The notes under the pieces were generated by a model. That model ran no database searches and was not told the origin of the DNA. It was given only the letters and a program-made list of their open reading frames with translations. Below, piece after piece: positions 1 to 64,000 of a stretch of 64,000 nt of DNA. A program made the translations under genes and the position numbers. Position 1 is the stretch's first letter; each line of letters begins with the position of its first letter. Source of the DNA: Torymus aiolomorphi (taxonomy: Eukaryota > Arthropoda > Insecta > Hymenoptera > Torymidae); contig CM070875.1 in the NCBI GenBank assembly GCA_036365515.1, positions 92,198,128 to 92,262,127 of the forward strand, given 5' to 3'.

Positions 1-80
1 CTTATCGTCTGACTTTTCAAAACAGTGGGAAAGCGTATTAGGAGGTTAGAGTATTAATATTATTTTTGAATGTGAAAGTA

Positions 81-960
81 ATGATTCAACCAAAATTGAC
101 TGGAATTACTATTGTGAAGTGACTGTTGTTATCGAGTAAGTATTTTGATTTACTTTTTATATTTACATATTTACATTACACTAATTTTTTTTTTCTTTTA
201 GGAAAGTGCCACATTATTTTTTACTAATTTATACAAATTACAACACTGTAATTAAAGATGTGATAGCTGGTGTTCGTGATGTTTTTTTGGATGAAAGTGT
301 GGCTGAGCAAGTAGTTCTTGGAGAGTTGAAGAGATTGATGTCGATGAAGACTATTGTAGTAAATCCTGATCCTCCAGAGGCACAACCACCTGTATTAAAT
401 ACTTATGCGAGTACGTCATCCAACAAAGTGGCTTCAAAAGTAAGAGTTCATTTGTTGTTTATAGCCTTCGTCAGTTTCAATTTATAAAATAAATTACTCG
501 CAATTTAATTTTATTATATAGGAAATATGAGTGCCAATGCTGCTAAAACACAAGCTGCATCAGGGGCGCAACAATAATTCCAAGAGCTTGTTTAGTGCTG
601 CTTCGCCTCCAATACAACAGTAACAAGTGTCACAGCCAGCGATATACAACCTTCTCCAATTCATCATCAAGCCCAACTGCAACCTCAGCCTCAACCTCAA
701 CAAATGACGTATCTAATAAAATATGTTCAACACATGCAGAGTATGCCAGTTCAACAACAAGTTTGGCAAATGCAACAGATTCAACAAGTTCAAAAAGTTG
801 GCTGTATTGCTATGACACAAATACATTTATGGTAGAAAACGCTATAATACAACACAAGCCATGGAAATGAATTAACTCTTAGCTAGTCTGGGAAATACAA
901 CTTCTTCAATTGGAACATTAAGTCAAAAGTTATTATTAATGTGATGTTTTTGCAAAAATT
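81..960 (+). pseudogene. TFIIA large-subunit gene fragment, left-arm copy
   Basis: The exon at 202-439 encodes the TFIIA-L amino-terminal helix region (…VIKDVIAGVRDVFLDES…AEQVV…ELKRL), followed by a proline- and glutamine-rich linker. It is bounded by a TTTCTTTTAG acceptor and a GTAAGA donor. A second acceptor at 520-521 leads into a segment encoding MSANAAKTQAASGAQQ and then a Gln-rich stretch (…QLQPQPQPQQMTYL…QQVWQMQQIQQVQ), as in the central part of TFIIA-L. A possible first exon starts with the ATG at 81. TFIIA-L is a subunit of the RNA polymerase II pre-initiation factor that stabilises TBP on the TATA box. The retained introns show that genomic DNA, not mRNA, was copied. In-frame stops and frameshifts (for example at 526 and near 573) make it a relic. 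Confidence 0.75.
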
Positions 961-1284
961 TGGAGAAGGAGCATTAATTAGGTTAAAAAAGTTTTTTATT
1001 GTTTTTACCGCATTTGCATCTATCATTGCTATGATAAAATTATTCCTTAAAGTCTTCTATAATTTTATCAATTATAATTTAATATGCCAATTGACGTATA
1101 ATTTATATGACAAACAGTATAGTAATTTTTGTAATGATCAAATGAGTAAATATTAACACGAATAAAAATGGATATTAAAAGTTTTTCATAAATTAATTTT
1201 CTTTTTATAGCAAAATTTTATAAAGCAGAATTACAGACTGGAAGTCAATATGTCAAAGCCATAAAAATGTCATGTAGCTGTTAA

Positions 1285-1435
1285 AAATGTATCCTTAGTC
1301 GAAGGATTAAGAGCTTGCCAGAATCCTAATGGATCTTTTACGGCTATGGTGACTGCTTGTGAGTGATACGAGGTTTGTTTATTGTGCCTGCTGTGTGTCA
1401 GCTATTCTGGATGACTGGTCTAGAGTATAGATAAG
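1285..1435 (+). pseudogene. Type I geranylgeranyltransferase beta-subunit fragment, left arm
   Basis: The translation contains LRACQNPNGSFTAMVTACE followed, after a frame loss, by RFVYCACCVSAILDDWS. This matches the conserved block of protein geranylgeranyltransferase type I beta (cysteine-containing repeat just after a QxxxGSF turn). The enzyme adds a C20 prenyl group to CaaX proteins in the cytosol. The block is about 50 residues of a ~370-residue family and is followed by possible intron sequence. In this arm a 2-bp deletion (near 1364) breaks the frame; the right arm keeps it. No start, zinc-ligand histidine or C-terminal part is visible. Confidence 0.68.
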
Positions 1436-1682
1436 TATACAAGTTTTATATAAAAAAAGTACAAGTAAAGTTTAAGTATAGTTACTTTGTAAAAACTTTT
1501 ATTTTTACAGCGCCGTCAAGAATTTATGGATTATTTCTTTTATTTTCAATCGTATTGTTTCCTGGCATCAAACAGAGACACTTAGTACCTTAAAAAAAGA
1601 TACTCGTGCCTTCCCATTGGATCTCATAGGCCCTAGGAGCTTCTGTATTCACCAAAATAAAAAGAAATTGCTATTTTCATCA

Positions 1683-2640
1683 TAAACACTGATAAAAACA
1701 ATGAAAAGTTTAAACGTATAAAAGGCAAAAGAGTAGTTCAGTTAAAGTTTAAAATAAGTAACAAAAACAGAATCTTATTCATAAATGTGCGAAATATAAA
1801 AATAAGTAAAAATAGATCAATGTGCAGTATTATCTACATGCAAGTGTACAAGTTAACGCGTGTCAACTTTAATATTCATATTAATCTGTTCGTAAATGAT
1901 ATTGTGATGATTATTGTGGATGGTGCTGCTTAAGCTGTAAGTGTGTTTTAGTTGAATAATTGTGGTGATTGTGTGTAAATGTAATAATAACTTTTAATTG
2001 AAGAACAATTAAAATATCGCCAAAACATGATATTGAAAATACTTTTTGCTAACAGTGTTGTATTCTTTCATAGTATTATGGTATAAAGATTTATTTTCAA
2101 TGTCTTCACAATTCTCACATATTAAAATTGATAGTTCACCATGGTGGAAGTTTAAGTTATGTGTTACATTTTGAAAAAATATAATCTGAACAGTTTGTTG
2201 GAGTTTTTACAATGTTTGGAAGTGTTTGATATGAAAATGAACAAATTAGGTGTATGTTTAAAATTGACAATTCAGCTTGTATTTTTCAAAATACAACACA
2301 TGACTTAAACTGACACTATGGTGAACTGTCAATTTTAATATGTGAGGATTGTAAATGAATCATTGAAAATAAATCTTTATACCGTAGCACTATGGAAGAA
2401 TACAACATCATTAACAACAAATATTTTCAATAACATGTTTTGCCTATATTTTAATTGTTCTTGAATAAAAAGTTATTATTACATTTACCTCAACTTAATA
2501 TAAACACAAAACAGTTGTAATAATTAACATAAATAAACTAGTTTATGTTATTTCATAAAATAAGTAAAGAGTAATTAAAATTTTCATTGTGTTCATCAGT
2601 GTTTACGATAAAGTTTGCATTTTATACGTATAATGTGCAG
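1683..2640. repeat. Nested imperfect palindrome (~0.95 kb), left arm
   Basis: Sequence from 1683 (CATAAACACTGAT…) pairs with the reverse complement ending near 2640. The best-matched stretch is around 2114-2143 against 2317-2346. The left half has about 180 extra bases (about 1750-1930) not matched on the right. It looks like a foldback, MITE-type insertion. No coding capacity. Confidence 0.75.
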
Positions 2641-2784
2641 TGCTTATTTTGTGACTTATTTTGTAAATCTCTGATTGGCTGTTTTTTAGTGTACATACCT
2701 TAATCTAAACAAAACAAAAATAGGGTGAGAATAGTTTTTGCTCGACAAATTTTTATCTGAATCCTTTTTCAAACCCTCTTGAAA

Positions 2785-3390
2785 ATAATTATATTCATTT
2801 TTAAATATCAAGAGCCACAAATGATTTATATTTTTGAGAATCAGACGGCTTTGAAAACTTAATATTATTCATTCATCTCAAATTGTGGACCTAGTTACTG
2901 ACCTTTGTCAAAGCATTAAAAATAGATTAAACATCAATATTCAACAGTTTTATGATAACACTTATACTTACATATCATATTTTATTTAAATATGATTCTA
3001 GTAATAAGTTTTTTCCTGCGTAATGGAATACACATTGCTAAACTGTCTGTCATAACATTGATTTTAACCCCATAGTACTAATTAATTCTTTAGGTTTTGT
3101 ACACATAATAGTAGATTAATTATGAAATTCAATTTTTAGTAGCTTATAAAATATACGAATAGAGTGTATTAGCAGTGCGAGCAGCTCCCATTGAAAAGCT
3201 AGACATATAAGTGTTATCATAAAACTGTTGAATATAGAAGTTTAATCTATTTTCCATGCTTCGACGAAATTCAGTGACAAGGTCCATGAAATATATTAGA
3301 TTCATGAATAATATTAATTTCTCAAATTCTCAAGTTTTCATTATTGGTGTCTCTTGATATTTAAAAATAAATAGAGGGTATTGTATAAAC
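2785..3390. repeat. Second nested imperfect palindrome (~0.6 kb), left arm
   Basis: Ends start with a CCCTCT-type motif, then AAATATCAAGAG on both sides. The stretch around 2918-2960 (…TCAACAGTTTTATGATAAC) reappears inverted at 3207-3250. It looks like a non-autonomous foldback element. No open frame. Confidence 0.75.
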
Positions 3391-4769
3391 AGATTGTATA
3401 ATTAAAAAAGCCAAGTCTGTGTATCGCTAAGAAAATTTAATAAATATAAATACTTCAAAAATGTATAAATTTAATACATGTTTTTTACTGCAAAGTCTCA
3501 GACAATTGATGAAAGAACCTCTTAGATTTAACATGGGTAAAAGTAAAATTAGATATAACACTATAATTTTTATTTATATATTCAATTCAAAATCCTTGAT
3601 ACATTAAGTATACAATACGGTAAATATATTTCTTTTGTATTCTAAAGAATAATTATATTTAATCTTGAAAATTTATGCCCTGATTAAAAAGGGAGGTATA
3701 TTCAACTGTCCTTGATTCGCCTCACGATGACGAGCTTCATACGCGAGATCCTGCTTTTATAAATTAGAAAACTCAACAAATTAAATGTAGCCTAATCGTG
3801 ATAGGAGTCAGCCTCTCGAAGACGAGCGACGTACGCGATCATTTCCTTTTTTAAAAAGTGAATACCCTGAACAAAAATAGAGGTATATTAAACTGTCCAG
3901 GAGTCGCCTATCGAAGACGAGCTTCGTACGCGACTTAAAGCTTTTATAAAAAAGAACCCTGCTCAAAATGAATGTAGCCTAATCGTGCCAGAAAAGTCGA
4001 GCTCTCGCAGAGGAGATTTGTAAGCGAGATTCTGCTTATATAAAATAGAACACTAAACAAATTGGATCTATCCTAATCGTGAAGGAGTCGGCCTCTCGAA
4101 GACGATCTTTGTACGTGAGCTTCTGCTTTTATAAAATAGAACACACAAGAAATTGTATGTAGTTTAATCGTGATAGGAGTCGGACCATCGAAGACGCGCT
4201 TCATACACGAGCAATTGCTATTTGAAAAAGTTGATTACCCCGATAAAAAATGAAGGTATATTAAACTGCCCAGGAGTCGCATCTCGAAGACGAGCTTCGT
4301 ACGCGAGCTTGTACTTTTATAAAATAGAACACTTAACGTATTGAATGTATCTTAATCGTGATAATAGTCGGCCTCTCGAAGACGAGCTTCGTAAGCGAAC
4401 TTTTGCTCTTTAAAAAAGGGAATACACTTTAAAAAATGGAGGTATATTTAACTGCCCAGGGTCGTCTACCAAATACGAGCTTCGTGCGCGAGATAGTGCT
4501 TTTATAAAATAGAACACTGAACGTATTGAATGTACCCTAATGGTGATAGGAGTCAGCCTCTCGAAGAGCTTCGTTATAGGCGAGCTTTCGGTTTTTTAAA
4601 AACTGATTAGAACGTGATAAATGGAGGTATATTAAACTATCCAAGATTCGCCTATCGAAGAGGAGCTTTGTAGACGAGCATCTACTTTTATAAAAAAAGA
4701 ACGCTGCTCTAAATGAATGTAGACTAATCGTGACAAAGGAGTCAATATCTCTAAGAGGAACTCCGTAAG

Positions 4770-5287
4770 GGAGGGTATCGAAAAGGCGAACGTTCACTTC
4801 GTATTTGCAGCAAAATATCAATTATTGTTACTTCGAATTACGTTATTTCTTTATGACTTTTTTAAGGATCCATATAATTAGAATGTTCAAATCATCGACT
4901 GGTCATGAAGAATAATAAAAATATGATCGATATAGTTGCATTCGAATCGTTATTGTCCAAAATATGAAAATTTTTTCTAACCATCAAGTAGAAAGTTCAC
5001 AAGTGTGAAAAACATGAAGTATTTAGACTAACTACTATCGTTTTTCACCCTTATGAACCATCTACTTTAGAGCCAGAAAAAATTTTCATGTTTTAGACAA
5101 TAACGATTCGAATGCAACTATATCGATCATATTTTCTTTATTCTACATGACTAGTCGACGATTCGAACATTCTATAATTACATGCATTCGTTAAAAAAGT
5201 CATGAGTAAATAACATAATTCGAAGTAACAAAATTTGATATTTTGCTGCAAATACGAAGTGAACGTTCGCCTTTTCGATACCCACCT
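4770..5287. mobile_element. Foldback MITE (518 bp) with 9-bp target duplication
   Basis: Both ends read GGGTATCGAAAAGGCGAACG inward, and the inverted match runs for about 230 bp on each side, leaving a short centre. The 9-mer CTCCGTAAG flanks the element at 4761-4769 and 5288-5296, inside the satellite unit. Long terminal repeats with a 9-bp duplication fit a Mutator-like non-autonomous element, though no transposase is present to prove the family. Confidence 0.78.
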
Positions 5288-6556
5288 CTCCGTAAGTGAG
5301 CTATTGCTTTTTCAAAAAGGGAATACACTCGTCAAAAATGGAGGAATATTAAACTGCCCAGGAGTCGCATCTCGAAGACGAGCTTCGTACGCGAGCTTTT
5401 GCTTTTTTTAAAAGTGCATATACCCTGATAAAAAGTGGAGGTATATTAAATTGGCCAGGTGGCGCCTCTCAAAGACGAGTATCGTACGCGAGTTCAAGCT
5501 TTTATAAAAAAAAATGCTGCTCAAAATGAATGTAGCCTAATCGTGCCAGAGGAGTCGAGTTCTCGAAGAAGAGTTCCGTAGGCGAGCTTTGGGTTTTTAA
5601 AAAAGTAATTACCCTGATAAATAAAAAATGGAGCTATAATGAACGGTTCAGGAATCGCCTCTGGAAGACGAGCTTCGTGCGCAAGCTTTTGCTTTTTTTA
5701 AAAGTGAATATACCCTGATAAAAAGTGGAGGTATATTAAACTGTTCAGGAGCCGCTTATCGAAGACGAGCTTCCTAGGCGCGAGCATCTACTTTTATAAA
5801 AAAAGAACGATGCTCGAAATGAATGGATACTATAATCGTACCAGAGGAGTCGAGCTCTCGAAGAGGAGCTTCGTAAGCGAGCTTTTGCTTATTCAAAAAG
5901 GAAATACACTCATAAAAAATGGAGGTATATTATAATGTCCAGAAGTCACCTCTCGAAGACAAGCTTCGGAAGCGAGATTCTGCTTAAATAAAATAGAACA
6001 CTTAACAAATTGGATCTATCATAATCGTGAAGGAGTCGGCCTCTCGAAGACGAGCTTCGTACGTGAGCTTCTGCTTTTATAAAATAGAACACACAACAAA
6101 TTGTATGTAGTTTAATCGTAATAGGAGTCGGACCCTCGAAGACGCGCTTCATACACGAGCAATTGCTATTTTAAAAAGTGAATACCCCGATAAAAAAATG
6201 AAGGTATATTAAATTGTCCAGGAGGCGCCTATCGAAGACGAGCTTCGTACGCGAGTCTAAGTTTATATAAAAAAAAGAACGCTGCTCAAAATGAATTTAG
6301 CTTAATCGTACCAGAGGAGTCGGTCCCTCAAAGACGAGCTTCTTTCGAGAACTTTTGCATTTTTTAAAAGTGAATACCCTGATAAAAAATGCAGGTATAT
6401 TAAGCTGCCCAGTTGTCGCCTCTCGAAGACGAGCTTCGTACGCGAGCTTTTTACTTTTATAAATTAGAACACTTACATAAATGAATTTATCCTAATCGTG
6501 ATAATAGCCAGCGAGATTTTCCTTTTTTAAATACGGAATACACTCGTCAAAAATGA

Positions 6557-6660
<104 letters not shown>

Positions 6661-8710
6661 CTGCCCAGGGGTCGCCTCCCAAAGACCTAAAATAGAACCC
6701 TTAACACAATGAATGTATCCTAATCGTGATAGGAGTCGGCCTCTCCAAGACGAGCTTCGTACGCGAGATTCTGCTATTAAAAAATAGAACATTTAACGCA
6801 TTGAATGTAGCCTAATCGTAATAGGAGTCGGCCTCTCGAAGACTAGCTTCGTACGCGAGCTTTTCCTTTTTTAAGGAGTTGTCCAGGAGTTGTCTATCGA
6901 AGACGAGCTTCGTAGGCCAGCATCAACTTTAATAAAAAAAGAACGATACACGAAATGAATGTAGACTAATCGTGCCAGAGAAGTGGAGCTCTCGAAGAGG
7001 AGCTTCCTAAGCGAGCGTTTGTTTTCTTAAAAAGAATAAAATACACTCATAAAACATGGAGGTATATTATAATGTTCAGAAGTCACCTCTCGAAGACAAG
7101 CTTCGTAATCGAGATTCTGCTGTTATAAAAGAGAACACTTTCCAAAATGAATGTATCCTAATCGTGATAGGAGTCGGCCTCTCGAAGACGAGCTTCGTAG
7201 ACGAGCATCTACTTTTATAAAAAAAGAACGCTGCTCAAAATGAATGTAGACTAATCGTGCCAAAGGACTCGAGCTCTCGAAGAGGAGATTTGTAAGCGAG
7301 TTTTTGCTTTCTTAAAAAGTGAGTACACTCGTCAAGAATGGAGGTATATTAAACTGCCCAGGTGTCACCTGTTGAATACGAGCTAATTGGTACGCGAGCC
7401 TCTGCTTTTATAAAATAGAACCCTTACCAAAATGAATGTATTCTAATCGTGATAGGAGTGGGACTCTCGGATACGAGCTTCGTACGCTAGATATTCCTTT
7501 TAAAAATAGAACACTTAACAAATTAAATGTAGTCTAATCGTGATAGGAGTCGGCCTCTCGAAGACGACCTTCGTACGCGAGCTTTTCCTTTTTAAAAAGT
7601 GAACACCCTGATAAAAATGGAGGTACATTAAACTGTCCAGGTGTCGCCTATCGAAGACGAGCTTCGTACGCGAGATTCTGCTTTTATAAAATAGAACACT
7701 TAACGAATTATAAGCTCGTCTTCGAGAGGCCGACTATTATCACGATTAAGATACATTCAATACGTTAAGTGTTCTATTTTATAAAAGTACAAGCTCGCGT
7801 ACGAAGCTCGTCTTCGAGATGCGACTCCTGGGCAGTTTAATATACCTTCATTTTTTATCGGGGTAATCAACTTTTTCAAATAGCAATTGCTCGTGTATGA
7901 AGCGCGTCTTCGATGGTCCGACTCCTATCACGATTAAACTACATACAATTTCTTGTGTGTTCTATTTTATAAAAGCAGAAGCTCACGTACAAAGATCGTC
8001 TTCGAGAGGCCGACTCCTTCACGATTAGGATAGATCCAATTTGTTTAGTGTTCTATTTTATATAAGCAGAATCTCGCTTCAAATCTCCTCTGCGAGAGCT
8101 CGACTTTTCTGGCACGATTAGGCTACATTCATTTTGAGCAGGGTTCTTTTTTTATAAAAGCTTTAAGTCGTGTACGAAGCTCGTCTTCGATAGGCGACTC
8201 CTGGACAGTTTAATATACCTCTATTTTTGTTCAGGGTATTCACTTTTTAAAAAAGGAAATGATCGCGTACGTCGCTCGTCTTTGAGAGGCTGACTCCTAT
8301 CACGATTAGGCTACATTTAATTTGTTGAGTTTTCTAATTTATAAAAGCAGGATCTCGCGTATGAAGCTCGTCATCGTGAGGCGAATCAAGGACAGTTGAA
8401 TATACCTTCCTTTTTAATCAGAGCATAAATTTTCAAGATTAAATATAATTATTCTTTAGAATACAAAAAGAAATATATTTACCGTATTGTATACTTAATG
8501 TATCAAGGATTTTGAATTGAATATATAAATAAAAATTATAGTGTTATATCTAATTTTACTTTTACCCATGTTAAATCTAAGAGGTTCTTTCATCAATTGT
8601 CTGAGACTTTGAAGTAAAAAACATGTATTAAATTTATACATTTTTGAAGTATTTATATTTATTAAATTTTCTTAGCGATACACAGACTTGGCTTTTTTAA
8701 TTATACAATC

Positions 8711-9316
8711 TATTTATACAATACCCTCTATTTATTTTTAAATATCAAGAGACACCAATAATGAAAACTTGAGAATTTGAGAAATTAATATTATTCATGA
8801 ATCTAATATATGTCATGGACCTTGTCACTGAATTTCGTCGAAGCATGGAAAATAGATTAAACTTCTATATTCAACAGTTTTATGATAACACTTATATGTC
8901 TAGCTTTTCAATGGGAGCTGCTCGCACTGCTAATACACTCTATTCGTATATTTTATAAGCTACTAAAAATTGAATTTCATAATTAATCTACTATTATGTG
9001 TACAAAACCTAAAGAATTAATTAGTACTATGGGGTTAAAATCAATGTTATGACAGACAGTTTAGCAATGTGTATTCCATTACGCAGGAAAAAACTTATTA
9101 CTAGAATCATATTTAAATAAAATATGATATGTAAGTATAAGTGTTATCATAAAACTGTTGAATATTGATGTTTAATCTATTTTTAATGCTTTGACAAAGG
9201 TCAGTAACTAGGTCCACAATTTGAGATGAATGAATAATATTAAGTTTTCAAAGCCGTCTGGTTCTCAAAAATATAAATCATTTGTGGCTCTTGATATTTA
9301 AAAATGAATATAATTA
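8711..9316. repeat. Second nested imperfect palindrome, right-arm mirror copy
   Basis: Mirror copy of 2785-3390 in the right arm. Confidence 0.75.
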
Positions 9317-9460
9317 TTTTCAAGAGGGTTTGAAAAAGGATTCAGATAAAAATTTGTCGAGCAAAAACTATTCTCACCCTATTTTTGTTTTGTTTAGATT
9401 AAGGTATGTACACTAAAAAACAGCCAATCAGAGATTTACAAAATAAGTCACAAAATAAGC

Positions 9461-10418
9461 ACTGCTACATTATACGTATAAAATGCAAACTTTATCGTAA
9501 ACACTGATGAACACAATGAAAATTTTAATTACTCTTTACTTATTTTATGAAATAACATAAACTAGTTTATTTATGTTAATTATTACAACTGTTTTGTGTT
9601 TATATTAAGTTGAGGTAAATGTAATAATAACTTTTTATTCAAGAACAATTAAAATATAGGCAAAACATGTTATTAAAAATATTTGTTGTTAATGATGTTG
9701 TATTCTTCCATAGTGCTACGGTATAAAGATTTATTTTCAATGATTCATTTACAATCCTCACATATTAAAATTGACAGTTCACCATAGTGTCAGTTTAAGT
9801 CATGTGTTGTATTTTGAAAAATGCAAGCTGAATTGTCAATTTTAAACATACACCTAATTTGTTCATTTTCATATCAAACACTTCCAAACATTGTAAAAAC
9901 TCCAACAAACTGTTCAGATTATATTTTTTCAAAATGTAACACATAACTTAAACTTCCACCATGGTGAACTATCAATTTTAATATGTGAGAATTGTGAAGA
10001 CATTGAAAATAAATCTTTATACCATAACACTATGAAAGAATACAACACTGTTAGCAAAAAGTATTTTCAATATCATATTTTGGCGATATTTTAATTGTTC
10101 TTCAATTAAAAGTTATTATTACATTTACACACAATCACCACAATTATTCAACTAAAACACACTTACAGCTTAAGCAGCACCATCCACAATAATCATCACA
10201 ATATCATTTACGTACAGATTAATATGAATATTAAAGTTGACACGCGTTAACTTGTACACTTGCATGTAGATAATACTGCACATTGATCTATTTTTACTTA
10301 TTTTTATATTTCGCACATTTATGAATAAGATTCTGTTTTTGTTACTTATTTTAAACTTTAACTGAACTACTCTTTTGCCTTTTATACGTTTAAACTTTTC
10401 ATTGTTTTTATCAGTGTT
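9461..10418. repeat. Nested imperfect palindrome, right-arm mirror copy
   Basis: Reverse-complement copy of the 1683-2640 palindrome, so this element was present before the 12-kb palindrome formed. Confidence 0.75.
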
Positions 10419-10665
10419 TATGATGAAAATAGCAATTTCTTTTTATTTTGGTGAATACAGAAGCTCCTAGGGCCTATGAGATCCAATGGGAAGGCACGGG
10501 TATCTTTTTTTAAGGTACTAAGTGTCTCTGTTTGATGCCAGGAAACAATACGATTGAAAATAAAAGAAATAATCCATAAATTCTTGACGGCGCTGTAAAA
10601 ATAAAAGTTTTTACAAAGTAACTATACTTAAACTTTACTTGTACTTTTTTTATCTAAAACTTGTA

Positions 10666-10816
10666 TACTTATCTATACTCTAGACCAGTCATCCAGAATA
10701 GCTGACACACAGCAGGCACAATAAACAAACCTCGTATCACTCTCACAAGCAGTCACCATAGCCGTAAAAGATCCATTAGGATTCTGGCAAGCTCTTAATC
10801 CTTCGACTAAGGATAC
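10666..10816 (-). pseudogene. Type I geranylgeranyltransferase beta-subunit fragment, right arm
   Basis: Mirror of 1285-1435. Here the reading frame through ESDTRFVYCACCVSAILDDW is unbroken, showing which arm is closer to the ancestral exon. It is still an isolated exon fragment with no sign of a complete gene. Confidence 0.7.
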
Positions 10817-11140
10817 ATTTTTAACAGCTACATGACATTTTTATGGCTTTGACATATTGACTTCCAGTCTGTAATTCTGCTTTATAAAATTTTGCTATAA
10901 AAAGAAAATTAATTTATGAAAAACTTTTAATATCCATTTTTATTCGTGTTAATATTTACTAATTTGATCATTACAAAAATTACTATACTGTTTGTCATAT
11001 AAATTATACGTCAATTGGCATATTAAATTATAATTGATAAAATTATAGAAGACTTTAAGGAATAATTTTATCATAGCAATGATAGATGCAAATGCGGTAA
11101 AAACAATAAAAACATTTCTTACCTAATTAATGCTCCTTCT

Positions 11141-12020
11141 CCAAATTTTTGCAAAAACATCACATTAATAATAACTTTTGACTTAATGTTCCAATTGAAG
11201 AAGTTGTATTTCCCAGACTAGCTAAGAGTTAATTCATTCCCATGGCTTGTGTTGTATTATAGCGTTTTCTACCATAAATGTATTTGTGTCATAGCAATAC
11301 AGTCAACTTTTTGAACTTGTTGAATCTGTTGCATTTGCCAAACTTGTTGTTGAACTGGCATACTCTGCATGTGTTGAACATATTTTATTAGATACGTCAT
11401 TTGTTGAGGTTGAGTCTGAGGTTGCAGTTGGGCTTGATGATGAATTGGAGAAGGTTGTATATCGCTGGCTGTGACACTTGTTACTGTTGTATTGGAGGCG
11501 AAGCAGCACTAGACAAGCTCTTGGAATTATTGTTGCGCCCCTGATGCAGCTTGTGTTTTAGCAGCATTGGCACTCATATTTCCTATATAATAAAATTAAA
11601 TTGCGAGTAATTTATTTTATAAATTGAAACTGACGAAGGCTATAAACAACAAATGAACTCTTACTTTTGAAGCCACTTTGTTGGATGAGGTACTCGCATA
11701 AGTATTTAATACAGGTGGTTGTGCCTCTGGAGGATCAGGATTTACTACAATAGTCTTCATCGACATCAATCTCTTCAACTCTCGAAGAACTACTTGCTCA
11801 GCCACACTTTCATCCAAAAACCATCACGAACACCAGCTATCACATCTTTAATTATAGTGTTGTAATTTGTATAAATTAGTAAAAAATAATGTGGCACTTT
11901 CCTAAAAGAAAAAAAAAATTAGTGTAATGTAAATATGTAAATATAAAAAGTAAATCAAAATACTTACTCGATAACAACAGTCACTTACAATAGTAATTCC
12001 AGTCAATTTTGGTTGAATCA
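11141..12020 (-). pseudogene. TFIIA large-subunit gene fragment, right-arm copy
   Basis: Mirror copy of the fragment at 81-960, read on the minus strand, with the same exon edges and the same Gln-rich segment. The two copies differ at scattered single bases and share the main lesions (a stop just after the second acceptor, and loss of frame in the Gln-rich part). The decay therefore largely preceded, or was homogenised after, the arm duplication. Confidence 0.72.
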
Positions 12021-12271
12021 TTACTTTGACATTCAAAAATAATATTAATACTCTAACTCCTAATACGCTTTCCCACTGTTTTGAAAAGTCAGACGATAAG
12101 ACGAGGAATCCGAAATCGGAACGTTGCGGCTCGCTCGCGTGTCGCGCTGCTGCCAACATTCAAACATTTCGGCCTGTGATTACGGTCGGAAGAATTCTCC
12201 CGATAATCCCATCACTGCTCACATGTTTAAAATCAAAATTATTATTCAATAATTGTGTATCTTTACTATAA

Positions 12272-13257
12272 ATAATTGTGTACATATTATAAAAATTGAA
12301 AATTATACTTCGAATTTTTATTTTTTAAATGATCCGTTATAATTTTCGTCATCCTCTTCTTTTATTTTCAATAAAATATGATTGATTGTTGATTTTATCA
12401 TTTCTTACACGACCTTAATAAAAAAAAACAAATAAAATATTATGTAAACAGAAATATCAGTGGCAGCTAATAAAAACATTTACATAACTTTGTAAAGGCA
12501 AAATGAGTGTATATATAATTATATGCCCGTGAACCATACACGTTTAAACTTTAAAATATTTATCTCAAAATTAAGTGAGGATAATTCTTACTATATCCAC
12601 TTCTTAAATCGTGATTATTCGAAAAATTAGTTCAAACAAGTTTAAACTTTAAAATTTTTATCTAAAAATTGAGAGAGGGTAATTGTTACTATATTCAATT
12701 CAAATCGCAATTATTCAAAAAATTAATTCAAACTGAAAAAAATTTAAAATTAAATTTCATATTTCTGCAGAGCTCGCTGTAAATTAACATCAATAAAAAA
12801 CAAAAGCAAGTAAACAACAACCGCGCGTACCGCGCGACATTTTCATTTTCTAGTAACATATACATAAAACCGTTTCCGAAAAATTACGATTTGAAAAGAG
12901 GGCTAAAACAGTTTTAACAGCTTTAACCTAAAATATCTATAAAACTTATAACCTAATTCTTTTACCGTAACAATTCATGCCATAAATAATATACAAACTC
13001 TACACCTCCATCAAATCTACATCTTCATCAAATTTCAAAGTAATTAAATTTTAATCTAGTTATTGTGCGACATATAAAATCATTGTCAATAATACTAAAA
13101 TTTTAAATATCAAATATCTCAAAAACTAACCATATAAGTTGGATGAAATTTTACATAGGTATTACCTAAATCGCATACAAAATAGTCTATAAATTTCAAA
13201 CTGATACATTAAGTCGTCATTGAGAAACTACAATTTTGAAAAATATGTAAAATAACA
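12272..13257. other. AT-rich intergenic stretch with a short tandem duplication
   Basis: No credible coding frame. A ~115-bp segment is repeated twice at about 12538-12735 (GTTTAAACTTTAAAAT…TTATTC). The phrase ACGATTTGAAAAGAGGGCTAAAA near 12890 weakly echoes the repeat at 14360, suggesting old dispersed repeat material. Confidence 0.5.
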
Positions 13258-14985
13258 CTGCCAATTCATTGGCCCGTAGCTTCCTCAACCGTAATTTGTT
13301 GATTCTTTTAATTAATTTTTAATAACAAAATTTATAATTTTTTAAAAAATTTATTGCATAATTATAATTAAATTCATTTATGAATATTAAAAATTGTTAA
13401 TTTTTAAATTTATTTATTTATTTATTATTTATTTATATCAAATTTATATAAATTTTGAGCTGATAAATAAAGTTATCATTTGAAATAGAAGTAAAATATC
13501 TATATTTTATAATAAAACAAATAGCTATCTCGGTTGTTTTGATATAAACAAAAACGTGTTTTTTTAAAAAAGTTCATAACTCACAAATAAATTATAATGA
13601 TACAGAATATAATGTATTCATAATGCATAATTCATAATTATAATAGATTATAATAGATATCATTTTTAAACATTTTAATTCATTTTGTTGGTTGGTTTTT
13701 TAAAAATTAAAAAAAATTCTTTATAAATTCTGCCGGGGTGAACCTTTATCTATTTAATGAATGTAGAGGTACATAAATCCATAAATCATTTACCATATCA
13801 AGTTCAGTTCTACTTCTTGCGGTTAATCGATGTCACGAAGAAAAGATAAATGCTATATTTCCCAATATGGGGACAAACTAATCCATAATTTCCTATAATT
13901 TCCAATATTGCGACAAATTATCAAAGCACTAGAAAATCCCTTATATGTACGCATAACGCACGACGCACCGAACCGTGTAGGCGTGTATGCAGTACTGCGG
14001 GATTCGTGACTAACCCACAGCTTGTTGGATCCGGCCGGAAGACATACTGCACTACACGCTACCCCGATCGCAGCGCCACCTACTCTTATACTATTTTAAT
14101 TATTCATCAGTTTTGAATACTTAAACTCAAGAATTCAGTCTTGAAAATTCAAACATATTAAATTTTGACGCCAATACTATATACTTTTATAATATACTGA
14201 TGATAACATCATTGGAGTTATGAGTTAAAAAAAAAAAAACACGTTTTTGTTCTTGATGATAACTAAAGATCCGTGATAGATAGAAAATTAATTTTTCTTA
14301 GAAAATATAGGTATTTTAATTCTCTTTCGAATGCCACCAACCCCATTCACAGACATAGAGCCGTTCTAGAGAAATTACGATTTAAAAAAAATGTCAAAAA
14401 ATTTTTACCCTCAAATATCTCTGAAATTTATGGACCAATCATTTTGCCCGAAGAACTCGACCGAGAACTATACAAAATCTACCTCTAAAAAGAATTTTGA
14501 AGCCATAAAGTCAATTTTACTCTTGTAATCATTGGACATACAAAACTTATTTTTTTCATTTTTCAATTTTTTACTCAAAATCTAGCCTACAGAATGTATT
14601 CAAATTTTAACAGATTAGAGCTATTTATATTCTGTATTATCATGATTTTTCTCAAAAAATTGACCTTTAAGTTTAGGAGTTATAAGCTTCTAAAGAAAAA
14701 CATTTTTGTTAATAACAAAAGAAAAGTGATAGCTAAAAACTTTTTTTTTTAGAAAATAGAGGTATTTTATTTCGCTTTCGAACGCTACCCATCAAATTCG
14801 AACAACTCGACCCTATCATTAAAAAAATCAAAAAACTGTTTTGAGAATATCGAAAATTTGAAAAAAAAGCAAAAACGCATCGTCCCAACCAAAAAACGGA
14901 TTTTTGACCCGCCGTCACGCAAAAAAAAACAAAAAAAATGAGACATGTCCGGTCAAAATCGACCGAGTAGAAGCTGAGATCTAGG

Positions 14986-15060
<75 letters not shown>

Positions 15061-15180
15061 GCACGCACGCACACACATTTTCTAAAATCATGTGATTCGA
15101 ACCTCTGTTCGTGTTTCTAGAGCGATTTAACGACTTAAAATTTTACTATTACTTGCTCTAGGAGGAAGCAAAAACTTAAA
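13258..15180. repeat. Dispersed repeat, first copy (paralogue of 61785-63442)
   Basis: Starts CCAATTCATTGGCCCGTAG and runs in the same order as the region at 61785, ending in a CA microsatellite and a GCTTGCTCTAGGAGGAAGC hairpin. This copy holds a 600-bp segment (about 13450-14052) absent from the other, and lacks the 315-bp hammerhead insertion found there. That makes it the empty site for the insertion. Short open frames inside are not conserved between copies. Confidence 0.85.
14991..15078. repeat. (CA)n microsatellite
   Basis: About 44 CA repeats with a GCACGC tail, sitting inside a repeat whose upstream flank reads GTCAAAATCGACCGAGTAG. The same flank-microsatellite pairing occurs at 16207, 21258 and 63231. 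Confidence 0.95.
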
Positions 15181-16029
15181 TCGATCTATAATGGAGATAT
15201 GTTGCGGTACAAGCGTAAAATTTTGTTGAAAATTTAATGTTAGTACACTTTATGGGCCTGAATTTTTTCAGATTTTTTTTGGAGTGGTGCACTATGCCTA
15301 TAAATGCATAAAACCGCGTTCTTTTAGCTATTTTTGGCCTCTGTCCCCTTACTAAAGGCAGTTACGTTAAAATGGATATCACCATCGTATTCTTCGGAAA
15401 AAGTTACACAAAAAACATGTATTTTTCGGCTCTTCAATGGGAAATAACATCGGAAAAATAGACTGCTGGAGACATATGGAATTACTCTTCATCTTGTGAT
15501 TTGTGAATTACCATCTAGATATATTGGTTGTGAGTATTGCATATTCATGTATATTACATGTAGAATGCGGCAGTGTCATTAGTGTTGCCGTAACAAACTT
15601 TGGTAAGACCACGGAGGTAAATGAAACTGATAATAAAAGATTTTTTGTTATTATTGCCTTATTTTTGGATTTTAAACTTGGCCGGTAAAAAAATTATTTG
15701 TCTTTCAAGTCATCCTCTATTATGTTAACCCTTTCAGGGACAGAAGCCACTATAGCGGCACCCTACATTTTTTCAGTTTTTCGTTTACAACTTAGCCATT
15801 TCACACTCAAAATTGCTCAAATGTTTTTCCATTGTATCTTAGGTACTTATGATACATATTTCTAAGCCTAAAAATAAGAACATTTATTTTATTTATTTAT
15901 TTAACCAGATAGATTACATAGAGTAAATCCTATAGAGGTAAATGCAGTTACCTGTACAAAGGCTGGAATAACATTTTATCAAATGTTATAACATCCTCAT
16001 GGACTCCCATTGTAGGATGTTTGCGTTTA
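15085..16029. repeat. Repeat block duplicated at 21310-22275
   Basis: From ATTTTCTAAAATCATGTGATT through GGATGTTTGCGTTTAA, this ~0.94-kb block matches 21310-22275 almost base for base in the same orientation. The two copies bracket the R1-type LINE. It contains hairpin GCTTGCTCTAGGAGGAAGC at about 15152. No supported gene. Confidence 0.88.
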
Positions 16030-16205
16030 AGCTTTTTCTTTGAGAATGCAAAAACACAAAAATGAATTTTTCGAAAATCGAAAATTTGAAATAAAACAAA
16101 AACGCATCGGCGAATCAAAAAGGTGATTTTCTTTCCCCATTCACACAAACAAAAAAATGAGACCTGTCTGGTTAAAATCGATCGAATAGATCCTGAGATA
16201 AAACG

Positions 16206-16206
<1 letters not shown>

Positions 16207-16271
<65 letters not shown>

Positions 16272-16346
16272 GCACGCACGCACGCACGCACGCACACGCA
16301 CACACACAAACACACATACACGCACGCACGCACACACGCACACACA
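16207..16346. repeat. (CA)n / (CACG)n microsatellite 5' of the LINE
   Basis: Pure CA gives way to CACG and mixed CACA/CACG repeats. Long His-Thr and Cys-Val frames across it are microsatellite translations, not genes. Confidence 0.95.
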
Positions 16347-16373
16347 TTTTCTAAAATCATGTGATTCGAAATT

Positions 16374-17693
16374 CGACGAAGAAGGAGGCAACCAGGCAAG
16401 CGCGGCACAAGGGGGATCATCTCTGTGGAGGCTGTGGCGACAAATAGCGGAGAATGATAAGTTGGAGCAACAATCCCTGGATGCCCTGGAACAGAGGATG
16501 ATTTCCATAGAAGATGTGGTGAGTAAAGCCAAGAATATGCACAACATGGTGAAAAACGACCACGTAGCTGCCATGTCATATCTGAGACGAATAATAAAAA
16601 GTAGGCAGAAAAACAAAGAGGCTAAAGCGGCCTTCCAAAGCGAATTGGAAAAGTCGACGAAGCAGACAGAGGGAGCAGAAGGAAACGCCTCAAAGAAGAG
16701 GGTGGCAAATCGCCCACCTGACGACTCAATAGGGAGGGCCAGAAAACTGAGCGTCGGCGAGAATAGATCTACATCCCAGAGGGACAGAATCCCAAGCCCT
16801 GAGAAGACGGGACACGTTCCGTAGGACCAGGGCGAAACGACTGGGAAATAACCAGAAAGCAGAAGAGGAAAGGAGAAAACAAGAAAGAAAATCCTGTCCC
16901 AACAAGAGGCAAGACGGCACCTGGAAAGGTAAGATCGAGGAGAAATCTTCCGAGACCAAAGGCAGAAGCGGTACTCATAAAAGCGAGCGGGGACAACAAG
17001 ATGTCCTACGCCGATATGCTAAAGGAGCTGAAGACTAAGACGTGTCCGGATGAAGTCGGATCCAAGGTGGGCAAGATCCGTAAGACCAGGGATGGAAACA
17101 TGCTCATAGAGCTTCAGAAGGATTTAAAACTAGAGGAGGTAAGCGGAGCTATCCGACAAGCAGTAGGGGCCTAATTGCTAGTAAGACCGATGGTTCCAAC
17201 GGTCACCATAGAGCTAAGAGACCTGGAGGAAACGACCACAGAAGAAGAGATCAGAGACGCTTTTATCGCTGTCCTAGTAGAGGCGACTCCAGATCAAGTC
17301 GAAGTAAAGGCACTCCGTGCAGGACCAAGAGGAACCAAAGTGGCACTCGTAGTGGCACCAGGAGTCATAGCGACCGCAAAGGTGATAAAGCCGGACAAAG
17401 TTAGAGTCGTCTGGGTTTATGCAACAGCCCGCGAAAAGAAGCTAGTCATCAGATGTTTTAAGTGCCTGGAATTCGGACACGTCGCCGCAGAGTGTCCCAG
17501 GGATATCCTGGGGAAGCTGTGTTACAAATGCGGAGAGCCAGGCCACTTGGCTGCAGGGTGCGGCAAGCCATATAAGTGCCTCACTTGCGAAGCTACTGGA
17601 AAACCCCATGGCCACAGAACGGGGGATGTTACATGCACCGCACTACGGATAGCTAGGGGGAAGCTGGACCACCGCCGAAACGGAAATGGCTAA
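16374..17693 (+). pseudogene. LINE ORF1 (gag-like, three CCHC zinc knuckles), broken
   Basis: Charged N-terminal segment, then [11 protein letters not shown] (from about 17001) and VGKIRKTRDGNMLIEL, then the RNA-binding part VPTVTIELRDLEETTTEEEI. The C-terminus has CFKCLEFGHVAAEC, CYKCGEPGHLAAGC and a third Cys/His cluster CLTCEATGKPHGH. The frame is lost near 16820 and a TAA interrupts at about 17172. ORF1 overlaps the ORF2 start by 8 bases (17686-17693). The protein would coat LINE RNA. No start codon is visible because the frame runs back into the microsatellite. Confidence 0.85.
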
Positions 17694-20600
17694 CTTCCCT
17701 AGCGTGAACATGCTGCAGATCAACCTTAACCGGTCTCAGGATGCACAAGACCTTGCCATACGGACCGCGAGGGAAAGAGAAGTAGGTATACTCGTTATCT
17801 CGGAGCAAAACCGAGATCTCCGCGATGCGATGTGGTTTAAGGACAAGAGAGGCGATGCGGCAATATACATCTGCAAGGACGAATACTACAGGGCCAGAGA
17901 AGTGGTATCTGGTAATGGCTATGTAGATATAGCTCTAGGGCAGCTGGCCATATTCAGTTACTACTTCTCTCCGAATGTCGCGGACGCGCTGGTAGAGATA
18001 GACCTGGCTGCGCTAGAGGAACACATCCGAAAGTGGAAGGGCCCACTTATCTTGGCGGGCGACTTTAATGCCAAAGCAAGGGCATGGACAGGAGGGCCCC
18101 GGGACCCAAGAGGCGACCTACTTGAAGAAATGATGGCGACCTATAATCTCGTAGTGGCAAACCAACCTGGCGTGCACACTTACGAGAAAGGTATTGCTAG
18201 ATCGGTCTTAGATCTGGTATTTGCATCACCGGAAGTAACAAAGACATCTCATCCTGGGAGGTGTTAGACGCAGAGTCACTCAGCGATCACCGATATATAT
18301 CGACGAAACTCCTAAGCAGAACCAAAGAAGGAAGTACAAAACGAAAGGAGGACGGTCCTTTCAAAAGATGGACAGCGACAAATTCCTACAGCGAATTAGC
18401 GCAGCTAATTTGGAACGTTCTGCTACAGCAGAGGAAGCAGCAGAAGCACTTATCAAGACCATAGCGGATGCGTGTGATGCGTCGATGCCTCGCAGGCCGT
18501 CAACCTACCACAGGAAACCAGCCTACTGGTGGAATGAGAAGCTTCAAGACTAAGGAATGAGTGCAACAATCGTAGAAGGGACTTCCAGAGGGCTAGGAAA
18601 GCGAATAGATCAAATGCGATAGAGGAACAAGAGGCATACAAAGAGGCCAGGGGGATGCTCAGAGTAGCAATCCGTAAATCTAAAACTGAGAGCTGGAAAA
18701 ACCGCATTGAGACGATCAACGGCGACCCATGGGACCTACCCTACAAGATCATGATGAATAAACTCCGGAGGTCGCAAGGATCAAGCGTGCCGGAAGACGA
18801 AGAAAGCCTGCGTAAAATTGTGAAAGTACTATTCCCAACGGGAGGGCCTAGGACTAGCTTCCCAAACCTAGAACACAGAGAAGCAGGAGAGCCCTTTAGC
18901 CCCCAAGAACTGAAGGCAGCAGCGAGCAGACTAACCTCTGGCAAAAGTCCGGGACTGGACGGGATTCCGAATGAAGTGGTGCGCCTGATAGCGAAAAAGA
19001 ATCCCGAGATGCTAACGAGCGTCTTTAACAAATGCCTAGAGGAAGGAATTTTCCCCGACAGATGGAAAAGGCAAAAATTGGTCTTGATACCCAAGAGTAC
19101 TCAGGCCACGGCCGCTGATTCTTCATCATTCAGATCATTGGGAATGATTGACTGAACGGGCAAACTGTTCGAGAGGCTTATTCTCAATAGAATGGAGAAG
19201 GTGTGCGAAGAAGAGGACAACAAGGGAATTTCCGCAGCCCAGTTCGGCTTCCGCAAGGGGCTGTCAACAATCCACGCATTGAAGAAGGTAGAAGAGAGAG
19301 TCTCGGAGGCTCTTTACGAACTACCAAGCCCGGGAGGATTCTGCGCCATAATTGCGCTAGACGTTAAGAATGCGTTTAACTCCGCTAGTTGGGAGTGCAT
19401 TTACCAGGCTTTGGCAGAAGAGAAGAAAATACCCCAATACCTTCTCAGGATTATGGACAGCTACCTAAAGGATAGAAAACTAATAATAGTATCCGAGGAA
19501 GGCAGAATAGTTACAGATCTATCAGCAGGAGTACCGCAAGGATCGATAAAGGGCCCCTTCCTGTGGACCTGCATGTACGACGGGCTATTGAGGATGAAAC
19601 TACGGAACGGGGCATCGCTGGTTGGGTTTGCCGACGACTTGGCCCTACTAGTGGTGGCAGAAAAGGCATGGCTAGTGGAGATAATTGCTAATGAAGCCCT
19701 GGAGCTGATCGCTGAATGGCTGACCAGCAGATCTTTGCAACTAACGGTGCGCAAATGTGAGGCGATATTGGTAACACGTCGAAGAAAGTACGATGCTCCC
19801 CGGTTTGAGATCAACGGGGAAGTAATCCCTCTCAAACAGGAGATAAAGTACTTGGGAGTGTGGCTAGACAGGAAATGGTCCTTCAAGCACCATGGAAGCT
19901 TCAAGCAAGCAGCAGCGAAGGCGTCGGTTGCTTGCACATCACTGATGCGGCTTATACCCAACGTAGGTGGGCCGTGGCAGGCACGCAGGCACTTGCTGGC
20001 AACAGTGGTAGAGTCGATTCAGCTGTACGGGGCACCTACTTGGGCAGATTGCACTCCTGCTTATCTAGTGGATAAGCACATGGGCGCAGTGCAGCGTAAG
20101 ATGAATCTGCGGATAATCAGTGGATGGCGGACACTGTCAAGAGATGCGGCAAACGTACTTTCAGGGGTTCCTCCGATCAGATTCTAGCTCTTGAGAGGAA
20201 AGAAATATGGGTCAAACAGGAGGAGTACCGGCATAGACAAGGACACTTACCCGAAAAAGAGAGGAACATCATACGGGGGAAAGCAAGAGAGACCCTTTTC
20301 AAGAGATGGCAAGAGGAATGGAACTCGCCGAAGGACGGAAGATGGACGCATGCGCTCATACCAAAGATCAAGGAGTGGGTACTCCGAGAACACGGCTCGA
20401 TGGGATACCGCCTCACCCAAGGACTCAGCGGCCACGGGTGTTCTGGAGCGTATCGAGCCACGAGAGGGCATAGACCAAACAGCAGCTGCCGACTATGCGG
20501 TGAACAAGAAGACGACGGGGAATACACGATATTCGCGTGCCCCGTGCACGAGCAGGACAGGAGGGAATTAGCAGCACAAGTCGGTACGCTATTGTCGAAA

Positions 20601-20720
20601 GACAACATAGTAGCGACCATGATCAAGTCATCAGAGAGTTGGGACAGAATAGCTTCTTTCATCAAGAGGGCAATCAAGGCTAAAGAAGAGAAGGAGAGAG
20701 AAATGAGAAGAAAAGACTGA
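17686..20720 (+). pseudogene. LINE ORF2 (APE endonuclease + reverse transcriptase), broken
   Basis: The endonuclease begins MLQINLNRSQDAQDLA, with AGDFNAKARAW and, after a frameshift near 18245, SDHRYI. A region rich in Arg and Lys follows, then the reverse transcriptase: SGKSPGLDGIPNEV, FGFRKGLS, LDVKNAFNSASW, VPQGSIKGPF and the catalytic FADD. The C-terminal motif CRLCGEQEDDG…FACPVH is typical of R1-type elements. Lesions: frameshifts near 18245, 18370 and 20180, a stop at about 18551, and a TGA at 19153 inside the RT. The product would nick target DNA and prime reverse transcription there, but this copy is dead. Confidence 0.88.
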
Positions 20721-20927
20721 TAGGCTAAGAAATACAGCTTCCGAAGAGGGGTGCTCCGGGACCAGAGCAAGCACCACCGAAGTAATACTGAAAAGGAGTT
20801 CCGGTGGAAACTAGATGTTGCAAGGGCTATCAAACGAGGGGGGGTTTTTAGTCGGTAGGAATCTCGACACTACCCATTTCATGGGTGTCTTATGAAAGAT
20901 TTTCCCTCCTCAGGCAAAAAAAAAAAA

Positions 20928-20996
20928 CATACATACATACGTACATACATACATACATATATACATACATTTTAACATACATACATACATACATTT
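20928..20996. repeat. (ACAT)n microsatellite at LINE 3' junction
   Basis: Two runs of ACAT separated by TTTTA, followed by ATTTTCTAAAA, the same phrase that follows the CA repeats elsewhere. It is probably the target repeat of the LINE. Confidence 0.9.
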
Positions 20997-21059
20997 TCTA
21001 AAAACCTATAATTCTGACTCAGGGACCTCAAAAACATCGAAATTCATCAAAATATTTGA

Positions 21060-21260
21060 TTCGAAAATTTTCACCGTTACAAAGCTTTCTCTTTGAGAAA
21101 GCAAAAACACAAAAATGAATTTTTATCGAAAATTCGAAATAAAACAAAAACGCATCGGCGAATCAAAAAGATGATTTTCTTTCCCCATTCACACAAACAA
21201 ACAAAAAAATGAGACCTGTCTGGTTAAAATCGATCGAATAGATCCTGAGATAAGACGGCA

Positions 21261-21291
<31 letters not shown>

Positions 21292-22275
21292 GCGCGCACG
21301 CACACACATTTTCTAAAATCATGTGATTCGAAATTCTATCACCTCTGTTCGTGTTTCTAGAGCGATTTAACGACTTAAAATTTTACTATTACAAAGCTTG
21401 CTCTAGGAGGAAGCAAAAACGTAAATCGATCTATAATGGAGATATCTTGCGGTACAGGCGTAAAATTTTGTTGAAAATTTAATGTTTGTACACTTTATGG
21501 GCCTGAATTTTTTCAAATTTTTTTTGGAGTGGTGCACTATGCCTATAAATGCATAAAACCGCTTTCTTTTAGCTATTTTTGGCCTCTGTCCCCTTACTAA
21601 AGGCAGTTACGTTAAAATGGATAGCACCATCGTATTCTTCGGGAAAAGTTACACAAAAAACATGTATTTTTCGGCTCTTCAATGGAAAATAACATCGGAA
21701 AAATAGACTGCTGGAGACATATGGAATTACTCTTCATCTTGTGATTTGTGAATTACCATCTAGATATATTGGTTGTGAGTATTGCATATTCACGTATATT
21801 ACATGTAGAATGCGGTAGTGTCATTAGTTTTGCTGTAACAAACTTTGATAAGACCACGGAGGTAAATGAAACTGATAATAAAAGATTTTTTGTTATTATT
21901 GCCTTATTTTTGGATTTTAAACTTGGCCGGTAAAAAAATTATTTGCTTTCAAGTCATCCTCTATTATGTTAACCCTTTCAGGGACAGAAGCCACTATAGC
22001 GGCACCCTACATTTTTTCAGTTTTTCGTTTACAACTTAGCCATTTCACACTCAAAATTGCTCAAATGTTTTTCCATTGTATCTTAGGTACTTATGATACA
22101 TATTTCTAAGCCTAAAAATAAGAACATTTATTTTATTTATTTATTTAACCAGATAGATTACATATAGTAAACCCTATAGAGGTAAACGCAGTTACCTGTA
22201 CAAAGGCTGGAATAACATTTTATCAAATGTTATAACATCCTCATGGACTCCCATTGTAGGATGTTTGCGTTTAAT
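21060..22275. repeat. Microsatellite-bearing repeat, copy downstream of the LINE
   Basis: Begins with hairpin AAAGCTTTCTCTTTGAGAAAGC (about 21078-21097). It continues through the AACAAAAACGCATCGGCGAA and GAGACCTGTCTGGTTAAAAT phrases, a CA/CG microsatellite (21258-21308), a second hairpin (AAAGCTTGCTCTAGGAGGAAGC, about 21392), and on to the block shared with 15085-16029. No gene supported. Confidence 0.85.
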
Positions 22276-22441
22276 AAATCCTTAAAAACTAACTTAAAAC
22301 TAGTATCCCAATTTACAACAACATATCTATAAAATTTACAAGATTAACTACAACAAATAGTTGCCAAACATTTGTAATAAACATCTACATAGACTTTATA
22401 AATTTCTTAATGTTTTTCTTAATAGTTACTAGCGAAAATAC

Positions 22442-22620
22442 CTCACTCGCTAACGCTCTCTCGGTTTGTGTTATGTTATTTAAGTATACGTTTTAAAATT
22501 TTTTAAAACATGATACCAAATATATTTTAATAATATTTAAATTAATTATCTAAGTAACATTGATATTCAATTTATACTAAAATAAATAATGCAACATAAT
22601 CCGAGAGAGCGTTAGTGAGC
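22442..22620. mobile_element. Small MITE (~179 bp)
   Basis: The left end CTCACTCGCTAACGCTCTCTC is inverted at the right as GAGAGAGCGTTAGTGAGC, with weaker pairing further in (TTATGTTATTTAAG against AATAAATAATGCAACATAA). No coding content; family not assigned. The 160 bases before it show nothing recognisable. Confidence 0.7.
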
Positions 22621-22769
22621 TTCTATATTTATTAAATTTCGAGCCAATTTCCTATTTATTAAATAGAGAAATGACTTAAAAAATTATTTCATAGCAATCT
22701 TAGAATTAGCTATTTTTCGTATCCCTTTACTATCGTTATTCCTATTTTGGATAGAATAATCTTGAATAA

Positions 22770-24320
22770 TTGAACCATAATGAAAGAATGACTCAGCAGA
22801 CATGTTTTATCAATTTGTATAAAAATATATCTAATAACAATGTAATCGATCTTACTGATGAACCTGATTCGGATGAAGTGATTATAGATACATTTAACAA
22901 TTTCTCAATTAATAAAAAAAAGTATTGCTATGATAGTAATAGTACAAATTGTGCAACTGAAAATAGTGTAACTAACTTAGAAGAAAAAAAAATATACTGA
23001 TAATTTTGAGGAAAAAAAAAGATACTAAATTATCTAAAAATAAGCTTTAATACTTAAAAAATAAAAACAAAATTTTAGAAATAAAAAAAAGAAAAAACAA
23101 AATATTAAAGAATAAAGTTAAGAAAAATGTAAAAGAAGAAAATGCAGCAAAAAGTCGATTATATTATAAAAAAAAACGACATCAAATTTTAGAGTACAAG
23201 AAATACAAAAAAATAAATAATACAATATTCAAACAAGTTTATATAGCAAATACTTTAATAAATGAAAACTTAATATCGAAAAATAATGTTGGTAACTTAC
23301 AATTAGATCTTACATGTAAGTTTTTCAATGCAAAACATTATCCTTTTGAACTATCTCGAGACAAAAACTTTTTCACCTGTTGTCATAAAGGAAAAGTAAG
23401 TTTACGAGAAGATCCTATATATCCACGAGAAATTGCAGAATTAGCATATCGGAAACACTTTTGTAAGTGAAAATTTTAAATGTATTAGATATTATAACAA
23501 TGCCTTAGCCTTCGCCAGTTTTGGAGCTACTTTTGCGAAATTACCTGATAAAGATCCTTCTGTCGTACAGATATGTGGACAAGTTTCCCATAGTACATAT
23601 GCACTGCAACCCAATAAAGAAGATAGACGAAAGTATCGGTAATTTTACATTCTTGACAATAAAGAAGCAAGTAAAAATCGATATATTGATAATTTTAAAT
23701 GTTCAATGCCAATAATAAAACAATTAGATATTATAATAAGAAGATTGAATCCATACTCAGAGGCCTACAAGATGATGCACGAAGTAGAAAATCAAGAAAA
23801 GGCATGTTCGATTAAAAACGGGACTCAACCGGCACTAGTAAAAGTGTTAATTATAAGAAATCCAAAAGACAAACATAGATATAATCAAGCTACGTGTAAT
23901 GAAGTAGCTGTTGTTTTCTTTTTGGAGTAAATGGCGAACCACCAATCGAAAGAGATATCTGTATACATTCTAAGTCTGATGGGCCTATAAATATACCTTG
24001 CATAAGTTAGCACGTTGATCCTATGACGTATCCGCTAATGTACCCTGCAGGTAGTTTTGGATGGATGCCTAATATGAAATATCGTAATGGTAAAAATAAT
24101 ATCACATCTCTACAATTTTATTCGTACAAATTAAGCATTGGAGATGGTTTTAATCCATTTTTGAATTTAGGAAAATTAACACAACATTATATCGTTGATG
24201 CATGGATAAAAGTAAAAAGTTCTAGATTATATTATTTAAAAAGACAACAATATACAACCTGTTCGGAAAATGTATGTTTTGCTAAACACGGTCGTGTAGA
24301 GGGCAAAATTCTAAGACAAA
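22770..24320 (+). pseudogene. Helitron Rep/helicase-like N-terminal fragment, degenerate
   Basis: Frame pieces include LTCKFFNAKHYPFELSRD, FFTCCHKGKVSL, NPKDKHRYNQATCNEVA, and then HVDPMTYPLMYPAGSFGWMP with LQFYSYKLSIGDGFNPFLNL and YIVDAWIKV. This order is that of the helitron_like_N domain that precedes the HUH (Rep) nuclease in Helitron proteins. An Asp/Asn-rich leader frame lies at 22770-23000. At least four frameshifts or stops break it. It ends abruptly near 24320, before the HUH and helicase domains, where GC-rich sequence leads to a minisatellite. No Helitron terminus (CTRR with hairpin) was identified. Confidence 0.8.
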
Positions 24321-24514
24321 AGTCCCTGTGCCGTTTTTGCAAATTTTGCATATTAACGCCGTTACAGGCGATCAAAAGTTCAATAAACCAGCCAATCAGC
24401 TCCGACGTCGGCGCGCGCGACAGAGAAGTAGGGGGAGCTCCAGAGCTACGGCCGCAGGAGTGGGAGAGGCGCGACATCAGCGCTTCGGCCACTGGAGACG
24501 GGCACTCCGGCATC

Positions 24515-27500
24515 TATCGATCTATCGACTACTCGCTCGTACGCCCTTTTTCCCGCACTTTCACGCTCTCTCTCTCTCGCTCTTTCTCGCTCTCACACTC
24601 TTTCTCGCTCTCTCGCTCTCTCGCTCTTTCTCGCTCTCTCTCGTTATCCTTGCGCTTTCAGGCTCTCTCTCGCTCTTTCTCGCTCTCTCTAGCTTTTTCT
24701 CGCTCTCTCTCGTTATCCTTGCCCTTTCACGCTCTCTCTCGCTCTCTCGCTCTTTCTCACTCTCTCTCGCTCTTTCTCGCTCACTCTCGGTATCCTTGCT
24801 CTTTCAGGCTCGCTCTCTTTACCTTTTCACGCTCTCTCGCTCTTTCTCGCTCTCTCTCTCGCTCTCTCTCGCTATCCTTGCCCTTTCTTGCTCTCCCTCG
24901 CTCTTTCACGCTCTCTCTCGCTCTTTCTCGCTCTCTCGTTCTTTCCCGCTCTCCCTCGTTATCCTTGCTATTTCACGCTCTCATACATTAAAAAATAAAA
25001 ATAAAAAGATCCCGAATTTTGTTCTCACCTTTGAATAAGCGTAGTTTTTGAATCAAAGCTCGTAGGATAATTTGGTAAAATGAAATGAAAAGCTTGAGTC
25101 AAAAGCTTCATTTTCGACTTTTAGGAAGTTTTTTAACGTTGTTTTAGTGAGAGAGCATGCGCGAGAGAGCTAGAAAGAAGAGAGAAATCGTGAACGAGCG
25201 AAACAAGCGAGAGAGAGCGAGAAAGAGCGATAGCAAGAGAGAGCAAGATAAAGCGAGAAATAGCGAGAGAGCGAAAAAGCGCGAGTGATAGCGGGAAAGT
25301 AATGAGAGAGCAAAAACGAAGAGGGAGCGAGAGAGAGCGAGAAAGCGCGAGTGATAGCGAGAAAGAAGTGAGAGAGCGAGAACGAAGAGAGGGAGCGTGA
25401 AAGTGCGAGGAAGCCAGAGAGAGTGAGAAAGAACGGTGGCGAGCAGCACGAGCGAGAGAGGGAGCATGAGAGAGAGCGTTTAAGTGCAAGGATAGAAAGA
25501 GAGAGAGAGCGAGAAAGAGCTAGAGAGAGCGAGAGAGCGAGAAAGAAGAGAGAGAGTATGAACAAGCGAAAAAGAGCGAGAGAGCGCGAGAAAGAGCGAG
25601 AGGGAGTGGGAAAGAGCAAGGATAACGAGAGAGAGCGAGAGAGAGACAGAGAGAGAAAGAGCGAGGGGGAGCGAGAAAGAGCGAGAGAGAGCGAGAAAGA
25701 GCAAGAGAGAAAGAGAAAGAGCGAGAGAGAGCGTGAAATAGCAAGGATAACGAGGGAGAGCGGGAAAGAACGAGAGAGAGAGAGCGAGAAAGAGCGAGAG
25801 AGAGCGAGAAAGAGCGAGGGAGGGCATGGAAGGGCAATGATAGCGAGAGAGAGTGAGAGAGAGTGAGAAAGAGCGAGAGAGAGCGTGAATGGGCAAGGAT
25901 AGCGAGAGAGAGAGAGCGAGAAAGAGCGAGAGAGAACGAGAAAGAGCTAGAGAGACCGTGAAATAGCCAGGATATCGAGGGAGAGCGAGAAAGAGCGAGA
26001 GAGAGAGAGCGAGAAAGAGCGAGAGAGGGAAAGAGAGAGAGCGAGAGAGAGAAAGAGAGAGAGCGAGAAAGAGTCAGGGAGAGCGTGAAAGGGCAAGGAT
26101 AGCGAGAGAGAGAGCGAGAGAGAGCGAGAGAGAGTGTGAAAGAGCGAGAGAGAGCGTGAAATGGCGAGAAAGAGCGAGAGAGAACGAGAAAGCGCGAGAG
26201 TGACCGTGAAATAGCCAGGATAACGGGGGAGAACGAGAAAGAACGAGAGAGAGAGAGAGAGAGAGAGAGATAGATAGATAGATAGATAGATACGATTTAT
26301 TTGCCTTCGCGGCAAAATAATTAATACAGAATTTATACAGTGTATAACTTAAAATAAAATACAGTAAAATAAGATATAATAAAAATATATAAAAATAAAA
26401 GTAATACAACCTGATACAAATATATAAATTATACATAAAAATATGTTTGTCTACGAGGACCTTCAATTACGATAAAAAAATAATAAAAAAATAATAAAAA
26501 AGAACCATATGATAAAATAAAAATAAAATACATAAAAATCATTAAAAATCACGAGGACCCTTCATTAAGACAAAATAAATAAATAAAACTAGAGAAAATA
26601 TCACAGCTGGTACTATACGCTAAAAGGAAAATAATTACAGTTATACATTAACCATTTCATAAAATATCACAGTAAGGTATCACAGCCGCTTAGTCAAAAA
26701 ATCACAGATCAAAGTTAATCCGCAGTCTAATACTAAACTAGATAAAGGTCCCCGCACTGGCAGCTCTAAGCATCCTTATAGAGAGGTTAGGCGTCGAGAT
26801 CAAGCAGGTGTTGGCGCACAGCCCTCTTGAATGATGAAAGTGATGGAAGGTAGCGCAGGGAGGGGGGGAGGGAGTTCCAAAAGCGGGCACCCTGAGCCAG
26901 AAACGCTCTATCACCCGTCTTATAGTTCAAGGCAGGGAAAGCAAGCTCCGGCTGCACTCCCCTGCTTGTTGGCCTAGGCTTGTGCACCGTAAAGAGAGAG
27001 AGAGAGAGAGAGAAAGGGCGGGCGAGAGTGAGAAAAAGCAGGGATAACGAGAGAGAGCGAGAAAGAGCAAGGGAGAAAGAGAAAGTGCGAGAGAGAGCGT
27101 GAAATAGCAAGGATAACGAGGGAGAGCGGGAAAGAACGAAAGAGAGCGAGAAAGAGCGAGAGAGAGCGAGAAAGAGCGAGGGAGAGCAAGAAAGGGCAAG
27201 GATCGCGAGAGAGAGCGAGAGAGAGCGCGAGAAAGAGCGAGAGAGAGCGTGAAAGGGTAAGGATAGCGAGAGAGAGCGAGAAAAAGCAAGGATAGCGAGA
27301 GAGAGCGAGTAAGAGCGAGAGAGCACGAGAAAGAGCGAGAGAGACCGTGAAATAACAGGATAACGAGGGAGAGCGAGAAAGAGCGGGAGAGAGCGAAAAA
27401 GAGTGAGCGAGAGCGAGAAAGTTTAAGGATAACGAGAGAGAGGGAGAGAGAGAGCGAGAGAGAGCGAGAAAGAGCGAGAGAGAGCGAGAGAGCGTGAAAG

Positions 27501-27766
27501 GGCAAGGATAGGGAGAGAGAGCGAGAAAGAGCGAGATTGAGCCTGAAAGAGCAAGGATAACGAGAGTGAGCGAGAAAGAGCGAGAGAGAGCGAGAAAGAG
27601 CGAGAGAGAGCGAGAGAGAGCGTGAAAGGGCAAGGATAGCGAGAGAGAGGGCGGGAAAGAGCGAGAGAGCGAGAAAGAGTGAGAGAGTGAGAAAGAGCGA
27701 GAGAGAGCGTGAAAGTGCGGGAAAAAGGGAGAACGAGCGAGTAGTCGATAGATCGATGGCGTAAAT
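24515..27766. repeat. Minisatellite-armed foldback (18-bp purine/pyrimidine repeat)
   Basis: The left arm (24515-24990) is a pyrimidine array with unit about CTCTCTCGCTCTTTCTCG. The right arm (25145-26265 plus 27000-27766) is the same unit as a purine strand. The outer ends match as inverted repeats: ATCGATCTATCGACTACTCG at about 24516 pairs with CGAGTAGTCGATAGATCGAT near 27760. A 155-bp AT-rich centre (24990-25145) separates the arms. Layout resembles Drosophila FB elements, whose inverted repeats are built of short tandem units. Ser/Leu/Arg-rich frames across it are repeat translations. Confidence 0.85.
26265..27000 (-). mobile_element. CR1/L2-type LINE 3' end inserted in the minisatellite
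   Basis: The minus strand from 27000 encodes TVHKPRPTSRGVQPELAFPA…GDRAFLAQGARFWNSLPPSL…SSFKRAVRQHLLD and a stop near 26787. This is the standard C-terminal tail of CR1/L2-like reverse transcriptase polyproteins. About 500 bp of AT-rich 3' untranslated sequence follows, ending at a (TATC)n tract at 26268-26295. It is heavily 5'-truncated, as is usual for LINE insertions. Confidence 0.82.
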
Positions 27767-28428
27767 TATTATTATTATTATTATTTATTACCAGATAATT
27801 GTCGTTACATCAAATATACAGATATACGAGGTCTGTCCCAAAAGTATCTGACCTGCATTCATATCTTCGCGCGACAACACTCAAGCGACCTCTGTAGGGT
27901 AAGAACGTCACCAGTAACTCCTAACCTTCTTCTCAGAAGCCTTAGTTACCGATGAGATGCCTTAGTTCCCGCGCAGCGTGTATTTGTTTACTACGTCTTT
28001 TTTGCGTGAAAGAACCGAACAGCGAATTTGCAAATCGCTCAGAACAATCTGGAAATGATCAATCGTGATGAAAATTTGCTCAAAAAGGTTATTACTGGTG
28101 ATGAATCATGGGTTTATGGTTATGATCCTGAAACAAAACAACAGTCTCTTCAGTGGAAGCTTTCATCCGAGCCTCGGCCGAAAAAAGCCCGTCAAAGTTG
28201 AAGCAATGTCAAATCAATGTTGATTGTTTTTTTTTTCGATTATGAATGTGTTGTGCACCACGAATATGCTCCTACAGGTCAGGTGATCAACAAAGAGTAC
28301 TACGTTGAAATTTTGAAAAGACTGCGTGATGCAATCAGAAGAAAACGGTCGCACTTTTGGTAAACCGGTGACTGGCTTCTTCACCACAACAATGCTCCAG
28401 CGCATGCATCAAACCTTGTGCAGCAGTA

Positions 28429-29714
28429 CGTGGGCTGTTCAATAAGTCCGTGACTTCTCGAAAGATGGTGCTGTTATCGTAAATATGTTACTACTCTAAG
28501 AGAATACCATCTAATATCAGTGCGTATACAAAGTTTCAAGTCAGTACCTTGGTTAGAAAATTTTTTACAGTCATTTGAATTTAGTGTTTCATTGTTAAAA
28601 TAAAACGATGGAAAAAAGCGAGTTTCGCGTGCTTATTAAACATTATTTTCTACGTGGAAAATCAATCAAGGAAACTGAAGAAAAGCTCGAAAAATATTAT
28701 AAGGAGTCTGCTCCATCGCATTGCATGGTTCATAAGTGGTTCACTGAATTTCGTAGCAGCCGTATTAGCACAAGTGACGCTGAGCATCCTGGCCGTCCAA
28801 AAGAGGTGACTTCTCAAGAAATGATCGATAAAATCCACGACATTGTACTCAACGATCGTCGATTGAAAGTCCGTGAGATTAGTGAGACATTTCAGTAGAG
28901 CGCGCATGGTATATTTTACGTGAATGTTTGGTGAGGAAGCTGTCTGTAAGATGGGTGCCGCGTTAGCTCACAGCTGATCACAAGCGGGCTCGTGTAGTTG
29001 CGTCTGAGCAATGTTTGGGCATGTTTCAACACAATTCAAAGGAATTTTTGCAACGTTATGTAATTGTTGATGAAACGTGGATTCATTATTATACGCCAGA
29101 AACAAAAAATCAGTCGAAAATGTGGACTGGGCCTGGGGAATCTGCGCCGAAAAAAGCGAAAACGGTTCCATCAGCCGGTAAGGTCATGGCCACAATTTTT
29201 TGGGACTCACGTGATATAATATTGTATTAATCGATTACCTCCAGAAGGGAAAAACTATTACAGGAGAGTATTACGACACATTATTAGATCGCTTTGATGC
29301 CATACTGAAGGAAAAGCGGCACCATCTGGCAAAAAAAAGTGCTTTTCCACCACGACAATGCACCAGCTCACACGAGTGCCATTGCAACGGCCAACTTATT
29401 TAGTTTACGCTACGAAATACTTCCTCATCCACCTTATTCCCCAGATTTGTCCCCTTCCGATTATTTTTTATTCCTAACATGAAAGCTTGGCTTAGAGGTA
29501 AAAAATTTTCGTCGAACGAAGAGATCATTGCTGCGACAAATGAGTATTTTGAGGAGTTTGATAACAATTACTTTTTAGATGGCATAAATAAGCTTGAGTA
29601 CCGCTATAATAAATGTTTACGGTTAAAAGGGGACTATGTTGAAAAATAAATTGGAATTTTTGTTATAAATAGTGGTTTTCATTTTAAAGTCACGGACTTA
29701 TTGAACCGCCCACG
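28429..29714 (+). mobile_element. Inner mariner element (1286 bp) nested in the outer one
   Basis: Inverted ends start CGTGGGCTGTTCAATAAGTC on the left and differ by one base on the right (CGTGGGCGG…). TA duplications lie at 28427-28428 and 29715-29716. The full length is typical of mariner. It splits the outer transposase codon stream just after LVQQY. Confidence 0.93.
28608..29648 (+). pseudogene. mariner transposase (inner element), broken
   Basis: Starts MEKSEFRVLIKHYFLRGKSI with the two-HTH N-terminal domain and SAPSHCMVHKWFTEFR. The frame breaks at the TAG near 28896, and further stops and shifts follow. Catalytic residues are recognisable: VDETWIHYY, HHDNAPAHTS and YSPDLSPSDYF (the D,D34D signature). 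The C-terminus runs to about 29648 (NKLEYRYNKCLRLKGDYVEK). The product would cut and paste the element at TA sites. Early stops make it inactive. Confidence 0.88.
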
Positions 29715-30287
29715 TATTTATCAAAATACAGTGTTGCACAGATTCGCCAGCCTCCATACAGTCCTCACATAGCTCCCTGTGACTTATGGCTATTTCCTCG
29801 ATTGAAAATGCCGCTTAAAGGACACTGATTCGACCACAAAAAGACTGTTGAAACGAATGCGACGAATGCACTAAACGCGATTCTAAAAACTGACTTTCAA
29901 GACTGCTTTAGGAAGTGGAAGCATCGATATGAGTGTATTGTTCAATCAAATGGGGACTACTTTGAAGGATGCCACCAACCAGATGACGAAGAATAACTCA
30001 AACTGACAACCTACAGAGACGCATAATAGTATCTGTATGTAGGTCTGGTCGTATAGCTTACTTACTAACTTATATAAAAAAAAATTGACTAAGTACTATA
30101 ATTTTGAGGTTCAATGTATACAATATAGTGTGTTGACAATATAAGTTTAGTTTTGTATGGCACATTAATTAATAATTAACAAAAGTGTTCTTTGTAACAC
30201 GTTAAAAAATATTTATATAAACTTAATACCCAATATGTGTATATATATCTTCCTATATTATATAGTTGTAAAGCTCAAAATGGGTAC

Positions 30288-30421
30288 CTACCCCCTCCAC
30301 CACCCTCCACCTCCCTCCACCTCTCTCCACTCCCCTCCAATCCGTTCCACTCCCCTCCATCCTCTCCACCCCCCTTCGCTCTCCTCCACCCTCCTCCACC
30401 CCTACCACTTCCCCACCATAC
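30288..30421. repeat. (CCTCCACC)-like microsatellite
   Basis: A run of C/T-rich 5-8-bp variants (CTCCACC, CCCTCCAC). Proline-serine frames across it are repeat translations. The 230 bases before it contain nothing I recognise. Confidence 0.9.
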
Positions 30422-30439
30422 TTAATCCATTCCTCATAT

Positions 30440-30800
30440 TATGCTAAAAATTTTATATAGTGTGTTTCCGGATTCGCTGATAATGAATCAATAATCAGAT
30501 TCTGAGAATTCAAATGGCGGATCGATGATGGCGGCTAAATATTGAAATATTACTGGATCTTGCTGAAAAATGTATGTACGGGATTTCTGGATTCGGTGAT
30601 TATGAATCTGAACTCAGATTTTCAGAATTCAAACAGGCGGATCGAAGATGGAGGCCAAATATTCAAATATTAATGGATTTTACTGAAAATTGTATATTAT
30701 GGGTTTCCGGATTCTCTGATTAGGAATCTGAACACAGATTTTGTAAATACAAAATGGCGGACAAAAATTGAAATATTACTGGATTATGCTCAATATTGAC
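30440..30800. repeat. ~120-bp tandem repeat, three copies
   Basis: Units carry TTTCCGGATTCGSTGAT, AATCTGAAC-CAGATT, AATGGCGGAC and TATTGAAATATTACTGGATT in order, with GGCGG marks near 30512, 30631 and 30753. Confidence 0.85.
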
Positions 30801-30854
30801 TAGTGGTCACTTAGGATGCCCACTTAAACATAGTTTTTTACGATATGTTTTGAC

Positions 30855-30890
30855 CTTAAAGAGGGACGAAAATAAATCGTCCGAAACGTT
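30855..30890 (+). ncRNA. Degenerate hammerhead-like motif (Penelope type)
   Basis: CTTAAAGA-G is followed by a six-pair stem (GGACGA/TCGTCC), then GAAAC GTTGG. The layout is that of the motif at 58432 (CTGAAGA, stem, GAAACGTCGG), but the core has CTTA for CTGA. It is likely a decayed terminal motif of another Penelope family. Downstream sequence to 31185 shows only a GC hairpin (GGGGGCGAAACCCCCC near 31168). Confidence 0.4.
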
Positions 30891-31184
30891 GGATAAATAA
30901 TTGTAATTTGTTTTCTTTACTACATGAGCAGTAGAACCATTAACGTCCTATCCTACAACTTTCCATATTTATTTGATCTAAATTTTTGTGATTATCCACT
31001 GAATGAGTATTCGAGCATATCTAGCAAATTTAGAAAAAAAAAAATTTTTTAAACAAAATTCAGTTTACACATATTTTAGAAAACGATTTTCAGTTGTATT
31101 AGCTTTTGCTATAATAGTTTTTTTAACAATTCACACTAAAAATGGGGGTTGGCGAGCTGAGCGAGCAGGGGGCGAAACCCCCCT

Positions 31185-32215
31185 TGTGTATATATATTGT
31201 ATCATTCAATATTTTTAGATCATTTGGTAGATTATTGTATATAGTGATAGCTTTTAAATAGCTGTCTTTACTACTTATTGTTTTATGTCTTAAAGGTATT
31301 TGAATATTCTTATTTCTTATTATACTTGTTGTGTATAAGCACTTATTTCTTAGTGTACTATAGTGATATATTAAGGCTTCATATGCAAAAAGTTGTTCAA
31401 TATTTAAAAGGTTATTGTGTGTTATAATGTGTTTTTGTTGATTATTTTCAATAGCTGATTCGCAATTTTTTGATTAAGTTTAATGCATTTGCATATGCCC
31501 TAAACCTCCCCAGGGTATAATTCCATAGCATAATATACTATGAAAGAAAGCAGAATATATCATTTTTAGAGTTTCTATTGTCATAATCTTAGATATTTTT
31601 TTGAATATGAAAATCAGATATTTTGTTTTATTTGCTATGTATTCTATGTATTTGTTCCACTTTAGATTTTGGTCAATTATGATACCCAAGTATTTGTAGT
31701 GTTCAACTCTGTTTAAATTTTTCCCATAAATTTGTATGTTTAGATTATTAGAGATACTGTTACTGTAACTTCCGTATGCCCTGTAAACTGTTTTGTCTAT
31801 GTTCAAGGAGAGTTTGTTTTGACCGAGCCATGTAGAGATTTTATCTAAATTATTAGTTAGCTTTAATTCAATATCGCCCCAGCTCTTTCTTGTTGCTATA
31901 ACAACTGTGTCATCCGCATATGACATTATGCTGTTGTCAGGCATGTTTTGTAGGAGATCATTCGCGTATAGTATAAATAATAATGGTCCCAAAATAGTTC
32001 CCTGCGGGACACCAGTGGTAACAATATTAAATTCACTTGTATATTCGTTAATGTTAACTCTATGCTGTCTATTATTTAAGTAGCTTATCATAAGTTTATG
32101 AGCATTGCCTCTTATCCCATAATTATAGAGTTTTTTGAGGAGTATATTATGATCAACAGTATCAAAAGCTTTCGCAAGATCTAAAAAGGCAATTGTATAT
32201 AGGCTATCATATTAG
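31185..32215 (-). pseudogene. CR1/jockey-like LINE reverse transcriptase, 3' half
   Basis: On the minus strand: AFLDLAKAFDTVDHNILL, then TGVPQGTILGPLLFILYAND, catalytic SYADDTVVIA, LSLNIDKT and YLGIIIDQNLKWN. These are RT palm and thumb motifs. After a break near 31480 a C-terminal tail continues (NLLNIEQLFAYEALIYHYST…YNNLPNDLKILN). The N-terminal half is absent. The fragment stops at 32215, close to Penelope terminal sequence at 32255. A matching 5' half of what looks like the same family lies at 58545-59320. Confidence 0.82.
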
Positions 32216-32254
32216 TTACGTAATTCAAAGCATATTTTGTACTTTTTTTTTTTT

Positions 32255-32932
32255 AGGATGGAGTGAATAGGTCGATCAACGAGGAACCATGAGTAATAAT
32301 AAAACTTTGTTTATTAGACCGACGTTTCGGTACTGAAGTAAGTACCTTCTTCAGGGCTAAATAGGGAAAATACATAAGTACATATATACCAATTTTTTTA
32401 TAAGCACCAATAACGTTTTTTGACAGTGTACTGACCTAATGATTAAAAAAAAAAAAAGGTTTACACCATGATTCGTAGATCACGACAGGTGACGTCGAGC
32501 ATGATTCGGTACAATTCGGTACAGCACGTAGTGCATCGTCAAGACACGGATTTTTGTTCAACTAGAACAATTGAATTTGAAAAATTTTTTAATTTAAGTT
32601 AACGAATTAAAAATTTATTTATTTAAATGAAGTAATAAACAGTTAAATCTCTTACCCAACCTGTGCTCTGGAGTCCCATATTTTCGACAATGAGAGAAAA
32701 GCGAATTTCCCGGGGTTTATATACCCACGGGGGTGACGTTAATAACGCAAATTCAAATTTGTAATTCGAGAGTGGGAGGAGAGGGAGCGAGCTAGCTGGT
32801 AGCGTACTGGAGGGGCGGGCTCGGCCCGATTCTGAGTGTACGACTACCCGCGTTTATTATTAATATCGTTATTATAAAAGTGCTTGTTCGTTGTGTCAAC
32901 GGATTTTTTATAAATATATTTGAGATTCTTAC
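32255..32932 (-). mobile_element. Penelope-like terminal repeat, copy 1
   Basis: Same sequence as 48475-49140 and, inverted, 57870-58545. On the minus strand it contains a TATATAAA box ahead of CCCGGGAAATTCGC, an A-rich tract and, near its end, a hammerhead-like motif. At copy 2 the sequence is contiguous with the end of a Penelope reading frame, which is the basis for the assignment. At the 32932 side the sequence passes into a ~300-bp tandem repeat. Confidence 0.7.
32321..32354 (-). ncRNA. Hammerhead-like motif in Penelope terminal repeat, copy 1
   Basis: Minus strand: CTGAAGA, one extra A, stem GGTAC/GTACC with an 8-base loop, GAAA, then CGTC. This is the CUGANGA…GAAA core with a minimal helix III. 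Penelope-like elements are reported to carry minimal hammerheads of this kind that may act as dimers. The extra A between core and stem II is non-standard. Confidence 0.55.
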
Positions 32933-33739
32933 AAGGAAGGTACCCCAAGTGTAAGTCGCCGATTTGGACGATATTGCAATATGTTGTAGTACATTAAAAA
33001 ATAAGAGACACATATTTTTTTTTACGTGCTGATAGACACTTTAAGGGGGGAAATCTACCCCTAAAGTTCACACTCAAAAACAGTTTTTTTCAAATATTTC
33101 AAAAACGAATAAAGCTGGTGTAATGAAACCGACGCCAAAAGTTGTAGAATAAAAAAGCCTTCAAAACAGCATTACTTTCAATTTTAAGGGTAGCAACCCC
33201 TATTTTTTTTTCAAGAAAACAAAGCTTTTCTCATCAATTTTCAGCTATAAAAATTACAATAAATTATATATCGCCTCAAAACAGATTTCATTTAAAAGAA
33301 AATTAAAAAATAAAGTTGACCTGTCTCGTGGTTTTGGCCAAAATTATTTTTTAGGGGGTAACTACCCCTTATTTATATTTTGTTCATTATTTCAGAAATA
33401 AATAAAGACATCTTAATAAAACCAACGCTAAAAATTTTAAAATAAGAAAGGCTTCAAAACAGCATTATTTTCAATTTTAAGAGTAGCAACCACTATTTTT
33501 TTTTCAAGACAACTAAGCTTTTTTCATCATTTTTCAGCTATAAAAATTATAATAAATTATATATCGCCTTAAAACTGATTCCATTTAAAAGAAAATTAAA
33601 AAATAAAGTTCACCTGTCCCGTGGTTTTAACCAAAATTATTTTTTAGGGGTAACTACCCCTTATTTTTATTTTGTTCATTATTTCAGATATATCTCTGGT
33701 TTTATTAAGGTATCTTTATTTATTAATAAAGATACCTTA
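32932..33739. repeat. ~300-bp tandem repeat array (copy 1)
   Basis: Two and a half units carrying TTTTAAGGGTAGCAACCCCTAT, TTTTCAGCTATAAAAATTA, ATAAAGTTGACCTGTC and TTAGGGGTAACTACCCC. The array is interrupted by the P-family transposon and resumes at 47700. No coding frame. Confidence 0.82.
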
Positions 33740-33746
33740 ATAAAAC

Positions 33747-35610
33747 CAGAGATGAATAGAGAGATTGAAAAAAGTGAGGCAGACTTCTGCGCGCGGCGCG
33801 CTGCTGCCTCTCGCGGCGAAAGTAGCGAAGCATGTCCACAATTTCGTGATTGGTCGTTGAGACGTGTATACGCGGCGCGGGGCGTGGCAAGCGGGAGACG
33901 ACGGCTCGGCGGCTCAGTGCGTGTGCACCGGTCATGTGTATACACGAGCGACCCAGCGGCGCGCCCCGCGCTTTGTCGTGCATTTGTATATTGTATACAC
34001 GCAAATTAATGAAATTATAAACTTTAAACTGTAAAACTCAAATTCTAATTCACAACCTAAGTCGGAAGGGGAGAAGATGAACAGAAACGATTTCAGTGTT
34101 AGATATTGACATCGTAGCGGTAGCCGTGGTGGCTAAGGCGTGCGGCTAGTTTTGCCGTAATCTTTTGGATCCACGTTCAATCCCGACTCAATATATTTTT
34201 TTTTTTCTCGTGCATAATTTTTTTCATTACATTATTGTAACACAACATACAGAATTTTCACCTTTTTATCATTTAATTATCATTCTCTAGTAGAATTGAT
34301 GTTTTAATTTATATTTTAAAGAAAATTTTATATTCTGAATAAATTAATTCACCAAGAGTAAACTTATTAAAAATATCGTTATATTTATTTTTTGCAATAA
34401 TATCCCTATCCAATTTATATGTAAAATGTAATCAATCACGGTCAAGATAAACTTTTTTAAGGATTAAGCAGGATAAAAAAGTATCGTTGACCAATCAAGT
34501 TCAATTTCACAAATACATATTATATTCTCATTCCCATTCTCTAATCCCTATAAAACATACGTTATTTGTTCTAGAAGTAAGTTTTTATTAATATTATTTA
34601 TTAAGTGGTAATCAACAAGTAAGCATATAATATAAAAAGCATTTTTAACCGGCCGAAAATGCATAAAGGCTATTCTCAAAAAATGTGCTTGTGCTTCAAA
34701 TTGTTTTATTTAAGCCTCAAAGATAATCCTGCATAAGATTTGCATTCACATTTGGGACTTAATGAAAACACCATTTTCCTTTGAATTATAATCAATAATA
34801 GTGTATAACATAAAAAAATGGTATTATATTATACACATTTTTTACTCTAGTAAAGTTGAAATTTAATAATTCGAAGAAATCATATTTTATTCAATATAAC
34901 AACTCTTCTGTAAAATAAATAATTATGTACATGTTTTTACAGCGATTTCGTCATTTACTCGGTTTTCCATACTCTATTTTTTAAGAATTAAAGTTTGAAT
35001 CGTTTATTAAACCAGTATTTAATTAAGTTTCTTCGGACCTGATTCTGCAGTAAAAGCGTAGTCTTAAATTTAATTATTTAAGATACGAAAATGGTGAAAC
35101 AAATCTCTAAAAGTAGACAGTAAAAGCTAAAATTTAAGCCCTGATTCGTTACAAAATTTTGATTTTTCAGGAAGTTACAATCAATCAAAGATAACGTAAG
35201 AAAATATTTAAAATGTATGTTTAGTTTAACTGATTAAATGGATTGCATTTTTAGTTTTTTTTTTACTCGACGATCGTGACACATAGACGTAAATTCATGT
35301 TTTCGGCCGTGATTCTTTACAAGGACTTTACAATTACTGCTCGGGGATATCGCATTCGACTTCAAAATCCATTAAACGATTAAAATGAATTCTTAATTAA
35401 ACGCTGCCTTAATTAACGATTGAAATTTTAATTATTAATTAACCGATATGAACTTAATTAACGGCTTATTTAACAATTGAAATTTTTATTATTAATTAAA
35501 CCCGGGGTTTTATTAATGATTGAAATTTCAATTTTGAATTAATAATGGTATAATTTACAACCCCGGGCATTATATTATCTCGATCAAAATATTAGATTAG
35601 TCCAATTACA
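33747..35610 (+). repeat. Left terminal inverted repeat of the P-family transposon
   Basis: Outer 250 bp are GC-rich with several CGCGGCGCG runs. Then comes a tRNA-like block, AT-rich sequence, and inner short direct repeats of TTAATTAACGATTGAAATTT type (35380-35550). Confidence 0.88.
34119..34189 (+). other. tRNA(Ser)-like block in left terminal repeat
   Basis: GTAGCCGTGGTGGCTAAGGC resembles the serine tRNA 5' half and A box. CACGTTCAATCCCG resembles a B box about 50 bases later. The acceptor stem does not close well, so this is not a functional tRNA. It could be a pol III promoter relic or an old SINE head. The mirror copy at 47183-47251 is on the minus strand. Confidence 0.35.
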
Positions 35611-36327
35611 TTTTTCTTTTTTATTTCTGCTTTAAAGTATTTGGCTATCTTTAGTTGCTCTGTTTATCTGTCTTTTCACAAATCAGATTTTAAATGTAAA
35701 AAGATTTTTATATAAAATAAATGATAAATTTCATTAACATTTTACATTGAGCAGAATGATTTTAAAAATAATTCATTGGTTGTTTGGCCAAAGGAACTTA
35801 TTGTATTGCATTTATCAATTACAATAAGTCCATTTGTTTTCGGGGGCAGCAACGGGAAGGCAACCAATACCACCCCCCATCTGAAAATAAAATTATCTGA
35901 AAACGATAATACCTTATTAGCTACAGGAATGCTAAATTATTTTTTATTTTCTTATAATATTCTATTTTACCTTGATAATATTATTTTCTAATCAATTTTA
36001 TAGTATAATATACCTGAAAAGTATCCTGAAAAGGACAACAATTATATTATTTACAAACTTTATACATTGTAATTACAAAACAATACGGAAAATTGAGTCG
36101 CAAAATATTAATAATTTAGAACAGGATCAACGTATTTACATCAGAACATATATTACAATATTATTAGTATTATTATTAAAAAACGGGAACTCAGTTACTA
36201 TCATTAGAAAAAGCACGCTCTAGATTTAATAATTAAAAAATTCACGTAAAATATTTTTTAAACAAGTGAAGTTATAAGTTTTAGCAATTTTTTTCCAATA
36301 ATTTACAAAAAAATGTTACTACCAAAT
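35611..36327. other. AT-rich sequence between left arm and transposase 3' end
   Basis: Contains a short plus-strand frame (35776-35991, including TISPFVFGGSNGKATNTT) and another at 35972-36223. Neither matches a family I recognise. Probably 3' untranslated or filler sequence. Confidence 0.3.
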
Positions 36328-39300
36328 TTATACATTTTGAACAATCTTCAGCTTTCTACATTTTGTCGCAATCGGTCTTTTAGACGCAGTTTTCCTATTA
36401 TTGTTACGTTCCCTAGTTTTCGCATAAATTTTAACTAACAAAAGAAATTTAAGCATTTGTACTCTGTGCTCATAACAGACATTCTCTTGATCAAACCAAT
36501 CAGGGAACTGTTTACGAGTGTACGCTTCTACGTTTTCAGCTAACTTAAGTAAAAGATCATGCTCATGCCAAAATTTTAAATAAATTTTGTCAAAGGCTTC
36601 TAATTGACAATTAACTACTTTTGCAAACTGTTCCGTTGGTCTGACTAAGAACATTACTGATGGAACTTCTGGATCAGAATGAGGGTACTCTCTCAAGTTG
36701 ATGTATGTTTCATTACTGGTTCCAGATTCTGATGCATCTTTCATTAAATCTTTTTCGCATGTCAGACAATGATTTTTTTCTAATGATTTACGCGCCACGT
36801 AACCAGAAAAGTATGTTATAGCGTTTTGTTCATAACTAAATTTAGTGTCCATATCTGACATGTTAGAAGACTGTAACTCTAGATGGAAATCCAGTAAATC
36901 GTCTGCAGCATCTGTAATTTCTTGGAGCTCTTGCATTTCCTTGGAATTATATTCAGGTAGTGCAACTAACTCTGTGGTCTCTTTTTCAACGTCATTTTGA
37001 GGAAGTAACGAATGGCTCTCTTCGCAACTTGTGTTACCTTTTTTACTCGTATGAATAAAATCGGTTGACATTATGTGCCTAAGAGTCAAACGATATGTCC
37101 TACAGGTAGGATTCGGATTGAATCCACCTCTGCCACGCAACTTGGAGTGAGCATGTTCCACAGAATCTTGGTTGCACAGACCTGTTGCTAATTCAAAGTC
37201 GGGGAATGAAGATTTTATTTCCAAATACAGACTTACTAAAGCACGAGCAGTCAGAGGTAACCCCAAAAAACAAGGTGGCTTGTTGTCGTTCCCTTTTTTC
37301 TTTACATTCCATTTCTCTGACCACTCGATAAAACTTTCAAGTCGCTGCTGGATTTCTGTCAGATAATGGTCGCTTCAATGCATGGCGATTTTTCAAACTA
37401 TATACATTACATGCATCGATGACAGCATCCATTATTTCAACGAAATTGGCTGAATTTTGCCATGTATTCGAAGACAACCCTGATAAAACATCTTCGCCGG
37501 CTAATTTAATTGCACAGGCCATGCGACGGCTTAACAGTTGAAAAGCAAGCTTTACTTTCATAGCATCAAAACTATTAGGATTAAAGTGATTTTCTGATAA
37601 AAAGCCTAATAAATTTGATGTACCATGAGAGCGGTCAAGCTCCCAGGTTTGCTTTAAATCGGTAAAAAAAATAATTTTTTCGTTATCGACATAAATGCAA
37701 TCGTGGGCTCTTAGCTGTGCTATCAATCTCTTAATAAGGTGTGGCCAATCAAAAGTTGCAAAAATCTTAACAGAATCTAAAATAAAATAAGGCTTTTCTG
37801 GACATACATCCAATAATTTAAATAACTTTTGATTGTTGCTACCTTGGTCACATACAATCACACGAATATCTGCTCCTATTTTTCGAAGTTCTGTTACGAT
37901 TTGGGGAACAATCTCAAAGAGCTCTTCTGCACTGGCGCCATTTTCGTTAAACCCGAAAGATACTATTTGACGCCATGAATTTTTTGCATTTATGCTGTCA
38001 ATACAAAATAGCAACGCGTGTTTCGCGACTTTACAATCTCTGCGATCTTTTCCCATATCGACCAGACCTTCAATTACATCATATTTCTTAGAATATTCTT
38101 CCGCTGCTCTGATGGACATTTCATAAAATTTCAACGCACACAGTCGCTCTTGTGGCGGAAGCAGCATCAAATATTCTCCTATCTTCTTCAAAATTGCGTC
38201 ATTGATCCCTGGGACGATTTCACATTCTGCCACCCACGATCTAACCTTTGATTCAGCTGGCAAAACTAACCCTCCCGCCCTTAATCGAGAATAGCAAGCT
38301 GCTGAATGAAAATAAATTTGTTTTGCCAAGTCTTTCTCTTCGGTTGTGTATGGCGTGTTGGGCTTGTGCAACTGCAATTTCATCATCGTCTTAGCCATAT
38401 CAGGGATGTTTTTTTCTTTTAAAAGATCATTAATATCAGAAAATTTTTTGGACACTTTTTGATGTAAACGTCTAGTCAAACGACTGTTTTTATTTTTCTC
38501 AGTTTTGAGGGATCTCTGTAACTGCTTAACCTTTGATTCTGCAGCTAATAATTTACTTTTTAATTTACAAATATAAACTTTACTACGAACCATTGTATCA
38601 ACAACGCGTTTTCTCAATGGTGAAGCAATTGGAGCAGAGTCCTCAGTTGTGGAGCTAACGTTTACTTTAACAATTTTAACAGGAGATTCGTAATTCAGAA
38701 ACGACAGGTCATCATCTTTTTCAGAAAAAGAAAAAATTTCTTTACCCGAGGGGTAAGTTACAGGTGGCAGTAACCTTTTCAACACACCTACAAAATCAAT
38801 TTCTTTTTCTGGTTGGGACTTTTCTATCGTTTCAGTAACAATGTCTTGTGCTACCTGTAGTTTTTGTTGTTCTAGTTGTTGATCTTGTTGTTGTTGGTCT
38901 TGTTGTTCTGGTTGCTGTTGTTGCTGTCCTTGTTGTTGTTGTTGTTCTTGATGTGGTTGTTGCCTTTGTTGTTCTGGTTGTTGTTGATGTTCGGCTTCTT
39001 CTTCACACATCTGCACCTGGGCTTGCAGTTGCGCAGGCAGTTCATTGTCAGCATTTTTATGCCCTTGCCAATGAAGGAGAACTGTGCCACGCTTTAAACT
39101 CGTCGGCCCTAGCACGTCATCCTCGCTGAAGTGGAGGCGACAAAGTCCTGCACGCCTAAGTGAAGCTGGCGTCCAATTCAAAAGTACTTGGTTTCCTGCG
39201 AAAATTTAAAATTGATTTAGAGTTTCGTATTATTTTTTTTAGTTATTCAACTAATATTAGCAGTAATTTGTTATTTATCTTGAAGTAAATTATTCTATTC

Positions 39301-42300
39301 GACTATTAATAGCATTTATGGTTATTTTACTACAGCAACTTTGTGGCAAAAAGAAAAAAAGTTCCATAAAAGACATAGTGGGTTTCAGTTAAGAAAATTT
39401 GAAGCTAATGGCCAAGCTGTCAATGTAAACTCTAAGATGTTATTTTTTCCCTAATATTCTCAGTCCCGAGCATGTATATATCCACAATATATCACTATCT
39501 AAATGTTTCGTCAACTCTCGGAGAATTTTTTTGTAAGAGAAAAGAGTTTTAAATGAAAATTACAAGTTTTGGAAAATCAAATGCTTTTACTTTAAACGAT
39601 ATCTTATTAAAATGTAGAAATATAGAAAAGTGTTTCGCCCTCGGCACTGTCTGTTGGGCTCGTCAGGAGGACGCAGACAGGCCTTGCCTCGACACACGTG
39701 ATAAAATTTTTTAGAAATCGTATCACAAAATCTTAGTGACACTGGAGTATCTTATATATTCTAAATGCAAAATTTTTGTTACAATTTGACAGGCTCCATC
39801 TATTGGGAAAATAGATAAAGTTCTATCGGACCGCTGTAATTAGGCCAAAGCGGTTTAATTATATTTATTTATTGATTCTAATGACAGACTTGTTATAAGT
39901 TAAGAAAATTTGAAGCTAATGGCCAAGCTGTCAATGTAAACTCTAAGATGTTATTTTTTCCCTAATATTCTCAGTCCCGAGCATGTATATATCCACAATA
40001 TATCACTATCTAAATGTTTCGTCAACTCTCGGAGAATTTTTTTGTAAGAGAAAAGAGTTTTAAATGAAAATTACAAGTTTTGGAAAATCAAATGCTTTTA
40101 CTTTAAACGATATCTTATTAAAATGTAGAAATATAGAAAAGTGTTTCGCCCTCGGCACTGTCTGTTGGGCTCGTCAGGAGGACGCAGACAGGCCTTGCCT
40201 CGACACACGTGATAAAATTTTTTAGAAATCGTATCACAAAATCTTAGTGACACTGGAGTATCTTATATATTCTAAATGCAAAGTTTTTGTTACAATTTGA
40301 CAGGCTCCATCTATTGGGAAAATAGATAAAGTTCTATCGGACCGCTGTAATTAGGCCAAAGCGGTTTAATTATATTTATTTATTGATTCCAATGACAGAC
40401 TTGTTATAAGTTAAGAAAATTTGAAGCTAATGGCCAAGCTGTCAATGTAAACTCTAAGATGTTATTTTTTCCCTAATATTCTCAGTCCCGAGCATGTATA
40501 TATCCACAATATATCACTATCTAAATGTTTCGTCAACTCTCGGAGAATTTTTTTGTAAGAGAAAAGAGTTTTAAATGAAAATTACAAGTTTTGGAAAATC
40601 AAATGCTTTTACTTTAAACGATATCTTATTAAAATGTAGAAATATAGAAAAGTGTTTCGCCCTGGGCACTGTCTGTTGGGCTCGTCAGGAGGACGCAGAC
40701 AGGCCTTGCCTCGACACACGTGATAAAATTTTTTAGAAATCGTATCACAAAATCTTAGTGACACTGGAGTATCTTATATATTCTAAATGCAAAATTTTTG
40801 TTACAATTTGACAGGCTCCATCTATTGGGAAAATAGATAAAGTTCTATCGGACCGCTGTAATTAGGCCAAAGCGGTTTAATTATATTTATTTATTGATTC
40901 TAATGACAGACTTGTTATAAGTTAAGAAAATTTGAAGCTAATGGCCAAGCTGTCAATGTAAACTCTAAGATGTTATTTTTTCCCTAATATTCTCAGTCCC
41001 GAGCATTACAGCGGTCCGATAGAACTTTATCTATTTTCCCAATAGATGGAGCCTGTCAAATTGTAACAAAAATTTTGCATTTAGAATATATAAGATACTC
41101 CAGTGTCACTAAGATTTTGTGATACGATTTCTAAAAAATTTTATCGCGTGTGTCGAGGCAAGGCCTGTCTGCGTCCTCCTGACGAACCCAACAGACAGTG
41201 CCGAGGGCGAAACACTTTTCTATATTTCTACATTTTAATAAGATATCGTTTAAAGTAAAAGCATTTGATTTTCCAAAACTTGTAATTTTCATTTAAAACT
41301 CTTTTCTCTTACAAAAAAATTCTCCGAGAGTTGACGAAACATTTAGATAGTGATATATTGTGGATATATACATGCTCGGGACTGAGAATATTAGGGAAAA
41401 AATAACATCTTAGAGTTTACATTGACAGCTTGGCCATTAGCTTCAAATTTTCTTAACTTATAACAAGTCTGTCATTAGAATCAATAAATAAATATAATTA
41501 AACCGCTTTGGCCTAATTACAGCGGTCCGATAGAACTTTATCTATTTTCCCAATAGATGGAGCCTGTCAAATTGTAACAAAAATTTTGCATTTAGAATAT
41601 ATAAGATACTCCAGTGTCACTAAGATTTTGTGATACGATTTCTAAAAATTTTATCACGTGTGTCGAGGCAAGGCCTGTCTGCGTCCTCCTGACGAGCCCA
41701 ACAGACAGTGCCGAGGGCGAAACACTTTTCTATATTTCTACATTTTAATAAGATATCGTTTAAAGTAAAAGCATTTGATTTTCCAAAACTTGTAATTTTC
41801 ATTTAAAACTCTTTTCTCTTACAAAAAAATTCTCCGAGAGTTGACGAAACATTTAGATAGTGATATATTGTGGATATATACATGCTCGGGACTGAGAATA
41901 TTAGGGAAAAAATAACATCTTAGAGTTTACATTGACAGCTTGGCCATTAGCTTCAAATTTTCTTAACTTATAACAAGTCTGTCATTAGAATCAATAAATA
42001 AAAATAGTGGGTTTCAATTCAATTAAAATCGAATTAAAATGCTATTTTTAAATAATGTCTCCACATCATAACGTGAATATAATTTCATTTAATATATTCA
42101 GAAAATTATAAGATTCTATCTTTTCGAAGCTAATTTTATTTCTATAATTTTGTTACAATTAATAAATAAATTTTTCATTTTTTGAGACTTCGAAATTAAC
42201 GTTAAACTTATATTAATGATGCATTCGACGCAGGATTCAATTTCCGACATTTAAAAAACAAAACTGTTTTTTAGCTATTCTTCGTAGTTCTTATGGAAAA

Positions 42301-44507
42301 TCACTCTTTTAATAATAGGTTAAAATAAAAAACAAATAATATCAGGATAACATTTTTTGGTTTATGTATAATATATAAATTTGTAATTTATCGAAATTAT
42401 TATTTTTTATGTTGGTTGGTTTCGGAGAAAACAATATTTTATAAAAAAAATACATTTTTCGTGCTTAACAGTACTGAGAATAAAATGAATTGATTTGCTT
42501 TCAAATGGATTTATATTAATGGAGTTTGTAATGTATTTGTTATACATTCATTTATAAGCTTAAAAAAAAGGAAAAATTGACGAAATGTTCTAATAAAATG
42601 ATAACAGAAAAATTTATATTCTTTTATTAATAGTTTATTTTTATCAAATATATTGTAAAAATGAACTTTCTTTTATTCTTAGAAAAATATAAGTATAATA
42701 AAGTTACATTAACATTTTTGACACTTCATTATATCATTTTATTTAATTTGATCAATTTCTGGGAACAAGATATATCTATTTATTTCAAATTTTTATTATT
42801 TTTTAAACCATTTATTAAAAACCTTTATTTATTTTTAAAATTATTTATTTATAACCTTCATTATTATTTTGTCTTGATAAACCAATAAGAAAACCGTTCT
42901 TCAATTATATCTTGATTCCGTATAGCTCTTTAAATATTTTTTGTAATAACAAAAAATAATAAGAAATTAAATAAGGACCCCGCACACAATGTATGGAAAA
43001 TAATCATTCGGTCAAATTGGATCAAACTTGGAGAAAAGATAGATCTTGAGGTCCTGAACAAAAGTTCTCATGGGCAAAACCCCCCAAAATTTGACCGAAT
43101 GATTTTTTCCCATACATTGTGTGCGGGGTCCTTTAATATAATTCTGTTATTATAAAAGTTTTAATTAAAAAGATTTAAGTTTCTTTTGACGTAAATTTTT
43201 TATTTCTTTGGACGATGTAATTAATATAATGTATTAATAATTTCAGTTTCATAAAGGTTAATACCACCAATTTAACGTATAGGAAATAATTTTAAAATTT
43301 TGTTAATAAAACCATAACTAAAAGTATTTTTTAAATGTCTTATGATTTTTAATTTGGGATAAAAATGAGAAAATAAAAATTTATTTATGTAGGAATATTT
43401 GAATGGCGATGTATACATATCATCGGTTGGGAGGAACAAGGTATCAGCTCGAGCAAGCGCTTAAAAAGGATCCTACTCGGGCGAGCGCGTGAAAACGTAT
43501 CAACTCGGGCGTTCGTGTAAAAAGGTACAAACTCCTTTGAGCGCGTAAAAAGGTATCAACTCGCGCGGTCGGCTTTTGAATGTTTAGCAAGCTATTGAAG
43601 AAGCAAAAAAAAAATACAAAAAAGCAATTAAAATTAATGAGAAGAAGTTTAATTTTGAATGTAATATATGAAAATGATAAACATGTAAAGTATTACGTGG
43701 ATTTGGGAAAAAATCGCTCATTTTTTGTCATTCTTTGCACTTTCAAATGCATGTAACTTTGCACAGAATCGAACGGTTTCAACGATTCTCATCTTAAATT
43801 AAACTTCTCCTTTTCTACTTTAATCGTTTTTTTGTGGAATATTTGTTGGCCTCTTTAATAGCTTGCTAAGATATTAAAAAGCGTACCGTGCGAGTTGGTA
43901 CCTGTTAACGCGCTCGCCTGAGTTGGTACCTTGTTCCACTCAACCGACGATATACAGGTGTTTATTAATATGTTTCAATTAATTAAAAATGTTTAGAAAA
44001 AACAACTGCAAGAAGTCTAAATCTACTAACTTACACAAAATTGAGCGCGTAAAAAAATTATTACAATTCATAAAGAAAATCACAAAATTAAAATAAATAA
44101 AGCAAAAAGTATGCGCTTAATTAAAATTAATTGCTTTAAAAATTATTCATAAAGCACATTTCTTGGATTAAATGGAAGCTATCTGATTAACGAAATTTAT
44201 AGGTACTAGATTAGTCTTACAAAATAATTATTTACAGTACAACTATCTTAAAATGATATTTTCTTATTAAAGTAAATAGATTTTGTTTTATTTAGTAAAT
44301 CTTATATAAGTCATATATATATTTATCTAAATGAGATTTATCCAACAAGAAAATAGTACTGCACTAACCTGAATGTTCTGTCCACTGTAATTGTTTTTGC
44401 CTTTCCTTTTGAGTAGGGAATCGGAACAAATGGTGACCATCACATTTCCTATTGTTGCAATGCAAGTATTGGCATCGATCGTAGACCGTCTCTTGCTTTT
44501 GCGCCAT
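36328..44507 (-). CDS. THAP-domain P-family transposase, two exons, one frameshift
   Basis: Exon 1 is 44507-44369 (MAQKQETVYDRCQYLHCNNR… to a GTTAGT donor). Exon 2 is 39195-36328 (after TTTTCGCAG). The codon split across the junction joins in frame and completes a THAP zinc finger: C-x4-C, FRFP, then CRLH. A Gln-rich tract follows (about residues 115-160), a leucine-rich coiled coil (about 245-290), LRAGGLVLPAESKVRSW, and the RNase-H-like core with VIVCDQGSNN (about 500) and FDWPHLIKRL. The C-terminal part has HAHSKLRGRGGFNPNP, as in P/THAP9 proteins. One base appears lost near 37352, shifting the frame between LKRPLSD and QQRLESFIEW. Total about 1000 residues. The 5.2-kb intron holds the hammerhead array. 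It would bind the transposon ends and cut and rejoin them in the nucleus. Confidence 0.87.
39630..39695 (-). ncRNA. Type III hammerhead ribozyme, unit 1
   Basis: Minus strand reads GTGTC | GAGG-loop-CCTC CTGACGA GCCC-loop-GGGC GAAA CAC. Helix III is GTGT/ACAC, helix I GAGG/CCTC and helix II GCCC/GGGC. Core CUGANGA and GAAA are complete, and the predicted cut follows the preferred GUC (between 39691 and 39690). Loop I contains CTGTCTG and loop II CAGACAG, giving a seven-base loop-loop pairing of the kind that speeds natural hammerheads. Confidence 0.86.
40141..40206 (-). ncRNA. Type III hammerhead ribozyme, unit 2
   Basis: Identical to unit 1 in core, helices and loop complementarity. Predicted cut after GUC, between 40202 and 40201. 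Confidence 0.86.
40652..40717 (-). ncRNA. Type III hammerhead ribozyme, unit 3
   Basis: As unit 1 with one change in loop II (CTGGGCAC on the plus strand for CTCGGCAC). Core, all helices and the CTGTCTG/CAGACAG pairing are kept. Confidence 0.85.
41150..41215 (+). ncRNA. Hammerhead ribozyme, inverted unit 5 (helix II mismatch)
   Basis: Plus-strand copy with CTGACGA followed by ACCC instead of GCCC. This breaks the first pair of helix II next to the core. Cleavage site GTC and the other helices are kept, so activity is probably reduced. Confidence 0.78.
41660..41725 (+). ncRNA. Type III hammerhead ribozyme, inverted unit 6
   Basis: Plus-strand copy with the same core, helices and loop pairing as unit 1. 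Predicted cut after C at 41664. Confidence 0.85.
42974..43132. mobile_element. Short MITE (159 bp) with ~45-bp inverted ends
   Basis: Ends AGGACCCCGCACACAATGTA and its reverse complement; pairing continues through CATTCGGTCAAAT. AT-rich flanks leave the target duplication unclear. It lies in the transposase intron, downstream of the ribozyme array on the plus map. Confidence 0.82.
43407..43961. repeat. Foldback element with internal ~30-bp tandem repeats
   Basis: ATCGGTTGGGAGGAACAAGG on the left is inverted at 43925-43950. The left arm holds four units of GGGCGAGCGCGTAAAAAGGTATCAACTC type and the right arm one or two. A 330-bp AT-rich centre has its own weak inverted pairing (GAGAAGAAGTTTAATTTTGA). 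No coding frame. Confidence 0.65.
43962..44368. other. AT-rich 5' part of the transposase intron
   Basis: No recognisable feature apart from the GTTAGT donor at its exon-1 edge. Like 42133-43406 it is A/T-rich filler with short poly-Phe/Leu frames that I do not support as genes. Confidence 0.4.
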
Positions 44508-45279
44508 AGTCTTAACACTTTCACACACTTTTAAAAAAAGTATCTTAGTACCCTACATTATAATAAATACTGCACAAGAGTACGTCCAATAGCTTAGTTC
44601 GGATGATAAATAAAACAAAAGCAAACGATAACCTACAAAAAGTTAACCATTTCAGCGGTAGCTAAAAACTATCACAATATTTAGAAAGTGCGCATGAAAT
44701 TCGCAATAATGACACTTTCATACACTTGATTACTTATCTCACGCACTAGAAATATCGCTATCACTGCACTACTCTGAAGACTAATTTTTCACGCGACACG
44801 CATCTGAGCGCCCGGATAAAAACAAACGCAAGCTCTTTAACCCGCCAAACACGTAACAACAACAAACGCTCATGCCGAGCCGCCGTAGCTCGCGAGCGCG
44901 CGCGCGATGGATTTCCAAGAAAGCACAGACCGTTTAAAGTCCAGAAAAAGATGTAGCAAGTTATTTTTTTAGACTGTGCAAAAATGATAACCAAAAATTG
45001 TAATAACGGATAAATTATAGAAAATAACATTGTATAAACTCTTGTGACCGTAATAATACTGTCATATGATATTCAAAACATCCCTGCAAAAAATTACGCT
45101 AATACGCGTACATCATAATCTGTAAAAGGTTTTACAAAATTTTTTTATTTAAAAAATAATAAATACATTAAAAGTCTTGAATCTAAAGTTTTTTTTCTAC
45201 AATGTAAAATCTTGTCGACTCGCTGTCAACGAAAAAAAGATAGCCAAAAACTTTAAAGCAGAATATTATGAATGGATAT
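44508..45279 (-). promoter_or_regulatory. Presumed promoter and 5' region of the transposase gene
   Basis: This segment lies between exon 1 and the right arm. A CpG-rich patch (about 44790-44910, with CGAGCGCGCGCGCG) stands out against AT-rich surroundings. No TATA box can be assigned with confidence; inferred from position only. Confidence 0.35.
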
Positions 45280-47699
45280 AATAATTGGACTAATCTAATA
45301 TTTTGATCGAGATAATATAATGCCCGGGGTTGTAAATTATACCATTAATTCAAAATTGAAATTTCAATCATTAATAAAACTCCGGGTTTAATTAATAATA
45401 AAAATTTCAATTGTTAAATAAGCCGTTAATTAAGTTCATATCGGTTAATTAATAATTAAAATTTCAATCGTTAATTAAGGCAGCGTTTAATTAAGAATTC
45501 ATTTTAATCGTTTAATAGATTTTGAAGTCGAATGCGATATCCCCGAGCAGTAATTGTAAAGTCCTTGTAAAGAATCATGGCCGAAAACACGAATTTACGT
45601 CTATGTGTCACGATCGTCGAGTAAAAAAAAAGCTAAAAATGCAATCCATTTAATCAGTTAAACTAAACATACATTTTAAATATTTTCTTACGTTATCTTT
45701 GATTGATTGTAACTTCCTGAAAAATCAAAATTTTGTAACGAATCAGGGCTTAAATTTTAGCTTTTACTGTATACTTTTAGAGATTTGTTTCACCGTTTTC
45801 GTATCTTAAATAATTGAATTTAGGACTACGCTTTTACTGCAGAATCAGGTCCAAAGAAACTTAATTAAATACTGGTTTAATAAACGATTCAAACTTTTAT
45901 TCTTAATTAGACGCTCGTTTAATTAATGATTGAAATTTTAATTCTGAATTGAACGCAGGTATAGTTAAGGATTGAATTTTTAGTTATTAATTAAACTGGG
46001 GTTTAAATAACGATTGAAATTTTCATTTTAAATTAAACTGAGTAATTAATTGAAATTTCAACTAATATTATTCATTAGCTTTTAATGCAGCTGGATTGAT
46101 TATTTCTCTACTAAAATATCGCTTTGAAAATAAGAAACGCAGCTTCAAAAAATATTGAATGGTTCGCACGATATTATTTAAGAGATTATCGGAATTTTCT
46201 AAATTGTTTGCAACCATTTTGAGAAGTACGAAAATGTCAATATAAGAGATTTTTCGAAAGAATGTTAAAAAGTTTGCCTTCTCTTATATGATTAACGCCA
46301 TTTAATAACTTTTTATATTTAAATATTTTGAAGAATTTATATGGAAAAGTCAGAAGTCTTGGCGATTACTTATATTTTAAATAGATTAAAAAATAGAGTA
46401 TGGAAAACCGAGTAAATGACGAAATCGCTGTAAAAACATGTACATAATTATTTATTTTACAGAAGAGTTGTTATATTGAATAAAATATGATTTCTTCGAA
46501 TTATTAAATTTCAACTTTACTAGAGTAAAAAATGTGTATAATATAATACCATTTTTTTATGTTATACACTATTATTGATTATAATTCAAAGGAAAATGGT
46601 GTTTTCATTAAGTCCCAAATGTGAATGCAAATCTTATGCAGGATTATCTTTGAGGCTTAAATAAAACAATTTGAAGCACAAGCACATTTTTTGAGAATAG
46701 CCTTTATGCATTTTCGGCCGGTTAAAAATGCTTTTTATATTATATGCTTACTTGTTGATTACCACTTAATAAATAATATTAATAAAAACTTACTTCTAGA
46801 ACAAATAACGTATGTTTTATAGGGATTAGAGAATGGGAATGAGAATATAATATGTATTTCTGAAATTGAACTTGCTTGGTCAACGATACTTTTTTTATCC
46901 TGCTTAATCCTTAAAAAAGTTTATCTTGACCGTGATTGATTTACATTTTACATATAAATTGGGTAGGGATATTATTGCAAAAAATAAGTATAACGATATT
47001 TTTAATGAGTTTACTCTTGGTGAATTAATTTATTCAGAATATAAAATTTTCTTTAAAATATAAATTAAAACATCAATTCTACTAGAGAATGATAATTAAA
47101 TGATAAAAAGGTGAAAATTCTGTATGTTCTGTTACAATAATGTAATGAAAAAAATTATGCACGAGAAAAAAAAAAATATATTGCGTCGGGATTGAACGTG
47201 GATCCAAAAGATTACGGCAAAACTAGCCGCACGCCTTAGCCACCACGGTTACCGCTACGATGTCACTGTCTAACACTGAAATCGTTTATGTTCATATTCT
47301 CCCCTTCAGCTTAGGTTGTGAATTAGAATTTGAGTTTTACAGTTTAAAGTTTATAATTTCATTAATTTGCGTGTATGCAATATACAAATGCACAACCGAG
47401 CGGCGATTGTCAGGCCGCTCGGCCGAAGTCGGATTGTTGCGGGAGAAGTAAACAGACGGCGAGCGCGAGGCGCGCCGCTGGGTCGCTCGTGTATACGCAT
47501 GACCGGTGCACGCGCACTGAGCCGCCGAGCCGTCGTCTCCCGCTTGCCCCGCCCCGCGCCGCGTGTACACGTCTCAACGACCAATCACGAAATTGTGGAC
47601 ATGCTTCGCTACTTTGGCCGCGAGAGGCAGCAGCGCGCTGCGCGCAGAAGTCTGCCTCACTTTTTGCCGGGGCGCTAGCAATCTCTCTATTCACCTCTG
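45280..47699 (-). repeat. Right terminal inverted repeat of the P-family transposon
   Basis: Reverse-complement partner of 33747-35610 with about 0.5 kb extra around 45900-46390, itself made of more TTAATTAA/GATTGAAATTT units. Outer GC-rich part at 47400-47690. Confidence 0.88.
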
Positions 47700-48211
47700 A
47701 TAAAACTAACGCTAAAAATCTTAAAATTAAAAAGGCCATAAATCTGCATAACTTTCAACTTTAAGGGTAGCAACCCCTATTTTTTTAAAGGAAATTAAGT
47801 TTTTTATCAATTTTCAGCTATGAAAATTACAATAAATATATCTCTTTAAAAACCATTCCATTGAAAAGATTGACCATAAAATTTTGACCAGTAACACAGA
47901 CAAACGCTATGTAATTTTAGCGCTTTCGGGCAATACGAAATACTAATTTATCATTAATTTTGCAAAACTAGTTTGGTTAAACTACTTGTTTAAACGGATT
48001 ATTGTAAAGCTTTTTCGAAAAACTAATTTTGACTTGAATTCCACAAGAAAAGTAACATGTTTATTTAAACTTTTATATGTTGTAGTGAACCAAAAAACGA
48101 AAAATATTTATATTTTTTATCTGTGAATAATACATTTTAAAGGGGTGCAAATCATCCCCGGAAGTTCATTATGTTCTTACTTCCCTTTATTATATTTTAT
48201 GTATTATTATA
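47700..48211. repeat. ~300-bp tandem repeat resumed after the P-family insertion, with flanking unique part
   Basis: Continues the array cut at 33739 (GCTAAAAATCTTAAAATTAAAAAGGCC…AGGGTAGCAACCCCTAT). A segment follows (47900-48211: TAATTTTAGCGCTTTCGGGC… CCCCGGAAGTTCATTATG) found inverted at 56870-57200. Confidence 0.82.
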
Positions 48212-48475
48212 AATCATGCATCTAACTAAAGACCAATATCACATATCTAATATATTTTATATTATATATAATATATAATATATATAATATATAATTTATA
48301 TTATATATAATATAATATAATGGCTATACCAAGATATTTAAAAAAATAATATACAATCGAATCCTTAATTTTATCAATGAATGCAAAATTATCTCTGGTA
48401 ACCAATTCGAATTTGTCAAAAATAAAAGTATTTCGAGACGGTGGCTCGTACGTTCCAGAATATTAATTTAGGATG
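48212..48475 (+). pseudogene. LINE reverse-transcriptase fragment with AT palindrome insertion
   Basis: Encodes pieces of the YHISNIAKIFKKIIYNRILNF…SGNQFEFVKNKS block seen at 58545-58715 (inverted there). It is interrupted by about 80 bp of TATATAATATA palindrome at 48255-48332. Confidence 0.75.
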
Positions 48476-49202
48476 GAGTGAATAGGTCGAACAACAAGGA
48501 ACCATGAGTAATAATAAAACTTTGTTTATTAGGCCGACGTTTCGGTACTGAAGTAAGTACCTTCTTCAGGGCTAAATAAGGAAAATACATAATAAGTACA
48601 TATATACAAATTTTTTTATAAGAATCAATAACGTTTTTTGACAGTGTACTGACCTAATGATTAAAAAAAAAAAAAAAAAAAAAAAGGTTTACACCATGAT
48701 TCGTAGATCACGAGACAGGTGACGTCGAGCATGATTCGGTACAGCACGCAGTGCATCGTCAAGACACGGATTTTTGTTCAACTAGAACAATTGAATTTGA
48801 AAAATTTTTTTTTTGAATTTAAGTTAACGAATTAAAAATTTATTTATTTAAATGAAATAATAAACAGCTAAATCTCTTACCCAACCTGTGCTCTGGAGTC
48901 CCATATTTTCGACAATGAGAGAAAAGCGAATTTCCCGGGGTTTATATACCCACGGGGGTGACGTTAATAACGCAAATTCAAATTTCTAATTCGAGAGTGG
49001 GAGGAGAGGGAGCGAGCTAGCTGGTAGCGTACTGGAGGGGCGGGCTCGGACCCATTCTGAGTGTACGACTGTCCGCGTTTATTATTAATATCGTTATTAT
49101 AAAAGTACTTGTTGGTTGTGTCAACGGATTTTTTATAAATATATTTGACATTTTTAGTGTCATCCATTCGATTTAAACTGTTTTTTTGTGAATGTATATG
49201 GG
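48475..49202 (-). mobile_element. Penelope-like element 3' part and terminal repeat, copy 2
   Basis: On the minus strand from about 49202 the end of a Penelope reading frame is seen (HSQKNSLNRMDDTKN…), matching the C-terminus of the frame at 51841-52737. It runs on to a stop near 48964, then TATATAAA, the A-tract and the hammerhead-like motif. It breaks off at 49202 against a different element. Confidence 0.75.
48536..48569 (-). ncRNA. Hammerhead-like motif in Penelope terminal repeat, copy 2
   Basis: Same motif as at 32321-32354: CTGAAGA-A, GGTAC/GTACC, GAAACGTC. Confidence 0.55.
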
Positions 49203-51075
49203 AGCGTCCAGCAGAAACGGGCCACCGAGCGCGTGCGGTGCCTTTTTTTCGCGTAAAAGGCGCTCTGTTTAACTCGCTCATAATCGTATGCTGCGTCTTT
49301 GAAAAAAAAAACAAGGACCTACATCGATAGATTTTTTTCTGCTCTTTCCAATTGCGCCATTGTTTTTATTGCAAAACGCGTTCTTCCTGACGAAAACTCG
49401 AGTTGAATATTGAAAGCCATTTTTCTCAAAGTATATCATGTTTTTTTTCAAAATAAACTACACCATTGGAAAGTACAACTCTTAAGCTTCAAAACTCTAT
49501 CTTGGATAAGTTGGAGAAATAAAGGGTTTAAAAGTAACAACATGAAAAAGACAGCGTCGAGGATCCGCGCGAACCCCTCGCGCCCGTGCGTACGGCACGT
49601 TTAAGTGCACGCTCTATTCAATTCGCTAATAATCGTGTACCAAGTCTCTAAAAAAAGAACTAAGGACATATATCGATAGATTTTTTCCTGCTCTTTCTAA
49701 TGGTGCTATTATTTTTATTCCGAAATGCTTCCTTCTAGTTGAAAATTTCATTTGAATGTTTAAACTCTATTTTTTCAATAAAATATCAGTCTTTTCTTCA
49801 AAATGAATTATATTCTCCAAAAGTACAAGTCTTAGACTATAAAATATTATATTTTTAAGTTGAAACATGAAAAGTTCAAAAATAGTAAGATCAAAAAGAC
49901 AGGCTGCCCGAACTTTTTACGCTATGCTCAAGGGCGGATTAATACACGCGATGTGCTATTTCGCCCTTTCTTTTTTGTAAATATAAAATGTTTTGTAACT
50001 TCCAAGGCCAATGCTAAAACGCAATATTTAGGACGACATTCGGCAAATTTACTGAATCCTATTTTCGATCCAGGATACTGTTGCTTATATTTTAAATATA
50101 GTTCTCGAAGATTGTATAAAACAAGCCGTTTCTGGATGTAACTTTTTGTGCCATCATCATTTTTTATACATTTGTTATCTTTATAGCCTGGCATAATTCT
50201 ACTATTCTCATCACTTTCATAGGAGAGCTTTGCTTGATCTAAAGTATCACTTGATATTTTTTTATTTCCTCTGTTGTCATTTAATTGGGCTGGGTTATCA
50301 AATAATTTACATTTCGATGAAAGTCGACGAGACAAGTTCGAAAATCTAGCTACTTTGCGAGTTCTCCAGTTTTTAGGAAGTAATTTCAAAAGTAATATCT
50401 TTTCCATTTTTGTCAAATTTTGGTCATTCAACAATTTTTTCAAATTAAAAATAATTTCTTTAGAATGTTCTATTGAAATCTCACTCTTTTCTTCAATCTG
50501 AGCATTAGATTTTATTCGACACGAATCGGATATTTTGTCTCTATCAGTTAGATGCGGATAACAAGCTCTAAGTTTATCGGCAACAAACCTAAGTTTCGAT
50601 GAATGCTTTATTTCATCAAATGGATTACAGCAACGGTTTAAAATGTTAGACATTTTATTAAGCTTTTTTTTATTAAGGCAATAAGACAAAGGGGCAAAGT
50701 AATAAGGCGTGTGCATAAAGCACTTGGCTAGTGGGCGACGCAGGCCTCTATTTAAGCCCGCGGGGTGATGTTTTTCATTGAAGGTAGTGCGCTTGGTGCT
50801 TGCCATCTAGCGGGCACTTCGGGTACTAATCCCGAACAGAAGCATTTCGGAATAAAAATAATAGCACCATTGGAAAGAGCAGGAAAAAATCTATTGATAT
50901 ATGTCCTTAGTTCTTTTTTCAGAGACTTGGTACACGATTATTAGCGAATTGAATAGAGCGTGCACTTAAACGTGCCGTACGCACGGGCGCGAGGGGCTCG
51001 CGCGGACCCTCGGCGCTGTCTTTTTCATGTTGTTACTTTTAAACCCTTTATTTCTCCAACTTCTCCAAGATAGGG
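49203..51075. mobile_element. Candidate DNA transposon with compound inverted ends
   Basis: A ~240-bp sequence (about 49490-49735, with CGCGCCCGTGCGTACGGCAC and TCGCTAATAATCGTG) is inverted at 50840-51070. On the left a related, more diverged unit lies just outside (49203-49490), making the left end a tandem pair. A 292-residue frame fills the interior. It lies between two Penelope pieces of opposite orientation. Family not identified. Confidence 0.6.
49928..50806 (-). CDS. Uncharacterised protein of a candidate DNA transposon (292 aa)
   Basis: Begins MASTKRTTFNEKHHPAGLN and is very basic. A Lys/Leu-rich middle (IIFNLKKLLNDQNLTKMEKILL) could form helices. The C-terminal part YNLRELYLKYKQQYPGSKIG followed by FSKFAECRPKYC resembles a motif (FSKF-x2-LRP-x-WC) I associate with larger uncharacterised, probably transposon-encoded animal proteins. 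Those run on for several hundred residues past this point, so this frame is likely C-terminally truncated. The position between inverted ends supports a transposon role. No catalytic residues can be named. Confidence 0.5.
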   Translation of the reverse strand: MASTKRTTFNEKHHPAGLNRGLRRPLAKCFMHTPYYFAPLSYCLNKKKLNKMSNILNRCCNPFDEIKHSSKLRFVADKLRACYPHLTDRDKISDSCRIKSNAQIEEKSEISIEHSKEIIFNLKKLLNDQNLTKMEKILLLKLLPKNWRTRKVARFSNLSRRLSSKCKLFDNPAQLNDNRGNKKISSDTLDQAKLSYESDENSRIMPGYKDNKCIKNDDGTKSYIQKRLVLYNLRELYLKYKQQYPGSKIGFSKFAECRPKYCVLALALEVTKHFIFTKKKGRNSTSRVLIRP

Positions 51076-51299
51076 TTTATCTAATCTATAAGTCGGACTA
51101 TTAATTGCTGAAACAATGATGCGAACTGGGAGATCTTTTTTGTGTATATTTCTTATTAACATAAGAAAAACTAGAATCACAATCAAAAACGCCTTTATTC
51201 TTTCAATCTAAGATAAGATTTTTTATGGATTTTTGTAACTTGTTGAGTGGATTTCTGTCTAGTAATGTGTAATATTTCGTATCATTGAGGCATCAAAGA
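51076..51299. other. Unassigned sequence upstream of the Penelope frame
   Basis: No open frame or repeat recognised. Probably the decayed N-terminal part of the Penelope element or a junction. Confidence 0.3.
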
Positions 51300-52737
51300 C
51301 CAAAACACAAATAAAAACAAATGGCTTTTAAATTTATCCTCGACCACTTTACCCATATATGCAACTGAAATCTTAAGCCTAGGAGAAAAATTTAATTTTA
51401 CTGCGGATACAGATAAAAAAACGTACTTTGAACTTTTCAAGGATATTGAAAGTGCCAGGTCTAGTAATGATATTAATGACAATATTAGAAACAGATTACT
51501 GAATTGCGTCAATCACCACACGTAGTTTCCCTCTTTACGAACCTCTCCAAAGAAATCATTCTTAAAGCTTTGGGAAAAAAGTGGTCATATTTTGGCAACT
51601 TACTTCCCATAAGTAAAAAAGGGTTCCTGAAAGGAGTGGAATTACTGCTTGACTCTACGTTTTTTACGTTTAATGGTGAATTTTACCGGCAGATCATGGG
51701 TGCCCCTACGGGTTTCTGTTCAAGCCCCTTGTTTGCAGACGTAGTGTTAGAATTTCTTGAAAATAAATGCTTAAGTTCAGTAAAAAGCTCAATAATTTTA
51801 TACAAACGATATGTCGATGACTGTTCTTTAGTTATTAAAAATGATTAATAAAGTTTTAGAAAAATTTAACTCGTTTGATCAGTTTTTGCAATTTACTGTT
51901 GAACTAGAAATAGATAATAGTATTAGCTTTTTAGATATTAAAATCATTAGAGAAAATAATGACATTGTAAAAACGAATTGGTACAGGAAACCTACCGCCT
52001 CCGGTAGATACATTAACTATTTTTCACATCACCCTACCCACCAGAAAATTGCAGTTATTTACGGACTAGTTGATAAGACAATTAAAATCTCACACATTTC
52101 TTTCCACAATGAAAACTTAAAAATTATCAAATCCTTTTTAATGCAGAATGAGTATCCTCTTACCTTCATAGAAAAATATATTGATAAACGCTTACTTTCT
52201 TACGAACACAACAACAATCAAACTTACAATAAACAAGATCACCGTAACAAGATTTTAGTAATCCCTTTCATTAAAGACTTAAATAAAAAACTTTGCAGTA
52301 CTATGATAGACGTTAAGAACTTACGAATGATCAATAGAAACATTAATAAACTAAGATTTATAAAACTAGGTAAAGATAAGTTAGATCTGCTTGAAACAGT
52401 ATCTGTTGTCTACAAATTTATCTGTAAAGAGTACGATGCATCTTATGTAGGCACTTCAAAAAGGAAATTAAGCAAACGTATATATGAACACAAGTACGCG
52501 GTCTCTAAATCGTTAACTACCTCCGCACTTTCAGATCACGTTAAAATAACAGGACATAAAATAGACTTCGAAAAAACACAAATAATAGACACAGAAACTA
52601 ACTACCAAAAACGCACTTTTTCCGAAATGTTGCATATATATTCACAAAAAAACAGTTTAAATCGAACGGATGACACTAACAAGGAAGGTACCCCAAGTGT
52701 AAGTCGCCGATTTGGACGATATTGCAATATCTTGTAG
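51300..52737 (+). pseudogene. Penelope-like reverse transcriptase with GIY-YIG endonuclease, broken
   Basis: Three frames join in order: LNLSSTTLPIYATEILSLGE…RSSNDINDNIRNRLLN; then VSLFTNLSKEIILKALGKKW, GAPTGFCSSPLFADVVLEF and the catalytic YVDD; then, after a shift at about 51845, ISFLDIKIIRENNDI, RKPTASGRYINYFS and finally YKFICKEYDASYVGTSKRKL-x-KRIYEH. The last is the GIY-YIG nuclease domain that distinguishes Penelope elements from LINEs. Such proteins nick DNA and reverse-transcribe from the nick. Frameshifts near 51520 and 51845 disable this copy. It ends where the ~300-bp tandem repeat begins (52681). Confidence 0.87.
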
Positions 52738-53515
52738 TACATTAAAAAATAAGAGACACGTATTTTTTTTACGTGCTGATAGACACTTTAAGGGGGTGAA
52801 ATCTACCCCTAAAGTTCACCCTCAAAAACAGTTTTTTTCAAATATTTCAAAAACGAATAAAGCTAGCTTAATGAAACCGACGCCAAAAGTTGTAGAATAA
52901 AAAAGCCTTCAAAATAGCATTACTTTCAATTTTAAGGGTAGCAACCCCTATTTTTTTTTCAAGAAAACTAAGCTTTTTTCATCAATTTTCAGCTATAAAA
53001 ATTACAATAAATTATATATCGCCTCAAAACTGATTCCATTTAAAAGAAAATTAAAAAATAAAGTTGACCTGTCCCGTGGTTTTGGCAAAATTATTTTTTA
53101 GGGGTAACTCCCTTATTTATTTTTTGTTCATTATTTCAGAAATAAATACAGATACCTTAATAAAACCAACGCTAAAAATTTTACATAAGAAAGGCTTCAA
53201 AACAGCATTATTTTCAATTTTAAGAGTAGCAACTCCTATTTTTTTTTCAAGAAAACTAAGCTTTTTTAATCAATTTTCAGCTATAAAAATTATAATAAAT
53301 TATATATCGCCTTAAAACTGATTCCATTTAAAAGAAAATTAAAAAAATAAAGTTCACCTGTCCCGTGGTTTTAACCAAAATTATTTTTTAGGGGTTAACT
53401 ACCTTAATAAAACTAACGCTAAAAATCTTAAAATTAAAAAGGCCACAAATCTGTATCACTTTCAATTTTAAGGGTAGGAACCCCTATTTTTCTCTTTTTA
53501 AGGAATTTAAGAGAC
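52681..53515. repeat. ~300-bp tandem repeat array (copy 2)
   Basis: Same order of motifs as 32932-33739, starting CAAGGAAGGTACCCCAAGTG, with about three units. Downstream to 53826 is AT-rich, with a run ATCGATTTTTATCGACTACT but no gene. Confidence 0.82.
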
Positions 53516-53826
53516 TTTATTGACTTCAATGGTGAAACTTATCGATTTTTATCGACTACTACTAACTTTCTCTAGCAGGGAGGGTAAATGTGTTTATTAT
53601 TTTTTTCCGAAAAAATTGCGTAAATAATCAAAATTTAGTGAGATTAATTTTTTTTCAAAAAAAATAATAAAAATTAAAGTTACGTGTTGCAGAAAAATAC
53701 AAAATGAAATGATAACTAATGTAAATATGGTTTCTGTTTTAACAACACAAGTTTTATTATTACTATTATTACAAAAAATTTAAAGTATTCTCAAAAAAGT
53801 AATTGTTTGTCAAATAGCTCGAGGCA

Positions 53827-55516
53827 TTATGGATTGTAAGTTGTACAATAATGATATTCTTCAAAAAAGTGTTTTAAGCATAAAGATTTTTTAGACCACG
53901 AACATCTAACAATTGCAACATTATTACAACCATTGATCTCACAATGCGTTGCACAGGAATCTCCGAAACTGAAACGTACGGGGTCATCGAAATCTCCTGG
54001 TCGATTCACAAGATACTCACTTTTATACCACGAATATTTAAATGGATTTTCATATCGTGGAGATGAAAATTGGTTATGAACCAAAGACTGTAATTTAATT
54101 ATATTATTTCTCAAATGTAAATTTAAGTCTTCGTCTATGAGCAAAACATGTTCTGAAAACTGTTTAACATAGTTCTTCCATGTGCGGAATCCATATACAT
54201 CTAACGGCTGTATGTTTCCAGTCGTTCCTGTAGGTATCATTTTGAGATGTAGTGTTTTATCGTGTGGCGTAACTTCCTGTACAATCGTTGGACAATAACC
54301 ACTCCACGAATCAATTAGCAGCATGCTTCTAGGTCCAACTTGAGGAAAATATACCTCTTTTAACCACGCCTTAAAGAGTTCTACAAATTTTGATTTTATT
54401 TAAATGTGTCTTCCGAAATAATTAACGTTTTATTTTTAAAAATTAATAGAACGTGATTTTACCTGAATTAAGTTTTCCAGATGTCGAGGATGTAACATAT
54501 ACGTTTGTAGGCACAAACAAATTTTGTGAAACAATTGGTCCAAATTCTCCGCTTCGTTCCTTTAATACTAAAAATAATGGTGATAGTAACTTTCCTGTGG
54601 CTGAAATTGTCGGCTGTACAGTATAGCTATGAGTTGTTGATGTGACCGACTGTACAAGGCACTGTAATTTCTTTTCTCCTTCAAAAGCAAGAGGTCGACC
54701 AGAATGCATTTCCAACTGAAAACCAGACTGGTCTGAAATATATGTATTGTCAGCGCCTATTTGATTAATCAATTGTTTGACTTCTGTTACGAATTCTACT
54801 TCTTTTTTATGCAAATCATTTCTACTTTCTATACTTTTTTTTGTGATAAATTTATTAATTTTTCGAGAAACAATTCTATGGGTGTATTTAAATTTTGAAA
54901 GCCAATGTTTTGAAGCTGTAAATCTTACGTCCTCATTTCCGATTAATTTTCGTGCTTGTAGAGCCCATCTTCTTAAATCGTTGTCATGAATTATTAATCC
55001 AGCTTCAGTAGCAGCTTTAAAATTTTCTAGTGTGAAATCGCAAATTCTTGCAATTTTTTCTCGGTAAGTTCCACCTTGATTGATTTGGTGAGCCCAGCGA
55101 TGTAACTGTGTTTCAGAACTGACTTTCCTGAATCTATTTTGAACTGTTTCAAGCGATAAATTCTTTTTTGTTTTTCCACTTCTCCAATATTCTATAGCCC
55201 TTTTTTTGTATTCAAAACTCAATGGTTCTTCATGTCCCGTACATTGATTCGTAGGTAATTCAGGATAGTAAGGAAGTGTATGTAAATCAACATCTTCCAC
55301 AATACGTGCATCTGTTTCTTTATATTTTTCTTGAAAATCCAACGATTTTTTCATTATAACATCTATGCTATTAGACGATTCCATTAAATCTAACAGTATC
55401 ATTTGGAAATGGTCTTTTATTTCTATTTCTTTAATATTATAGGGGCTATCTTCAATATCAAGTATTTGGAAATAGGCCAGCAGCAAATTAATAACATTCA
55501 GAGGATTAATTTTCAT
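53827..55516 (-). CDS. Tc5/pogo-like DDE transposase, two exons, apparently intact (535 aa)
   Basis: Exon 1 is 55516-54463 from ATG (MKINPLNVINLLLAYFQ…). An 82-bp intron (GTAAAA…TTTGTAG, 54462-54381) is followed by exon 2, 54380-53827. Splicing restores SGKLNSELFKAWL in frame. The N-terminal half has a CENP-B/Tc5-type DNA-binding segment (FTASKHWLSKFKYTHRIVSR). The DDE core shows YISDQSGF, LLIDSWSGY and IPTGTTGNIQPLDVYGFRTW, carrying the three acidic positions. The C-terminal Cys/His-rich tail (CATHCEINGCNN…CSWSKKSLCLKHF) could bind zinc. An in-frame extension upstream to 55585 exists, but a TTTTAG acceptor sits just 5' of this ATG, so an extra 5' exon is possible. No stops interrupt either exon. 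Terminal repeats were not found. Confidence 0.83.
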
Positions 55517-55599
55517 TTTGAGTGCTAAAATAATCAAACATTTATAAGAATAATTGCATACAGAAATAGTATCTTTACAACCCACATATATAGAATGCT

Positions 55600-56869
55600 G
55601 AAAATAAAAACATTTTTTTAATTTGTATGCGTTACCCCTCTAAACGTTACATTACTATATTGCGAGAACATAGCTATTTCTCAAGGAGGAAGCTTTGTAC
55701 GTTGTACGTTGTACGCTTTTACTGATGTACGCCATCATGCGACCAATGTCTTTTTACCGGGAAATATTTGTTTAAATATTAAAAAAATACCATATTTTCA
55801 CAAGATAATAATGGTGCATTTAAAAAGGAGACACATACAAATAAAACAAATATTTATACTGTGGGCCATCCTGTTAAGAATCTATTAAGAATATCGTATC
55901 TGTATATTTCTTTACTAAAGCGCTGGATTAAAATGAAAAGAAGGTAATCTCGAGTTTTTTTTAAATTTGTAAACAGTAATCGATAAGATGTATTGCACAA
56001 TGCCTGTTAATTTAGATTTATTAAAATTAAGATTTAGTTACTTAAAATTATTATTTGTATGTAAAGTTTATTATTTGTAAAACATCTAATAGTAAAGGAA
56101 CCGTATACAATTTTGGCTAAAAATTGAATCAGGAGTCTATAATTTTGTTAATAACAGAAAGTAAACAATACAGTATACACAATAAAGTATATTTTGATAC
56201 ATTTTTTAATTTTCGTAAAAATATTAAAAATACTTTATGCACTTATAAATCAGGATTTTTTAAATCTTTAAAATTAAAGAAAAATCAATTAAAACTATTT
56301 GTCCTCTATTACGTCAAATGTATCTCCAAAAAATGTAACAATGTACGAAATTGCATACTTTCTAATATGTTCATTAAAAATAACGCAAAATATAATTTTG
56401 AAAAGCTGTTATAATTTTATTAAAGCCTATAGACAGATACGAAATTCTTACAATTAATGCATTAGATCTGATATATAAATAGACATTTACCTGTAGTTTT
56501 GTAGTGCTGCTGACATTAAAAAAAATGAATTGATGAAATATTACAGCCACAATATTGTAGAAATAACCACTTTCACAAAACAACACTGCGCGACTGGAAC
56601 TCTACCGATTTATAAATACAATGTTTGCCAGCAATATATGCGATTTATTTAACTGCGAGTTAAATCACCAATCTATAAATATCCGCCTCATAATAACATA
56701 AAAATAACATATTATTTTCTCATTCACAATCAGCGATTACTCTTATTTACTGCATAAAAATCACTTACATCCACGTACACACACGCACGCACACATTAAT
56801 TTTTTTTAATGCTTTATTTATCACGTATCAAAATGGTACGATTGCCTTTGACGAAGTATTTATAATAAT
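55600..56869. other. AT-rich stretch upstream of the Tc5-like gene
   Basis: An ATG with MSAALQNY and a GTAAAT donor on the minus strand near 56513-56490 could be an untranslated or extra first exon, but its phase does not fit the acceptor at about 55602. A 96-residue Lys/Asn-rich frame (56124-56414, plus) looks like chance. Confidence 0.3.
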
Positions 56870-57865
56870 ACATAAAATATAATAAAGGGAAGTAAGAACA
56901 TAATGAACTTCCGGGGATGATTTGCACCCCTTTAAAATGTATTATTCACAGATAAAAAATATAAATATTTTTCGTTTTTTGGTTCACTACAACATATAAA
57001 AGTTTAAATAAACATGTTACTTTTCTTGTGGAATTCAAGTCAAAATTAGTTTTTCGAAAAAGCTTTACAATAATCCGTTTAAACAAGTAGTTTAACCAAA
57101 CTAGTTTTGCAAAATTAATGATAAATTAGTATTTCGTATTGCCCGAAAGCGCTAAAATTACATAGCGTTTGTCTGTGTTATTGGTCAAAATTTTATGGTC
57201 AATCATTTCAATGGAATGGTTTTTAAAGAGATATATTTATTGTAATTTTTATAGCTGAAAATTGATAAAAAACTTAATTTCCTTTAAAAAAATAGGGGTT
57301 GCTACCCTTAAAGTTGAAAGTTATGCAGATTTATGGCCTTTTTAATTTTAAGATTTTTAGCGTTGGTTTTATTAAGATGTCTTTATTTATTTCTGAAATA
57401 ATGAACAAAATATAAATAAGGGGTAGTTACCCCCTAAAAAATAATTTTGGCCAAAACCACGAGACAGGTCAACTTTATTTTTTAATTTTCTTTTAAATGA
57501 AATCTGTTTTGAGGCGATATATAATTTATTGTAATTTTTATAGCTGAAAATTGATGAGAAAAGCTTCGTTTTCTTGAAAAAAAAATAAGGGTTGCTACCC
57601 TTAAAATTGAAAGTAATGCTGTTTTGAAGGCTTTTTTATTCTACAACTTTTGGCGTCGGTTTCATTAAACTAGCTTTATTCGTTTTTGAAATATTTGAAA
57701 AAAACTGTTTTTGAGGGCGAACTTTAGGGGTAGATTTCCCCCCTTAAAGTGTCTATCAGCACGTAAAAAAAAATACGTGTCTCTTATTTTTTAATGTACT
57801 ACAACATATTGCAATATCGTCCAAATCGGCGACTTACACTTGGGGTACCTTCCTTGTAAGAATCT
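56870..57865. repeat. ~300-bp tandem repeat array (copy 3, inverted) with its flanking part
   Basis: Reverse complement of 47700-48211 joined to reverse complement of 32932-33740. This copy shows the arrangement without the P-family insertion and so acts as an empty-site reference. Confidence 0.85.
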
Positions 57866-58545
57866 CAAATATATTTATAAAAAATCCGTTGACACAACGA
57901 ACAAGCACTTTTATAATAACGATATTAATAATAAACGCGGGTAATCGTACACTCAGAATCGGGCCGAGCCCGCCCCTCCAGTACGCTACCAGCTAGCTCG
58001 CTCCCTCTCCTCCTACTCTCGAATTACAAATTTGAATTTGCGTTATTAACGTCACCCCCGTGGGTATATAAACCCCGGGAAATTCGCTTTTCTCTCATTG
58101 TCGAAAATATGGGACTCCAGAGTACAGGTTGGGTAAGAGATTTAGCTGTTTATTATTTCATTTAAATAAATAAATTTTTAATTCGTTAACTTAAATTCAA
58201 AAAAAAAATTTTCAAATTCAATTGTTCTAGTTGAACAAAAATCCGTGTCTTGACGATGCACTGCGTGCTGTACCGAATCATGCTCGACGTCACCTGTCGT
58301 GATCTACGAATCATGGTGTAAACCTTTTTTTTTTTTTTAATCATTAGGTCAGTACACTGTCAAAAAACGTTATTGGTTCTTATAAAAAAATTTGCATATA
58401 TGTACTTATTATGTATTTTCCTTATTTAGCCCTGAAGAAGGTACTTACTTCAGTACCGAAACGTCGGCCTAATAAACAAAGTTTTATTATTACTCATGGT
58501 TCCTCGTTGATCGACCTATTCACTCCATCCTAAATTAATATTCTG
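57866..58545 (+). mobile_element. Penelope-like terminal repeat, copy 3 (plus orientation)
   Basis: Inverted relative to 32255-32932. TATATAAA at 58065-58072, with a CGTCACCCC stretch upstream, looks like a promoter. The hammerhead-like motif lies near its 3' end, followed by the shared terminal phrase CCTATTCACTCCATCCTAAA. Confidence 0.72.
58432..58465 (+). ncRNA. Hammerhead-like motif in Penelope terminal repeat, copy 3
   Basis: CTGAAGA-A, stem GGTAC/GTACC, GAAA, CGTC. Identical to copies 1 and 2. Confidence 0.55.
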
Positions 58546-59320
58546 GAACGTGCGAGCCACCGTCTCGAAATACTTTTATTTTTGACAAATTCGAATTGGT
58601 TACCAGAGATAATTTTGCATTCATTGATAAAATTAAGGATTCGATTGTATATTATTTTTTTAAATATCTTGGCTATATTAGATATGTGATATTGGTCTTT
58701 AGTTAGATGCATGATTTTTACTATTCGCCTTGTGTATAGCTATTATTTCTGCTTCTTTCAGCGCCTCTGGCCAGACCGCTTTTTCAATGTAAAGGCTAAT
58801 TATATGCACTAGTGGTGTTGTGATATAGTATGCTACCGTTTTAAGCATTTTATTATCAACTCCACCATTTTTCAGCTTCATGTTGTTAATGATTTTAGTA
58901 ATTTCGAGATGGTTTGTTGGTGTTAAGAAAATAGTTTTAGAATATATTTTTGTATTACCCATGACGGTATTGAGAGGTTGTTCTATTTTTCCACTTAATT
59001 CTTTACCAATATTACAAAAGTAGTCGTTCATTGTATTCGCTATTTCATTAGGGTTAGTGACTTTTTGTATATTCTTATCATATATTTGGTTTATTTTGTC
59101 ACCTTTTTGTATATTCTTGCCTAACTTAGCATTTATTATTTTTCACAAATTTCTCAAATTATTATAGTTTCATCGGGTTTGTTCGCGATTAGACATTAAT
59201 TTGGCATTATTTATAACCTTATTTAGTATTGTAACATAGTTTTTGTATTCTGTCTTAGTAGTTTCGTTATTAATGAAAAGGCTATTGACCAACCAGATAT
59301 TGTAGTTAAAGTATTGAATA
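58545..59320 (-). pseudogene. CR1/jockey-like LINE reverse transcriptase, 5' half
   Basis: The minus strand encodes YKNYVTILNKVINNAKL, then MNDYFCNIGKELSGKIE, IINNMKLKNGGVDNKMLKTV, WPEALKEAEIIAIHKANSKN and, after a shift near 58705, YHISNIAKIFKKIIYNRILN with SGNQFEFVKNKS. These are the pre-RT linker and first RT motifs. It stops where the Penelope terminal repeat begins. The missing second half resembles 31185-32215. Confidence 0.8.
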
Positions 59321-59399
59321 TAAAAGTTAAAGAACTGAAAAATGAAATTGTAAATAAATGCATTTTTGGAAAATGCATTTCTTATAGCCTTCACTCACG

Positions 59400-59809
59400 T
59401 AATTGAATTTCAAAATACATATGCTAATTTTTAGGCACGAGTGCTTCTCGGGAGAGCCTTATATTTTCGTCAGGGCGAAAATTGTAACACTTCAAATTCT
59501 GAAATTTACAACATAAAAAATATTTTCCACCCAAAAGAAGTACATTTTAAGCGTTTTCAGAGATGTATGTATGTCTGTACGTATGTATGTGATCAAGTAA
59601 CCCGATTATCTCAGGGAAATTTCGACGGATCCAAACGGGCTTTGGGGAATATACTCGTATAATTATAAGTAACTGACAGTTCTCTACCGAGCCAAATCGA
59701 TCGACAAATAAAAAAACGCCAGGGCAAATAAAAATTTGAAAAAATCGATTTTTGAGCATACGGTGAACAAAATTAAATTTAAGTCAAAAACAACAAATGC
59801 ATCTGCTAA
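59400..59809. other. Unassigned repeat-like sequence
   Basis: Contains GTATGTATGT-type short repeats and the phrase CAAATCGATCGACAAATAAA; tone and composition resemble the microsatellite-bearing repeat family. No gene. Confidence 0.35.
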
Positions 59810-60620
59810 AACTAATTAAAAGACGTCTTTTTTACATTGAACATTTTTTCTATGAACAATATTTAACAATGTAATAGCGAAAAAATCGCTAAAATCATCA
59901 AAAATAGTCGTTTTTTTGCTATTACTTTACAGGATTTGAATTTACAGAAAAATGTTAAATACAAAAGTTATAGATAATATTGAAACAAAACTTTTTCCTA
60001 TTCAACATTTTTTTGTACGATCAATTCCTGATGAGTTAAAACCAAAAAAACGGTTTTTAACGCCTAAATGTACATAAAATGGCTGATTTTCGTTCATAAC
60101 TGAGCAGAATTTGACTTTACACAAAAATTTTAAATGTAAAAGTTATAGATAATATTAAAACAAAACTTTTTTATATTGAACACTTTTTGCTACGACCAAT
60201 TTCTGACGAGTTGAACTCATAAAAACGATTTTTAACGCCTAAATATACATAAAATGGACGATTTTCTGCTATAACTTGACAGGATTTGATTTTACACAAA
60301 AATGTTGAATGTAAAAGTTATAGATAATATTAAAACAATACTTTTTCCTATTAAACATTTTTTTTGTACAATCAATTCCCGACGAGTTAAATCCAAACAA
60401 ACAATTTTTAACGCCAAAACATACATAAAATGGACGATTTTCGCTTATTTCAACGATTTGACTTTACACAAAAATATTGAATGCAAAAAATATACTTATG
60501 GATAACATCTAAACAAAACTTTTCCCCAATTAATATTTTAATGTACAATCAATCCTGATTATCTAAACCTATAAATACGACACTTTACATATTCAATTTT
60601 CGCTTATTTAACATGATTCG
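59810..60620. repeat. ~175-bp tandem repeat, four to five diverged copies
   Basis: Each unit carries TTTACACAAAAAT, AAAGTTATAGATAATATTAAAAC, CAATT-CYGAYGAGTT and AACGCCTAAATATACATAAAATGG. The TTTACA marks lie near 59943, 60116, 60292 and 60467. Confidence 0.82.
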
Positions 60621-60796
60621 ATTTGACAAAGAATTATTCAGTGCAATAGCTTTAAATAATATCGGAAAAATCAATATAACATTCGAAAGATCATATAATT
60701 ATAAAAATATAATCATAAGATATAAAATTACATTTAATTACAATGTTAAAATAGTACATTACGATATTGCCACTGAAGTCACATGTACCGTACGAT

Positions 60797-60961
60797 ATTT
60801 TATAGCACGTTTACCTAAGTCCGCTGTCACGCCTATCCGTACCTTAATCAGTCCACTCGCTACACTCGCGCGCTAACCTCACGGTGCAATAATCGACTAC
60901 TTAAGTCACGGGTAGGCGTGACTTAAGTGCGGACTTAGGTCACACTGTGCTATAAAATGAG
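60797..60961. mobile_element. Foldback MITE (~165 bp)
   Basis: TTTTATAGCAC at the left and GTGCTATAAAA at the right are followed inward by CCTAAGTCCGC and TCACGCCTA pairs, giving about 50-bp inverted ends. The loop has CTCGCTACACTCGCGCGC. No coding content. Confidence 0.78.
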
Positions 60962-61526
60962 ATAAACACATTGAAAACATAATTTAAAAAAAAGAAATAT
61001 CTATTGTTTACAAAATGCCAAATATTATGTAAACTAAAACACTAATAAAAATATATAATAAGAAATATAAATTGATGTTGAAGTAACAAAAATTAAAAGA
61101 TTAAATCCATAAATGTTTTTTTACTTAAAATTGTTCTAAGTTGGTCCAAGAAACAAATTATTTTTTTCTAAAACTTGGTCGTAGACAGACAGCTAATATT
61201 GTATATAATCTAATCTTCTATTAACAATGTGATTAATAGAAGTTCTTCAAGTTTAAACCTTAAAAATAAAATTAAAAAACAAAGATTAAATTTTTGTTAA
61301 ATATAAAATTGAGCCAAAGCAAATATAATATTCCATCCTCACGACTCGTAACCATATTCCTGATATCACACATTAAATGATATTCGATGACGAATGAATC
61401 AACGAAATCATTTTGTGACCATGAATGAAAATCCTTGAGGATATAGTTATTATGTTGAAATGTCCCATCTAAATAAAACAAAATAAAAGAAACAATAAAG
61501 TTTGTTGTTGGTAGGTAATGAGGTAT
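60962..61526. other. AT-rich stretch, nothing recognised
   Basis: Only short chance frames; an inverted AATCTTCTATTAACA/GTGATTAATAGAAG is weak. Confidence 0.35.
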
Positions 61527-61645
61527 GGCGGGTTTGATGTGGGGCGCAGGGCGGGGTCCAGGGGCAGAGCCCCTGGTGGGGGTGTAGGGGGCGAAGCCCC
61601 CACTCAGGGGGGTGTAGGGGGGCGAAGCTCCCCACCTGAAATAAA
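61527..61645. repeat. GC-rich hairpin cluster
   Basis: Three close dyads, CAGGGGCAGAGCCCCTG, GGGGGCGAAGCCCCC and GGGGGGCGAAGCTCCCC, are joined by GGTGTAG spacers. A related GGGGGCGAAACCCCCC stands alone at about 31168. Confidence 0.75.
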
Positions 61646-62027
61646 ATTACTGATATATAAAAAAAAATATATATATATATCAACAGCGATATATATAAAC
61701 TTCTTTCTGAAATACGACCTTACTAAAGAAGTTAATTATTTTATTTTAATTTATTTACACTTTATTTAATCCAACTAAAAAAACCGCTGCCAATTCATTG
61801 GCCCGTAGATTCCTCAACCGTAATTTGTTGATTCCTTTAATTAATTTTTAATAACAAAATTTATAATTTTTTAAAAAATTTATTGCAGAATTATAATTAA
61901 ATTCATTTATGAATATTAAAAATTGTTAATTTTTAAATTTATTTATTTATTTATTTATTATTTATTTATATCAAATTTATATACGCTACCCGATCGGAGC
62001 GCCACCTACTCTTATACTATTTTAATT

Positions 62028-62342
62028 TTTAGCTGTTCTCGGCAGTGCGTGCCGAGAAGTCTAAGTTGGTCAGGAGTGGTGGATGCTGGTCGGTAAGGTA
62101 GCTGTGTTTCGCCCCAAGGTTACCATCGTTGGGCTCATCAGCAAGGCTTGATGGTAACCTCTGCCTTGGACATACAGGTTGATGTCTGTACTGCGTTAGA
62201 CGTTCTATATATACTAACCGCAAGGCGATTCGGCCACTTGCGGGAGTTAGTATACATGATAATTGGGACACGCTCTCTAGCGGTGGAGCGGGGCAGCGGA
62301 GCTGCTACGGATGGAGAGAGAGGGGGACTCTGGAACCCCACA
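62028..62342. mobile_element. Retrozyme-like insertion (315 bp) with 4-bp target duplication
   Basis: Compared with the empty paralogue near 14098, 315 bases interrupt TTTTAATTATT, and AATT is repeated on both sides (62024-62027 and 62343-62346). The insert is GC-richer than its host and has strong hairpins (TTCTCGGCA…TGCCGAGAA at 62036-62058; CCGCAAG…CTTGCGG near 62220-62245). It encodes a hammerhead on the minus strand. No protein frame is credible. Plant retrozymes also show 4-bp duplications, by retroviral-type integration. Confidence 0.82.
62105..62176 (-). ncRNA. Type III hammerhead ribozyme in the 315-bp insertion
   Basis: Minus strand: TGTC | CAAGGC-loop-GCCTTG CTGATGA GCCC-loop-GGGC GAAA CA. 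Helix I is six pairs, helix II four or more, and helix III three clear pairs (TGT/ACA). The core is canonical and the cut follows GUC (between 62170 and 62169). Loop I has GGTTACCATC and loop II GATGGTAACC, a ten-base perfect complement. Same plan as the 39-42 kb units with different loop bases. Confidence 0.85.
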
Positions 62343-63227
62343 AATTATTTATCAGTTTTGAATACTTAAACTCAAGAATTCAATCTTGAAAATTCAAACA
62401 TATTACATTTTGACGCCAATACTATATACTTTTATAATCTAATGATGATAACATCATTGGAGTTATGAGATTAAAAAAAAAACACGTTTTTGTTTTTGAT
62501 GATAACTAAAGAACCTTGATAGATAGAAAATTAATTTTTTTTAGAAAATATAGGTATTTTATTTCTCTTTCGAATGCCACCCACCCCATTCAGATACATA
62601 AAGCCGTTCTCGAGAAATTACGATTTAAAAAAAATATCAAAAAATTTTTAACCTCAAATATCTCTGAAATTTATGGACCAATCATTTTGCCCAAAGAACT
62701 CGACCGAGAACTATAAAAAATCTACCTCTAAAAGGAATTTTGAAACCATTAAATCAATTTTACTCTTGTAATCGTTGGACATACAAAACAGATTTTTTTC
62801 ATTTTTCAATTTTTTACTCAAAATCTAGCCTACAGAATGTATTCAAATTTTATCAGATTATAGCTATTTATATTCTGTATTATCATGATTTTTCTCAAAC
62901 AAATTGACCGTCTAGTTTAGGAATTATAAGCTTCTAAAAAAAAACACGTTTTTGTTAATAACAAAAGAACCGTGATATCTAGAAAATTTTTTTTAGAAAA
63001 TATAGGTATTTTAATTCTCTTTCGAACGCTACCCATCAGATTCGAATAACTCGATCCTATCATTAAAAAAAATCAAAAAACAGCTTTGAGAAAATCGAAA
63101 ATTTGAAAAAAAAAACACATCGCCCCAATCAAAAAACGGATTTTTGACCCGCCATCATGCAAAAAAAAAAAACAAAAAAAATGAGACCTGTCCGGTCAAA
63201 ATCGACCGAGTAGAAGCTGAGATCCAG

Positions 63228-63976
<749 letters not shown>

Positions 63977-64000
63977 CGTCTAGATCTCAATTTCTACTCG

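Follow-up and report, generated by a model that had tools for sequence, protein, structure and literature searches.

Metazoan non-LTR retrozymes, in the part of the source available (PMC7229834), are short non-coding units of about 150-450 bp with type I hammerhead ribozymes, arranged in tandem, low in GC, flanked by target duplications longer than 4 bp and accompanied by PLE-like sequences. From their co-occurrence and the tandem layout, Penelope-type elements (PLEs) have been put forward as strong candidate movers of animal retrozymes (PMC7229834). Plant LTR retrozymes, as the accessible portion of PMC4918200 presents them, carry type III hammerheads in units of several hundred nucleotides, have an LTR arrangement and are flanked by a 4-bp duplication. 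Delta-like RNAs and termite and fly genomes contain pseudoknotted type III hammerheads whose loops I and II form Watson-Crick pairs; their helix I is longer and includes an internal loop, the consensus loop pairing amounts to ~4 nt (GCCR/YGGC), and the termite genomic copies are isolated motifs (PMC7936874). In the cave cricket Dolichopoda, a repeat of roughly 500 bp with a hammerhead, pDo500, forms a satellite family, according to the available text of PMC2837043; a satellite of this kind would be a long head-to-tail array that lacks a target duplication.

The 64-kb window, i.e. the whole stretch of DNA analysed here, contains a 2.6-kb array of 511-bp units with predicted type III hammerheads, which shares features with each of these systems. 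Like the metazoan non-LTR retrozymes as described in the available part of PMC7229834, it consists of short non-coding tandem hammerhead units in which no LTR was seen; the GC content of the unit is 32.9%, below 50%, its target duplication of 13 bp exceeds 4 bp, and a PLE-like sequence lies nearby. It departs from them in the type of its hammerhead, in its unit of 511 bp, in its two inverted arms and in its circle, which at 53% paired is not highly self-paired. It has in common with plant LTR retrozymes, so far as the accessible text of PMC4918200 goes, the type III hammerhead and a unit of several hundred nucleotides, and differs from them in the absence of an LTR arrangement, in a duplication of 13 bp rather than 4 bp and in its 33% GC. 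The pseudoknotted ribozymes of PMC7936874 resemble those of the array in their loop I-loop II pairing and their insect hosts, whereas the array has two short stems, of 4 bp each, and a loop pairing of 7 bp, which reaches 11 bp in a second element of the window, at 62.1 kb. The likeness to pDo500, drawn by description only and from a partial view of PMC2837043, is that of an insect repeat of roughly 500 bp with a hammerhead; unlike that satellite family, our locus is an insertion of five units flanked by a target duplication, and it harbours no long head-to-tail array.

The insert spans positions 39388-42003 (2616 bp) and, together with its borders (39375-42016), reads as duplication, left arm, right arm, duplication (Table 1). 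Successive units are spaced by 511 and 511 nt in the left arm and by 510-511 nt in the right arm. The arms are mutually inverted, head to head, and align over 648 nt at 99%, with 142 nt between the aligned stretches. The target duplication, ATAGTGGGTTTCA, is perfect, direct and 13 bp long; it occurs twice within the 64-kb window, both times at an edge of the insert, and sequence comparison in this window showed that the 13-mer is absent from the 511-nt unit. Outside the duplication the flanks differ, with 8 of 30 positions matching upstream and 12 of 30 downstream. The initial annotation had described near-identical units of ~511 bp in both orientations and a perfect 13-bp target duplication, and both descriptions hold. 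Because there is one pair of target duplications, and its sequence is absent from the unit, the 39388-42003 stretch is a single insertion event.

Table 1. Features of the array and of the second predicted hammerhead. Circle positions are counted from the first base past the predicted ribozyme cut.
Feature	Position	Strand	Remarks
Target site duplication, left copy	39375..39387	.	13 bp
Left arm	39388..41006	- (ribozyme sense)	~3.2 units of 511 nt; outer end circle 303, inner end 218
Likely reverse transcription start, left arm	39388..39388	-	Putative; circle 303; 1-nt ambiguity with the last A of the duplication
Predicted hammerhead L3	39627..39698	-	Core 39633-39666; cut 39691/39690; listed by Rfam search, matches descriptor
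Predicted hammerhead L2	40138..40209	-	Core 40144-40177; cut 40202/40201; listed by Rfam search, matches descriptor
Predicted hammerhead L1	40649..40720	-	Core 40655-40688; cut 40713/40712; listed by Rfam search, matches descriptor
Inversion junction	41005..41006	.	2-bp microhomology AT common to both arms
Right arm	41007..42003	+ (ribozyme sense)	Just under 2 units; inner end circle 364, outer end 338 plus an extra A
Predicted hammerhead R1	41147..41218	+	Core 41179-41212; not listed by Rfam search, fails descriptor
Predicted hammerhead R2	41657..41728	+	Core 41689-41722; cut 41664/41665; listed by Rfam search, matches descriptor
Likely reverse transcription start, right arm	42002..42003	+	Putative; in AATAAATAAA; circle 338, then one non-templated or ambiguous A
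Target site duplication, right copy	42004..42016	.	13 bp
Second predicted type III hammerhead	62101-62176	-	25.6 bits with the Rfam type III model (gathering 48.5); matches descriptor

Long inverted arms so alike and just 142 nt apart would also be produced by a fold-back artefact of the assembly. We consider this origin extremely improbable, as the flanks are not mirrored, the duplications are direct, and the two arms have different private differences and different ends. In order to compare the units, we divided both arms wherever the ribozyme is predicted to cut, which yielded seven unit pieces, and aligned these. Seven columns are variable, each because of a private variant in a single piece; in one of them this is the additional A that terminates the right arm. 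As no variant is common to several pieces, growth of the array by exchange between diverged units is excluded. This speaks against a hammerhead satellite DNA of the pDo500 kind, which would have grown by unequal exchange and been inverted later, and which the tandem units and their length, near the roughly 500 bp given in the available part of PMC2837043, might bring to mind. Such a satellite would moreover have to be reconciled with a small number of units, about five, enclosed by a single perfect target duplication, and with an inversion breakpoint falling exactly on that duplication (on one side the inversion stops at the duplication, on the other at the AT microhomology), and we hold it to be very unlikely. 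The private differences would fit the repeated copying of a single circle, and would also fit a transcript from an older array in which each unit had diverged on its own. The earlier proposal that the element was inserted as a multimer can thus be kept as regards the one insertion event; a multimeric RNA is unnecessary, since several rounds on one 511-nt circle fit equally well.

On the sense strand the plan of the unit is GUGUC^GAGG-loop I-CCUC CUGACGA GCCC-loop II-GGGC GAAACAC, with helix III open, and therefore of type III. We searched the window with a type III descriptor that requires a cleavage triplet (NUH), three stems, a CUGANGA core and GAAA. It returned five matches in the 64 kb, namely four of the five array copies and one site at 62.1 kb, while a single one of 300 dinucleotide-shuffled windows contained any match and none of the 300 contained one with at least 5 bp of loop-loop pairing. 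With the Rfam type III model (RF00008), the same four array copies scored 28.0 bits (E 0.0037 in a search of 2.8 kb), short of the 48.5 bits that the model sets as its gathering score, and a scan of the whole window at gathering level listed nothing. The scores of the array and 62.1-kb hammerheads probably remain below gathering because of their large loops. Neither the descriptor nor the Rfam search identified a ribozyme on the opposite strand of the unit.

The type III layout proposed in the initial annotation is supported by the three stems, the open helix III and the descriptor matches of four of five copies, and the descriptor places the cut at the same position as had been predicted, 39691/39690. 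A covariance-model match above threshold, the lack of which that annotation would have taken as a refutation, was not obtained (28.0 versus 48.5 bits); the shuffle-controlled structure search nevertheless supports the motif. Its count of five complete hammerheads has to be amended: the five cores are present and four copies are fully paired, but copy R1 harbours a G-to-A change at the first position of stem II, which breaks the first pair of this stem (A.C). Copy L1 has one substitution in loop II, located outside the loop pairing. The latter is formed by CUGUCUG of loop I, complementary to CAGACAG of loop II over 7 bp, and GGC/GCC might add 3 bp beyond a bulge. This pairing, the offset between the arms described below and the hammerhead at 62.1 kb are additions to the initial annotation.

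The second type III hammerhead lies in a 315-bp insert (62028-62342, minus strand) with 54% GC and AATT on both sides, i.e. a 4-bp duplication. The repeat around this insert has a related copy at 14.05-14.12 kb, which is devoid of the insert and has a single AATT at 14098-14101. Upstream of its hammerhead the insert harbours TATATATA. It could represent a solo LTR, left in an animal genome by an LTR retrozyme of plant type or by an LTR element, and it is closer than the array to the plant LTR retrozyme kind, as far as the available account of the latter goes. Its ribozyme has the stem II of the array, GCCC/GGGC, whereas the other stems and the loops differ in sequence, and its loops pair perfectly over 11 bp. 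The best support here for the importance of the loop pairing is its retention in both elements despite their different sequences. Loop I-loop II pseudoknots are known in all three hammerhead types, according to the accessible part of PMC3088659.

In both elements the minimum-energy nested fold of the ribozyme region is not a hammerhead. Calculated without the loop pairing, it amounts to -26.1 kcal/mol in the array, compared with -9.7 kcal/mol for the three stems, and to -24.6 compared with -10.9 kcal/mol at 62.1 kb. The loop duplex, taken as a free duplex, contributes -8.9 to -15.1 kcal/mol in the array and -16.3 kcal/mol in the 62.1-kb ribozyme. With the loop pairing added to the three stems, the hairpin and the kissing-loop hammerhead could be close in energy, on an estimate that is not a computed pseudoknot energy. 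The complementarity of loops I and II is predicted to lock the active ribozyme, and the use of the same bases in both states suggests that the hairpin may protect the circle and the kissing form may cut it.

The 511-nt circle, of which 53% is paired, is not unusually structured (z -1.17; 9 of 60 shuffled sequences did as well). The pairing on the two strands is 53% and 63%, with z about -1.1, and no rod-like fold was obtained. The longest ATG frames in the circle encode 13 aa (sense) and 53 aa (antisense). No Pol III B box was detected on either strand of the unit, and one A-box-like site is present on the antisense strand. These properties bear on a further possible origin, an infectious circular RNA of viroid-like or delta-like kind that a host reverse transcriptase would have brought into the genome. 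This origin is suggested by the type III hammerheads with loop pseudoknots of toad and termite delta-like RNAs and of termite and fly genomes (PMC7936874). The frames include none for a delta antigen, the fold is not rod-like, the opposite strand has no ribozyme, and two exact patterns had no match in viral contigs; we regard this origin as highly improbable. A looser viral pattern and a genome-contig pattern gave 15 and 3 loci, respectively, and none of these 18 passes the type III descriptor; a search for DNA relatives in plasmids and phages, in distant mode, gave no match. As a separate observation, the IMG/VR viral contig L006 (2028-2671) contains a run of three hammerhead-like motifs, spaced by about 270 and 340 nt, which by eye resemble type I.

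How the array came to be inserted is best considered in the light of PLEs. In vitro, the purified PLE protein of Anolis cuts both strands of its target and extends each of them, starting at two adjacent internal RNA positions without strand difference; the stretch between the two starts forms the 30-40-bp 'tail' of PLE copies, and ATT is favoured (PMC11167929). Insertion proceeds without need of ribozyme cleavage, uncut RNA being the main substrate (PMC11167929). In rotifers, as reported in the available part of PMC3846280, PLE insertions show a head-to-head inverted repeat with a one-sided tail of 31 bp, an inverted copy shorter by 37 bp, and target duplications of 8-10 bp; Arkhipova's group, in the same partial source, explains the head-to-head repeats by self-priming on antisense RNA.

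At our single locus, we found both the head-to-head inverted copy and an offset within the 30-40-nt range of the PLE tail. The outer ends of the two arms correspond to circle positions 303 and 338, which are 35 nt apart, and neither of them is at the predicted ribozyme cut. Two random starts on a 511-nt circle would fall 30-40 nt apart with P = 0.043, a value computed post hoc, and at most 35 nt apart with P = 0.139. A predicted stem-loop at circle 270-319 (z -1.72, 11 of 200 shuffles as good) holds position 303 in its loop, and position 338 is just beyond it. The array thus resembles PLE insertions, as far as the rotifer source describes them, in the apparent copying of both strands, the internal start, the head-to-head inversion, the short target duplication and the longer end of 35 nt versus 31-37 bp. 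It differs from them in that its unit has no reverse transcriptase or endonuclease gene and that its duplication is 13 bp rather than 8-10 bp long. Of the two target cuts, that of the top strand (TTTCA^ATT) lies before ATT, in line with the PLE preference, and that of the bottom strand (CTAT^GTC) does not.

The explanation that we favour, and to which we give a somewhat better than even chance, is that of a non-autonomous retrozyme whose circular RNA was copied by PLE-type machinery from either end of the target. We infer its ribozyme cleavage, its circular RNA and its PLE step. Transcripts would self-cleave at the predicted type III hammerhead and be ligated into 511-nt circles. A reverse transcriptase with its endonuclease would nick the AT-rich target with a 13-nt stagger, and each 3' end would prime on the RNA inside or just past the predicted stem-loop. 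Copying would then run round the circle, for ~3 rounds on the left and ~2 on the right, and the two cDNAs would be joined via AT. Several points weigh against this reading. In the Anolis study cleavage was dispensable and RNA that had not been cut served as main substrate, so that PLE insertion can do without a circle, and the rotifer head-to-head repeats have been given the antisense self-priming explanation. In addition, the evidence comes from one locus, the bottom-strand cut and the longer duplication do not fit, the PLE-like fragment in the window is broken and shares no long sequence with the unit, the minimum-energy fold of the ribozyme is not the hammerhead, and the circle is of unremarkable structure. 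The target-primed origin with head-to-head inversion put forward at the outset is in any case upheld by the duplication, the inverted arms and the AT junction.

The same layout could be generated by LINE-mediated twin priming. The template would be the uncut transcript of an older tandem array, a linear multimeric RNA, on whose A-rich AATAAATAAA the LINE nick would prime, and the second strand would prime upstream, giving the inverted 5' arm. In line with this, the right end is A-rich (AATAAATAAAA), the arms on a linear multimer would be only 60 nt apart (circle 304-363), the private differences fit the transcript of an array with independently diverged units, and fragments of R1-like and other reverse transcriptases are found within the window. 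A 13-bp duplication is within the LINE range, and hammerhead repeats of Nematostella have LINE-like 15-bp duplications, as stated in the accessible part of PMC4918200. Twin priming does not predict the 35-nt offset, and no long poly(A) is present. The L1-type target site is TTTT^AA, from which the bottom-strand cut CTAT^GTC differs. Two points lead us to prefer the PLE reading, namely the 35-nt offset and the need for a linear RNA that exceeds five units to escape five predicted self-cleaving ribozymes; we consider a LINE origin unlikely.

In a more specific version of the PLE reading, to which we give rather less than an even chance, the circular RNA would have hijacked a PLE-type reverse transcriptase. 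Rolling-circle copying would have proceeded from each target edge, from the two start sites of a PLE tail, and the concatemers would have been stitched head to head; the loop complementarity would act as an on/off switch, with kissing loops in the active form and a plain hairpin in the circle.

Remnants of several mobile elements surround the array. A broken R1-like LINE is present at 17.6-20.7 kb, and its organism-named relatives, 16 of 16 among the best 120 of 900, are insects, which makes an animal host likely, as the initial annotation had supposed, and more precisely an insect or another arthropod. A broken Penelope-like fragment (51489-52737, plus strand) consists of two open pieces, the second of which has a GIY-YIG match at 22.2 bits, marginally below the Pfam cutoff of 22.6. 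The longest match between the unit and this local PLE fragment is 10 bp, compared with 12-13 bp for background tiles, and thus reveals no relation above background; the fragment is too rearranged for any head-to-head layout to be read. An open frame for a TNP-like (RNase H fold) transposase of 622 aa (37340-39205, minus strand) ends, on its upstream side, ~180 bp from the array. It has 11 relatives, one of them named, from Bombus fervidus, with 33% identity. The window also contains a large inverted repeat (1-4389 / 7712-12100), whose 4.4-kb arms are 99.1% alike and include tandem repeats of ~90-190 bp. Finally, CTGAAGAAGGTACTTACTTCAGTACCGAAACGTCGG occurs three times in a dispersed repeat, at 32325-32354 (minus), 48540-48569 (minus) and 58432-58461 (plus), with a CTGAAGA..GAAAC motif that resembles the minimal type I hammerhead of PLEs. 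An Rfam scan of the 32.3-kb copy, one of the three, gave no match.

In our view, the new aspect of this locus is a combination, that of a type III element of 511 nt in a host that is likely an insect, strong loop-loop pairing and a mirror-image insertion with a PLE-like offset. Within the open-access literature, seen in part, we found no type III retrozyme array from an animal; no paper linking a hammerhead ribozyme with twin priming was found there, and the combination of type III hammerheads and insects gave nothing beyond the delta-like study (PMC7936874). According to the available part of a review (PMC7761336), work on insect elements that carry type III hammerheads was in preparation. 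We place the array among the animal retrozymes; the PLE mechanism would be the bold, testable part of this interpretation. As to which machinery moves animal retrozymes, the locus displays in one place both putative primed ends, the offset between the starts and the stitched junction. It provides a test for genomes with many copies, namely whether copies end at two sites 35 nt apart. If the hijacking of a PLE-type enzyme by circular RNA is true, the array would be a molecular fossil of the movement of animal retrozymes.
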